From the NCBI GenBank assembly GCA_947040595.1, contig CAMRBZ010000001.1:1-50762 (forward strand): 50,762 nt of DNA, written 5' to 3'. How positions within the stretch are numbered: the first letter of the stretch is position 1; each line of letters starts with the position of its first letter. The notes under the pieces were generated by a model that saw only the letters and a list, made by a program, of their open reading frames with translations, had not been told where the DNA came from and ran no database searches. Source of the stretch: an uncultured Enterovibrio sp. Lineage in GTDB: Bacteria > Pseudomonadota > Gammaproteobacteria > Enterobacterales > Vibrionaceae. The translations under genes were made by a program, and so were the position numbers. Below are positions 1 to 50,762 of this stretch, piece after piece.

Positions 1-23
1 CAGCTTCAAAGGCGACAGGTATA
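1..23 (+). repeat. Right end of an ERIC-like repeat, cut by the window edge
   Basis: The first 23 bases match the right end of the dispersed repeat seen in full at 4685-4809 (TTCAAAGGCGACAGGTATA against TTCAGAGGCGACAGGTATA). The rest of the copy lies outside the window. Orientation is the same as the 4685 and 44091 copies. Confidence 0.7.
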
Positions 24-421
24 ACAATATTAACTCTTTGTAAATTGGAATATTTTGTTGATATTTTTGAGGAGAACAATCTTTTGGTGTGCTTCCCTAT
101 AAAACAAACCGTTACCCTTCTCTCAATTGCTATAAAAACCCCAAGTTTATCTGTTTAGCTTCCTTCTCGACTCCTACTCTTTTTAACGTAATCGTCATTG
201 TTAAAGAAACGATGGTGCTGAATGAAGGAGATCACTTTTTTTCTTCTCGGTCTGAATGGTTGCTGTTGAAATGACGGAGCAGAGTTCTTTTGTTTTTGAC
301 CGCTTTTATTCTGATGAAGGGATACTTGACTCTAAAGTAGGGATAAAAAAGAGCTAGGATGCATTAGCGCGTTATTTTGCGATGTGCAAGTCTATGGCGA
401 AAGCACATGGGAGAATATGGA
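24..421. other. Non-coding leader upstream of petA
   Basis: About 400 bases between the repeat end and the petA start. One open frame of 61 codons (89-274) has no recognisable protein character. A TTGACT at 326-331 could be a -35 element but I see no well-spaced -10 partner. The stretch presumably carries the promoter of the petABC operon; nothing else is evident. Confidence 0.4.
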
Positions 422-1012
422 ATGAGCAATGTGCCGTTGAATTTAGGGCGACGACGTTTTTTAACCTTGTCTACGGCCGTCGTTGGCGGCGTTGGGGTCG
501 CTTTTACGGCCGTGCCTTTTATTAAATCATGGAGTCCGAGCGCGAAGGCGAAAGCGGCGGGAGCACCTGTTGAAGTCGATATCAGTAAAATAGAAGAAGG
601 TCAGCTTATCCGTGTTATTTGGCAAGGTAAGCCGGTTTGGGTTGTGCGGCGCAGTGCTGAAACCTTAAATGAATTAAGTGCCATTGCTGATATGTTGCGC
701 GATCCTGAATCACTTGAGCCACAGCAACCTGAATATATTAAGAATATTTACCGTTCCATCAAACCTGAAATTTTCCTTGCTGTGGGCATTTGTACGCATC
801 TTGGATGCTCACCGACTTATCTTCCTGACAGTTTTAATAAAGAAGTGAAGGGGGTTAAGTCCGGTTTTTTTTGCCCATGTCATGGTTCTAAATTTGATAT
901 GGCGGGGCGTGTTTTTAAAAGTGTTCCTGCACCTCTTAATTTGGTGGTCCCTCCTTATACCTACATAAATGAAGATCGTATTTTAGTGGGCACGAATGAG
1001 GGGGAGTCATAA
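422..1012 (+). CDS. petA: Ubiquinol-cytochrome c reductase, Rieske iron-sulfur subunit
   Basis: The 2Fe-2S subunit of the cytochrome bc1 complex; it passes electrons from ubiquinol to cytochrome c1 on the periplasmic face. The N-terminus has a twin-arginine motif (GRRRFLT, residues 9-15) followed by a hydrophobic anchor (about 17-35), as expected for Tat-dependent Rieske proteins. Both cluster-binding boxes are present: CTHLGC (Cys124, His126, Cys129) and CPCH (Cys151, Cys153, His154). The chosen ATG gives 196 residues, the usual family length, and follows a GGGAG ribosome site by about nine bases. The longer frame from 377 would add 15 residues ahead of the Tat signal. The stop overlaps the petB start by one base (TAATG), so the genes are cotranscribed and probably coupled. 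Confidence 0.96.
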   Translation: MSNVPLNLGRRRFLTLSTAVVGGVGVAFTAVPFIKSWSPSAKAKAAGAPVEVDISKIEEGQLIRVIWQGKPVWVVRRSAETLNELSAIADMLRDPESLEPQQPEYIKNIYRSIKPEIFLAVGICTHLGCSPTYLPDSFNKEVKGVKSGFFCPCHGSKFDMAGRVFKSVPAPLNLVVPPYTYINEDRILVGTNEGES

Positions 1013-2277
1013 TGACAAATTTATTAAATTGGATAGAAAAACGCCTGCCTGTTATTAAGGCCTATAAAAAGCATTTATCTGAATACCCCATGCCAAAAAA
1101 TTTCAATTTTTGGTATTTATTTGGTTCGCTTGCCATGTTGGTTTTGGTGAATCAATTGGTGACAGGGATTTGGCTCACCATGAGTTATAACCCTTCTGCA
1201 GAAGGCGCTTTTGCGTCTGTTGAATACATTATGCGTGACGTTGAGTATGGTTGGTTGCTTCGATATATGCATTCGACAGGGGCGTCGGCTTTTTTTGTGG
1301 TGATTTATCTGCATATGTTCCGTGGGTTGATTTATGGTTCATACCAAAATCCGAGAGAGTTGCTCTGGCTCTTTGGTATGATCATTTTCTTGCTTTTAAT
1401 GGCGGAAGCTTTTATGGGGTATTTATTGCCTTGGGGGCAAATGTCTTACTGGGGGGCTCAGGTCATTATTTCGTTGTTCGGTGCGATTCCTGTGATTGGC
1501 GATGATCTCACTCTTTGGATCCGGGGTGATTATGTTTTATCAGGTGTGACATTAAATCGCTTCTTTGCCCTTCATGTTGTGGCTTTGCCGATGCTTTTAT
1601 TGGTCTTAGTGGCTTTGCATATTCTGGCCTTGCATGAGGTGGGTTCAAACAACCCTGACGGCATAGAAACCAAACTGACGAAAGGGACAAAAAGGGCTGG
1701 ATATCAGAGTGATTTCAGATTCCATGAAGATTACAAGAAAAAATACGACATCATTGACTCCGTCCCTTTTCATCCTTATGGAACGGTGAAGGATCTTATC
1801 GGTGTTGCCGCTTTTGGAATTTTATTTGCCTACGTTATCTTTTTTAATCCAGAAATGGGGGGGTATTTTTTAGAACCCCCTAATTTTGAAGCGGCCAATC
1901 CAATCAAAACACCTGAGCACATTGCCCCTGTGTGGTATTTCACTCCTTTTTACGCCATTTTAAGAGCCGTTCCTCACAAGCTGACCGGGGTCGGACTGAT
2001 GGGGCTCTCTATATTAATGCTCTTTTTATTGCCTTGGCTGGATCGTTGTAAAGTACGATCATTTCGCTATCGTAGCCCATTTCATTTGCTCAATATTATA
2101 CAGTTTGTGATCTCTTTTGTTGCTTTGGGTATTCTCGGTTCATTGCCTGCGACAACCCTTTATACTTTTATGGCGCAGGTTTTTAGTTTTGGATATTTTA
2201 TGTTTTTCATTTTGTTGTTTTTTTACAGCAAAAATGAGGGAACAAAACCCTTACCAGAGAGGGTTAATTTCAAATGA
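1012..2277 (+). CDS. petB: Cytochrome b of the bc1 complex
   Basis: Integral membrane subunit carrying hemes bL and bH and the Qo and Qi quinone sites. It has 421 residues with about eight hydrophobic helices. The paired heme-ligand histidines are visible at His87/His101 (RYMHSTG, YLHMFRG) and His188/His203 (FALHVV, ALHILALH). The Qo-site signature reads PVWY (306-309) rather than the PEWY of mitochondria and alphaproteobacteria; PVWY is a known variant in beta/gammaproteobacteria. It overlaps petA by one base and petC by four bases (ATGA). Confidence 0.97.
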   Translation: MTNLLNWIEKRLPVIKAYKKHLSEYPMPKNFNFWYLFGSLAMLVLVNQLVTGIWLTMSYNPSAEGAFASVEYIMRDVEYGWLLRYMHSTGASAFFVVIYLHMFRGLIYGSYQNPRELLWLFGMIIFLLLMAEAFMGYLLPWGQMSYWGAQVIISLFGAIPVIGDDLTLWIRGDYVLSGVTLNRFFALHVVALPMLLLVLVALHILALHEVGSNNPDGIETKLTKGTKRAGYQSDFRFHEDYKKKYDIIDSVPFHPYGTVKDLIGVAAFGILFAYVIFFNPEMGGYFLEPPNFEAANPIKTPEHIAPVWYFTPFYAILRAVPHKLTGVGLMGLSILMLFLLPWLDRCKVRSFRYRSPFHLLNIIQFVISFVALGILGSLPATTLYTFMAQVFSFGYFMFFILLFFYSKNEGTKPLPERVNFK

Positions 2278-3011
2278 AGAAAAGACTCCTTGTATTTATC
2301 GCACTCTTTCCTTTTTGGGTCATGGCATCGGGTAATGGCGTTCCACTTGATGCTGCGAGAAATGACTTAACGGATAAAGCCTCTTTGCAAAGAGGGGCAA
2401 AAATTTTCATGAATTATTGTTTAGGTTGCCATGCAACGCAATATCAACGTTATGAACGTGTTGCTGAAGATTTGGGAATACCGAAAGTTTTGATGATGGA
2501 AAATTTGGTTTTTGACTCAAATGCCAAAATTGGAGACTTGATCACAAATGCAATAACCCCTGAAGATGCCTCGGCGTTTTTTGGAACGCCGGCACCTGAT
2601 TTAACGTTGGTCTCAAGAGTGCGAGGTGTTGATTGGATATACACTTATCTGCGTTCCTTCTATGCAGATGGGGCCCGTCCTTTTGGCGTCAATAACGCTT
2701 TGTTTCCTAATGTGGGCATGCCGTATGTCTTAGAGTCTTTGCAAGGGACACCGGTCAAAAGATATGAAACACTTTTGGTTGATGGGGAATACATAGAAGA
2801 ATTTACTGAGATAGCGTCTCTTGGAAACGGTGAGTTGAGTCCGGATGAATATGATGCAAGTGTCCGAGATTTAGTTAATTTTCTTGCCTATTCTGGAGAG
2901 CCGATGAAACTTGAACGGCAGAGATTGGGGTTTTGGGTCATCGGTTTTCTGCTTGTTTTTCTTATTTTAACTCTCTTCCTTAAGAAAGAGTATTGGCGTG
3001 ATGTTCATTGA
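2274..3011 (+). CDS. petC: Cytochrome c1 of the bc1 complex
   Basis: Heme-c subunit that takes electrons from the Rieske protein and passes them to a soluble or membrane cytochrome c. It has 245 residues. There is a Sec-type signal peptide (1-20, basic start then hydrophobic core). The c-type heme motif CLGCH is at Cys49, Cys52, His53, the probable axial methionine is Met149 in GMPYVLESLQG, and a C-terminal membrane anchor (about 219-238) is followed by a basic/acidic tail. Third gene of petABC, overlapping petB by four bases. Confidence 0.96.
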   Translation: MKKRLLVFIALFPFWVMASGNGVPLDAARNDLTDKASLQRGAKIFMNYCLGCHATQYQRYERVAEDLGIPKVLMMENLVFDSNAKIGDLITNAITPEDASAFFGTPAPDLTLVSRVRGVDWIYTYLRSFYADGARPFGVNNALFPNVGMPYVLESLQGTPVKRYETLLVDGEYIEEFTEIASLGNGELSPDEYDASVRDLVNFLAYSGEPMKLERQRLGFWVIGFLLVFLILTLFLKKEYWRDVH

Positions 3012-3062
3012 TCGGTTAATCTAGTGAGTCGCTGATCAATGATGGGAAATATATTTCCATCG
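3006..3062 (+). other. Two adjacent inverted repeats between petC and sspA
   Basis: CATTGATC (3006-3013, across the petC stop) is exactly complementary to GATCAATG (3034-3041). It is followed by a second AT-rich hairpin (3041-3062, GATGGGAAAT / ATTTCCATC with one bulged G). No T-run follows, so this is not a standard intrinsic terminator; it may be an mRNA-stabilising or partial termination structure. Confidence 0.4.
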
Positions 3063-3096
3063 TTATTTAATTAAGATAAAAATTCTGGAGGGGTTA

Positions 3097-3732
3097 ATGG
3101 CTGTTGCTGCCAATAAACGCTCGGTGATGACGTTATATTCTGACGCATCAGACATGTATAGCCATCAGGTTCGTATTGTTCTTGCTGAGAAGGGGGTGAC
3201 TTACGACATTGAGCTTGTCGATCCTACTAACCTACCAGAGGATTTACTTGATTTAAATCCCTATAATACTGTGCCCACCTTGGTTGACCGTGAATTGGCC
3301 TTATATAACGCCAATATCATCATGGAATATTTAGACGAAAGGTTTCCACATCCACCTTTGATGCCTGTTTATCCTGTTGCGCGTGGTAACAGTCGTCTTA
3401 TGATGTACCGTATTGAACGCAATTGGTATATTCATGCAGAAAAAATTGAAAAAGGAAATGCAGAAGAAGCGGATCGTGCTCGTCGTCAATTGCGCGAAGA
3501 GCTATTAGAATTAGCCCCAGTATTTGCAGAATATCCCTTTTTCATGAGTGAAGAATTTAGTTTGGTAGATTGTTATTTGGCTCCATTATTGTGGCGTTTG
3601 CCTGTAATGGGAATTGATTTAAGTGGTCCTGGTTCCAAAGAAGTGAAGACCTATATGACACGCGTTTTTGACCGTGATTCTTTCTTGGCTTCTTTAACAG
3701 AAACAGAACGAGAAATGCGTTTGGTGCAATGA
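3097..3732 (+). CDS. sspA: Stringent starvation protein A (RNA polymerase-associated GST-fold protein)
   Basis: SspA binds RNA polymerase and modulates transcription in starvation and acid stress; its glutathione-S-transferase fold lacks catalysis. The 211-residue protein has the thioredoxin-like N-terminal half (about 10-85, with TLYSDASDMYSHQVR and NPYNTVPTLVDR) and the helical C-terminal half. The start follows a strong GGAGGGG site. It sits downstream of petABC and overlaps sspB by four bases, the usual gammaproteobacterial context. Confidence 0.95.
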   Translation: MAVAANKRSVMTLYSDASDMYSHQVRIVLAEKGVTYDIELVDPTNLPEDLLDLNPYNTVPTLVDRELALYNANIIMEYLDERFPHPPLMPVYPVARGNSRLMMYRIERNWYIHAEKIEKGNAEEADRARRQLREELLELAPVFAEYPFFMSEEFSLVDCYLAPLLWRLPVMGIDLSGPGSKEVKTYMTRVFDRDSFLASLTETEREMRLVQ

Positions 3733-4205
3733 TGAATGAAGCTGAACTTAAGCCTCGCCGCCCGTATTTATTGCGGGCGTTTTATGATTGGCTACTGGAT
3801 AATGATTTTACGCCCCATTTGGTTGTTGATGCGACCTTGCCTTATGTTGATGTGCCTTTTGAATACGTTCAAGATGGACAAATCGTCTTAAATGTTGCCC
3901 CTCAGTCCGTGGTTGAATTAGACCTCGGAAATGAGTTCGTTCGATTTACGGCTCGCTTTGGGGGGAATCCGTTGGCCATTGCGGTGCCTATTTATGCTGT
4001 AGTTGCGATTTATTCACGTGAAAATGGCTCTGGAACCATGTTTGATTCTGAGCCTGTTTATGAAGCGCAATTAGAAAAAATAGAACGTGAACTTGAGGAA
4101 GAAGAAGCCAACGACAAAATGCCTTCAGAGTCTCTGATCATGGATGAGCCAGAAGATGAAACACAAAGGCCAAAAGGACCTCCGACACTGACGGTCGTAA
4201 AATAA
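3729..4205 (+). CDS. sspB: ClpXP adaptor SspB
   Basis: Adaptor that hands ssrA-tagged peptides to the ClpXP protease. The folded substrate-binding domain covers about residues 8-110 (RPYLLRAFYDWLLDN..., then VRFTARFGG). A long acidic linker follows (about 115-148), then the short C-terminal ClpX-binding module PTLTVVK, which is diagnostic. The start could be either of two consecutive ATG codons (3729 or 3732). The first overlaps the sspA stop in an ATGA, implying translational coupling. Confidence 0.96.
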   Translation: MMNEAELKPRRPYLLRAFYDWLLDNDFTPHLVVDATLPYVDVPFEYVQDGQIVLNVAPQSVVELDLGNEFVRFTARFGGNPLAIAVPIYAVVAIYSRENGSGTMFDSEPVYEAQLEKIERELEEEEANDKMPSESLIMDEPEDETQRPKGPPTLTVVK

Positions 4206-4684
4206 TTTTTATTGTTAACTGTTTTTCTCCTTAGGAAACGTTTTTCAGTAACCAACGGCTTTGTAAATACCCTGAACGTTTGAAAATCTGGCACATTGGC
4301 CATTAACGATCCTTCATCACGCTATGATTGAAATCGCGAATAAAGCCAATACAGACTTTTGAAGGAGAAGGGTATTATTATCCCTTCTTAATACTTTGTA
4401 ACGATTCAGCTCTCATTTTTTAAAACTCGGTTTTGTGCGATAATTCCCTCATTCCACACCCAAGATCGATTCTTTAAAATCAGATCTTGAAATTAAAATT
4501 GAAAGGCACATTGTTCACCTAGTCTTACCTTCAAATACGGGTTAATGAGCAAGGTTTTGGAATCTTGCTTAGAAAACAATGTTATTTTTTTATGTGTGAA
4601 ATAACGAATACATGCTCAATGCTTGCGTGTTTTTTGTGCAATTAAATGGTTACGATACTTTTCTCTTTTCCCCGCATTATTTTT
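4206..4684. other. AT-rich intergenic stretch after sspB
   Basis: No gene is supported here. The only structure I see is a weak 6-bp stem GAAGGG/CCCTTC (4367-4387, nine-base loop) without a convincing T-run. The stretch runs into the ERIC-like repeat at 4685. Confidence 0.4.
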
Positions 4685-4809
4685 TACCCAAGAGACTTGA
4701 AGATACGCGTCTGCGGCAAGCGAGTTAACCCCCTGAGCATAGATGGAGTATGTGATTGGCCTGGGCGAGAGCAGCCAACCCCCACGCAGTTTCAGAGGCG
4801 ACAGGTATA
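4685..4809 (+). repeat. ERIC-like repeat, full copy (125 bp)
   Basis: Begins TACCCAAGA and ends GGCGACAGGTATA, with central GCGGCAAGCGAGTT and GGGCGAGAGCAGCCAAC blocks shared with the copies at 8014, 42320 and 44091. The two ends are imperfectly complementary. It ends three bases before the yjfC stop codon (complement at 4813-4815) and lies in the space between the convergent sspB and yjfC genes. The layout matches the 127-bp ERIC elements of enterobacteria as I remember them; exact identity was not computed. Confidence 0.8.
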
Positions 4810-4812
4810 TCG

Positions 4813-5979
4813 TTATGCCAAAATAATATGAGGGAGGTAACGTGACATATCTTGTGTGATGAGCGACTTGTCTTCTCGAATAGAGATCCCCGCCGCTTTG
4901 TCGTTGACAAGCCAGCTGCCGATAAGGGTGTAGTTATCTCCAAATTTTGGAAGAGGATGATAGGCTTGAACAATCATGCCTTCTTCTCCGTAAGGTCCGT
5001 CAATTGACAAGGTTTCTTTTCCATTTTTAAATATCGAAATGTTTGCTCCTTCTCGAGAAAAAAGTGGTTTAACAACATATTCTTTGAGGGATTTTCGTGC
5101 AGGATCATCTGCAAAATAGGAGGCAAGCAAATTGGGGTGGTTTGGAAATAATTTCCAAAGCATAGGAAGTAACGCTTTGTTTGAAATAATACTTTTCCAC
5201 ATAGGTTCTAACCAGTTGACCTTTGCGCTGTTTAAATGCGTAGCATACTCTTCTTCGAACATAAACTCCCAAGGATAAAGCTTAAACATCCACTCGATAA
5301 GGGTGTTATTCATGTCTGTAAATTGCCCATTTGTATTAAGACCGATGTCTTCGATATACACAAAGCGGCAATCAATACCCGCTTCTTTGGCGCAATCTTC
5401 TATGTATTGTACGGTGCCGCGATCTTCTAATGTATTTTTACAACAAGCAAAATGAAGGGGGCGGTGCGGGGATTTTTCTTTGAGGGTACGAAAGCGATGA
5501 ACCAATAATTCTTGTAAGAGATTGAATTGATCTGCATCTCGACGAATTATGCCTTTGTTTACTTTATCTTCAAGCCAAAGCCATTGCCAAAAACCGGTTT
5601 CAAATACGGATGTGGGGGTGTCTGCATTATTTTCATAGAGTTTGGCTGAGCCTGTTCCGCCATAAGCGAGGTCAAGCCTTGAATACAGAGAAGGATCGCG
5701 TCTTCTCCATGAGTCTAAAATACCTTGCCAGTGCATTTCAGGAATGTGAAATCGTTTTAACCAGTTTTCATCTTGAACGACATGGTTGACCACCTCCAAA
5801 CACATTTGATGCAGCTCTTCGGTCGGAGCTTCAATGTTTTCTTCTATTTGCTTTAAGGTAAATTGGTAATAGGCCGATTCATCCCAATAAGCCTCTCCGT
5901 AAAGCGTGTGAAAATTGAATCCGTATTCTTGGGCCTGTGTTTTCCAGTTTGGACGAGGGGGGGTGTTGACTCTTAGCAT
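4813..5979 (-). CDS. yjfC: Glutathionylspermidine-synthase-like ATP-grasp protein, YjfC/YgiC type
   Basis: The 388-residue protein belongs to the glutathionylspermidine synthase-like ATP-grasp family, closest in pattern to E. coli YjfC and YgiC. Family hallmarks are [17 protein letters not shown] (about 32-48), the substrate-loop motif NNADTPTS (about 117-124), the basic and glycine-rich ATP-grasp segment [13 protein letters not shown], and the terminal [13 protein letters not shown]. Such proteins lack the amidase half of true bifunctional Gss. They are expected to ligate an amine to a carboxylate using ATP, but the physiological substrate is unknown. It is the last gene of the yjf run, separated from yjfM by 87 bases that contain a terminator-like hairpin. 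The ribosome site is poor. Confidence 0.9.
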
Positions 5980-6016
5980 GAATGAAACTCATTATCGAAA
6001 AGATCAAAAGAGAGGT

Positions 6017-6050
6017 AAAAAAACGTGGCCTGCCGAGGTATTACAGGCCA
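6017..6050 (-). terminator. Intrinsic terminator or attenuator between yjfM and yjfC
   Basis: Read on the minus strand, TGGCCTG is followed by an 11-base loop, CAGGCCA, CG, and seven T residues. The 7-bp stem is perfect. It lies downstream of yjfM and upstream of yjfC, so it should reduce or condition yjfC transcription relative to the rest of the operon. Confidence 0.75.
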
Positions 6051-6066
6051 TAAACATCCTGATGCA

Positions 6067-6666
6067 TTAACCGCCCCAGCTTTTGCTTGAAGAGCGACTC
6101 CAGCTTGATTTTGCTGCAGCTTTTGAGCCAAAGCCACCCCGTGATATTGTTTTTGTGACTGCCGGTTTTTTCTTGAATTGATCACTTGGGACGTAAACTT
6201 TCGAGCTTTTTCCTACTTTTCCATAAGAATACCCATCGGAGGAACTCCAGCCTCCATAATGGCGGCTACGAGGGTTTGTGGATGTAAAAATAGGTTGGTG
6301 ATTATATGAACGATTGTTCATCATTTGCCCAAACATGAACCCAGCCATCGCAGGCATGAACCAATTATTTTGAGAAGACTGAACGCACATTTGTTCACCA
6401 AATTCAGCGACGCAATCGGCTCTTGATTTGTATTTTGGGGCTGTACTTTCGGCTTCATTTAGGGCGTCTTGATAGGCTGTTTTACATTGTTCACTTTGTT
6501 CGGGATTGTTTTTAATGCATTCTGAGACTCCAGAATAAATATTCATTTCTTGGGCACCTTCACTGCAACCAGAAACAAACACGATGGCAGCAACCGTGAT
6601 GGAAGGCGTTGCGGGGAGCCAGCTTTTTTTCATTTGAGCAAGCTTGACGTTGCGGCTTCTTTTCAT
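6067..6666 (-). CDS. yjfM: DUF1190 lipoprotein, YjfM/YgiB family, with Gly-Gly C-terminus
   Basis: The start at 6666 (MKRSRNVKLAQMKK, 199 residues) is preferred over the longer frame because it follows AAGGGGC and matches the family N-terminus. A hydrophobic segment ends in VSGC, a lipobox, suggesting a lipid-anchored protein. The conserved DUF1190 core contains APKYKSRADCVAEFGEQMC and a Phe/Met-rich FMPAMAGFMFGQMM. The tail is Ser/Lys/Gly-rich low complexity and ends WGG. Function is unknown. In E. coli the same family sits beside YgiC or YjfC, so it is a plausible partner or substrate of the adjacent ATP-grasp protein; that link is inference. It lies 11 bases after yjfL. Confidence 0.88.
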   Translation of the reverse strand: MKRSRNVKLAQMKKSWLPATPSITVAAIVFVSGCSEGAQEMNIYSGVSECIKNNPEQSEQCKTAYQDALNEAESTAPKYKSRADCVAEFGEQMCVQSSQNNWFMPAMAGFMFGQMMNNRSYNHQPIFTSTNPRSRHYGGWSSSDGYSYGKVGKSSKVYVPSDQFKKKPAVTKTISRGGFGSKAAAKSSWSRSSSKSWGG

Positions 6667-6677
6667 GGTTTCGCCCC

Positions 6678-7094
6678 TTAGTATGTCATGCATGCAGCAT
6701 TGAGTATGCCAATGGCAATGGACATCGACCCCATGACGATACCTGCAGGAATTTCATTGTTTTGGATACGCTCGACCAGTTTTGGCATAAAACCAAAGCG
6801 CATGATAAAAAAGGCAAGAATTTGAGCAACAAGGGCAACAACCGCCCAAATACCAAAATCCAATAAATTAACCGAATTTTTTGCTGCGCTGGCGATTGCA
6901 AGGCTGTAACCGATAAAGGCGCCAGATAAAGTAATGGCCGCTGCAATGTTGTTTTCTTCTTTGAGCAATTTCCACTCATCGTAGGGCGTAACGCGGATAT
7001 AGACGAATTTGAAAATGATCAAAAATAAAATGGATAAACCAAGGTAAAGGGCAAATGAGCCAAGGTTTTCCAGCGAAAGTAGCAATTGAGACAT
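6678..7094 (-). CDS. yjfL: DUF350 membrane protein, YjfL family
   Basis: A small, very hydrophobic protein of 138 residues with about four membrane helices (roughly 13-32, 50-70, 80-100, 115-135), as in the DUF350 family. A conserved-looking polar turn, TPYDEWKLLKEENN, lies between the first two helices. Function is not established. DUF350 proteins repeatedly occur with PspA-like, DUF2491 and glutathionylspermidine-synthase-like genes, which is the arrangement here. It lies 33 bases after yjfK and 11 before yjfM, so it is cotranscribed with both. Confidence 0.9.
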   Translation of the reverse strand: MSQLLLSLENLGSFALYLGLSILFLIIFKFVYIRVTPYDEWKLLKEENNIAAAITLSGAFIGYSLAIASAAKNSVNLLDFGIWAVVALVAQILAFFIMRFGFMPKLVERIQNNEIPAGIVMGSMSIAIGILNAACMTY

Positions 7095-7127
7095 AACTTT
7101 TCCTTATCTAAAAAGAGGGACCACAGC

Positions 7128-7766
7128 TTATCCTGCTACGGTAAAGTCTGTGGGTGAGAGTGCAACACCGGAACTTATCACAAGGCTTCGTTCCGGCTTC
7201 TGATCTTGGATGGCTTCTTCTGCGCAAATGAGTAAAGACTCAAAAACATCTTCTCCTGCTTGGCGTTCATACACCATGACAAACTGATCGGTTGTCGAGG
7301 TACTTTCATCTTCTGCCCAAGTTATTTCTTTCATTGCAACAGGTTGGGTGTTATCCCACACTTTTTCGTAAGTAAAACCGGACAAGCCCCAAACGGGTTT
7401 TACAATTTCGTTGCTGAGGCAAGCATTCCATTGGGCCTCTGTATCAATGGGTTTTGTTTCGTAAAAATAAAACAGTTTGACTTCGGTGACGTCTGCATCG
7501 GATGAACCGGATTGCAATACTTGTATAAAACCATCGTCATCGGTATAAAAGCGCAATAAGCGTGTTTGTGCGTCCAGTTTGACTTCGCCTACGGCTTTGA
7601 TGATTTGCGTGCGAGTGGCTTTTTCTATAACTAATAAGGGTTCCATTAAACGGAATTTTAAGTCATCAAGCTCTATTGCTCCGCCTAATCTTAAACCTAA
7701 GACTTCAGGTGGCTTGGGTTTTTCAGGTGTGGGCGCTTGCATTTTTTTCTTTAGCCAATCGAACAT
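7128..7766 (-). CDS. yjfK: DUF2491 family protein, YjfK type
   Basis: The 212-residue protein begins MFDWLKKKM and continues PPEVLGLRLGGAIELDDLKFRL, the recognisable DUF2491 opening, and has no signal peptide or membrane segment. It is probably a cytoplasmic or peripheral membrane protein of unknown function. Its place between the PspA-like gene and the DUF350 gene matches the E. coli yjfJ-yjfK-yjfL order. A 540-base gap holding ERIC-like repeats separates it from yjfJ upstream. Confidence 0.85.
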   Translation of the reverse strand: MFDWLKKKMQAPTPEKPKPPEVLGLRLGGAIELDDLKFRLMEPLLVIEKATRTQIIKAVGEVKLDAQTRLLRFYTDDDGFIQVLQSGSSDADVTEVKLFYFYETKPIDTEAQWNACLSNEIVKPVWGLSGFTYEKVWDNTQPVAMKEITWAEDESTSTTDQFVMVYERQAGEDVFESLLICAEEAIQDQKPERSLVISSGVALSPTDFTVAG

Positions 7767-7820
7767 ACCAAACTCCTCTCTTTCTTTTTTTTTACTTGTT
7801 GCTTTTCAATCCAGCTGAAT

Positions 7821-7907
7821 TAGCCGCGCTCTTCGCCCAATAACATCGTCCGCTTATGCTCAGGGCTTTTTTTCCGCCTCAGGGCATCTTCAAATATCGT
7901 GGGTATA
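7821..7907 (-). repeat. Decayed ERIC-like repeat fragment
   Basis: Contains a decayed version of the inner block (CGCTCTTCGCCCAAT), then GCTTATGCTCAGGGC, CATCTTCAAATATCGTGGGTATA. These align in order with the copy at 8014-8140 but with many changes and no intact outer end on the left. Same orientation as the 8014 copy. Confidence 0.55.
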
Positions 7908-8013
7908 TGCTAGTAAATCATGGCATTAAGATCCTGTTGAAAGATTGCTTTTGCTCATAATTTAAAAAATACATTCAAGTGGTGAATGAATTGAGTGTTG
8001 GGTTTTAGGGTGG

Positions 8014-8140
8014 TATACCCGTCGCCTTTGAAACTGCGTGGGTGTTGGCTGCTCTCGCTCAGGCCAATCACAGAGTCGATCTATGTTCAGGGCCTTCACT
8101 CGTTTGCTGCCTACACGCATTTTCAATGGTCTTGGGTATC
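8014..8140 (-). repeat. ERIC-like repeat, full copy (127 bp) inside the yjf operon
   Basis: Starts TATACCCGTCGCCTTTGAAA and ends CTTGGGTATC, the reverse orientation of the 4685 copy. All central blocks are present (GCTGCTCTCGCTCAGGCCAA, CTTCACTCGTTTGCTGCC). It lies between yjfK and yjfJ, so it is transcribed if the operon is read as one unit. An imperfect palindrome in an mRNA can act as a processing or stability site. Confidence 0.82.
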
Positions 8141-8204
8141 TCTATTTTAAGGATTTTTTTATCCGTCATTTTTGAATATGCAGGTTTTTTGAGGGGATTG
8201 TCCC

Positions 8205-8269
8205 CACTCACATCATTTTTAGATGTTCATGGGGTCCGCTTATTTGCATTTTCAAGTGTCTTTAGGATA
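8205..8269 (-). repeat. Possible second decayed ERIC-like fragment
   Basis: GATGTTCATGGGGTCCGCTT followed by TTGCATTTTCAAGTGTCTTTAGGATA resembles the distal half of the 8014 copy. The similarity is short and partly AT-rich, so this is tentative. Confidence 0.35.
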
Positions 8270-8306
8270 AAAAACAATACAAGATATTGTTTTTTGATGG
8301 TTCAGG

Positions 8307-8996
8307 TTATTTTTTACCTAAAATTCGAGCCAGTTCATCTTCTGCAGAGGCTCCTTGGCCTCCTGTTATCCCTGCGTCAATGAGTTTTTTATCAAGGCTA
8401 CTTCCTGATTGCTCTTGGTCGAGTTCCGCTGCGGCTTCAAATTGAGCTTGGCGTTCTTGTTGGCGTGTTTTGATCCGCTCGAGGGATTCCACTGCGGTGT
8501 GCATTTTCGCGCTTGCCCCAAGGTTGGTGCTTGAAACTGCCGCCTGGGCTTTTTGGACTGATTCGTTGGCTTTAACTACATCCACTTGTTGCTCTAGTTG
8601 ACGCAGTTTATCTTTGGCTTGAGCAATGTTGGTTTTCAGGGTGCTTTCTGATTGAGCAAATTGTTGCATATAGGTACTTTCTGCTTTTTGTTCAGCGCGA
8701 AGGGCTGAAACACGGCTGGCACATTCTAAGGCTAGTTCTTGTTGGCCTTTTTCCATTGCGCCTCGTGCATGCGCCTCATATTCTGCAATGCCATTTTCAA
8801 AGCCAGCCACTTTTTGTGCCGCCAGTTTGCGTTTGGCTATGATACCAACCAAGGCCGTGTCTGAACGGCGAAGTTCTTCTTTAGCGTCACGGATTTCTTG
8901 ATCCAAGATACGCAAAGCCTGATTGTCAGCAACGGCTTCTGCTGCTTCTGTCGCACCACCTTTAATGGCGGTAAATAATTTCTTCCAAATGCTCAT
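8307..8996 (-). CDS. yjfJ: PspA/IM30-family protein, YjfJ type
   Basis: The 229-residue protein is nearly all alpha-helical coiled coil, starting MSIWKKLFTAIKGGATEAAEAV. The first residues can form the amphipathic helix used by PspA/Vipp1 (ESCRT-III-like) proteins to bind membranes. It then has long heptad-rich stretches (about 30-150), a Gln/Glu/Ala-rich region (to about 195) and a short C-terminal segment AEDELARILGKK. No pspB/pspC/pspF genes are nearby, so this is the YjfJ branch rather than the classical phage-shock operon. Likely role is membrane stabilisation or remodelling. It lies 11 bases after yjfI. Confidence 0.88.
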   Translation of the reverse strand: MSIWKKLFTAIKGGATEAAEAVADNQALRILDQEIRDAKEELRRSDTALVGIIAKRKLAAQKVAGFENGIAEYEAHARGAMEKGQQELALECASRVSALRAEQKAESTYMQQFAQSESTLKTNIAQAKDKLRQLEQQVDVVKANESVQKAQAAVSSTNLGASAKMHTAVESLERIKTRQQERQAQFEAAAELDQEQSGSSLDKKLIDAGITGGQGASAEDELARILGKK

Positions 8997-9007
8997 TACA
9001 GGGTTCC

Positions 9008-9394
9008 TTATAGATAGTCTTGGTACAGCTCAAGAAAAGCTTCGATGTTACGAAATAAAGTGGCAACTTCAATGACCACAGTTTCGGCTTTAGATTGTGA
9101 CGAAAGAGAGCCAAATGCGGCGTAGTAACTCTCGCCGTTTATTTCGTTGATGCAAAGGGTGCTGAGAGGAAACAGCTTATGGGTGCGTAATATCGTGTCA
9201 TTTAGGGCTGAAACGTCTTTCACTGCTTTTTGAGGAAAAAGTAATGCTTCGACAAGTATTTGTTCTCCCGCAACGGCTAAAAAGGCTTCGATGCCGTCTT
9301 CATTTTTTAAGCACAATGTTTCTTGAGTTTGAGTGACAGTCCAGCCATCATGCTTTGTCAAGAGGGTATTGAGATCTTTCAGTTGCCAAGTCAT
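9008..9394 (-). CDS. yjfI: DUF2170 protein, YjfI family
   Basis: The 128-residue soluble protein has the DUF2170 pattern (WQLKDLNTLL ... ETLCLKNEDGIEAFLAVAGEQILVEALLFP ... LNDTILRTHKLFPLST). No signal peptide or membrane segment is seen. Function is unknown; in E. coli it is the first gene of yjfIJKLMC, and here it is likewise the promoter-proximal gene. A TATAAT box lies about 105 bases upstream. The short gap to yjfJ implies cotranscription. Confidence 0.85.
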   Translation of the reverse strand: MTWQLKDLNTLLTKHDGWTVTQTQETLCLKNEDGIEAFLAVAGEQILVEALLFPQKAVKDVSALNDTILRTHKLFPLSTLCINEINGESYYAAFGSLSSQSKAETVVIEVATLFRNIEAFLELYQDYL

Positions 9395-9499
9395 ATTTTT
9401 TCCTTTTCATTGTTTAATGCATGTTTTTCATATGATGAGGAGAATTAAAGATGAAGCGCGTAAATCGGATTTGCGTGCATCAATGATTTAATTCTGATC

Positions 9500-9505
9500 A
9501 TTATA
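9500..9505 (-). promoter_or_regulatory. Candidate -10 box for the yjf operon
   Basis: On the minus strand CACATATAATGATC contains a perfect TATAAT, but no good -35 is found 16-19 bases upstream (only AT-rich sequence). It could use an activator or a general-stress sigma factor. Position is plausible, about 105 bases before yjfI; activity is unproven. Confidence 0.35.
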
Positions 9506-9691
9506 TGTGGGCTAAAGACAATAAAATAAACCTCAATGGTATACCGAACTTTTATGAACATACAGTTTTGTAACATAAAGCGAGATAAAGTAAGGGTTTG
9601 TGGTTATTTTAAAAATGAATAAAACGTGGATTTTTGATAAAAATAGCTCGCGTAAGGCATTTTTACAAAGAACGGCGAAAAGTGAAGGCGT

Positions 9692-10222
9692 TTAGTTGAT
9701 ATACCGGAAACCTTTGATGACTTGTTTGACGCCTTTTATATTTCTAGTAATTTCAGCCGCTTGTGTGGCTTGTTCTTTTGTTAGGTAACCCAATAAAAAC
9801 ACTTCGCTGTCTTCTGTGATGACTTTGATGTTGGCCTCACGGAGTTTTTTACTGGCAATTAAGGCGCTTTTTACTTTGGTGGTCAACCAAGTATCTTGAC
9901 TGACGACAGAAAGCGAAACGGGAGCTTGGATTCGAATTTGATCGTAAATCTCTTTGACTCCTTTTATTTCTTTTATCTTTTCTAGGATGTTGTTTTTGAT
10001 TTCATCGGTTTGGGCTTGACCAATAAGCAATAAGTGACCTTCGTAAGAGGCGGCATTGATCCTTGATTTTGATTGAAAAGCGGGCTTATTGACTTTGCTT
10101 GCGACATCAATGAGGATTTGTCGGTCTCGCCATTCTGATGCCGTATCGCGAGAATCTTGGACATCAAGAACGGCGCAGGCGCTCAGACTCAAGGTGAGGG
10201 AAAAGAGAAGCGCCTTTTTCAT
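9692..10222 (-). CDS. dolP: Outer-membrane dual-BON lipoprotein DolP (YraP)
   Basis: The 176-residue protein has a lipoprotein signal with lipobox LSAC at about residues 13-16, then two BON domains of about 65-70 residues each (about 37-105 and 113-176). Core motifs are INAASYEGHLLLIGQ in the first and VFLLGYLTKEQATQAAEI in the second. DolP binds anionic phospholipid at the outer membrane and supports envelope integrity and septal amidase activation. It is last in lpoA-yraN-diaA-dolP, the E. coli order, and begins two bases after diaA. Confidence 0.9.
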   Translation of the reverse strand: MKKALLFSLTLSLSACAVLDVQDSRDTASEWRDRQILIDVASKVNKPAFQSKSRINAASYEGHLLLIGQAQTDEIKNNILEKIKEIKGVKEIYDQIRIQAPVSLSVVSQDTWLTTKVKSALIASKKLREANIKVITEDSEVFLLGYLTKEQATQAAEITRNIKGVKQVIKGFRYIN

Positions 10223-10224
10223 TT

Positions 10225-10818
<594 letters not shown>

Positions 10819-10825
10819 TTACCCT

Positions 10826-11239
10826 TCATCCAGAGAAGATATTTTTAATCCAATTGACTGCGTCTGATGTACCTTCAAAAACGACGGCATCAAAACGAAA
10901 CTCGGTGTGTATTGCTGAGCGGTTTTGTTTTACTAACCAAAGGTGGGCGGTGTTTAACAAAGTGCGCTGTTGCTTTGTTGAAATACTTGAAGTAGCCCCT
11001 CCGTACGTTATGTTTTTGCGAAATTTTACCTCGACAAAGACGATACAGCTACCATCTTGCATGATGATATCCAGTTCGCCGCATTTTAGTCTGACATTTT
11101 TATCAATGACAAACAAACCTTGTCGCTCAAGAAAGCGACAGGCTTGTTGTTCATAGAGGGTTCCTGTGTCTTTTTTACTTAATGGGGGCAAAGCCTTGGG
11201 CCCCAAATTTACCCCACGATAAGTCTCGTTGGATAACAC
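10826..11239 (-). CDS. yraN: YraN family (UPF0102) predicted endonuclease-fold protein
   Basis: The 137-residue UPF0102 protein has a restriction-endonuclease-like fold signature: GTLYEQQACRFLERQG, GELDIIMQDG and FVEVKFRK, with the acidic and lysine residues in typical E-x-D ... E-x-K arrangement. Function is not established, although a nuclease role is suspected. The start used overlaps the end of lpoA by 65 bases. This is long, but E. coli YraN has a similar N-terminal tail and also overlaps its neighbour; no better downstream start is visible. Confidence 0.88.
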   Translation of the reverse strand: MLSNETYRGVNLGPKALPPLSKKDTGTLYEQQACRFLERQGLFVIDKNVRLKCGELDIIMQDGSCIVFVEVKFRKNITYGGATSSISTKQQRTLLNTAHLWLVKQNRSAIHTEFRFDAVVFEGTSDAVNWIKNIFSG

Positions 11240-13019
11240 ATTGTTTGTTAAGTGATAAGATTCCCGATTGCGCTTTTAATTGATAATAAGGATTTATTTT
11301 CATCTCAGGCAAAGCGTTAATTAAGGTGTAAGCATCCATTCCAAGAGCATAAAGTCGAGTAATATCATTGCTTTGTTTTGGCCAAATCCGATGATGCTTG
11401 ATTGAGAGCGGATCATTGGGATTCACAATTAAAGGGACATCTGTAAAAGTAATGTCTCGCAGTTCACCAAGCTCGCCCACACCGCGCACCCTGTTATTGC
11501 CTCGAGAACTGGTATAGAGATCGGGCAAGTCTGCATCTGGGTTAATCGCCACTTCAATAAAGGGCTTGAGTAGGGTGAGTTCATCTGCACTGGCGATAAG
11601 ATAGACTGCATCAATGTCTCGTCGGCTGCGTTGCTCGGCTTTTAGCTTGAGATTAAGCAATTGGTTCATCTTATATATTCTGGATTGGCTTCCAGAAAGA
11701 TCAAACGCTTCTTTTACTGCGTTTTGCATGGACGCTTGATTTTGAAACAAGGAAATTTCAGCGGGGATCCCTGTTTGTTTTTTCCATTCACTTGAAAAAG
11801 CCTGACTGACTCTTTGACCAAATTCATTTTTAGGCGCAATGATCAAAGGATGACGGTGTTTTTTCTTGGCAATAAAATGAGCGGCTTGCTTTGCTTCTTG
11901 TTCTGGGGAGAGGGTAAAGAAGCAGGTATTGGAGGCGTTCTTTGTATTTTGTTTTGGCATGTTCATTGCCAACGTTTGGAAGGTTTCGTTACTGAGTTTG
12001 AGGTATTCATTTACTTTGTTTTTTTGTAATGGGCCAAGGACAAATTCGATTTTGTCTTGTTTCATGTCCTCAATGATTTTTTTCATGGGGGCGGCGTTGC
12101 TGTCATAGAACTTGAGAATTTTGGGTTTTTTCCCTGATACATCCTCCAGCATTCCTTGAATGATCCCGTTTCGAATGGCTTCGCCTTGATCTGCATATTT
12201 CTCGGTTAAAGGAAGCAAAACCCCGATGGTTTTCGGGCGATGAATTTTCATCGTTTGCAGGGAAGACAAGCCAATTGGCATATAGATATTGGCCGAGTGC
12301 AATGGATTTTCATTGAGCCATTTTTTGAGTGCTTCTTGTTGACGCACGGGATTAAAGGAAAAATCGCGCATTATTTTAGACAAGGTGGCCCAGCCGGATA
12401 ATTCTTTGTTTTTGCTCGTTAAGAGTTTTGATAGTTCGTCCGGTGGGATGCGCTCTAATAGGTTCCAGAGTGTATCCCAATTTTTTTGTTTTGCATCGGT
12501 ATCTGAAATGTAAGGGGTCGCCAGCGCCAAAGACATGGCCATTGCAGGGTAGTTGCGAAGTTCCTTGTACAAGGCTGCACTTTGTAAAAAGTAGCGTTCG
12601 TATTGAATGTTTGGCAGAGTCCATGACGGTTTGAATTTTAGGTTGTCGATGGCGGCTTGCATTTTCCCTGTGAGTTGCAATAAGCTCGCACGACTTAATT
12701 GCCATTCAGACAGTTGCAAGGGTTTTAAGGGCATTTTCGCTAAGCGAAGCGCAAGAACGGTAGCGTCACTGTATTTTTTTTCTTTGGTGAGTGCTTTCAA
12801 TGCCAGTAAATACCAATCTGCTTGGCTTTCATTTTGTGTCTTTTCTGCTTGTTTTAAATAATATTGAGAAGACTCCTTCGCGGGGGCGGTTATGTCATAC
12901 AAGGTGGAGTGTGGCCTGTTCGATGTTGTGCCACATGAGGAAAGCGCGACAGCAAGCGCGATCGCTGAGATGAGTCGTGATAGACTTTTGCTTTTATGGG
13001 TTATTTTACGCATGAACAT
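11175..13019 (-). CDS. lpoA: Penicillin-binding protein activator LpoA
   Basis: Outer-membrane lipoprotein that reaches through the periplasm to stimulate the peptidoglycan synthase PBP1A. It has 614 residues; the signal peptide ends in the lipobox LSSC (about 26-29). The N-terminal half is helical and TPR-like (about 45-250). The C-terminal half, from KTIGVLLPLTEKYADQGEAIRNGI, has the periplasmic binding-protein fold. An in-frame ATG two codons in (13013) is an alternative start. It is first in the minus-strand operon and divergent from rsmI. Confidence 0.93.
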   Translation of the reverse strand: MFMRKITHKSKSLSRLISAIALAVALSSCGTTSNRPHSTLYDITAPAKESSQYYLKQAEKTQNESQADWYLLALKALTKEKKYSDATVLALRLAKMPLKPLQLSEWQLSRASLLQLTGKMQAAIDNLKFKPSWTLPNIQYERYFLQSAALYKELRNYPAMAMSLALATPYISDTDAKQKNWDTLWNLLERIPPDELSKLLTSKNKELSGWATLSKIMRDFSFNPVRQQEALKKWLNENPLHSANIYMPIGLSSLQTMKIHRPKTIGVLLPLTEKYADQGEAIRNGIIQGMLEDVSGKKPKILKFYDSNAAPMKKIIEDMKQDKIEFVLGPLQKNKVNEYLKLSNETFQTLAMNMPKQNTKNASNTCFFTLSPEQEAKQAAHFIAKKKHRHPLIIAPKNEFGQRVSQAFSSEWKKQTGIPAEISLFQNQASMQNAVKEAFDLSGSQSRIYKMNQLLNLKLKAEQRSRRDIDAVYLIASADELTLLKPFIEVAINPDADLPDLYTSSRGNNRVRGVGELGELRDITFTDVPLIVNPNDPLSIKHHRIWPKQSNDITRLYALGMDAYTLINALPEMKINPYYQLKAQSGILSLNKQCVIQRDLSWGKFGAQGFAPIK

Positions 13020-13022
13020 CTT

Positions 13023-13050
13023 TTGTCCGTAACATGTTGCCCTCTATCAT
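13023..13050 (+). promoter_or_regulatory. Candidate rsmI promoter in the lpoA/rsmI divergent gap
   Basis: TTGTCC (13023-13028) and TATCAT (13045-13050) are separated by 16 bases in the short gap between divergent lpoA and rsmI. The match to the sigma-70 consensus is moderate. Confidence 0.4.
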
Positions 13051-13074
13051 AATCGCCGAAGGGTTTTGAAACAA

Positions 13075-13938
13075 ATGACAGATGAAACTTCAACCGGGAT
13101 TGATGTCTCAACTTTATATATCGTACCGACACCGATCGGAAACTTAGGGGATATCACTTTGCGTGCTATTGAGGTGCTTAAGCAAGTCGATATCATTGCT
13201 GCAGAGGATACCCGCCATACAGGTAAATTATTGTCTCATTTTGGAATCACAACCCGAACTGTTGCTTTACATGATCATAATGAGCAACAAAAAATGGAGT
13301 TCCTAATTGAGAAATTATGCAGCGGTCTTTCTGTTGCGCTCGTTTCTGATGCTGGTACGCCGTTGATTTCTGATCCAGGTTACCATTTAGTGTCACGTTG
13401 TCGTCAACAGAATGTCAAAGTTATTCCCTTGCCTGGGCCTTGTGCTGTGATTACGGCTTTAAGCGCTTCGGGGCTGCCTTCGGACCGTTTTACCTTTGAA
13501 GGCTTTTTACCCCCAAAAACAAAAGGCCGCCGCGATAAGTTTGCTCAAATTGCCGACGATCCACGGACCTTGATTTTTTATGAATCGCCTCATCGCATTT
13601 TGGATGCCTTAAATGACATGTTGCACGAGTTGGGTGCAGACCGACAGGTGGTGCTGGCGCGAGAATTAACAAAAACCTTTGAAACCATCCACGGAGCGCC
13701 ATTGGGAGAACTTATTTCTTGGCTTGGTGAAGACAGAAATCGGGTGCGCGGTGAAATGGTTCTACTTGTTGCGGGTCATCGCCCAAATAAGGACGATTTA
13801 CCTTTGGAAGCGAGGAAGGCGCTTCGTTTGATATCCAAAGATCTTCCTTTAAAAAAAGCAGCAGCGATCACAGCGGAGCTTTTTGCGGTGAAGAAAAATG
13901 CCCTTTATAAATGGGGATTAGAGAATATAGATGAATAA
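13075..13938 (+). CDS. rsmI: 16S rRNA (cytidine1402-2'-O)-methyltransferase RsmI
   Basis: A SAM-dependent tetrapyrrole-methylase-fold enzyme that 2'-O-methylates C1402 in the decoding centre of 16S rRNA. The ATG at 13075 (287 residues) follows GAAGGG by 11 bases; an upstream TTG at 13066 sits too near that site. Signature blocks are [46 protein letters not shown] and ESPHRI. The downstream gene is rnpB, as in many gammaproteobacteria. Confidence 0.96.
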
Positions 13939-13976
13939 GGCGTGAGTTTGGGCTGGATTCGTATTCGGGATTTCTA

Positions 13977-13982
13977 TATAAT
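13977..13982 (+). promoter_or_regulatory. -10 box of rnpB
   Basis: A perfect TATAAT ends seven bases before the inferred 5' end of RNase P RNA at 13990. The -35 region (TGGATT around 13954) is poor. Confidence 0.6.
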
Positions 13983-13989
13983 CGGCCCC

Positions 13990-14380
<391 letters not shown>

Positions 14381-14391
14381 TAAATATGAAG

Positions 14392-14417
14392 AAGGCGAGC
14401 ATTTGCTCGCCTTTTTT
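14392..14417 (+). terminator. Intrinsic terminator of rnpB
   Basis: AAGGCGAGC, a four-base loop, GCTCGCCTT and a T-run: a perfect 9-bp stem directly after the RNase P RNA. Confidence 0.93.
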
Positions 14418-14554
14418 AGTTTTAAATGTTTGCGATGCGCGCGACGTTTATTTGCAATTGTTTTTGATTTAAAAGCGCATTGAATATTTGATGTAACCAA
14501 TTGAAATAACTCTAACTTTATAAATTTTCGAGCCTGTTTGTGATTTTGCTTGGC

Positions 14555-14584
14555 TTGACTTTCTTTTTCGCTGCTACGTACACT
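14555..14584 (+). promoter_or_regulatory. Candidate dcw-cluster (mraZ) promoter
   Basis: TTGACT (14555-14560) and TACACT (14579-14584) with an 18-base spacer lie about 60 bases ahead of mraZ and just upstream of the MraZ-box-like repeats. Expected position for the main promoter of the division cluster. Confidence 0.55.
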
Positions 14585-14598
14585 TATCGTGTTGAAAT

Positions 14599-14632
14599 GT
14601 GGAATAAAGTGGTTTTTTCTGGGCTAAAAGGG
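14599..14632 (+). promoter_or_regulatory. Probable MraZ operator: 10-bp-spaced GTGG-type repeats
   Basis: GTGG at 14599 and 14609, CTGGG at 14619 and AGGG at 14629 recur with an exact 10-base period between the promoter and the mraZ start. MraZ is known to bind direct TGGG/GTGG-type repeats with this helical spacing upstream of its own gene. The last unit overlaps the ribosome site AAGGGA, so binding would also bear on translation initiation. Confidence 0.6.
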
Positions 14633-14643
14633 AATTTTGGATC

Positions 14644-15102
14644 ATGTTAAGGGGCGTCAGCGTCATTTCACTTGACGCGAAAGGTCGTGTTTCATTACCA
14701 AAACGATATCGAGAAGAGCTCGCAAGCCTTTGTCATGGTCTTTTTGTTTGCACGATCGATCATCAATTTCCCTGCTTACTTTTATATCCTTTGCCTGAAT
14801 GGGAACGTATTGAAGCCAAGCTTTCTTGTTTATCTAGCCTTAATCCATTAGAGCGGAGGTTGCAGCGTTTATTGCTGGGGCATGCTTTTGAGTGTGAGAT
14901 GGATGGACAGGGACGCCTTTTGATTTCTTCGGCCCTGCGTGATTACGCCGATTTAAATGGCAAAGCCATCTTGGTGGGACAGTTAAATAAATTTGAATTG
15001 TGGAACCAAGCCAAATGGCAAAAACAAATCGATCAAGATATTCAACTTCAAGCTGATTGCCAAGATGCATTGAGTGAGAAGTTGGATCATTTTTCGTTAT
15101 AG
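14644..15102 (+). CDS. mraZ: Transcriptional regulator MraZ
   Basis: First gene of the division and cell-wall cluster. The 152-residue protein has two SpoVT-AbrB-like folds, each with the DxKGR motif type: LDAKGRVSLPKRYRE (about 10-24) and MDGQGRLLISSALRD (about 82-96). Other family blocks are CTIDHQFPCLLLYPLPEWE and NPLERRLQRLLLGHA. It forms ring-shaped oligomers that bind DNA and repress dcw transcription, presumably through the repeats just upstream. It lies 11 bases before rsmH. Confidence 0.97.
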   Translation: MLRGVSVISLDAKGRVSLPKRYREELASLCHGLFVCTIDHQFPCLLLYPLPEWERIEAKLSCLSSLNPLERRLQRLLLGHAFECEMDGQGRLLISSALRDYADLNGKAILVGQLNKFELWNQAKWQKQIDQDIQLQADCQDALSEKLDHFSL

Positions 15103-15113
15103 GTATCTAAAAA

Positions 15114-16064
15114 ATGTCAGATCAATTTTCACATATTTCTGTTCTTCTTCGTGAGTCCATTGAAGGTCTTGCACTTAAGCCAAATGGTATTTATATCGAC
15201 GCCACGTTCGGTCGTGGTGGGCATTCCCGTGAAATTCTTTCACGTTTGAGTGACGGTGCGCGTCTTTTTAGTATTGACCGAGACCCACAAGCCATTGAAG
15301 AAGCCTCCAAAATTGAAGACTCCCGCTTTACGATTATTCACGGTCCCTTTTCTGCTATTGAATCTTATGTCGATGATCTGGGTTTGAAAGGAAAAATTGA
15401 CGGTGTTTTAATGGACTTGGGGGTTTCTTCGCCTCAGCTTGATGATCCTGAGCGAGGGTTTAGTTTTATGCGCGATGGGCCATTGGATATGCGAATGGAC
15501 CCAAGCTGTGGCATGTCGGCTGCCGAGTGGCTTTCAATAGCTCAAGCTGATGATATTGCATGGGTTTTAAAGGTTTTTGGTGAGGAGCGTTTTGCAAAGC
15601 GCATTGCGTCTGCCATCGTTGCGTTTCGAGAAAATACCGATAATCCCCCACTGAATAGAACACATCAATTGGCCAAATTGATTGCCAATGTGGTTTCAAC
15701 CAAAGAGAAAAAACATCCAGCGACACGATCTTTTCAAGGGATCCGAATTTACATCAACAGTGAGCTTGAAGAAATAGAAAAGGCCCTTGATGGTGCTCTG
15801 AATGTGCTTGCCCCTGAAGGCCGCTTGTCTGTGATAAGTTTTCACTCTCTTGAAGATCGTTTGGTTAAGCGCTTTATAAGAAAACAAACGCAAGGGCCCC
15901 TTGTTCCGAGAGGGGTGCCCTTAACGGAAACGCAAATTAATGCGCTGGGTAAAGCGAAAATGAAAGGGGTGGGGAAGGCCTTAAAACCCACAGAAAATGA
16001 AATTGATATGAATACACGTTCAAGAAGTTCTGTCTTGCGTGTGGCTGAAAAAATGGGTGAATAA
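15114..16064 (+). CDS. rsmH: 16S rRNA (cytosine1402-N4)-methyltransferase RsmH
   Basis: SAM-dependent enzyme that N4-methylates C1402 of 16S rRNA, the same nucleotide whose ribose RsmI methylates (rsmI lies about 1.2 kb upstream). It has 316 residues with [13 protein letters not shown], the SAM loop [15 protein letters not shown] (about 28-42), [19 protein letters not shown], and the C-terminal [17 protein letters not shown]. The stop overlaps the ftsL ATG by one base. Confidence 0.97.
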
Positions 16065-16375
16065 TGCAAGCAAATCCAGGGCTTTCAAGGCAGATAGCAC
16101 AGGATCTAATGGAAAATGGACGCTGGCCCTTATTGTTATTGCTGTTCATTGCTGTTTCCGCTTTATCTGTCATTTACATCACCCAGCATACGCGAACGGA
16201 GATTGCGCTTCATGATCAATTTTTGATGGAGCGAGAGCGCTTGGAGGTGGAATGGCGTAACCAGCTTTTGGAAGAGCATGCCTTATCGGAACACAGTCGA
16301 ATTGAGCGCATTGCGTCTGCCGAGCAAGGGATGATCCGCCCAGAAAATCACAATGAAATCATAGTGAGCCAATAA
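16064..16375 (+). CDS. ftsL: Cell division protein FtsL
   Basis: A small bitopic membrane protein (103 residues) of the FtsQLB divisome subcomplex. It has a short cytoplasmic N-terminus, one membrane helix (about 24-41), then a periplasmic coiled coil with heptads (about 45-90: HDQFLMERERLEVEWRNQLLEE). Sequence conservation of FtsL is low, so the call rests on size, topology and its place between rsmH and ftsI. It abuts ftsI with no gap. Confidence 0.9.
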   Translation: MQANPGLSRQIAQDLMENGRWPLLLLLFIAVSALSVIYITQHTRTEIALHDQFLMERERLEVEWRNQLLEEHALSEHSRIERIASAEQGMIRPENHNEIIVSQ

Positions 16376-18121
16376 ATGCTAAAGGGAAATAAGAAGAAAA
16401 ACCGCCGAGTCTCGAAAAAAAAGGAACCCTCATTAATCCGCTGGCGATTTAATTTGATTTGTTTTTTCGTGTGTTTTTCTTTTTTTATTTTGCTTTTCCG
16501 CGCGGCATACATTCAAGTTATTGAGCCGGATCGTCTTCGTTATGAAGGCGATTTACGTTCTCTTCGTGTTAAAGCCCTTCCTTCTGCACGTGGCATGATA
16601 AGTGATAGGCACGGTGAGCCTTTGGCCGTCAGCGTGCCCGTCAATGCCGTCTACCTTGACCCTGTTGTGCTTTTTGATAATGGTGGATTAAAAGAAAAAG
16701 AACGTTGGAATCTTTTGGCGGACGTTTTGGGATTGAAACGTCAGCAAATGTTTGAAAATATAAATAAAAATAAAAACAAACGTTTTATTTATTTACAGCG
16801 TCAGGTGGGCTCGGCTGTTTCACATTACGTGAGAGGATTGAATCTACCTGGAATTGGCATGAAAAGTGAGTCTCGTCGCTTTTATCCAACGGGGGAAGTG
16901 AGTGCCCATTTAGTGGGTGTTACCGGGATTGATGGCCGTGGACTGGAAGGCATTGAGCGTGGCTATAACAAATGGCTCAGTGGCGACCCTGGCCGTAAAA
17001 CGGTGCGCAAAGATCGCGATGGTCGTGTGGTTGAAAATATATCAACAGAAAAACATGAAGAGGGTAAGCCTCTTGTCTTGAGTATTGATCAACGTATTCA
17101 GGCCATTTCATATCGCGCAATAAAGCAAGCGGTTGCTGATTTTCGCGCAACCTCGGGCTCTTTGGTCATGGTTGATGTACGGACCGGCGAAGTGCTTTCT
17201 ATGGTCAATGCCCCTTCTTACAATCCTAATAATACGGCTGATTTAAAAAGTTTTAAAATGAGAAACCGTGCAATTACGGATGTTTTTGAGCCGGGATCCA
17301 CGATAAAACCCTTGGTGATACTGGCTGCACTTGAAAATGGCGTGGTTGATGAAAAAACCATCATTGACACAGGCAACGGTGTGATGTCTATTGGTGGGGC
17401 GCGGGTCCGTGACACGTCCAAAATTGGAAAGGCCACCTTAAAAGATGTTCTTAAAAAATCAAGTAACATCGGTGTCAGTAAGTTGTCACTTTCTATGCCG
17501 GTTGAGGATTTATTGGGTCTATACAATAACTTTGGAATGGGGGACCTTACGGGGATTAATTTACTTGGAGAGTCTTTTGGTTTCTACCCAGACCGTTCGC
17601 GTTGGTCAGACTTTGAACGTGCGACCTTGTCTTTTGGGTACGGCCTTTCAATTACGCCAGTTCAACTTGCTCGCGCTTATTCGGTGTTGGGAAGTTTAGG
17701 CATAAATCGTCCTCTTTCTATTTTAAAAACAAACGCAGTCGTTCCGGGTAAGCAGGTTGTTTCTCGTAAAAATGCTCAGAAGTTGCTCGAAATGCTCGAA
17801 TCGGTCACGGAAAAAGGCGGGAGCGCGAAGGCTGCGGCCGTTGCTGGTTATCGTGTGGGTGCGAAAACGGGAACGGCGAAAGTCGCGGTAGCGGGTGGGT
17901 ATGGTGATGAATACATCGGTTATACCGCAGGGCTTGCACCCATCAGCTCTCCGCGACTCGCTTTGGTCGTGCTTATCAATGAGCCTCAAGGGGATAAATA
18001 TTACGGGGGGCAAGTCGCTGCGCCTGTTTTTTCTGAGGTCATGAAAAGTGCCTTGCAGCTTCTCAATATTGCGCCCGATGCGCACCATTCACAATTGCAA
18101 ATTGCAAAAACGTCAAAGTAA
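16376..18121 (+). CDS. ftsI: Penicillin-binding protein 3 (FtsI), septal transpeptidase
   Basis: Class B PBP that cross-links septal peptidoglycan with FtsW. It has 581 residues: a basic cytoplasmic start, a membrane helix (about 25-46), the pedestal domain with RGMISDRHGEPLA (about 72-84), and the transpeptidase domain. The three catalytic motifs are intact: STIK (nucleophile Ser308, Lys311), SSN (362-364) and KTG (497-499). The ATG directly follows the ftsL stop, so translation is probably coupled. The target of beta-lactams in this family; no active-site change is evident. Confidence 0.97.
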   Translation: MLKGNKKKNRRVSKKKEPSLIRWRFNLICFFVCFSFFILLFRAAYIQVIEPDRLRYEGDLRSLRVKALPSARGMISDRHGEPLAVSVPVNAVYLDPVVLFDNGGLKEKERWNLLADVLGLKRQQMFENINKNKNKRFIYLQRQVGSAVSHYVRGLNLPGIGMKSESRRFYPTGEVSAHLVGVTGIDGRGLEGIERGYNKWLSGDPGRKTVRKDRDGRVVENISTEKHEEGKPLVLSIDQRIQAISYRAIKQAVADFRATSGSLVMVDVRTGEVLSMVNAPSYNPNNTADLKSFKMRNRAITDVFEPGSTIKPLVILAALENGVVDEKTIIDTGNGVMSIGGARVRDTSKIGKATLKDVLKKSSNIGVSKLSLSMPVEDLLGLYNNFGMGDLTGINLLGESFGFYPDRSRWSDFERATLSFGYGLSITPVQLARAYSVLGSLGINRPLSILKTNAVVPGKQVVSRKNAQKLLEMLESVTEKGGSAKAAAVAGYRVGAKTGTAKVAVAGGYGDEYIGYTAGLAPISSPRLALVVLINEPQGDKYYGGQVAAPVFSEVMKSALQLLNIAPDAHHSQLQIAKTSK

Positions 18122-18125
18122 AAAA

Positions 18126-19646
18126 ATGAGAAAAATGAACCTTAAAACCTTATTGGCTTCTTGGTCTGACTTGAATTGCGATGATGATCTTCTAAAGACC
18201 CCACTCAATGATTTGATCCTTGATCATCGAGAACTTCTGCCAGGGGACGTTTTTGTTGCCCTTCAAGGGCATCACCGTGATGCTCGTGTTTATATTCAAG
18301 AAGCCATTGCCGCAGGCGCGCAGGCCGTAATTTCGGATGCTGGCGATGATAACCCTGTCTTTTATCTTGAAATACAAGAGGCCGATTTTGATCATGGCGT
18401 GCCGATTGTGTCTTTCCCTTTTTTAAAATCATCCCTTTCACAGCTTGCGGGGCGTTTTTATCAAGATCCCAGTTCGCACATGACCTTGTTGGGTGTAACG
18501 GGAACCAATGGCAAAACAACGGTCTCTCAGTTGATGGCACAATGGATTGATTTATTAGGTTATAAAGCGGCTGTGATGGGCACCACGGGAAATGGATTTC
18601 TTTTAGATCTTGAGCCTGCCATTAATACCACGGCAGATCCTGTTCTAATGCAAAAAAAATTAAGTCATTTTTATCAAGCGGGTGCAACCCATGTCGCCTT
18701 GGAGGTTTCTTCTCATGGCTTGGTGCAAAAGCGCGTTGATGGGATTGCGTTTGATGCGGTTGTCTTTACGAATTTGAGCCGAGATCATCTTGATTATCAC
18801 GGCACGATGCAAGCGTACGCACAAGCCAAAAAACGCCTTTTGACCGACTTTGACGCCCCTGTTTTGGTTATTAATGCAGATGATCCTGTAGGGATCACCT
18901 GGTTAAATGAAATCCCAAATGCGATTGGGGTTTCGATGTCAGCAAAAGCGCCGTGTTCATTAAGTCGAAAATACCTCTATTTAACCTCCGTTAAATATGC
19001 AAGCAATGGGGTGGCCTTGACCTTTTCTTCTTCCCAATGGGGGGCGGGAGAATTTAGCGCGCCGCTTGTTGGAGAATTCAATGTGATGAATTTACTTTTA
19101 AGCCTCGCGACCTTATTGAGTTTGGGTTTTGACAAAAAAACACTGCTTCAAACGGCACCGAAATTACAACCCGTTATCGGGCGAATGGAGGTTTATCATT
19201 CTCCGAATAAACCCATGTTTGTCGTAGATTATGCACATACACCGGATGCCTTAGAAAAAGCCCTTCATGCTTTACGCCGTCATTGTAGCGGTTCGCTTTG
19301 GTGTGTTTTTGGATGCGGTGGCGATCGTGATGCGGGTAAACGGCCATTGATGGCTGAAATAGCAGAACGGTTTGCTGATAAGGTTCTCTTGACGGATGAC
19401 AATCCGCGCTCTGAATCGCCTGAGCACATTGTTTCGCAAATGCTCAATGGAATGAAAAACCCAAAAAATGCGATCGTGCTTCATGACCGAAAAAAAGCAT
19501 GTCGCTATGCCTTTGAAAATGCGTCAGAAAGTGATGTGATCCTTGTGGCTGGTAAGGGGCATGAAGATTATCAAGTCTTAAAAACAGGGCGCGTGCATTA
19601 TTCCGACCGCGAAACCGTGCATTATTTGCTAGAGGAAAAAGAATGA
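18126..19646 (+). CDS. murE: UDP-MurNAc-L-Ala-D-Glu:meso-diaminopimelate ligase
   Basis: Cytoplasmic Mur ligase adding the third peptide residue to the peptidoglycan precursor. The start at 18126 (506 residues) lies just after the ftsI stop; an ATG at 18135 is equally possible. The long open frame back to 18048 overlaps ftsI and lacks family sequence. Motifs: ATP loop LGVTGTNGKTT, AINTTADP, LEVSSHGLVQKR, and DDNPRSE, whose DNPR predicts meso-diaminopimelate rather than lysine as substrate. It overlaps murF by four bases. Confidence 0.96.
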   Translation: MRKMNLKTLLASWSDLNCDDDLLKTPLNDLILDHRELLPGDVFVALQGHHRDARVYIQEAIAAGAQAVISDAGDDNPVFYLEIQEADFDHGVPIVSFPFLKSSLSQLAGRFYQDPSSHMTLLGVTGTNGKTTVSQLMAQWIDLLGYKAAVMGTTGNGFLLDLEPAINTTADPVLMQKKLSHFYQAGATHVALEVSSHGLVQKRVDGIAFDAVVFTNLSRDHLDYHGTMQAYAQAKKRLLTDFDAPVLVINADDPVGITWLNEIPNAIGVSMSAKAPCSLSRKYLYLTSVKYASNGVALTFSSSQWGAGEFSAPLVGEFNVMNLLLSLATLLSLGFDKKTLLQTAPKLQPVIGRMEVYHSPNKPMFVVDYAHTPDALEKALHALRRHCSGSLWCVFGCGGDRDAGKRPLMAEIAERFADKVLLTDDNPRSESPEHIVSQMLNGMKNPKNAIVLHDRKKACRYAFENASESDVILVAGKGHEDYQVLKTGRVHYSDRETVHYLLEEKE

Positions 19647-21004
19647 AACCGGTCTCATTAAAACAATTGCAATCCATATTAGGGGGCAGGCTTCTTGGAG
19701 AAGACAAAGTCATTGACCGGGTTTCAACAGACAGCCGTGGGGCCATTCAAGGTGCTCTTTTTGTTGCATTGAAAGGCGCCCGTTTTGATGCCCATGATTT
19801 TGTTGAAACAGCTAAAGAACAGGGCGCTGCTGCCTTGTTGGTTTCTAAAGTACTTGATATTGATTTACCTCAATTGCTTGTTGAAAATACCACAGAGGCT
19901 TTAGGGGCGCTTGGATCTTGGCTTAAAAACCAGTGTGATTTAAAAAGCATTGCAATAACGGGAAGTTGTGGAAAAACAACAGTCAAAGAAATGTTGGCTT
20001 CTATTTTGTCTTTACAAGCCCCTACCTTGTATACGCACGGTAATTTTAATAATGAAATTGGCGTTCCATTGACTTTGTTACGTTTAGCGCCTTCAGATAA
20101 ATTTGCAGTGATTGAGTTAGGTGCAAACCATGAAGGTGAAATCGCCTACACCACGCAGTTGGTTAAACCTGACATTGCGATAGTCACGAATTTAACGTCT
20201 GCACATTTAGAAGGATTCGGATCTTTGGCAGGCGTGGCTAAAGCCAAAGGCGAAATTTTTCAAGGTTTGAATGAGCGGGGTCTTGGGATTGTCAATCTTG
20301 ACAGTTGGGACGAAATACATTGGCCTGCATTGCTTAAAAATAAACGTGTACAGACGGTCTCTTTAAAGAATAAAGAGGCCGATTTTTATGCGCAAAATAC
20401 CGTTCAAAAAGAAGATGGATCTTGTCGATTTGAACTGGTTTCCCCCAAGGGTATTCTCTCTATTTCTTTAAATTTACCCGGACTGCATCATGTCACTAAT
20501 GCGCTTTTAGCAACGGCTGCGGCGCTTGAGCTTGATGGGATCAGTCAAGAAGATGTCATTGCAGGTTTGGCCTGTGTTTCTTCTGTAAAAGGGCGGGGGA
20601 CTATTTCCTTTCCTCGTCTTGGATTCCGTTTGATTGATGATACTTATAATGCGAGCCTTGCGGCGATGAAAGCGGCTGTTGACTTACTGGACTCTTTCTC
20701 GGGTGAAAAGGTGATTGTACTCGCGGATATGGGGGAAATGGGTCAGCATGCGCACGCAGTTCATCAAGAGTTGGCGGAATACCTGTTTAATTCTTCTATT
20801 CAAAAAGTGATGACGTATGGCGTTGAAAGTGCGCTAATAAGTGCGTACTGTCATGGGGAGCATTTTAAGACAAAAGACACCTTAATTGAGAATGTAGTGA
20901 AAAAGATGAAAATGACCCCCGAAATATCGGTACTGATTAAAGGTGCAAATGGAATGAAGATGTCGGATGTAGTGACTGAGTTAGAGGAGGCGGCGAGATG
21001 TTAG
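19643..21004 (+). CDS. murF: UDP-MurNAc-tripeptide:D-Ala-D-Ala ligase
   Basis: Mur ligase that adds the D-Ala-D-Ala dipeptide, completing the UDP-MurNAc-pentapeptide. It has 453 residues: an N-terminal domain with [16 protein letters not shown], the ATP loop [14 protein letters not shown] (about 108-121), [19 protein letters not shown], and a C-terminal domain with [14 protein letters not shown]. It overlaps murE by four bases and mraY by seven. Its substrate needs a Ddl ligase, which is not encoded in this cluster. Confidence 0.96.
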
Positions 21005-22080
21005 ATTGGCTTTCAGATACTTTAGCGCAACATATTCCTTTTTTTCGGATCTTTGATTATTTAACGTTTAGATCCATTTTAAGTGTTTTAACGGCGCTGG
21101 TTCTTTCTCTTTGGATGGGTCCTCGTCTTATTGCGCGTTTACAAATCATGCAAATCGGGCAAGTGGTGCGTAACGAAGGTCCTGAGTCTCATTTTAGTAA
21201 AAGAGGCACCCCGACGATGGGGGGGATCATGATTTTAACAGCCATCACCTTCACCGTTCTTCTTTGGGGCGATTTATCCAATCCTTATATTTGGGCTGTC
21301 CTTGGGGTGATGTTGGGATATGGCGTGATTGGTTTTGTGGATGACTATCGAAAAGTGGTTCGAAAGGACACCAATGGTCTGGTCGCGCGCTGGAAATATT
21401 TTTGGCAGTCTGCCATTGCTTTGGTGGCGGCCTTCGCCCTTTTTGCACACGGAAAAGACACGGCAGCCACTCAATTGGTCGTTCCTTTCTTTAAAGATGT
21501 GATGCCTCAATTAGGTCTTTTTTATATTGTTCTTGCTTATTTTGTGATTGTAGGGACCAGCAATGCGGTTAACCTGACTGACGGTCTTGACGGCCTGGCT
21601 ATTATGCCAACCGTGATGGTGGCCAGTGGTTTCGCGTTCATTGCTTGGGCAACAGGAAACGTGAATTTTGCAGCCTACCTGCATATTCCTTATATAAAAG
21701 ATGCGGGTGAGCTTGTTGTGGTGTGCGCGGCCATTGTGGGGGCGGGTCTTGGATTTTTATGGTTTAACACTTATCCCGCACAAGTTTTCATGGGGGACGT
21801 TGGTTCTTTGGCGTTGGGAGGCGCCCTCGGAATGATCGCCGTTTTGGTGCGTCAGGAATTTTTGTTGTTCATTATGGGCGGGGTGTTTGTGGTTGAAACA
21901 CTCTCAGTGATCCTTCAAGTGGGCTCCTATAAATTACGAGGGCAACGTATTTTTCGTATGGCCCCCATACACCACCATTATGAATTAAAGGGCTGGCCAG
22001 AGCCTCGGGTGATCGTTCGATTTTGGATCATCACTTTGATGTTGGTTTTAATTGGACTTGCCACTTTGAAGGTACGATAA
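20998..22080 (+). CDS. mraY: Phospho-MurNAc-pentapeptide translocase MraY
   Basis: Membrane enzyme transferring phospho-MurNAc-pentapeptide to undecaprenyl phosphate to give lipid I. The 360-residue protein has about ten membrane helices. The cytoplasmic catalytic motifs are present: [19 protein letters not shown] (Asp-rich), and the HHHYELKGW loop (about 325-333). It overlaps murF by seven bases and is followed without a gap by murD. Confidence 0.97.
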
Positions 22081-23412
22081 ATGAACATGGGTATCAAAAA
22101 TCAAAATATTGTGGTGATAGGTCTTGGGATCACAGGCCTTTCTGTTGTGAACCACTTTTTACGAAAAAAGACCCAGGCCACAATAAAAGTCATTGATACC
22201 CGCCCTTACCCTCCAGGGAAAGATCAATTACCTTCGAATATTGCGCTTCATACTGGCAGTTGGAATAAAGAATGGCTCTTTGATGCTTCTTTAATCGTGG
22301 TCAGCCCTGGGGTCCCTCTTTCTTCGCCACTTTTAAAAGAAGCCTTTTCAAAAGGTATTGAAATTGTTGGTGATATTGAATTGTTCGCGCGAGATGTTAA
22401 TGCAAAAGTGCTTGGGATCACAGGCTCCAACGGCAAAAGCACCGTAACGTGTCTTTTGGGCGAAATGGCCAAACAGGCGCACATCGATGTGGGTGTGGGT
22501 GGAAACATCGGTTTTGCGGCTTTAGATATGTTGTCTTTTAATCATTCGCTTTATGTTTTGGAATTATCCAGTTTTCAGCTTGAAACAACACATTCTTTGT
22601 CCATGTCAGGCGCTGTTTTTTTGAATCTTTCTGAAGATCATATGGACCGATATGAAGGGATGAAGGATTACTGTGATGCCAAATTACGCATTTATGATCA
22701 AACGGCTGTTTCGATATGGAATGAAGACCAAATTGAAACAAAACCGCCTTTGGGTTTTCCTGCCGTCAGTTTTGGTTTTGAGCGTGGGGAATACACCCTG
22801 ACACGCTTTGAGGAAAAAATATGGCTCACAGCAAAAGGTGAGCGAGTACTTCCTGTTTCTGATATTGCCTTGGTCGGGCGGCACAACGTGGCAAATTGTT
22901 TGGCGGCGATGGCTTTGGCTGATCTTGCTGGGATTTGTCGAAAGGCGCAAGCGTTGGCCATGCGGACTTACTTGGGTTTACCTCATCGTTGTCAAAAAGT
23001 ATTAGAACATGGCGGAGTGCTTTGGGTGAATGACTCGAAAGCGACGAATTTAGCCAGTACCTTGGCGGCCCTTGATGGGCTTCACTTACAAGGTACCCTT
23101 CATCTTTTTGTTGGCGGGGATGGTAAGGGAGCGGATTTTTCCCCATTGAAAGCGGTGTTTGAAAAGCATGATCTCGTTCTTTATTGTTACGGACGTGACC
23201 GAGACGCTTTTTCTTTGCTGGTGGACACACCTGTGATAATCGAAACCCTGCAAGAGGCCGTAGACATTGCGTTTGAAAATGCACAATCGGGTGACATGGT
23301 TCTTTTGTCCCCTGCCTGTGCCAGTCTTGATCAATTTCCAAATTTTATGGTGCGAGGGGACACCTTCGCGACTTATGCAAAAAACAAAGCCATGAGCGAA
23401 GAGCATAAATGA
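22081..23412 (+). CDS. murD: UDP-MurNAc-L-alanine:D-glutamate ligase
   Basis: Mur ligase adding D-Glu, the second residue of the stem peptide. It has 443 residues: an N-terminal Rossmann-like domain ([16 protein letters not shown]), the ATP loop [13 protein letters not shown] (about 113-125), the SSFQLE block, and a C-terminal domain with [19 protein letters not shown] codons at 22081 and 22087 are both usable. It directly follows mraY and overlaps ftsW by four bases. Confidence 0.95.
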
Positions 23413-24626
23413 GAATGAATGAGCTGAGATTAAAGTACCAGAGCTTATTACGCGATTTTTTTGATTCTTCTCCCAAGGCCTTGTATGACCGACAAATCCT
23501 TTGGCTCTCTTTGGGCTTGATGTTGGCAGGGGTTGTGATGGTTTCTTCTGCTTCTATTTCTGTTTCGATGCGTTTAGAAGATCAGCCATTTTATTTTGCA
23601 ATTCGACAAGCTGAATACCTTGTCATTGGGATTTTTGTTGCAGCCATTGTCCTTCAAATTCCATTGTCGCGTTGGCAGCAATTCAGTGTTCCGCTTTTAT
23701 TTATCACTCTTGGCTTATTGATTGCGGTTTTACTTTTTGGGTATTCAGTTAATGGGGCGGCGCGTTGGTTGTCCTTTGGGATCATTAATATTCAGCCTGC
23801 AGAAATCGCAAAATTGTCTTTGCTTTTATTTATTTCTGGATATTTAGTACGTCGTCAAGGCGAAGTGCGCGAGAGTGCGCGCGCTTTTTTGAAGCCACTT
23901 TTTGTGTTGGTCCTTATCAGTGGCTTGCTTCTGGCTCAACCCGATTTAGGATCGGCGGTTGTGATGTTTGTGACGACCGTTGGCATGCTTTTTATTGCGG
24001 GTGCGAAGCTTTGGCAATTTGGTGCTTTACTCGGCGCGGGCTTAGGTTTGGTCGGTTTTCTCATCATGACGGAGCCTTATCGTGTTCGCCGCGTCACCTC
24101 TTTTCTTGATCCTTGGGAAGACCCTTTTGGCAGTGGTTATCAGTTAACACAATCACTCATGGCCTTTGCGCGCGGTGATTGGTGGGGGCAAGGATTGGGT
24201 AACTCCATACAAAAATTAGAATATTTACCAGAAGCCCACACCGATTTTGTTGCAGCCGTTTTGGCGGAAGAGCTTGGTTTAATGGGGCTTGCCGCCTTGC
24301 TTGTTATGATCTTTTCTTTGGTGTTTAAAGCTTTATTTATTGGTAAGAAATGTTTAGAAAGTAACCTTCTTTTTGCTGGGTTTCTTGCTTTTGGTATTGG
24401 ATTTTGGTTTGCGTTTCAAACATTGGTCAATGTCGGCGCTGCAGCCGGAATTATTCCAACAAAAGGCCTGACTTTGCCCTTGGTGAGTTACGGCGGATCC
24501 AGTTTATTGATTATGTCCGTTGCAGTTGCGCTTCTTTTACGGAGCGATTATGAATACCGACTTGCAACCTCTCAAGCACATCAGCGAAATATGACAAATG
24601 ATAAAAAAAGACGAAAAAAAGAATAA
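23409..24626 (+). CDS. ftsW: Septal peptidoglycan glycosyltransferase FtsW (SEDS family)
   Basis: Polytopic SEDS protein that polymerises lipid II at the septum together with FtsI. The 405-residue protein has about ten membrane helices, with [22 protein letters not shown] (about 117-138) and the catalytic-loop region [16 protein letters not shown], then [11 protein letters not shown] near the end. It ends with a short Lys/Arg-rich cytoplasmic tail that overlaps murG by 29 bases. Confidence 0.96.
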
Positions 24627-25671
24627 GCGATTAATGGTGATGGCTGGAGGCACTGGGGGACATGTTTTTCCGGCTTTGGCGGTTGCCGCTGTTTTGCAAA
24701 ATGAAGGTTGGGAAATTCGTTGGTTAGGCACTTCGGATAGAATGGAAGCCCACTTGGTACCTCAACACGGAATTGAGATCGATTTTATCGAAGTGAAAGG
24801 ACTTCGCGGTGCAAGTCTAATGGGAAAACTTTCTTCTATCGGAATGTTATTTAAAGCGATTTCTAAGGCAAGGCAATACATTATTTCTTGGGAGCCTGAT
24901 GTCATCCTTGGTATGGGGGGTTATGTCAGTGGGCCTGGTGGGATCGCGGCCTATTTAAGCGGTGTTCCGATTGTTTTACATGAACAAAATGCGGTGGCAG
25001 GCTTAACCAATAAATGGTTATCAAAAATCGCCACACAGGTTTTACAGGCTTTTCCTGGTGCTTTTTCAGATAAAGAGGTTGTTGGAAATCCGGTTCGAAA
25101 GGATCTTTGTGAATTAAGTCGCTCTATATATCAGGATGGGACTTCATTGAACATTCTTGTTATGGGAGGGAGCCAAGGGGCGCGGATATTAAATCAACTT
25201 GTGCCTGACGCTTTGGCCTTATTGCGTCGTGATGTGCATGTTCGCCATCAAGCAGGAAAAGGAAATCAATCCGAAACCCTGGAGCGTTATTTGCATAAAA
25301 AGATAACAAATGCCGCTGTGACCGAATTTATAGAGGATGTGGCAGAGGCTTATCAATGGGCTGACATCATTATTTGCCGTTCAGGGGCTTTAACCGTTTC
25401 AGAGGTAGCAGCTGGTGGAGTTCCGGCAATCTTTGTCCCTTTTTTACATAAAGACAGGCAGCAAGCGCTTAATGCCACTCAATTAGTTGAGGTTGGCGGG
25501 GCTGTGATGATAGAGCAACCTCAATTAACACCCGAATTATTGGCTGAGACTTTAGAATCACTTGATTCCGCTTCTTTGCAGAAAATGTCAGAGGCCGCGC
25601 GCAGTGTTGCAATTGTCAATGCTGCTGAACGCGTAGCAAGTGTTATTGCTCATTTAGAAAAATCAAACTGA
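24598..25671 (+). CDS. murG: UDP-GlcNAc:lipid I N-acetylglucosaminyltransferase MurG
   Basis: Peripheral inner-membrane glycosyltransferase converting lipid I to lipid II. It has 357 residues and a GT-B fold: the glycine-rich GGTGGH loop is at about 17-22, [15 protein letters not shown] and [15 protein letters not shown] are in the N-domain, [11 protein letters not shown] and [15 protein letters not shown] in the UDP-GlcNAc-binding domain. The start at 24598 lies inside ftsW and leaves the usual ten-residue basic lead before RLMVMAGG. An internal ATG at 24634 would cut that lead. Confidence 0.96.
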
Positions 25672-25690
25672 ATCAAATAAAGAGAAGAGT

Positions 25691-27154
25691 GTGATAGGCA
25701 AATTTGATCATCATCAATTGGAAAAAATACGTACCATGGTGCCAGAAATGCGCCGTGTAAGGAAAATTCATTTTGTAGGAATTGGCGGCGCTGGAATGTG
25801 CGGTATCGCTGAGGTTTTACTGAACGAAGGATACGAGATTTCAGGCTCTGATTTGTCAGAAAATGCAGTTATACGGCGCCTTAAAAAGAAGGGTGCGAAA
25901 ATTCTTATAGGACACGCACAAGAGAATGTAGTGGGCTCAAGTGTTGTTGTGATATCCAGTGCGATTCTTTTGGACAATCCGGAATTAGTTGCTGCGAAAG
26001 CGGCCCGTATTCCTGTCGTGCGTAGAGCAGAAATGCTTGCAGAATTAATGCGTTATAGACATGGTATTGCGGTTGCAGGAACGCATGGTAAAACAACAAC
26101 GACGGCTTTAACAACCTTGATTTATCAAGAAGCAGGACTTGATCCGACCTTTGTGAATGGGGGCTTGGTGAAGAGCGCAGGGACCAATGCGCGTCTTGGA
26201 TGCAGCCGTTATTTGATTGCAGAAGCGGATGAAAGTGATGCTTCATTTCTTCATTTACAGCCCATGGTGTCGATTGTGACGAACATTGAAGCCGATCACA
26301 TGGACACCTATAACGGTGATTTTGAGAAATTAAAACAGACTTTTATTGACTTTTTGCATCAGTTGCCTTTTTATGGGCAGGCTGTGTTATGCATCGACGA
26401 CCCTGTTGTACGCGATCTTCTGCCTCGGATTGGTCGTCAAATGACCACATACGGCTTCGCTGAAGATGCCGATGTACGTATAGAGAATTACCGTCAAGAA
26501 GGCCAAAAAGGCATTTTTACAATTTTGCGTAAAAACAGAATGGATCTTGATATTGAATTGAATATTCCTGGTCGACACAATGCTCTGAATGCCGTTGCCG
26601 CTGTGGCTGTTGCGACCGAAGATGGCGTAGAAGATGCTGCAATCTTAAAGGCGTTGGCTCATTTTGAAGGGACAGGGCGTCGTTTTGATTTATTAGGTGA
26701 ATTTCCGGTTGACGATGGTTTTGCTTTGCTAGTGGATGATTACGGACATCATCCCACAGAAGTCAATGTCACGATAAAAGCGGCAAGAGCAGGTTGGCCG
26801 GAGCATCGCGTCGTGATGATATTTCAACCACACCGTTACAGTCGAACCCGTGATTTGTATGATGATTTTGCAAATGTATTAGAAAATGTCGATGTTTTAT
26901 TTATGCTCGATGTGTATTCCGCTGGGGAGTTACCCATTGCGGGAGCTGATGCGCGAAGTCTTTGCCGTACGATTCGAGGACGCGGGAAAATAGACCCTAT
27001 ATTTGTGCCTGATTTAGACTCTTTGCCTGACGCTTTAAGCGCTGTGATTAAAGCGGGTGACCTCGTTTTAACACAAGGGGCTGGCGATATAGGTAAACTT
27101 GCAAAAACCTTGGTGGCTCAAGGTTTGGATAAAAAATCGCTGAGTTCGAGATGA
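25691..27154 (+). CDS. murC: UDP-MurNAc:L-alanine ligase
   Basis: First Mur ligase of the pathway, adding L-Ala to UDP-MurNAc. It has 487 residues starting at GTG after an AGAGAAGAG ribosome site. There is an N-terminal Rossmann-like domain ([16 protein letters not shown]), the ATP loop [12 protein letters not shown] (about 129-140), [12 protein letters not shown], and a C-terminal domain with [11 protein letters not shown] and FQPHRYSRT. Its substrate requires MurB, which commonly follows murC; here a 205-base gap leads straight to ftsQ. Confidence 0.97.
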
Positions 27155-27260
27155 AACTCCAATTATCCTTAAAGATCTTGGGTCAGATTGGCATGAACGT
27201 GTTATTTTTGAACATTGTATATATTTTATCTTTGCTTTATTGATGAATTTAAAGTAAATC

Positions 27261-27290
27261 TTTCCGACGCCGTAAGCTGCTCGGTATAAT
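27261..27290 (+). promoter_or_regulatory. Candidate ftsQAZ promoter
   Basis: TATAAT (27285-27290) preceded by CTCGG, with a weak -35 (TTTCCG at 27261-27266, or TTCCGA one base on) at 17-18 bases. It lies in the murC-ftsQ gap, about 70 bases before ftsQ, where it could give ftsQAZ independent expression. Confidence 0.5.
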
Positions 27291-27359
27291 ATTTAGATTT
27301 TTCGAGATGCAAAATAACGATGAATCCTCTTATTCGTAAAAAAGAGGAGAAAAAATTTG

Positions 27360-28127
27360 ATGACAAATTTGAAAGTAAATAGCGCCCCGATGGACGGCTG
27401 CATTTCAAAACAACATTGGGGGGGCTTGCTTTTTCTTGTTGTTGTTATCTTAGGAATTCTTCATTTATTGCTTCAAGTTATTCATTGGATGGGGGATGAA
27501 AAGCAACTTCCCTTGTCTAAAATTGTGACGCAAGGTGATTTGCTCTATATGACACCACAAGATGTGCGGGAGTCTGTAAATCAAATTGCACCATTGCAGA
27601 GTTTTATGGTTCAAGATGTTGATGTTATCCATCATGCCATATTGAAACTGCCTTGGGTTTCCAATGCTTCTGTACGAAAACAGTGGCCTGATACGTTAAA
27701 AGTGCATGTCACTGAATATCAACCAGAAGCCATTTGGAATGATGAGCAATTATTGGATGTAAATGCGACTGTTTTTGAGGGATCACCTCAAAAAGTGAAA
27801 GCGCTCAATTTAGTTTCTCTTCATGGACCAGAAGGCAGTGAAGAGGAAGTGTTAAACGTTTTACGAGAAATGCAAAAGATTTTAGCTTTGAAAAATTTGG
27901 ATATCGCTGATTTGTCATTAAATGATCGAAGGTCATGGCGAATTTTAACCCGCAACGGCATCCGAATTGAATTAGGTCGAGAATCAAAAAATGAAAGATT
28001 AGAAAGATTTATAAATCTTTTTAAAGAGATAAACAGCCTTGGCAAAGATATACAATATGTCGATTTGCGCTATGACATTGGAGCTGCCGTAGGCTGGAAA
28101 GTTTCAGATGCGCCCATTGAAGAATAA
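27360..28127 (+). CDS. ftsQ: Cell division protein FtsQ
   Basis: Bitopic divisome scaffold of the FtsQLB complex. The ATG at 27360 (255 residues) lies about 11 bases after AAGAGGAG; the TTG three bases upstream is not needed. A short cytoplasmic lead is followed by one membrane helix (about 22-43), a POTRA domain (about 48-118, ending TLKVHVTEYQPEAIW) and the beta domain (about 120-245, with WRILTRNGIRIELGRE and YVDLRYDIGAAV). It lies between murC and ftsA as expected. Confidence 0.94.
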   Translation: MTNLKVNSAPMDGCISKQHWGGLLFLVVVILGILHLLLQVIHWMGDEKQLPLSKIVTQGDLLYMTPQDVRESVNQIAPLQSFMVQDVDVIHHAILKLPWVSNASVRKQWPDTLKVHVTEYQPEAIWNDEQLLDVNATVFEGSPQKVKALNLVSLHGPEGSEEEVLNVLREMQKILALKNLDIADLSLNDRRSWRILTRNGIRIELGRESKNERLERFINLFKEINSLGKDIQYVDLRYDIGAAVGWKVSDAPIEE

Positions 28128-28144
28128 ACCTGAGAGTCGCTGGA

Positions 28145-29401
28145 ATGAGACAAACAACTGACAGACCGTTGATTGTTGGATTGGACATTGGTACATCAAA
28201 AGTGTCGGTGTTAGTGAGTGAAATTTTGCCTGATGGGGCGGTGAATGTGCTTGGCGTTGGCAGTACACCTTCTCAGGGCATGAATAAAGGTGGTGTGAAC
28301 GATCTAGAATCTGTTGTAAGGTCGGTAGATCGCGCTCTCAATGATGCTGAATTGATGTCAGATTGTAAAATTCGATCTGTTTTTCTTTCGCTTTCTGGAA
28401 AGCATATACATTGTCAAACTGAACGTGGTATGGGAACGATTTCTGATGAAGAAGTCACTCAAGACGACGTTGATATGGTTATTCATACTGCTAAGTCGGT
28501 CAAAATCAGCGATGAACAACGCGTTCTTCATGTGATCCCTCAGGAGTATAAAATTGATTATCAAGAAGGAATAAAGAACCCGGTTGGTTTATCGGGTGTG
28601 CGCATGGAGGCGAGTGTCCACCTTATCACGTGTCACAATGACACCGCGAGAAACATTGAAAAAGCGGTTGAGCGATGTGGCTTGAAAGTGGACCAACTTA
28701 TTTTCTCTGGTTTAGCCTCGAGTCATGCTGTTATCACGGTGGATGAGAGAGAGTTAGGGGTTTGCGTGGTTGATATCGGTGGTGGCACGATGGACATCGC
28801 TGTTTGGACGGGTGGCGCTTTGCGACATGCCGCAGTGATCCCTTATGCTGGAAATGTCATTACAAGCGATATTGCGTATGCTTTTGGAACGCCTTTAAGC
28901 GATGCGGAAAAAATTAAAGTAAAACATGGTTGTGCGTTAAGCGAGCTTGTGAATAAAGATGCTAAAATCAATGTACCCAGTGTAGGGGGAAGACCTTCTA
29001 GAAGTTTGCAACGGCAAACGTTGGCTGAAGTCATTGAGCCTCGTTGTATCGAACTTTTGGGATTGGTACAACTGGAATTGGAGCGTATACAAGAGCGCCT
29101 TAGGGTACAAGGCGTTAAACATCAGTTGGCAGCAGGTATCGTATTGACGGGAGGCGCTGCACAAATGCCAGGTTTGACGGAATGTGCTGAACGGGTTTTT
29201 CAAAATCAAGTTCGCGTAGGACTTCCTGCTGGAATTATTGGTTTGACTGATTACGTTAATGCTCCTTTTCATGCAACCGCGGTTGGTTTGCTGCATTATG
29301 GCAAAAACAACCTTTTGAATGAGGCGAGTGAGCCGGAACCCAAACGCAGTGTTTCAAGTCTGTTTAGTAGGTTTAGCGGCTGGCTCAAAAAAGAATTTTA
29401 A
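28145..29401 (+). CDS. ftsA: Cell division protein FtsA
   Basis: Actin-like ATPase that tethers FtsZ to the inner membrane. It has 418 residues with phosphate-1 LIVGLDIGTSKVSVLV (about 8-23), phosphate-2 VVDIGGGTMDIAV (about 207-219), and the adenosine motif IVLTGGAAQMPGL. The C-terminal amphipathic membrane-targeting helix is visible as SLFSRFSGWLKKEF at the very end. It starts 17 bases after ftsQ and ends 33 before ftsZ. Confidence 0.97.
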   Translation: MRQTTDRPLIVGLDIGTSKVSVLVSEILPDGAVNVLGVGSTPSQGMNKGGVNDLESVVRSVDRALNDAELMSDCKIRSVFLSLSGKHIHCQTERGMGTISDEEVTQDDVDMVIHTAKSVKISDEQRVLHVIPQEYKIDYQEGIKNPVGLSGVRMEASVHLITCHNDTARNIEKAVERCGLKVDQLIFSGLASSHAVITVDERELGVCVVDIGGGTMDIAVWTGGALRHAAVIPYAGNVITSDIAYAFGTPLSDAEKIKVKHGCALSELVNKDAKINVPSVGGRPSRSLQRQTLAEVIEPRCIELLGLVQLELERIQERLRVQGVKHQLAAGIVLTGGAAQMPGLTECAERVFQNQVRVGLPAGIIGLTDYVNAPFHATAVGLLHYGKNNLLNEASEPEPKRSVSSLFSRFSGWLKKEF

Positions 29402-29434
29402 ACCTGAACTGAACAGGAATGACGGAGAGAACAA

Positions 29435-30610
29435 ATGTTTGAACCGATGATGGAAATGTCCAATGACGCGGTAATCAAAGTGATTGGTGTTGGTGGCGGT
29501 GGCGGTAATGCTGTTGAACATATGGTGCGTGAGTCTATTGAGGGTGTAGAATTTATTACCGTCAATACTGATGCACAGGCCTTGCGCAAAACAGCAGTCA
29601 GTACTGTTATCCAAATTGGTGGTGATATTACAAAAGGCTTGGGTGCGGGTGCGAATCCACAAGTCGGCCGTGAATCTGCAATGGAAGACAGAGAAGCCAT
29701 TAAAGCTGAACTCGAAGGGGCCGATATGGTCTTTATTGCAGCGGGTATGGGAGGGGGTACAGGAACGGGTGCCGCTCCTGTCATCGCCGAAGTTGCAAAA
29801 GAGCTCGGTATTCTTACTGTGGCGGTTGTGACGAAGCCTTTTACGTTTGAAGGCAAAAAACGCATGGCGTTTGCTGAACAAGGAATTGAAGAGCTTTCTA
29901 AGCATGTCGATTCTTTGATAACGATACCGAATGAAAAACTCTTAAAAGTATTGGGACGCGGGATCACCTTATTGGATGCTTTTGGAAAAGCAAACGATGT
30001 GTTGCGCAATGCCGTTCAAGGTATCGCAGAGCTTATTACGCGTCCAGGTCTCATTAATGTCGATTTCGCGGATGTTCGCACTGTGATGTCGGAGATGGGA
30101 CATGCCATGATGGGAAGCGGGGTTGCGACAGGAGACGACCGTGCTGAAGAAGCGGCTGAAATGGCCATTTCAAGTCCCTTATTAGAAGACATCGATTTAG
30201 CGGGTGCACGAGGCGTTCTTGTGAATATCACCGCAGGCTACGACATGCGTTTGGATGAATTTGAAACTGTAGGTAATACAGTGAAGGCTTTTGCTTCTGA
30301 CAATGCGACGGTGGTGATTGGATCATCCATGGATCCTGAAATGAGCGGTGAGCTTAGGGTAACCGTTGTTGCGACAGGGATTGGTTCAGAGCGTAAGCCG
30401 GATATTACACTTGTATCTGCTGCGCAAAAAGCCGCAATTGTTGAAAACAAGGCACAGCCTTTGCAAGAGTTACATAAGATGGCAGCGGCTCTACAAGGTG
30501 GACGTCCGACACAAGTATTGCAGACGCCAACTTCGAATGTGGCACCGAAATCGAAGCCGGATCAGGATTACTTAGACATTCCTGCATTTCTTCGTAAGCA
30601 GGCAGATTAA
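29435..30610 (+). CDS. ftsZ: Cell division GTPase FtsZ
   Basis: Tubulin-like GTPase forming the cytokinetic ring. It has 391 residues: an N-terminal GTPase domain with VIGVGGGGGNAVEHM (about 16-30) and the tubulin signature MGGGTGTGAAP (105-115), the T7 loop NVDFADVRTVM, and a variable linker (about 325-375). The conserved C-terminal peptide DIPAFLRKQAD binds FtsA, ZipA and ZapD; zapD is also encoded in this window (36168-36908). Standard length and no odd residues. Confidence 0.98.
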   Translation: MFEPMMEMSNDAVIKVIGVGGGGGNAVEHMVRESIEGVEFITVNTDAQALRKTAVSTVIQIGGDITKGLGAGANPQVGRESAMEDREAIKAELEGADMVFIAAGMGGGTGTGAAPVIAEVAKELGILTVAVVTKPFTFEGKKRMAFAEQGIEELSKHVDSLITIPNEKLLKVLGRGITLLDAFGKANDVLRNAVQGIAELITRPGLINVDFADVRTVMSEMGHAMMGSGVATGDDRAEEAAEMAISSPLLEDIDLAGARGVLVNITAGYDMRLDEFETVGNTVKAFASDNATVVIGSSMDPEMSGELRVTVVATGIGSERKPDITLVSAAQKAAIVENKAQPLQELHKMAAALQGGRPTQVLQTPTSNVAPKSKPDQDYLDIPAFLRKQAD

Positions 30611-30611
30611 G

Positions 30612-30686
30612 TTGACGGAGCTTGTGTTTTTTATCTAAAGACGCTACATTACTGACCGTTTGCTTTTTTTTTGCTTTGACGGAGCA
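30612..30686 (+). promoter_or_regulatory. Direct repeat TTGACGGAGC in the ftsZ-lpxC gap
   Basis: TTGACGGAGC occurs at 30612-30621 and again at 30676-30685, each followed by (T/A)TG. Each contains a near-consensus -35 (TTGACG). The -10 partners are poor (GATATG around 30700 for the second). These may be lpxC promoter elements or a regulator site. Confidence 0.4.
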
Positions 30687-30737
30687 TGCAGTAGTCGCAG
30701 ATATGAAACATAAACTATCTATAGTTGGGAATAACAG

Positions 30738-31655
30738 ATGATTAGACAACGAACATTAAAAACGATTGTTCAAACGACGGGTGTAGGCTTGCATTCTGGT
30801 CGTAAAGTCACGTTAATTCTTCGGCCTGCTGCTGCAAATACAGGGGTCATTTATCGACGAACAGATGTTAACCCACCTGTAGATTTTCCGGCGGATCCCG
30901 CCTCCGTGCGAGATACAATGCTTTGCACAGCACTTGTCAACGATGACGGTGTTCGAATTTCGACGGTAGAGCACCTTAATGCAGCTCTGGCGGGCATGGG
31001 GATTGACAATGTCATTATTGAAGTGGATGCCCCTGAAATTCCTATAATGGATGGAAGTGCGAGCCCGTTCGTTTATCTATTGCAGTCAGCTGGAATTGCA
31101 ACCTTGAATGCACCGAAGCGTTTTATTCGAATTAAAAAGCCTGTTCGAATTGAAGACGGTGATAAATGGGCAGAATTACTCCCTTACAACGGTTTTAAAT
31201 TAGATTTTTCTATTGATTTTGATCACCCTGCAATTGACGCAGAGCAGCAAAGTCATGTTTTAGAATTTTCCTCTCAGTCTTTTATTAAAGAAATAAGCAG
31301 AGCCCGTACTTTCGGATTTATGCGTGATATCGAATACCTTCAATCTCGCAACCTGTGCCTTGGCGGCAGTTTTGATTGCGCAATTGTATTAGATGATTAC
31401 CGTATTTTGAACGAAGAAGGCTTGCGTTTCGATAGCGAATTAGTGAAACACAAAGTCTTGGATGCGATTGGTGATTTATACATGTGTGGTCACAATATCA
31501 TCGGGGAAATGAGGGCCTACAAATCAGGTCACGCTCTGAATAATCAATTACTTCGCACATTACTTGCCAATCAAGAAGCTTGGGAGTGGGCAACATTTGA
31601 AGATGAAAAATCCTCTTTTGTCACGTTTTCCGAACCTGGAATTATTCTGGCTTAA
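30738..31655 (+). CDS. lpxC: UDP-3-O-acyl-N-acetylglucosamine deacetylase LpxC
   Basis: Zinc enzyme for the committed step of lipid A synthesis. It has 305 residues and all catalytic positions at the E. coli numbering: zinc ligands His79 (TVEHLNAAL), His238 and Asp242 (HKVLDAIGD), and general-base region His265 (SGHALNN). Last gene of the dcw-lpxC block, followed by a strong terminator. In E. coli its level is set by FtsH proteolysis acting on the C-terminus. Confidence 0.97.
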
Positions 31656-31666
31656 CCTATTTTATG

Positions 31667-31697
31667 AAGCCGGGTGTATTTGACTGCCCGGCTTTTT
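31667..31697 (+). terminator. Intrinsic terminator after lpxC
   Basis: AAGCCGGG (31667-31674), a 12-base loop and CCCGGCTT (31687-31694) running into a T-run. It closes the dcw cluster and may serve the convergent dciA gene in the other direction less well. Confidence 0.9.
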
Positions 31698-31712
31698 CGT
31701 TTTCGTAAAGCA

Positions 31713-32183
31713 TTATAATGATGCTTTTTTTATGGATATTGCCGCAATAGATTTGAGTTTCTTTTTTAGTTTATCAGAGGCCTGATCTGCTATTGCAAGC
31801 AAGCATTCTGCGGCGACAGGGCTCAATCCTGAAGGTTCTTTTTTATTTTTCTTTTTATTTTGAGCAATAAAATGTTCTTCTGATATTCGAGGATTTATTT
31901 TTATTTCGATGGTCATCAGAGAAGGCAAGCGTTTTCTTCGAAGTGCCGCCATTACATTAAGCCTCTCAAATTTTAGTCTTGCCCCCCATGATGAAGAGCC
32001 ACATTCAAGGATAAGGATATTGGCACGATAATTTGCAACACGGCAATGTTTCCCCATCTCTTCTGAAAGCAGCGTTTTGAGTTCTTGATTTAGGCTTGAT
32101 ATTTCCAGTGCACGTTCTTGTATCTCTTGTGTTGAACGTTTCTTCAATAAATCTTGGGTGGCTTGTGGGCGATGATCTCTCAT
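31713..32183 (-). CDS. dciA: DciA family (DUF721) replicative helicase loader
   Basis: DciA loads the replicative helicase DnaB in bacteria without DnaC or DnaI. The 156-residue protein contains the DUF721 KH-like core (about 32-95): CRVANYRANILILECGSSSWGARLKFERLNVM, with the characteristic W plus short hydrophobic strand pattern. The remainder is Lys-rich and likely disordered or helical. Position between lpxC and secA is the common gammaproteobacterial location, here on the opposite strand to both. The call rests on the domain pattern plus synteny. Confidence 0.82.
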   Translation of the reverse strand: MRDHRPQATQDLLKKRSTQEIQERALEISSLNQELKTLLSEEMGKHCRVANYRANILILECGSSSWGARLKFERLNVMAALRRKRLPSLMTIEIKINPRISEEHFIAQNKKKNKKEPSGLSPVAAECLLAIADQASDKLKKKLKSIAAISIKKASL

Positions 32184-32703
32184 GGATTTTATTTATCGTA
32201 AGTTAGAATAAATTTAAAAGTGTGAACGCTGTCGTTTTTAGAGCTTGTGGAATAACACAGGATCAGACGGAATGATTTGTTGTTCAGATTTGTTAAGATA
32301 ATCCATTATTTAATAGAAATAAATCCGTTTTCTTGAGTCACTTTTTGAACGAAAAATGGAAACCTGTGTGAGTATAAAGAAAAAAGAAATTTAAAGAGGT
32401 CAATTTGTCTCTATCTCATAGAGCGGGTCTGATTTTTTGAATCCAAAGTGAGTGAAGTATCAATACATGTGGGATAAGCAAAAGAAGTGACATATTATAG
32501 GAATTAGACTTGAGTAGGCAATAAAATGATATAAAAAAGACTCTTGAAATAAGTTCTTACTGCCACAAGATTAAAGTGTAAGACGAATGAGTTTTTAACT
32601 CTTTGAAAAGTGAATATTTAGCTGAGATATAATTTGAATTTCTCAGATTTTTCAATATCTAAGCTTTGATGTTAAAGCAAAATATGAGAGAAACGGCAGC
32701 GCC
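32184..32703. other. Long AT-rich leader between dciA and secA, no SecM-like gene
   Basis: A 520-base stretch with no open frame longer than about 16 codons from ATG on the plus strand and no arrest-peptide-like sequence, so no SecM equivalent is visible. It must hold the divergent dciA and secA promoters; see the candidate at 32603-32646. Confidence 0.6.
32603..32646 (+). promoter_or_regulatory. Candidate secA promoter with an inverted repeat around the -10
   Basis: TTGAAA (32603-32608) and TATAAT (32628-32633), spacer 19. The -10 is flanked by CTGAGA (32622-32627) and its complement TCTCAG (32641-32646), which could be a regulator site or, in RNA, a small hairpin. The secA start is 70 bases downstream of the -10. 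Confidence 0.5.
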
Positions 32704-35424
32704 ATGTTATCGAAATTAATTACCAAAGTAATTGGAAGCCGCAATGATCGCACATTGCGTCGCCTTCGTAAAATCGCAAATGAGATTAATAGCTTAGAGC
32801 CCAAGTTCGAAGCATTAAATGACGAAGAGTTAAAATCAAAAACAGCGGAATATCGTCAAAGAATTCAAGAGGGTGAAACATTAGAAAAAATCATGCCTGA
32901 AGCCTTTGCGACGGTTCGCGAAGCATCAAGACGCGTCTTTGGTATGCGTCATTTTGATGTTCAGTTGATTGGGGCGATGGTTTTGAACAATGGCCTGGTT
33001 GCAGAAATGCGCACTGGTGAAGGTAAAACATTGACGGCAACATTGGCAGCCTATCTTCATGCTTTACCTTCTAAAGGTGTTCATATTGTTACGGTCAATG
33101 ACTACCTTGCAAAACGAGATGCAGAAACAAATCGTCCGTTATTTGAGTTTTTGAATATGAGCGTGGGTATCAATGTGCCAAACATGTCACCTGCAGAAAA
33201 AAAAGAAGCTTATCAAGCCGATATTCTGTATGGAACGAACAATGAATTTGGTTTTGATTATCTTCGCGACAACATGGCGTTTAGGCCTGAAGATCGTGTG
33301 CAGCGCGAACGCTATTTTGCTGTAGTCGATGAGGTGGACTCCATTCTTATCGATGAAGCAAGAACACCGCTTATCATTTCAGGTCCCGCAGAAGACAGCT
33401 CAGAGATGTACATGCAAATAAATGCATTGATCCCTCAGTTGGTTCGCCAAGATAAAGAAGACACCGAAGAGTACAGAGGTGACGGGCATTTCACCGTAGA
33501 TGAAAAGTCTAAACAAGCGCATTTGACGGAAACGGGACAAGAATTTGTTGAAGAACTCTTAAAAAGCAATAATTTAATGAGTGAAAATGACAGTCTTTAT
33601 TCTCCTTCTAACATCACATTATTGCACCATATCAATGCCGCATTGCGCGCGCATGTTTTATTTGAAAAAAATGTTGATTACATCGTTAAAGACAATGAAG
33701 TTATCATTGTTGATGAGCATACGGGTAGAACGATGCCAGGGCGCCGTTGGTCAGAAGGTTTACATCAAGCGGTTGAAGCCAAAGAAGGCACACAGGTTCA
33801 AAACGAAAATCAAACTCTCGCTTCAATAACCTTTCAAAATTATTTTAGGTTGTATGATCGATTGTCTGGGATGACGGGTACGGCAGATACTGAAGCATTT
33901 GAATTTCAATCGATTTATGGTTTAGAAACCGTGGTGGTTCCAACGAACCAAGCGATGGTTCGTGATGACATGGCGGATCAGGTGTACATGACTGAGCGTG
34001 AAAAATTTAACGCCATCATTGAAGATATCAAAATTCGCACAGAGAAAGGGCAACCTTCTTTAGTGGGTACGGTTTCCATCGAAAAATCAGAACTCTTGTC
34101 AGAGGCATTGCAAAAAGCGGGTGTTAAGCATGCGGTTTTGAATGCAAAATTCCATGCTCAAGAAGCGGATATCGTAGCACAAGCGGGCGCACCAGGCTCT
34201 GTGACCATTGCAACCAATATGGCAGGTCGTGGTACGGATATCGTTCTGGGTGGGAGTTGGCAAGCTCAAATCGCAAAATTGGAAAATCCTACAGAGCAAC
34301 AAATTTCAGAGATAAAAACAAAATGGAATGAAGCCCACGAAGCGGTTAAAGCTTCTGGAGGCTTGCATATCATAGGAACAGAGCGACACGAATCACGTCG
34401 AATAGACAATCAGTTACGTGGGCGCTCTGGTCGTCAAGGTGATCCGGGTTCAAGTCGTTTTTATCTTTCTATGGATGACTCACTGATGCGAATTTTTGCA
34501 TCAGACCGTGTTTCCAACATGATGAAAAAGCTAGGGATGGAAGAAGGGGAAGCCATCGAACATCCTTGGGTTAATAAAGCCATTGAAAATGCACAACGTA
34601 AAGTCGAAGGCCGAAATTTCGACATTCGTAAGCAATTGCTTGAATTCGATGATGTTGCCAATGATCAGCGCAAGGTGATTTATGAATTGCGTGATGCATT
34701 AATGGACTCCAATGACGTCAGCGAAATGATCCAGCAAAACCTGAATGATGTGATCAATTCCGTTGTCTTCCAATATATCCCTCAGCAATCTCTTGAAGAA
34801 ACCTGGGACCTTCAAGGTCTTGAAAATCGCTTAAAATCTGATTTTAACGCTGATTTACCGGTACAAGAATGGTTAGACAATGACGATAAGCTGAATGAAG
34901 ACAGCTTACGTGAAAAAATACTGGCAAACGTCATTGATCTTTACAGTTCAAAGAAAGCCATTGTTGGAGAAGAAACACTGCGTAACTTTGAAAAAGCCGT
35001 GATGTTGCAAACCCTTGATACGTTATGGAAAGATCACCTCGCGGCAATGGATCATTTGCGTCAGGGGATCCATCTTCGTGGTTATGCACAGAAAAATCCA
35101 AAACAAGAATACAAGAGAGAATCCTTCCAACTTTTTGAAGAAATGTTAGATTTACTAAAATCAGATGTGATTACGACACTCTGCAAAGTGCGGGTTCAAC
35201 AAGCGGAAGAAATTGATCGTGTGCAAGAATTGCGTCGTATTCAAGCAGAGCAAGCCGCATTACATCAGTTGATGAACCATAATGAAGAAGAAAATCAATT
35301 AGAAGAGAATGGAATTCGTGCTTCTGATCAAATTGTACGTGATGGCCGAAAAGTAGGACGTAATGAAGATTGTCCTTGTGGTTCGGGTAAAAAGTTTAAG
35401 CTGTGCCACGGGAAAATAAGTTGA
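32704..35424 (+). CDS. secA: Preprotein translocase ATPase SecA
   Basis: Motor ATPase driving Sec-dependent export. It has 906 residues: nucleotide-binding domain 1 with Walker A TGEGKT (104-109) and the DEVD box ([16 protein letters not shown]), the preprotein cross-linking domain, NBD2 with [14 protein letters not shown] and the [13 protein letters not shown] arginine finger region, a helical scaffold, and the C-terminal linker. The C-terminal zinc/SecB-binding tail [14 protein letters not shown] is intact. Normal length; a terminator follows. Confidence 0.98.
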
Positions 35425-35460
35425 GTTAGCGTCCCTTTTATTGTTCAACAATGATTAAAA

Positions 35461-35486
35461 AAGGCCGCTTAGCGGCCCTTTTTTTC
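35461..35486 (+). terminator. Intrinsic terminator after secA
   Basis: GGCCGCTTAGCGGCC is a 7-bp GC-rich stem around a single central base (effectively a short loop), followed by a run of seven or more T. It lies about 40 bases after the secA stop and just before mutT. Confidence 0.92.
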
Positions 35487-35506
35487 GAAAAGAGAATGAT
35501 TGAAAG

Positions 35507-35920
35507 ATGGAAAAAACATGTTTACATATAGCGGCTGGGATCATATTAAATCCTGAACTGACGAAAGTCTTTATCACTCAACGAGCCCCAAAAGATCAGA
35601 GCAGGGGACTTTGGGAGTTTGCAGGAGGAAAAGTAGAGGAGGGAGAGTCTGCTCGTGATGCGGTGATAAGAGAGCTTGATGAGGAGGTGGGAATTGAAGT
35701 GGTTGAACTTGAGTTGTTGATTTCCTTTGAACATGAATATCCTAATAAAGCGCTGATGTTTGATTTTTTCTTAATTAATGCCTTTAATGGCGAGCCTTTT
35801 GGCAAAGAAGGTCAACCCGGCATGTGGGTGTTATTTTCTCAGTTAGATCAATTTGAATTTCCTGAAGCCAATAAACCCGTTTTATCAAAGATTGTGGGGA
35901 TGTTTGGAAAGGTCCCATAA
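35507..35920 (+). CDS. mutT: Nudix hydrolase, MutT-type (8-oxo-dGTP diphosphatase)
   Basis: The 137-residue Nudix protein hydrolyses oxidised nucleoside triphosphates such as 8-oxo-dGTP, preventing A:T to C:G mutations. The Nudix box GGKVEEGESARDAVIRELDEEVGI (about 41-64) has every key residue. It begins AAGIILNPELTKVFITQRAPKDQSRGLWEFAGGK, typical of MutT. Location after secA and before yacG matches many gammaproteobacteria. It is convergent with yacG, with 33 bases between. Confidence 0.92.
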   Translation: MEKTCLHIAAGIILNPELTKVFITQRAPKDQSRGLWEFAGGKVEEGESARDAVIRELDEEVGIEVVELELLISFEHEYPNKALMFDFFLINAFNGEPFGKEGQPGMWVLFSQLDQFEFPEANKPVLSKIVGMFGKVP

Positions 35921-35953
35921 GTGATGCTTTATTCGCTTTCCAAGCAAGGAGGA

Positions 35954-36151
35954 TCAGCTTTCCTCTGACCAGCCGTCATTTTCAGTGCTGTCTGGTGTGC
36001 TTGGAATGCGTTTTTCTTCATCTGCCCATTCCCCTAAATCAATTAATTGGCATCGTTTGCTGCAAAATGGACGATACGCACTTGTTTCTGACCAAGTGAC
36101 AGATATCGCGCATTGCGGGCATTTTACGGTTGTTAAATTTTTTGTTGTCAT
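35954..36151 (-). CDS. yacG: DNA gyrase inhibitor YacG (zinc protein)
   Basis: The 65-residue protein has a Cys4 zinc site, CPQC (11-14) and CSKRC (30-34), with the typical [22 protein letters not shown] core. YacG binds GyrB and inhibits gyrase. The tail is acidic and disordered. It is last of pilD-coaE-zapD-yacG, 16 bases after zapD. Confidence 0.93.
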
Positions 36152-36167
36152 TTCAATTTTTTCTTAT

Positions 36168-36908
36168 TTAGCAAATGGCCAGTAATAATGTGACATTTTC
36201 AGGTATCGCTTGGCTGTCGTCAAATGGCATAAAGCGAATGGCAAATCGTGTTTTATAGCCAGAAACCAGTGGATAGACATTAAATTCCTGTGAAACCTGA
36301 ATACGTAACAAATTCGCATTTTCAATGTCTTGTTGGTAAAACCCTTGAGAAATAGTGCAAGGCTGCATCGGGGCACTGTTTCTGGTTAATTGAAGCCAAA
36401 AGAAAACGGCCTCTTCGAGCGGACGCAATGAATCTCTCCATTCGGAAACATCTCGCATTCTTTTTTCTTCTGGAAGCTCCAGCCAATGATATAAAGCGGG
36501 TATGTCAAAACTGGTGATCCCTCCGGGTAATGAAAAACGTTGGCGAATGGAAGACAAAAATCGGTTTTCACGAAGTGAAAGACCGGGTCTTGGGGTTCGA
36601 AGTAGAGTGTGTTGGAGTTGGCGACTGTGAGTAAGAAGCTGTTGTAATTGTTCGGTGTCGACATCTGGAACGTTTAGCCAATTTTCTAACTTCCCTCGTT
36701 GTTTTTCGAGGTATTTAGCCAATTCACCTCTGATGTGAACTTGTTCAAGAATTTCAATAAGATCAAATAAGTATTTAAAGAACATCTGCCATTGGCCGGG
36801 TTCTTTTAATGGAGATGAATGATCTAGCTGAATGAATAAACTTTCTAATCGCAAATAAGCGCGAATATGTTCATTGAGAGGGTGTTCATAAAGGGTCTCA
36901 GGGCTCAT
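36168..36908 (-). CDS. zapD: Cell division protein ZapD
   Basis: Cytoplasmic FtsZ-binding protein that bundles protofilaments by the FtsZ C-terminal peptide. The 246-residue protein has the family start YEHPLNEHIRAYLRLESLF (about 6-24), the mainly helical N-domain and the beta-rich C-domain (about 115-180). It overlaps coaE by 11 bases. Confidence 0.94.
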   Translation of the reverse strand: MSPETLYEHPLNEHIRAYLRLESLFIQLDHSSPLKEPGQWQMFFKYLFDLIEILEQVHIRGELAKYLEKQRGKLENWLNVPDVDTEQLQQLLTHSRQLQHTLLRTPRPGLSLRENRFLSSIRQRFSLPGGITSFDIPALYHWLELPEEKRMRDVSEWRDSLRPLEEAVFFWLQLTRNSAPMQPCTISQGFYQQDIENANLLRIQVSQEFNVYPLVSGYKTRFAIRFMPFDDSQAIPENVTLLLAIC

Positions 36909-37518
36909 GGCTCACTCTTTCTTTATTGGACAACGCAAGATAATGTTGATGTAGGGTATTGACTTGTATTGAAAGCTCCACCTCTGCATGATCGTTTTGT
37001 ATGATATCGTCAGCCATTGCCAAACGTGTTTCTCTCGGGATTTGGGCTGCGATAATCTTTTTGACGTGTGCAGCACTTATTTTGTCGCGTTTTGTCGTGC
37101 GTAGAATCTGCGTTTTTTCCAATACATCAATAACAAGAACACGTTGGCATAGTTTCTCAAGGCCATTTTCGAGCAATAAGGGGGCGACCAAGAGGCAATA
37201 AGGTGATTTTATGTTTTTGATGTGCGTTATCATCCTTTTCCTGATCATGGGGTGCAGCAAGGCGTTGAGCCATGCTTTATCATCGGGATGGGTAAAAATA
37301 TGTTCTCGAAGAGCGCGTCTGTTAAGGGAACCATCTTCGAGACAGATTTTATTTCCAAATTTTTCACGGATTGCAAGAATAGCGTGTGTTTTAGGTAGAA
37401 CGACTTCTCTTGCAATCAGATCCGCGTCAATAATTTCAATTCCTTTTTGTGAAAATGAGTCAGAGACGGTTGTTTTTCCGCTTCCAATTCCGCCTGTTAA
37501 TCCAACAACAAATACCAT
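36898..37518 (-). CDS. coaE: Dephospho-CoA kinase
   Basis: Catalyses the last step of coenzyme A synthesis, phosphorylating the ribose 3'-hydroxyl of dephospho-CoA. It has 206 residues, with P-loop GGIGSGKT (9-16), DADLIAREVV (about 32-41) and the lid/base region RRALREHIF. The start abuts the pilD stop and the end overlaps zapD, so expression is tied to the pil operon. Confidence 0.96.
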   Translation of the reverse strand: MVFVVGLTGGIGSGKTTVSDSFSQKGIEIIDADLIAREVVLPKTHAILAIREKFGNKICLEDGSLNRRALREHIFTHPDDKAWLNALLHPMIRKRMITHIKNIKSPYCLLVAPLLLENGLEKLCQRVLVIDVLEKTQILRTTKRDKISAAHVKKIIAAQIPRETRLAMADDIIQNDHAEVELSIQVNTLHQHYLALSNKERVSHEP

Positions 37519-38391
37519 TTAAAGACCTAAATATGACGTTAAATACAATTGAGTTATTTGGTTTCCCCACAATAAACTAACCCAACCGGCAATAGCAAGA
37601 TAGGGACCGAAGGGCAAGGGGGTGTCTTTTTCAGTATTTTTCATCTTCATCATGAATAAGCCGACAATGGCTCCCGCGAGAGATGCAATAAGGATCACCA
37701 TTGGAAGAGATTGCCAACCAAGCCATGCACCGAGTGCTGCTAAGAGTTTGAAATCACCATAGCCCATGCCTTCCTTGCCCGTTATTAATTTAAAAATATG
37801 AAAGACAGACCAAAGTGCGAGGTATCCTGCCATTGCGCCTGCGACGGAATCTTGAAGCGAAATCGGTGAGACTTCAAATAACGCAAGTAACATACCACTC
37901 CACATCAAAGGGAGGGTGATTTGATCAGGCAAAAGCTGGGTGTCGATATCAATGAAACTGAGGGCGATGAGCACAAAGGTGACTGCGACAAGCGACAATG
38001 ACCAATATGAAGGAGGGAGTATGTAAGCTGTGATCCCTGCTAAAACTGCGGTGAAAAGCTCAATCAAAGGGTAGCGAATGCTAATAGAGGTTTTGCAATG
38101 ATGGCATTTACCTTTCAAAAAAAGCCAACTTAAAATAGGAATGTTGTCGATAACGCGAAGCTGGGTTTTACAAACAGGGCAATGTGAACGAGGCAGACTT
38201 AAATTAAGAGGCTCTGTTATTTTGGGTTTTACTGTTTCGCTTGGAAAGCATGAATGGCATTCTTCTTGCCATTGCATTTCCATCATTTTAGGAAGGCGAT
38301 AGATCACGACATTCAAAAAACTGCCAATGTGAAGGCCGATAATTGAAACAATAACGACATACAGTTCTTGGGATTTAAATAGCCAATCCAT
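37519..38391 (-). CDS. pilD: Type IV prepilin peptidase/N-methyltransferase PilD
   Basis: Inner-membrane aspartyl protease that cleaves prepilins after the conserved Gly and methylates the new N-terminus. It has 290 residues and about eight membrane helices. The tetracysteine cytoplasmic loop has CPVC (about 72-75) and CHHC (about 97-100). The catalytic aspartates lie in SFIDIDTQLLPD and in the GxGD motif GMGYGDFK. The likely substrate pilin is pilA, encoded at 41440. A 94-base gap separates it from pilC. Confidence 0.96.
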   Translation of the reverse strand: MDWLFKSQELYVVIVSIIGLHIGSFLNVVIYRLPKMMEMQWQEECHSCFPSETVKPKITEPLNLSLPRSHCPVCKTQLRVIDNIPILSWLFLKGKCHHCKTSISIRYPLIELFTAVLAGITAYILPPSYWSLSLVAVTFVLIALSFIDIDTQLLPDQITLPLMWSGMLLALFEVSPISLQDSVAGAMAGYLALWSVFHIFKLITGKEGMGYGDFKLLAALGAWLGWQSLPMVILIASLAGAIVGLFMMKMKNTEKDTPLPFGPYLAIAGWVSLLWGNQITQLYLTSYLGL

Positions 38392-38485
38392 TGAATCATC
38401 CAGATTTTAAGTAAAGAAACATAGTAACGGTATTTTTAATGGAAATGGAGATCTTAAAGCGTTTATTATTCATCAAATCGTGTTT

Positions 38486-39709
38486 TTAACCCATTACCCG
38501 CATTAAATCGAACATAGGTAAATACATTGCGATAACCAAAGATCCAATTAAAATACCGAGAGTCACAATAATGAGCGGTTCTAAAATCGTTCCTAAATTA
38601 TCAACGGTATTTTCTACGTCGTCTTCATAAATACTGGCCACTTTATTGAGCATTTTATCCAAGGCGCCAGACTCTTCTCCTATCATCACCATTTGAATGA
38701 CCATATCAGGAAAAGCGCCGGTTTCTCGAATACTTCGGTGAAGAGGGCGGCCGCCTGCGGTTTGTTGTAAAATGGCCTCGAGCATGGTTTTAAAATAAGT
38801 GTTTTTTGCTGTTTTTTTTGCGGCACTAAGCCCTGTAAGAACGGGGATCCCTGCACTGAATGTGGTCGCGAGAGTGCGGGTAAATCGGGCAATGGACGCT
38901 TTTGATATCAGTTCTCCAATAATAGGGAGATGCAAAATGAATTTGCTGGTTTTAAGGCGAAATGCGTAGCTTTTTCGTAATGCGAAACGAAATCCAGCAA
39001 AGGAGATAAAAACGCCAATAAGAAGGAATAAACCGGAGTGATGGAGCGTATCTGAAATAGAAAAGACTTTTTGAGTAAACCAAGGCAATTGGGCGTTAAA
39101 AGAAGAAAATACATCTTTAAATGTGGGAATAACAAACAACATCATTCCAACCGTTACAACGAGGGCAAGGCTAAAAACGATGCAGGGATAAATCATGGCA
39201 TGGATGATTTTAGATCGGGTTTTTTCGTTTTTTTCTCGATAAAGACAAATGCGCTGAAAGACAAGATCAAGGCGGCCCGTTTGTTCTCCTGTTGAAACTA
39301 AATCGCAGTAAAATTGATCAAACAAGATGGAACTGGCTTTCATGGCTTGAGACAAAGACGATCCCGATTCTATATGGCTGTATATCAGCCCGATGATCTG
39401 CTTCATTTCTGCTTTTTTTGCACTGTTTTTTAAAAGCTGCAAAATGTTACTTAAAGGAACTCCCGCCTCAAGCATGGTTCCCATTTGCTGTGAAAAAACA
39501 GTGATGTCTTTATGTGTGGCACTGTTTCGTTTTTTTATCCATGAAGAGGGGGTGCGACGTTTGATCCTTGCGATCGTAATACGTTGTTCGGTTAGTGTAT
39601 TTCTTGCATCCAATTCGGTGTAGGCAAGGGTTTTTCCTTTTACTTTGCTCCCTTTTTGAGTGGTTCCGCGCCACGTGTATGCATAAAGTTTTGGAGAGTG
39701 AATGGCCAT
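38486..39709 (-). CDS. pilC: Type IV pilus inner-membrane platform protein PilC
   Basis: Polytopic platform protein linking the PilB/PilT motors to pilus assembly. It has 407 residues with two repeated GspF/PilC domains (about 70-195 and 275-400), each starting with a cytoplasmic helical bundle (FSQQMGTMLEAGVPLSNILQLL and FTRTLATTFSAGIPVLTGLSAAKK) and ending in membrane helices. A short N-terminal arm with YTWRGTTQKGSKVKGK is typical. It lies 11 bases after pilB. Confidence 0.96.
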   Translation of the reverse strand: MAIHSPKLYAYTWRGTTQKGSKVKGKTLAYTELDARNTLTEQRITIARIKRRTPSSWIKKRNSATHKDITVFSQQMGTMLEAGVPLSNILQLLKNSAKKAEMKQIIGLIYSHIESGSSLSQAMKASSILFDQFYCDLVSTGEQTGRLDLVFQRICLYREKNEKTRSKIIHAMIYPCIVFSLALVVTVGMMLFVIPTFKDVFSSFNAQLPWFTQKVFSISDTLHHSGLFLLIGVFISFAGFRFALRKSYAFRLKTSKFILHLPIIGELISKASIARFTRTLATTFSAGIPVLTGLSAAKKTAKNTYFKTMLEAILQQTAGGRPLHRSIRETGAFPDMVIQMVMIGEESGALDKMLNKVASIYEDDVENTVDNLGTILEPLIIVTLGILIGSLVIAMYLPMFDLMRVMG

Positions 39710-39720
39710 CCTTGTTCCTC

Positions 39721-41424
39721 TTACAAACTGATCACGCGTTGTAATTCAGCCAAGCTCGTGATCCCTTCATTGAGCTTTTCAATGCCAGAAAGTTGCAGTG
39801 TGTTCATGCCATGAGACTTTGCGATATTTTCAAGACGTATTGCACTGGCTCCGTTGCCAATGGCTTCGGCAAGCTCTGGGGTAATTGGCATGACTTCATA
39901 AATACCAATACGTCCTAAATACCCATTATTACAATGGCTGCAGCCTTCTAAATTGGCTGTTTGCATGTTTTCTGGGATCAAACTGTGGTAATGCTGAGTG
40001 AGAGCTTTTAGTTGATGATCATGTAATGGATGTGGGCTTTTGCAATGAACACAAAGTTTGCGTGCTAAACGTTGCGCAATGATGAGGCTTAAGGAGCCTG
40101 CCAGGTTATATTGTGCGACCCCCATATTGGAAAGGCGAGTAATACTTTCTGCTGCAGAATTGGTGTGCAAAGTTGAAAGCACCAAGTGCCCCGTTTGCGC
40201 TGCTTTAATACAAATTTCAGCGGTTTCCAAGTCTCTAATTTCTCCCACCATCACGATGTCTGGGTCTTGACGAAGAAAAGCCCGAAGCGCGGCGGCAAAG
40301 GTTAAATTGATTTCTGCGTGAATGTTAACTTGATTTATGCCCGGAAGATTGATTTCAACAGGATCTTCTGCCGTAGAAATATTGCGTTGTTCGGTATTGA
40401 GGTATTTAAGGCCGCTGTACAAAGAAACTGTTTTTCCGCTTCCCGTGGGGCCTGTCATTAAAATCATGCCTTGGGGTTTCTCGAGTGCTTTGAGATAGGC
40501 TTGTTTTTGGTTTGCGTTATAACCGAGTAAATCAATGTCCAAAGAAACGCTGCTTGAGTCCAAAATCCGAAGCACTACTTTTTCTCCCCATTGTGTGGGG
40601 AGCGTTGAAACGCGCATGTCGATTGATTGCCCGTCCGTTAGATTTAACTTTATACGTCCATCTTGAGGTAATCGGCGCTCTGCAATATTGATTTTTGCAA
40701 GGATTTTTAATCGCGTGGAGACGCGACGTGCAATCCCAACAGGCGGGGAGCTGTACAATTGAAGCATTCCATCTAAGCGCAGTCTTATTTGAAAGTGCTC
40801 TTCGAAAGGCTCAAAGTGGATGTCAGAGGCTTGTTTTCTTATGGCGTCGAATAAAACTTGTTGAATGTAACGGCTGATAGGCGCTTCATCTGAAACGGTC
40901 TCTTCGCCATCGCTGTGTTCCTCAAAATCGGCTAATTGAGCTAAATCTGAATCGCTGATGGAAGCGTTGGAATGTGTGGCGCTTTTGGCGGAAGCGATTT
41001 TTTTACCGTAGAGTTTGCGGATAGCCCCTGCTAATTGATTGTGATCAACTAACACTCCTTTTACGATAAAGCCTGTGATAAAGCGAAATTCGTTTTGGGC
41101 ATCGATGTCCGTCGGATCACTGACGGCCAGGGTTAAAATATTGCCTTCAATTTGGAGGGGGAGCATCTGGTAGGTGAGTATCAGATCGCGCCGATTGAGT
41201 TGATTGGCGGCAAGGATATAATCGAAATGCTCAATAGAATAAACGGGTTCAAGCAATAAACTGGAAATACAGCTTGAAAGCGCGCTACTGGTAAAAAATT
41301 TATTTTCAATCAGTAAAGAAGGAACAGAGATGGGCTTCTGTTCCATTAAAGTATGAGCAAGCTCTATTTGTGCCGATGTTAATTTATCCGCATTTTCGAG
41401 AACTTGAAGTAAATTACTGCTCAC
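39721..41424 (-). CDS. pilB: Type IV pilus assembly ATPase PilB
   Basis: Hexameric extension ATPase that powers pilus polymerisation. It has 567 residues: an N-terminal MshEN/GspE-like domain (about 40-140), an acidic linker, and the ATPase domain with Walker A GPTGSGKT (325-332), the Asp box DPDIVMVGEIRD, the His box GHLVLSTLHTNSA, and a zinc tetracysteine (CVHC, CSHC). It begins 15 bases after pilA. Confidence 0.96.
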   Translation of the reverse strand: MSSNLLQVLENADKLTSAQIELAHTLMEQKPISVPSLLIENKFFTSSALSSCISSLLLEPVYSIEHFDYILAANQLNRRDLILTYQMLPLQIEGNILTLAVSDPTDIDAQNEFRFITGFIVKGVLVDHNQLAGAIRKLYGKKIASAKSATHSNASISDSDLAQLADFEEHSDGEETVSDEAPISRYIQQVLFDAIRKQASDIHFEPFEEHFQIRLRLDGMLQLYSSPPVGIARRVSTRLKILAKINIAERRLPQDGRIKLNLTDGQSIDMRVSTLPTQWGEKVVLRILDSSSVSLDIDLLGYNANQKQAYLKALEKPQGMILMTGPTGSGKTVSLYSGLKYLNTEQRNISTAEDPVEINLPGINQVNIHAEINLTFAAALRAFLRQDPDIVMVGEIRDLETAEICIKAAQTGHLVLSTLHTNSAAESITRLSNMGVAQYNLAGSLSLIIAQRLARKLCVHCKSPHPLHDHQLKALTQHYHSLIPENMQTANLEGCSHCNNGYLGRIGIYEVMPITPELAEAIGNGASAIRLENIAKSHGMNTLQLSGIEKLNEGITSLAELQRVISL

Positions 41425-41439
41425 AGTGTTAAATCATCC

Positions 41440-41913
41440 TTAAGAACCAGACGCAGCTGCGGGGCAAGCGTCTAATTCAATTTTATCATCTCCAATAAAG
41501 GCACCTAAAGTGGCAACGCATTCCCAACCCGTGTTGCTCAGGGTGGCGGTTAAAACGCCACCATTAAGTGAAGAGCTGCCATCTGTACCTGTCGCATCAC
41601 CGAAAGTGAAAATAAGATCGCCTTTGTCTTCGCTTGTCTCTTCAGCTTTTGTAATTGTGATGAGCCCAAGGGGGCTCATGTCTGTTTTTGCGCCGATATC
41701 AGTAAGACCCGTTGTTCCATCTGGAAACGCACCCGTTTCTTGATACACAATCTGAGCTTGAGTTTGCAGTGCTTTTAAGGTTGCAAGACCTGCTGTCGCT
41801 TCTGATTTTTTAACGTAATCTTGGTATGCAGGAACCGCGATGGCCGTCAGTGCACCAATGATGGCGACCACGATCATTAATTCAACCAAGCTAAAACCTT
41901 GTTGTTTTTTCAT
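41440..41913 (-). CDS. pilA: Type IVa major pilin PilA
   Basis: Pilus subunit. The start at 41913 (157 residues) follows GGAGAAATAAG and gives the classic leader MKKQQG before FSLVELMIVVAIIGALTAIA. PilD would cut after Gly6 and methylate Phe7; Glu11 is the conserved Glu5 of the mature chain. The upstream frame adds eight residues with no family support. Two cysteines (about 132 and 150) can form the C-terminal disulfide loop. The globular part is rich in Gly, Thr and Asp, as is usual for this variable region. Promoter not clear; I saw no sigma-54 site. Confidence 0.92.
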   Translation of the reverse strand: MKKQQGFSLVELMIVVAIIGALTAIAVPAYQDYVKKSEATAGLATLKALQTQAQIVYQETGAFPDGTTGLTDIGAKTDMSPLGLITITKAEETSEDKGDLIFTFGDATGTDGSSSLNGGVLTATLSNTGWECVATLGAFIGDDKIELDACPAAASGS

Positions 41914-42092
41914 CTTATTTCTCCGTGGAGGGGGCATTTTTAAAAGAGGGATTTAACACTCTTCAATGTATCAAAATGTACAAAGGTCTATTGAGATAAA
42001 ACGAGAAAGAAAAATGGAGTTTAGATGAGGGCTTCGGCTTTGAATGTAACGACATTGTCATTCATTTTTTTATGGACTCAAGATCATCCTCT

Positions 42093-42173
42093 TAACCCTG
42101 TCGCCTATGAAGGTTCGTGGCGGTTGGCTTCACTCGCTCCCCCCACTCGCATCTTCAATTACTTTGGGTATAT
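42093..42173 (-). repeat. ERIC-like repeat with an internal deletion (81 bp)
   Basis: TAACCCTGTCGCC through TTGGCTTCACTCGCT matches the left part of the 8014 copy, then jumps to CACTCGCATCTTCAATTAC and TTTGGGTATA, the right part. The central CAGGCCAATCACAGAG...GTTCAGGG section is missing. Both outer ends are kept. Confidence 0.65.
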
Positions 42174-42319
42174 CGCATTGTTTTTGAAAAGGCAGGTGTC
42201 TTAGGTGCCTACTCAAAGCCCAATCACATGTTGCATTTTTACGCAGCTGGGAGCTCCTGACTCTCTAAGAAGACATTGTTGATCAGGCACTTTTCCTACT
42301 TCTCACTGACCTGCTTCTT
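42174..42319. other. Spacer between two ERIC-like copies
   Basis: No gene is supported between the two repeats. CCCAATCACATGTTGC within it may be a further repeat scrap, but the match is too short to count. In the larger 41914-42583 gap I see no remnant of nadC, ampD or pdhR. Confidence 0.4.
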
Positions 42320-42443
42320 TTACCCGTCGCCTTTGTACCTGCGTGAAGGTTGGCTACGCTCATTCAATTCAATCACAGAGTCCATCTGTGCTCAGGGGCT
42401 TCACTCACTTGCCAGGCGCGCAACTATCAAGTGTCTTGGGTAT
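42320..42443 (-). repeat. ERIC-like repeat, near-full copy (about 124 bp)
   Basis: Starts TACCCGTCGCCTTTGTACC and ends AAGTGTCTTGGGTATT. The middle CAATCACAGAGTCCATCTGT and CAGGGGCTTCACTCACTTGC match the 8014 copy, with local changes in the GGCTACGCTCATTC block. Lies about 140 bases before the GGDEF gene, in reverse orientation to the copy on its other side (44091). Confidence 0.78.
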
Positions 42444-42583
42444 TAAATTTTTTGGATATCCTTGATTTTCCTCTCTAACTTTTTGTTTCGATATTTTTTT
42501 AGGTCTAATCTTATGTGGAAATATCTCACAAATGAGTCAAATAAGCCGCTTTCAGCGCCGCCGTTTTTTTAAAAGGGCAGAGA

Positions 42584-43924
42584 ATGGGGGCTTATCAGAA
42601 GAAGGTCAAAATGAAGCTAAATCACCAACTCACCTTGCTTGTTTTTTTCTGTTCTTTATTGTCTGGAATTATTTTATCTTTTTTATTTTATCAAGATAGA
42701 TTGCAACATGAACAAGAGCGTCGTCTTGATTTTATTGTTTCAATTCAATCTTCCATTGATGTATTGCGAGAGCGCTTGGGTGGGCTCGATCTTAATGATG
42801 CCAATGTGAATTGGGAAGATGCAATTATTGCTAACGCTGTTTTAGGGGATGTTTTAGAAAGAAAAGAGGGCTTTTTGTTTTCAAAAGACCTCATTGAGAA
42901 TTTACGACAAAAACAAGACGAGGTAAGACGGTTACTTTTAGTGGAGAAAAAAAAGGCCGATGATCCTTCTCATCAGCCTGAAGACTTAAAGCATGCTCCC
43001 CATTTTGTATACCTCAACCCTTTGCTCTTTTCTATTTCAGAGGATCAGCTCCGTTTGCATCATGGATTATTAAAATATCTTCAACAATTTAAAGGTTCAA
43101 TAGCCCTTAGTTTGGCGTTTCTCTTGGTTATCTGTTCTTTTTTTGTGAGTGCATTGAGCTTTTTGTTTCGTCATCGCTTTTTTGTTGGGTTGTTGGCGAT
43201 AAAAGAGACGATTCAAGACGTTAAAAAAGGCAATTTTCATGGTGTGGTAAAAGCAAAATATAACGATGAATTACAAATAATTGCAGATGAATTGTCGGTT
43301 ATGAAATTCACATTAAACGAAACCATGATTTCTCGTGACGCTTTAAAATTAGAAATAGAAAAAAAAACAAAGCAACTTAGGGCTAAACATGATGAATTAA
43401 ATCAACTTGCTAATACGGACAGCTTAACGGGTCTCTTGAATCGGCGCGCTTTTGAAATGCAAGTTAAAAGGTCGATGATGCAGGCTAAACGTCTTCAACG
43501 AAATGCAGCCTTACTTTATATTGATTTAGATGATTTTAAATCCATTAATGATGAGAAAGGGCATGAGGCAGGAGACCTTGTTCTTATTGAAATTGCTTCG
43601 CGCTTAAGGTCAAGCGTGCGTGAAACGGATTTAGTCGCAAGACCGGGAGGGGATGAATTTATTGTGTGGCTTGATTTGATTGATACTTATTCTAATGTTG
43701 AAGTTGCGATTGAGCGTATATTCAAATCTTTTGATCAGCCTATTGATGTTAAAGGAAAAAAACACAGTGTGACCTTGAGCATTGGGGTGGCCATATTTCC
43801 TCATCACAGTGAACATTTAATTGAACTGATGAAAAAAGCAGATTTAGCCATGTACAAGGCAAAATTAAGGAAAAGCAGTCAAGGAATGCATATCTGTATT
43901 TATAATGAGACGCAAGAGACATAG
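42584..43924 (+). CDS. Membrane-bound diguanylate cyclase (HAMP-like plus GGDEF)
   Basis: Predicted to make cyclic di-GMP from two GTP. The 446-residue protein has membrane helix 1 (about 15-36), a periplasmic sensor region with no domain I recognise (about 37-170), helix 2 (about 172-195), a HAMP-like linker (about 197-250), a coiled coil and the GGDEF domain (about 275-440). The active-site motif GGDEF is intact (355-359), and the inhibitory I-site RETD (346-349) stands the canonical five residues before it, so product feedback is expected. No EAL domain. A second ATG at 42611, with AAGAAGG upstream, is an alternative start. It stands alone between two ERIC-like clusters, next to pilA; control of pili or attachment is a guess. 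Confidence 0.93.
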   Translation: MGAYQKKVKMKLNHQLTLLVFFCSLLSGIILSFLFYQDRLQHEQERRLDFIVSIQSSIDVLRERLGGLDLNDANVNWEDAIIANAVLGDVLERKEGFLFSKDLIENLRQKQDEVRRLLLVEKKKADDPSHQPEDLKHAPHFVYLNPLLFSISEDQLRLHHGLLKYLQQFKGSIALSLAFLLVICSFFVSALSFLFRHRFFVGLLAIKETIQDVKKGNFHGVVKAKYNDELQIIADELSVMKFTLNETMISRDALKLEIEKKTKQLRAKHDELNQLANTDSLTGLLNRRAFEMQVKRSMMQAKRLQRNAALLYIDLDDFKSINDEKGHEAGDLVLIEIASRLRSSVRETDLVARPGGDEFIVWLDLIDTYSNVEVAIERIFKSFDQPIDVKGKKHSVTLSIGVAIFPHHSEHLIELMKKADLAMYKAKLRKSSQGMHICIYNETQET

Positions 43925-44090
43925 AATCGTTTTAACACGTTGATTTCAAAATCTCTTTTTTTGAAAATGATCTTTATTATTTTGTCTGATCTTTCTTCTA
44001 TATTAGGGGGTTTTTAATGCTTTTCTTTGACCTTTCTTTGACTTTTCTGCATTGATTAATTGATTTTTTTAAAATTTCAATATATTGGGC
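43925..44090. other. AT-rich gap after the GGDEF gene
   Basis: Contains an AT-only stem (TTTCAAAA 43944-43951 with TTTTGAAA 43959-43966) and T-rich tracts, but no clear terminator and no gene. Confidence 0.35.
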
Positions 44091-44216
44091 TATACCCAAG
44101 ACACTTGAAGATGCGCGCCTGCGGCAAACGAGTGAAGGATCTGAGCATAAATCGACTATCTGATTGGCTTTAGCTAGAGCAGGCAATCCCCACGCAGTTT
44201 CAATGGAGACGGTTTA
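44091..44216 (+). repeat. ERIC-like repeat, full copy (126 bp)
   Basis: Starts TATACCCAAGACACTTGAAG and ends CAATGGAGACGGTTTA, in the same orientation as the 4685 copy, with GCGGCAAACGAGTGAAGG and TAGAGCAGGCAATCCCCACG in the middle. The right end has drifted (GGTTTA in place of GGTATA). Confidence 0.82.
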
Positions 44217-44337
44217 GATTGCTTGAGTGGGTGACGGCGTTTTGTATGTGCGATAAAAAGATATTTGAGGTGCAAAATGGCACTCAGGGATCGAAATCTC
44301 ATCGGTATAGAGAGAAGACTCAGACAGTTTCAAAGGC

Positions 44338-44365
44338 AAAGGACATGCAAGCCTGGCTGTCCTTT
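44338..44365 (+). other. Perfect 8-bp inverted repeat
   Basis: AAAGGACA and TGTCCTTT are separated by 12 bases. A second short complement, CAAAGG, follows. There is no T-run directly after, so a terminator is not indicated; it may be an operator or part of a small structured RNA. Confidence 0.4.
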
Positions 44366-44749
44366 CAAAGGATTGTAATCAATCAAATTGCAAATGGTTT
44401 TTGTTTGACTCATATCATATCTTGAATGTATTACCATGACTTAGAACATGTTTTTGTAGACAGTCAAATCTCCTTCTGTTAATTTCCTGTCGTATTTATT
44501 ACAAAAAAAAGATCAAATGTTGGACTATATTTACTTTAATTTCAAGCAGATAGAAATATGAATATCTAATCTATATGTACTATTGAGGCGATATTTTTAC
44601 GCTTCTTTTCTTATTTAAAATGAGTCTTTAATTTGATTTTTCACAAGAATTGAAGCGCTTTTCTTTTTATGTCTGTTTTGAATTCATAATACAGTGCGTG
44701 TTTTTTTCGAATACATCAAGGGGCGTTTTGAAAAAATGGACTCTAAGAA

Positions 44750-44780
44750 AGGGAGCTTCCCTGAAGGGAGTGTATTTTTT
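44750..44780 (+). promoter_or_regulatory. aceE leader with two mutually exclusive hairpins
   Basis: AGGGA (44750-44754), TCCCT (44758-44762) and GGGA (44766-44769) lie in tandem, so the middle element can pair with the first or, through TCCC, with the last. A T-run follows (44774-44781 region). This is the layout of a small attenuator, but the stems are short (5 and 4 bp). Start of aceE is about 65 bases further on. Confidence 0.35.
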
Positions 44781-44833
44781 TGCGACGGCAACATTTACTG
44801 TGAAATCGTAAAATAACGAAAGGATAGATAAGC

Positions 44834-47506
44834 ATGTCGGAAGTCATGAGCAACGACCAGGATGCACTTGAAACACAAGAGTGGTTAGAGGCTCTTGAGT
44901 CAGTCATTCGTGAAGAAGGTTTAGAGCGCGCTCAGTTTTTATTAGAGCAAGTTATTGAAAAAGCACGTATTGATGGTGTTGATGTAGCAACGGGTGTCAG
45001 CACTAATTATATCAATACGATTCCAGTAGCCAAAGAACCTTCTTATCCTGGTGATGTGAATTTAGAGCGTCGTATTCGTTCTATCATTCGATGGAATGCC
45101 ATCATGATTGTTTTACGCGCCTCAAAAAAAGACATGGATTTGGGGGGCCACATGGCATCCTATCAATCTTCAGCTGCTTTTTATGAGACGTGTTTTAACC
45201 ATTTCTTTCGTGCGGCAAATGACATTGACGGCGGCGATCTCGTTTATTACCAAGGGCATATTTCACCCGGTATTTATGCTCGTGCTTTTATTGAAGGTCG
45301 ATTAACAGAAGCCCAGCTCGATAATTTCCGTCAAGAAGTCGATGGAAAAGGTTTGCCTTCGTATCCGCACCCTAAATTGTTGCCCGAATTTTGGCAGTTT
45401 CCAACGGTGTCCATGGGCTTAGGTCCTATGGGTGCCATTTATCAAGCTCGCTTTTTAAAATACCTTCATGGCCGCTCTTTAAAAGACACATCGAATCAAC
45501 GTGTTTACGCCTTCTTAGGGGATGGCGAAATGGATGAGCCAGAATCTCGAGGCGCGATTTCATTTGCTGTGCGTGAAAAGCTTGATAATTTATGTTTCGT
45601 TATCAATTGCAACTTACAGCGTCTCGATGGCCCTGTGATGGGGAATGGCAAAATCATTCAAGAACTAGAAGGCTTTTTTAAAGGAGCTGGATGGAATGTT
45701 ATAAAAGTCATTTGGGGCAGTGGTTGGGATGCGTTATTAGCGAAAGACACGTCGGGGAAATTGTTGCAATTGATGAACGAAACCCTTGATGGTGATTACC
45801 AAACTTTCAAATCTAAAAATGGGGCCTATGTACGCGAGCACTTTTTTGGAAAATATCCAGAAACCGCGGCTTTGGTTGCAGACATGACCGATGAAGAGAT
45901 TTTTGAATTAAAGCGTGGTGGTCATGAACCCTCCAAGCTTTATGCTGCCTTCAAAAATGCCCAAGAAACCATTGATCGTCCAACCGTGATTCTGGCCAAA
46001 ACGGTGAAAGGTTATGGTATGGGTGAAGCTGCAGAAGGGAAGAACATCGCTCACCAAGTTAAAAAAATGGAAATGAGCCATGTTCAGCATTTGCGTAACA
46101 GATTGGCTTTGCAAGATCTTTTGTCCGATGAGGATATAAAAAAGCTGCCTTATTTGACGCTCAAAGAAGGCTCTCCAGAATATGAGTATCTGCATGCGCG
46201 CAGAAAAGCCCTTCTCGGATATATGCCAAAACGTTTGCCTCAATTTAGCGAAGTCTTAGAGCTTCCTTCATTGGATGTATTTAACGGGCTCTTGGATGCA
46301 CAAAAACGTGAAATTTCAACAACAATGGCTTTTGTTCGTATTCTGAACCTCTTATTGAAATCGAAAGGGATCGGGAAGAACATCGTGCCTATCGTTGCGG
46401 ATGAAGCCCGGACTTTTGGTATGGAAGGTTTGTTCCGTCAAATTGGGATTTATAATCCACACGGCCAAGAATACACCCCGGAAGATAAGGGTATTGTTTC
46501 TTATTACAAAGAAGCGACCTCAGGTCAGGTTTTACAAGAAGGGATTAATGAGCTCGGTGCGATGTCTTCTTGGATAGCCGCGGCGACTTCTTATAGCACC
46601 AATGATCTTCCAATGATCCCCTTTTATATTTATTACTCCATGTTTGGTTTCCAACGTGTCGGTGATGCAGCGTGGCTTGCAGGCGATCAACAATCTCGAG
46701 GTTTCTTACTTGGCGCAACGGCGGGAAGAACAACCTTGAATGGAGAAGGCTTGCAGCATGAAGACGGTCATTCTCTCGTTTTAGCGGGCACTATCCCGAA
46801 CTGTATTTCGTATGATCCTGCCTATGCCTTTGAAGTGGCTGTTATTATTCAAGATGGTATTCGTCGCATGTACGGAACAGATCAAGAGAATATTTATTAT
46901 TACTTGACCTTAATGAATGAAAATTATGCCATGCCTGCCATGCCTGAAGGGGCTGAAGACGGGATCTGTAAAGGCCTCTATAAATTCGAATCCGTGGGTG
47001 TTGCGCACGCAGATAAAAAAGTGCAATTAATGGGCTCGGGCACCATTTTAAATGAAGTTCGAAAAGCCGCGCGCATTCTAGATCTTGAATACGGCGTCGC
47101 ATCTGATGTGTACAGTGTCACTTCATTTAATGAATTAGTCCGTGAAGCGCAAGATTGTGAGCGACACAACATGCTTCATCCAATGGAGATTGAGCGGGTT
47201 CCCTATATTGCAAAAGTGATGGGTGTAGAACCCGCAATTGTGGCCACGGATTACATGAAAGTTTACGCAGATCAGGTCCGCGCCTACATTCCGGCTGTTT
47301 CTTATCGCGTCTTGGGAACGGATGGTTTCGGCCGTTCAGACAGCCGTGAAAATTTGCGTCGTCATTTTGAAGTAAATGCAGGTTATGTGGTTCTTGCTGC
47401 TTTAACTGAGCTGGTGAAAAGAGGCTCCATTGATAAATCAGTGGTTGTTGAAGCGATTAAAAAGTTCGATATCGATACGAACAAACTGAATCCACTATAC
47501 GCGTAA
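44834..47506 (+). CDS. aceE: Pyruvate dehydrogenase E1 component, homodimeric type
   Basis: Thiamine-diphosphate enzyme that decarboxylates pyruvate and acetylates the lipoyl groups of AceF. The 890-residue single-chain E1 is the gammaproteobacterial type, not the alpha/beta heterotetramer. Recognisable blocks are [35 protein letters not shown], the ThDP-binding [13 protein letters not shown] ... [23 protein letters not shown], and AARTFG-like [18 protein letters not shown] in the pyrimidine domain. It follows an AAAGGA site and leads the aceE-aceF-lpdA operon. Confidence 0.98.
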
Positions 47507-47519
47507 GAGGCTGATAAAA

Positions 47520-49157
47520 ATGACCATTGAAATTAAAGTGCCTGATATAGGTTCGGATGAGGTTGAAGTGACCGAAATCTTTGTGAATGTTGGGGATCAT
47601 GTTGCAGAAGATCAGTCCCTGATCACGGTTGAAGGTGATAAAGCCTCTATGGAAGTGCCTGCTTCACAAGCGGGTATTGTTAAGGAAATTCTTATTAAGC
47701 AAGGGGAAACCGTTTCAACAGGGTCCCTCATTATGCTTTTTGAATCGCAAACTCAGACGGCTCCTGCTTCAAAAAGTGTGGCCCCTTCTGTTACAGAAGC
47801 CGCGTCAACCTCTGTTACAGAAGCCGCGTCAACCTCTGTAACAGAGCCTACTTCTTCGTCTGTCGGCCTGAAAGATGTTTTGATCCCAGATATTGGTGAT
47901 GATGAAGTTGAAGTGACAGAAATCATGGTGGCCGTCGGAGATCTCGTTGAAGAAGATCAATCTTTAATGACCGTTGAAGGTGATAAGGCATCCATGGAAG
48001 TCCCTGCGCCATTTTCGGGTCTTTTAAAAGAAATTAAAGTTCAAACAGGCGATAAAGTTTCTACGGGTTCTTTTATCATGGTTTTTGAAGTTGCGCAGAC
48101 GGCTTCTACACCTGTCGCTGTGTTACCACAAGAAACGGTGAAAGTTTCAACGCCAGAAAAAGCACCAGAAAAACCTTCTTCGGCAGAACTGACGGCGCCT
48201 GTCATTCCAGCGAACGAGCTGATTGAAAACAGTGAATATACGCATGCATCGCCTGTTGTGCGTCGACTTGCCCGTGAGTTCGGTGTTGATTTATCGAAAG
48301 TGAAAAGCACGGGTCCTAAAAGTCGAATTTTAAAAGAAGACGTTCAAAACTATGTAAAAGAAGCCCTTAACGCTCTGGCATCTTCTGGGGGGGCTAAGGG
48401 CGAGGGAGCTGGTTTGGGTTTATTGCCTTGGCCAAAAGTGGATTTTAATAAATTTGGTGAAACTGAACTCAGACCTCTTTCTCGCATTAAAAAGATCTCG
48501 GGCGCTAATTTGCACCGTAATTGGGTTATGATCCCTCATGTAACTCAATGGGATAACGCGGATATCACTGAGCTTGAAGCCTTTCGTCAAGAACAAAATG
48601 CGACTGAAGCCAAAAATGCAACAGGCATTAAAATTACCCCTTTGGTTTTTATCATTAAAGCCGTCGCAAAGGCGCTCGATGCGTTTCCTTCCTTTAACGC
48701 TTCCTTGTCAGATGATGGCGAAAGCTTGATTTTGAAAAAATACATCAATATCGGTGTGGCTGTTGATACGCCTAATGGCCTTGTGGTTCCTGTCTTTAAA
48801 GATGTGAATAAAAAAGGAATTTACACACTTTCTGAAGAGTTGCTCTTGGTTTCGAAGAAAGCGCGAGAAGGAAAATTAACGGCTTCAGATATGCAAGGCG
48901 GTTGCTTCACGATTTCGAGCTTAGGCGGCATTGGCGGCACTGCATTTACCCCGATTGTTAATGCGCCTGAGGTGGCAATTTTAGGTGTTTCGAAGTCTGA
49001 AATGAAACCCGTGTGGAATGGGAAAGAGTTCCTTCCACGCTTGTTGTTACCTTTGTCATTGTCTTACGATCATCGTGTGATCGATGGTGCTGAGGGGGCT
49101 CGTTTTATCACTTATCTAAATGGGTGTTTGACTGATATTCGCCGTTTAGTATTGTAA
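47520..49157 (+). CDS. aceF: Dihydrolipoamide acetyltransferase (PDH E2) with two lipoyl domains
   Basis: Core of the pyruvate dehydrogenase complex, moving acetyl groups from lipoate to CoA. The 545 residues hold lipoyl domain 1 (about 2-76, lipoylated Lys41 in EGDKASME), a Ser/Thr/Ala/Glu linker built from an eight-residue repeat (about 90-114), lipoyl domain 2 (about 117-192, Lys156), an Ala/Pro linker, the E1/E3-binding domain (about 240-280, [16 protein letters not shown]) and the catalytic domain ending in [16 protein letters not shown]. coli AceF has three lipoyl domains, so this one is shorter. It lies 13 bases after aceE. Confidence 0.97.
47787..47858 (+). repeat. 24-bp tandem repeat in the aceF linker
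   Basis: Two identical 24-base units (47787-47810 and 47811-47834, starting TCTGTTACAGAAGCC) and a diverged third (47835-47858). In protein they read S-V-T-E-A-A-S-T repeated, in the flexible linker between the lipoyl domains. The unit length keeps frame, so copy-number change would only lengthen or shorten the linker. Confidence 0.85.
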
Positions 49158-49250
49158 ATTGTGCTTTTTTAGCATGTCTATGTACGACAATCGCTGATTT
49201 TTGCACGATTTAAGATACTGTTTTTACGTTACTTTTAAAACGGTGAGCCA

Positions 49251-49265
49251 GTCAGGAAACCTGAC
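49251..49265 (+). promoter_or_regulatory. Hairpin just upstream of the lpdA ribosome site
   Basis: GTCAGG, AAA, CCTGAC: a perfect 6-bp stem about 15 bases before the lpdA ATG and next to its GAGGAC ribosome site. No T-run follows. It may protect a processed lpdA transcript or modulate translation. Confidence 0.45.
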
Positions 49266-49280
49266 AACAACGAGGACGAA

Positions 49281-50714
49281 ATGAATAATAAAGAAATTAA
49301 AGCCCAGGTCGTTGTGCTTGGCGCGGGACCGGCTGGGTATTCTGCTGCATTTCGCTGTGCAGATCTTGGTCTTGAGACTGTCATTATTGAACGCTATAAC
49401 ACCCTAGGGGGTGTTTGTCTGAATGTGGGCTGTATTCCATCGAAGGCCCTTTTGCACATTTCGAAAGTGATCGATGAAGCAAACGCTATTTCAGAACATG
49501 GGGTTACTTTTGGAAAACCCAAAATCAACCTCAAAAAAGTGCGTCTTTGGAAAGACAAGGTCATTACCCAATTGACCGGTGGTCTTGGGGGGATGGCAAA
49601 AATGCGCAAAGTGGATGTGATCAATGGATTTGGAAAATTGACCTCTTCAAATTCGATTATCGTAGAAAATGATAAAGGGGAAAAAACCTCGGTTCATTTT
49701 GATAACTTGATTATTGCCGCAGGTTCTCGTCCTATTGAATTGCCGTTTATTCCACATTCAGATCCTCGTATTTGGAATTCAACCGACGCCCTTGAATTAA
49801 AAGAAATCCCACAAAAAATGTTGGTCATGGGTGGTGGCATTATCGGGCTCGAAATGGGGACAGTTTACCATTCGCTTGGCACTGAAATTGATGTGGTTGA
49901 AATGTTTGATCAGCTGATCCCAGCGGCAGACAAAGACATCGTCAAGATTTTTACAAAAGCGGTCAGTAAGAAATTTAATCTGATGTTAGAAACAAAAGTC
50001 ACAGCGGTTGAAGCGAAACCGGACGGTATTTATGTTTCTATGGAAGGCAAAAATGCACCCGCTCAAGCGGTTCGTTATGATGTGGTGCTTGTGGCGATTG
50101 GTCGCCTTCCAAATGGCTTATCCTTGGATGCAGAAAAAGCGGGTGTCAATGTTGATGAACGTGGATTTATTGGCGTAGATAAACAAATGCGAACGAATGT
50201 TCCACATATTTATGCAATAGGGGATGTGGTTGGTCAACCCATGCTTGCTCATAAAGGAGTGCATGAAGGCCATGTGGCTGCAGAAGTGATCTCGGGTAAG
50301 AAACATTACTTTGATCCTAAAGTCATTCCTTCAATTGCGTATACAGAGCCTGAAGTAGCATGGGTAGGTTTAACCGAAAAAGAGGCCAAAGTAAAAGGGA
50401 TTAATTATGAGGTGGCTACTTTCCCCTGGGCGGCTTCAGGACGTGCAATTGCTTCAGATTGCAGTGATGGCATGACAAAATTAATTTTTGATAAAGACTC
50501 ACATCGTGTTATCGGTGGTGCCATCGTCGGTACAAACGGCGGCGAATTGTTAGGTGAAATTGGCTTAGCCATTGAAATGGGCTGTGATGCAGAAGATATC
50601 GCATTAACGATTCATGCTCACCCAACCTTGCATGAGTCTGTTGGTTTAGCTGCAGAAATTTTTGAAGGGACGATCACTGATTTGCCAAACTCGAAGGCGA
50701 TAAAGAAAAAATAA
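49281..50714 (+). CDS. lpdA: Dihydrolipoamide dehydrogenase (E3)
   Basis: FAD flavoprotein that reoxidises dihydrolipoamide in the pyruvate (and usually 2-oxoglutarate) dehydrogenase and glycine-cleavage complexes. The 477-residue protein has the FAD-binding GAGPAGY (14-20), the redox disulfide GGVCLNVGCIPSK (Cys46, Cys51), the NAD-binding GGGIIGLEMG (about 184-193), and the catalytic His-Glu pair in HAHPTLHESVG near the C-terminus. A 123-base gap with a hairpin separates it from aceF, so it may also have its own promoter, as in E. coli. Confidence 0.98.
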   Translation: MNNKEIKAQVVVLGAGPAGYSAAFRCADLGLETVIIERYNTLGGVCLNVGCIPSKALLHISKVIDEANAISEHGVTFGKPKINLKKVRLWKDKVITQLTGGLGGMAKMRKVDVINGFGKLTSSNSIIVENDKGEKTSVHFDNLIIAAGSRPIELPFIPHSDPRIWNSTDALELKEIPQKMLVMGGGIIGLEMGTVYHSLGTEIDVVEMFDQLIPAADKDIVKIFTKAVSKKFNLMLETKVTAVEAKPDGIYVSMEGKNAPAQAVRYDVVLVAIGRLPNGLSLDAEKAGVNVDERGFIGVDKQMRTNVPHIYAIGDVVGQPMLAHKGVHEGHVAAEVISGKKHYFDPKVIPSIAYTEPEVAWVGLTEKEAKVKGINYEVATFPWAASGRAIASDCSDGMTKLIFDKDSHRVIGGAIVGTNGGELLGEIGLAIEMGCDAEDIALTIHAHPTLHESVGLAAEIFEGTITDLPNSKAIKKK

Positions 50715-50736
50715 GATCTTTGATTCTTTTCTTTTT

Positions 50737-50762
50737 AAAGCGCCCAGTTTGGCGCTTTTTTT
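50737..50762 (+). terminator. Intrinsic terminator after lpdA
   Basis: AAGCGCC (50738-50744), a six-base loop, GGCGCTT (50751-50757) and a T-run to the end of the window. It closes the aceEF-lpdA operon. Confidence 0.92.

Follow-up and report, generated by a model that had tools for sequence, protein, structure and literature searches.

A YgiC/YjfC-family ATP-grasp ligase and a C-terminally tagged DUF1190 lipoprotein: a probable enzyme-substrate pair in an Enterovibrio operon

The operon described here probably encodes a dedicated ATP-grasp ligase together with its own protein substrate, the lipoprotein encoded next to it, whose C-terminus the enzyme would link to spermidine or to an amine like it. 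The main support for this reading is comparative: across Pseudomonadota, a short C-terminal tag of the lipoprotein tracks the ligase.

Gene order of the locus and assignment of the ligase

The window (the whole stretch of DNA that was analysed, 50,762 nucleotides from an uncultured Enterovibrio sp.) contains the six minus-strand genes listed in an earlier note made from the sequence, each matching its stated family well over the Pfam cut-offs. Their order is DUF2170, PspA-like, DUF2491, DUF350, DUF1190 lipoprotein and GSP_synth ATP-grasp ligase, identical, as that note had claimed, to yjfI-J-K-L-M-C (yjfIJKLMC) of E. coli K-12.

4813..5979, minus strand: ATP-grasp ligase of the YgiC/YjfC family, 388 aa, catalytic residues intact by alignment (PF03738, 1.7e-157)
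6067..6666, minus strand: DUF1190 envelope lipoprotein, 199 aa, presumed substrate (PF06693, 5e-49)
6678..7094, minus strand: DUF350 membrane protein, YjfL-like (PF03994, 8e-38)
7128..7766, minus strand: DUF2491 protein, YjfK-like (PF10679, 6e-68)
8014..8139, strand unassigned: ERIC-like repeat of 126 bp, at a site taken in relatives by a K+ channel gene
8307..8996, minus strand: PspA/IM30-family protein, YjfJ-like (PF04012, PspA_IM30, 3e-43)
9008..9394, minus strand: DUF2170 protein, YjfI/BacA-like (PF09938, 5e-37; partial match to NCBIfam BacA)

The ERIC-like repeat lies inside a 540-bp gap that separates the PspA-like gene from the DUF2491 gene. Relatives carry a channel gene (Ion_trans_2 plus TrkA_N) at the position of this gap (L092, L115, L154 and others); a K+ channel gene with an intracellular sensing domain is absent from the window operon and also from the E. 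coli yjf operon. The minimal module consists of two genes, lipoprotein and ligase, as in E. coli ygiBC, and the PspA-like, DUF2170, DUF2491 and DUF350 genes are optional to it. For BacA, a likeness to CesT/Tir-type chaperones is reported in PMC10948618 and PMC11237479.

By sequence, the ligase is a member of the YgiC/YjfC family, whose E. coli representatives ligate spermidine to peptides. Its GSP_synth domain is full-length (profile positions 1-371 are covered by the 388-aa protein), and no fused amidase domain was found in the Pfam scan, which returned GSP_synth alone, spanning residues 12-386 of 388. The closest solved structure is that of YgiC (7uk8, 2e-164; the value for YjfC, 7uk6, is 7e-140), and by bit score the enzyme is nearer to YgiC (550) than to YjfC (470). 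Since the lipoprotein also matches NCBIfam PRK11653, slightly under its cut-off, the window has a yjf-type gene order carrying what are, by similarity, ygi-type proteins. Residues R101, D103, E116, N118, K268, K304, R309 and R368 of the ligase are invariant among 34 relatives and align with R316, D318, E330, N332, K498, K533, R538 and R598 of E. coli GspSA, respectively; of these GspSA positions, we take R316, D318, E330, N332, K533, R538 and R598 to be the catalytic residues. E. coli YgiC and YjfC, both with solved structures, are annotated as peptide--spermidine ligases, and the view in the earlier note that none of the products has an agreed function is outdated for the ligase. This activity is credited to Pederick et al. 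2023 in PMC10948618 and PMC12568646, the latter also citing that study for acceptance of peptides by the E. coli enzymes in vitro.

The lipoprotein and its C-terminal tag

The likeliest start of the DUF1190 lipoprotein is at 6666 (MKRSRN...) rather than at 6693, the start of the longer ORF, because the MKR start aligns across relatives. Three elements of the protein bear on the argument:

6565..6576, minus strand: lipobox V-S-G-C, residues 31-34, with C34 invariant in alignment A2
6127..6141, minus strand: RGGFG motif of the tag, residues 176-180, by which the ligase presumably recognises the protein, with R176, G178, F179 and G180 invariant in 46 DUF1190 proteins
6070..6075, minus strand: C-terminal Gly-Gly, residues 198-199, where ligation presumably takes place, with G198 invariant and G199 conserved in at least 90% of A2

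Besides the lipobox, the protein has all four invariant cysteines (C50, C61, C85 and C94) and a PF06693 match over the cut-off. It ends ...SRGGFGSKAAAKSSWSRSSSKSWGG (SWGG), which agrees with the W-G-G terminus read earlier. The predicted model is that of a folded core (approximately residues 38-170, high confidence) followed by a disordered tail (pLDDT <50 for residues 188-199) that bears RGGFG and ends in a small residue, usually as Gly-Gly. A fold search with this model, made with the beta-grasp fold of ubiquitin-like modifiers in mind, gave no Foldseek match at E <0.001, the best VIA-align Z being 2.9, and weak sequence matches to pacsin and one other chain were judged to be chance.

The main census, which covers Pseudomonadota, was redone with a tail-free core HMM of DUF1190; in earlier counts some partners had been picked by the tag itself or by a tail-including model, and their 100% motif rate is not independent. 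With the tail-free model, 169 of 198 distinct DUF1190 proteins are encoded directly upstream of a ligase. A GGFG-type motif is present near the C-terminus of all 169, and 130 of them terminate in Gly-Gly, the rest having Ser, Thr, Ala or only one Gly at the end. Among 48 alphaproteobacterial proteins linked to a ligase, 20 have terminal GG, and the other ends are mostly GS, AT and SS, with some AS. The RGGFG motif lies about 17 residues from the C-terminus (range 7-55) and is more invariant than the small terminal residue that follows. What is conserved in the alignments is RGGFG together with a small residue at the terminus, which need not be part of a GG. The proposal of the earlier note that the ligase acts on the lipoprotein C-terminus gains strong comparative support, with the amendment that the conserved element is wider than the last two residues; the conservation of these two beside the ligase, checked as that note had suggested, proved frequent (GG in 130/169) but not universal, and the proposal stood up to this check.

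Counted by ligase lineage on the early partner set, terminal GG occurs in 66 of 98 lineages at 70% identity (5.9 expected from tail shuffling) and in 33 of 53 at 60% identity (3.6 expected). Over ligase lineages this is about 11 times the expectation from tail composition, and the shuffling rules out low-complexity chance. The Gly codons might also have served as a ribosome-binding site for the ligase gene; such a Shine-Dalgarno artefact is ruled out by the 108 of 130 GG ends without GAGG in their codons and by divergent or unlinked copies that retain GG. An artefact of linkage is ruled out as well, since lipoprotein genes that are divergent from the ligase gene, lie downstream of it or are not linked to it still encode the tag (L197, L198, L037-L047, L175, L176).

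Some loci have a reduced DUF1190 core or none, and the neighbour of the ligase still keeps the tag there; in Burkholderia-like and Pseudomonas-like genomes, reduced or different ligase neighbours share only the anchor and the tag. The two E. coli partners end RSMGG (YgiB) and GHWGG (YjfM). Genome-wide uniqueness was checked by codon pattern, the profile of the tail-only alignment A3 being too low in complexity, and the tag pattern is nearly unique per genome. A tag with GG was found in none of 12 glutathione-type synthetase loci, and the tag is absent from DUF1190 of three genomes in which no ligase was detected (G087, G369, G635), a small control set. Together, these sequence comparisons show the tag to track the ligase across Pseudomonadota.

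Some DUF1190 copies on contigs without a ligase retain the motif. Three of these carriers (L202, L208, L219) sit at contig ends, in L244 the ligase is truncated by the contig end, and for L197, L198, L216, L027 and L030 the ligase is elsewhere in the genome.

Proposed reaction and alternatives

In the proposed reaction, the ligase would dock on RGGFG of the lipoprotein tail, use ATP to activate the C-terminal carboxylate as an acyl phosphate and couple this to a primary amine on spermidine or on some related polyamine, by analogy with glutathionylspermidine synthetase acting on the C-terminal Gly of glutathione. The site would most likely be the cytoplasm, before or during export of the lipoprotein, because the lipobox and the four invariant cysteines suggest an envelope location for the substrate and no export signal is evident in the ligase. 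The mature tail would be expected outside the cytoplasm, away from ATP, and modification would therefore have to precede export, a timing that we assume. The product would be an envelope protein that is anchored and carries a cationic cap at its C-terminus.

A different role for the same tail, that of a docking or regulatory peptide that holds or inhibits the ligase active site, the enzyme's true product being a small conjugate of peptide and spermidine, seems unlikely to us. The greater invariance of RGGFG over the terminal residue is what a docking motif predicts, and the in vitro acceptance of peptides noted above would fit as well. However, docking has no need of a free small C-terminal residue, and all 169 ligase-adjacent DUF1190 proteins end in G, S, T or A, mostly as GG; nor is any small-peptide gene consistently linked to a module that, at its minimum, has two genes. 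We give less credence still to ligation of the C-terminal end of the lipoprotein to some amine that is not a free polyamine (an amino acid, an amino lipid, or a cell-wall or protein amine), whereby the tag would anchor or cross-link the protein. The comparative data do constrain the carboxylate side only, and ATP-grasp ligases use varied amines (background on the family, and PMC12568646), but E. coli YgiC and YjfC are annotated with spermidine as the amine, and spermidine-type amines are used by GspSA and trypanothione synthetase, the relatives by fold whose substrates are known. Finally, that the tail is generic low complexity or is needed, independently of the ligase, for the lipoprotein to be exported or assembled is very improbable: tails are indeed rich in Ser, Gly and Arg and the motif is kept on some contigs without a ligase, but those contigs stop where the ligase would lie or the ligase is elsewhere in the genome, terminal GG far exceeds composition, the tag is missing from DUF1190 of the three genomes in which no ligase was detected, and it is kept in reduced neighbours that share little beyond anchor and tag.

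Under the preferred reading, C-terminal ligation of a polyamine, the cap may serve envelope or membrane-stress physiology together with the PspA-like, chaperone-like DUF2170 and DUF350 proteins and the K+ channel of relatives, which is a weaker inference. There is about an even chance that many Pseudomonadota have a one-enzyme, one-substrate system of this kind, in which the RGGFG...G/S tag is read, the spermidine cap is added before export and the tethered polyamine acts at the membrane. Its possible targets would be the linked K+ channel, the DUF350 protein or anionic envelope polymers.

Relation to known systems and significance

The locus resembles E. coli YgiC/YjfC with YgiB/YjfM in ligase family, lipoprotein neighbour, GG-ended partners and yjf gene order, and differs from E. 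coli yjf in pairing the yjf-type operon with a YgiC-like ligase. With GspSA and trypanothione synthetase it shares the ATP-grasp family and the catalytic residues. GspSA activates a C-terminal Gly carboxylate and ligates it to spermidine. Unlike GspSA, the window ligase lacks an amidase domain and has ADTPT in place of the GspSA stretch ADSAS (333-337), and GspSA-type loci lack a tagged partner.

The gene content (DUF2170-PspA dyad, DUF2491, DUF350, DUF1190 and ATP-grasp ligase) is also that of the PSP-associated polyamine operon, the third CesT/Tir-PspA group, in the portions of PMC11237479 searched, from which the window differs in having no K+ channel; these portions hold no description of the C-terminal tag. 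The C-terminal GG of SUMO and ubiquitin can be conjugated to spermidine (PMC12270671, where C-terminal spermidine is assigned a mass shift of +127.147 Da). There, as proposed here, a C-terminal Gly-Gly is joined with ATP to a primary amine of spermidine, by E1/E2 enzymes acting on ubiquitin-fold proteins, whereas here one ATP-grasp enzyme would act on a DUF1190 lipoprotein.

The natural substrate of YgiC/YjfC is not named in the literature examined, and the comparative result proposes one, together with the motif by which it would be recognised and the site at which it would be ligated, so that the matter can be tested in E. coli K-12. Should it prove true, this would be a dedicated polyamine modification of a bacterial protein C-terminus, a simpler counterpart to the SUMO- and ubiquitin-spermidine conjugates reported in 2025, and it would be linked to envelope stress and possibly to K+ channels.

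Gene content and setting of the locus

Family matches confirmed the positions and families of the six minus-strand genes that the earlier note had placed at 4813-9394 (DUF2170, PspA-like, DUF2491, DUF350, the DUF1190 lipoprotein and a GSP_synth ATP-grasp ligase), and the claimed order, yjfI-J-K-L-M-C, is the same in E. coli K-12. Judged by sequence, the locus combines a yjf-type gene order with proteins of the ygi type, because its ligase is nearer to YgiC than to YjfC by similarity to the solved structures, which exist for both, and its lipoprotein resembles NCBIfam PRK11653, with a match slightly under the cut-off. For the lipoprotein, 6666 is the preferred start, since the resulting MKRSRN... 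N-terminus aligns with relatives. Further features of the window are as follows.

1-30, 4685-4809, 8014-8139, 42321-42412 and 44092-44212: copies of an ERIC-like interspersed repeat of ~126 bp
9692-10222, minus strand (that of the operon), just upstream of it: gene for a putative BON-domain lipoprotein (family match)
10225-10815, adjoining the BON-domain gene: possible phosphoheptose isomerase-like gene (read by eye)
47541-48089: two direct copies of ~204 nt, 72% identical and 345 nt apart

The ~126 bp repeat, which we take to resemble the enterobacterial ERIC, has at least 51 matching places in the genome, drawn from 741 first-look candidates. A gap of 540 bp separates the PspA-like gene from the DUF2491 gene and contains one of the copies; in relatives, a K+ channel gene takes up this position.

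This operon type, comprising PspA-like, DUF2170 (CesT/Tir-like), DUF350, DUF1190, DUF2491, ligase and K+ channel genes, is set out in PMC11237479, which ties it to polyamines and membrane dynamics. PMC10948618 describes the crystal structure and biofilm phenotypes of BacA, the P. aeruginosa DUF2170 protein. The RefSeq name of both E. coli YgiC and YjfC is peptide--spermidine ligase, and PMC10948618 and PMC12568646 credit this activity to Pederick et al. 2023. No description of a C-terminal tag or of a natural protein substrate was found in the papers examined, among them PMC10948618, PMC11237479 and PMC12568646.

A conserved tag at the C-terminus of ligase-linked lipoproteins

We searched 398 Pseudomonadota genomes, as well as 385 genomes in the class of surveyed genome G012, for DUF1190 (PF06693) and the ligase family (PF03738), with further ligase relatives taken from 80 named loci. 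The DUF1190 search model was built without the signal peptide and without the tail. This tail-free model retrieved 198 distinct DUF1190 proteins, and in 169 cases a ligase gene follows immediately downstream. All 169 proteins have a GGFG-type motif close to their C-terminus, including two (NAGFG and AGGFG) that escaped the regular expression and were counted as GGFG-type. The last residue of these proteins is Gly (131), Ser (30), Thr (6) or Ala (2). Fourteen more DUF1190 proteins are encoded elsewhere within a ligase locus, and 13 end in Gly-Gly. With the ligases clustered into lineages at 70% identity, the partner had this ending in 66 of 98, versus 5.9 expected from tail composition. In an alignment of 46 sequences, the invariant positions are K2, the lipobox Cys, four other Cys, P77, P105, R176, G178, F179, G180 and G198, and G199 is conserved in at least 90%.

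Conservation of the last two residues beside the ligase had been set beforehand as a test of the proposal that the lipoprotein C-terminus is modified, and the proposal withstood it in corrected form. The motif is universal among ligase-adjacent proteins and 130 of the 169 end in Gly-Gly, but this ending occurs in only 20 of the 48 ligase-linked proteins of the alphaproteobacterial sample, where GS (14), AT (5) and SS (3) are also found. The constant features of the tag are RGGFG and a small last residue.

Association of the tag with the ligase

No open reading frame combining the tag with a Gly-Gly end was found at any of 12 glutathione-type synthetase loci. The motif is also absent from the DUF1190 proteins of three genomes in which no ligase was found (G087, G369 and G635) and from remote DUF1190 paralogues in two others (G187 and G382). 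Tagged copies without a visible ligase lie at contig ends, or the ligase is encoded at another site of the same genome or truncated where the contig stops. In Photobacterium, the lipoprotein and ligase genes are non-adjacent and the lipoprotein still ends in WGG.

The strict pattern RGGFG...GG-stop, searched in ten genomes, recovered the known partner only, with a single exception in G289. There, a second match (contig C68, 97109-97183) falls in a Gly-rich reading frame not at the ligase; it is either a chance occurrence or a second substrate.

The same kind of tag ends anchored proteins encoded at the ligase in which the DUF1190 core is scant or absent, at loci L072-L074 (Burkholderia-like) and L076-L079 (Pseudomonas-like), both labels being guesses from gene content. 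Anchored ligase neighbours with little or no DUF1190 core and a similar tag also occur at loci L083, L085, L087, L180 and L252-L254. Because the tag partly led to their detection, these core-poor proteins serve as illustration and not as independent statistics. At loci L070 (6789-8338) and L071, from two genomes of the same taxonomic order as the window, the yjf set is replaced by genes for a HAD hydrolase, a DUF2251 protein and a PIN-domain protein, after which come the tagged lipoprotein and ligase genes.

Proposed reaction and its significance

The earlier proposal that the ligase acts on the lipoprotein C-terminus is strengthened by retention of the tag beside the ligase, although its emphasis on Gly-Gly, which is not constant, stands only in part. 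The ligase would form a C-terminal amide between the lipoprotein tail and spermidine. Such a product fits the predicted structure of the lipoprotein, a folded core followed by a disordered tail, the catalytic ATP-grasp residues, which are intact in the alignment of the window ligase, the peptide--spermidine ligase activity reported for close relatives and the constrained C-terminus. Eukaryotic SUMO and ubiquitin are likewise conjugated to spermidine through their Gly-Gly ends, but by way of E1 and E2 (PMC12270671). Since the mature lipoprotein would be located in the envelope, the joining step should precede export, which the long, conserved basic N-terminal region could, as a conjecture, delay.

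While the gene cluster and the enzyme class were already known, the proposed substrate and its tag are new, and the recurrent partner genes suggest a role in membrane stress or ion homeostasis.
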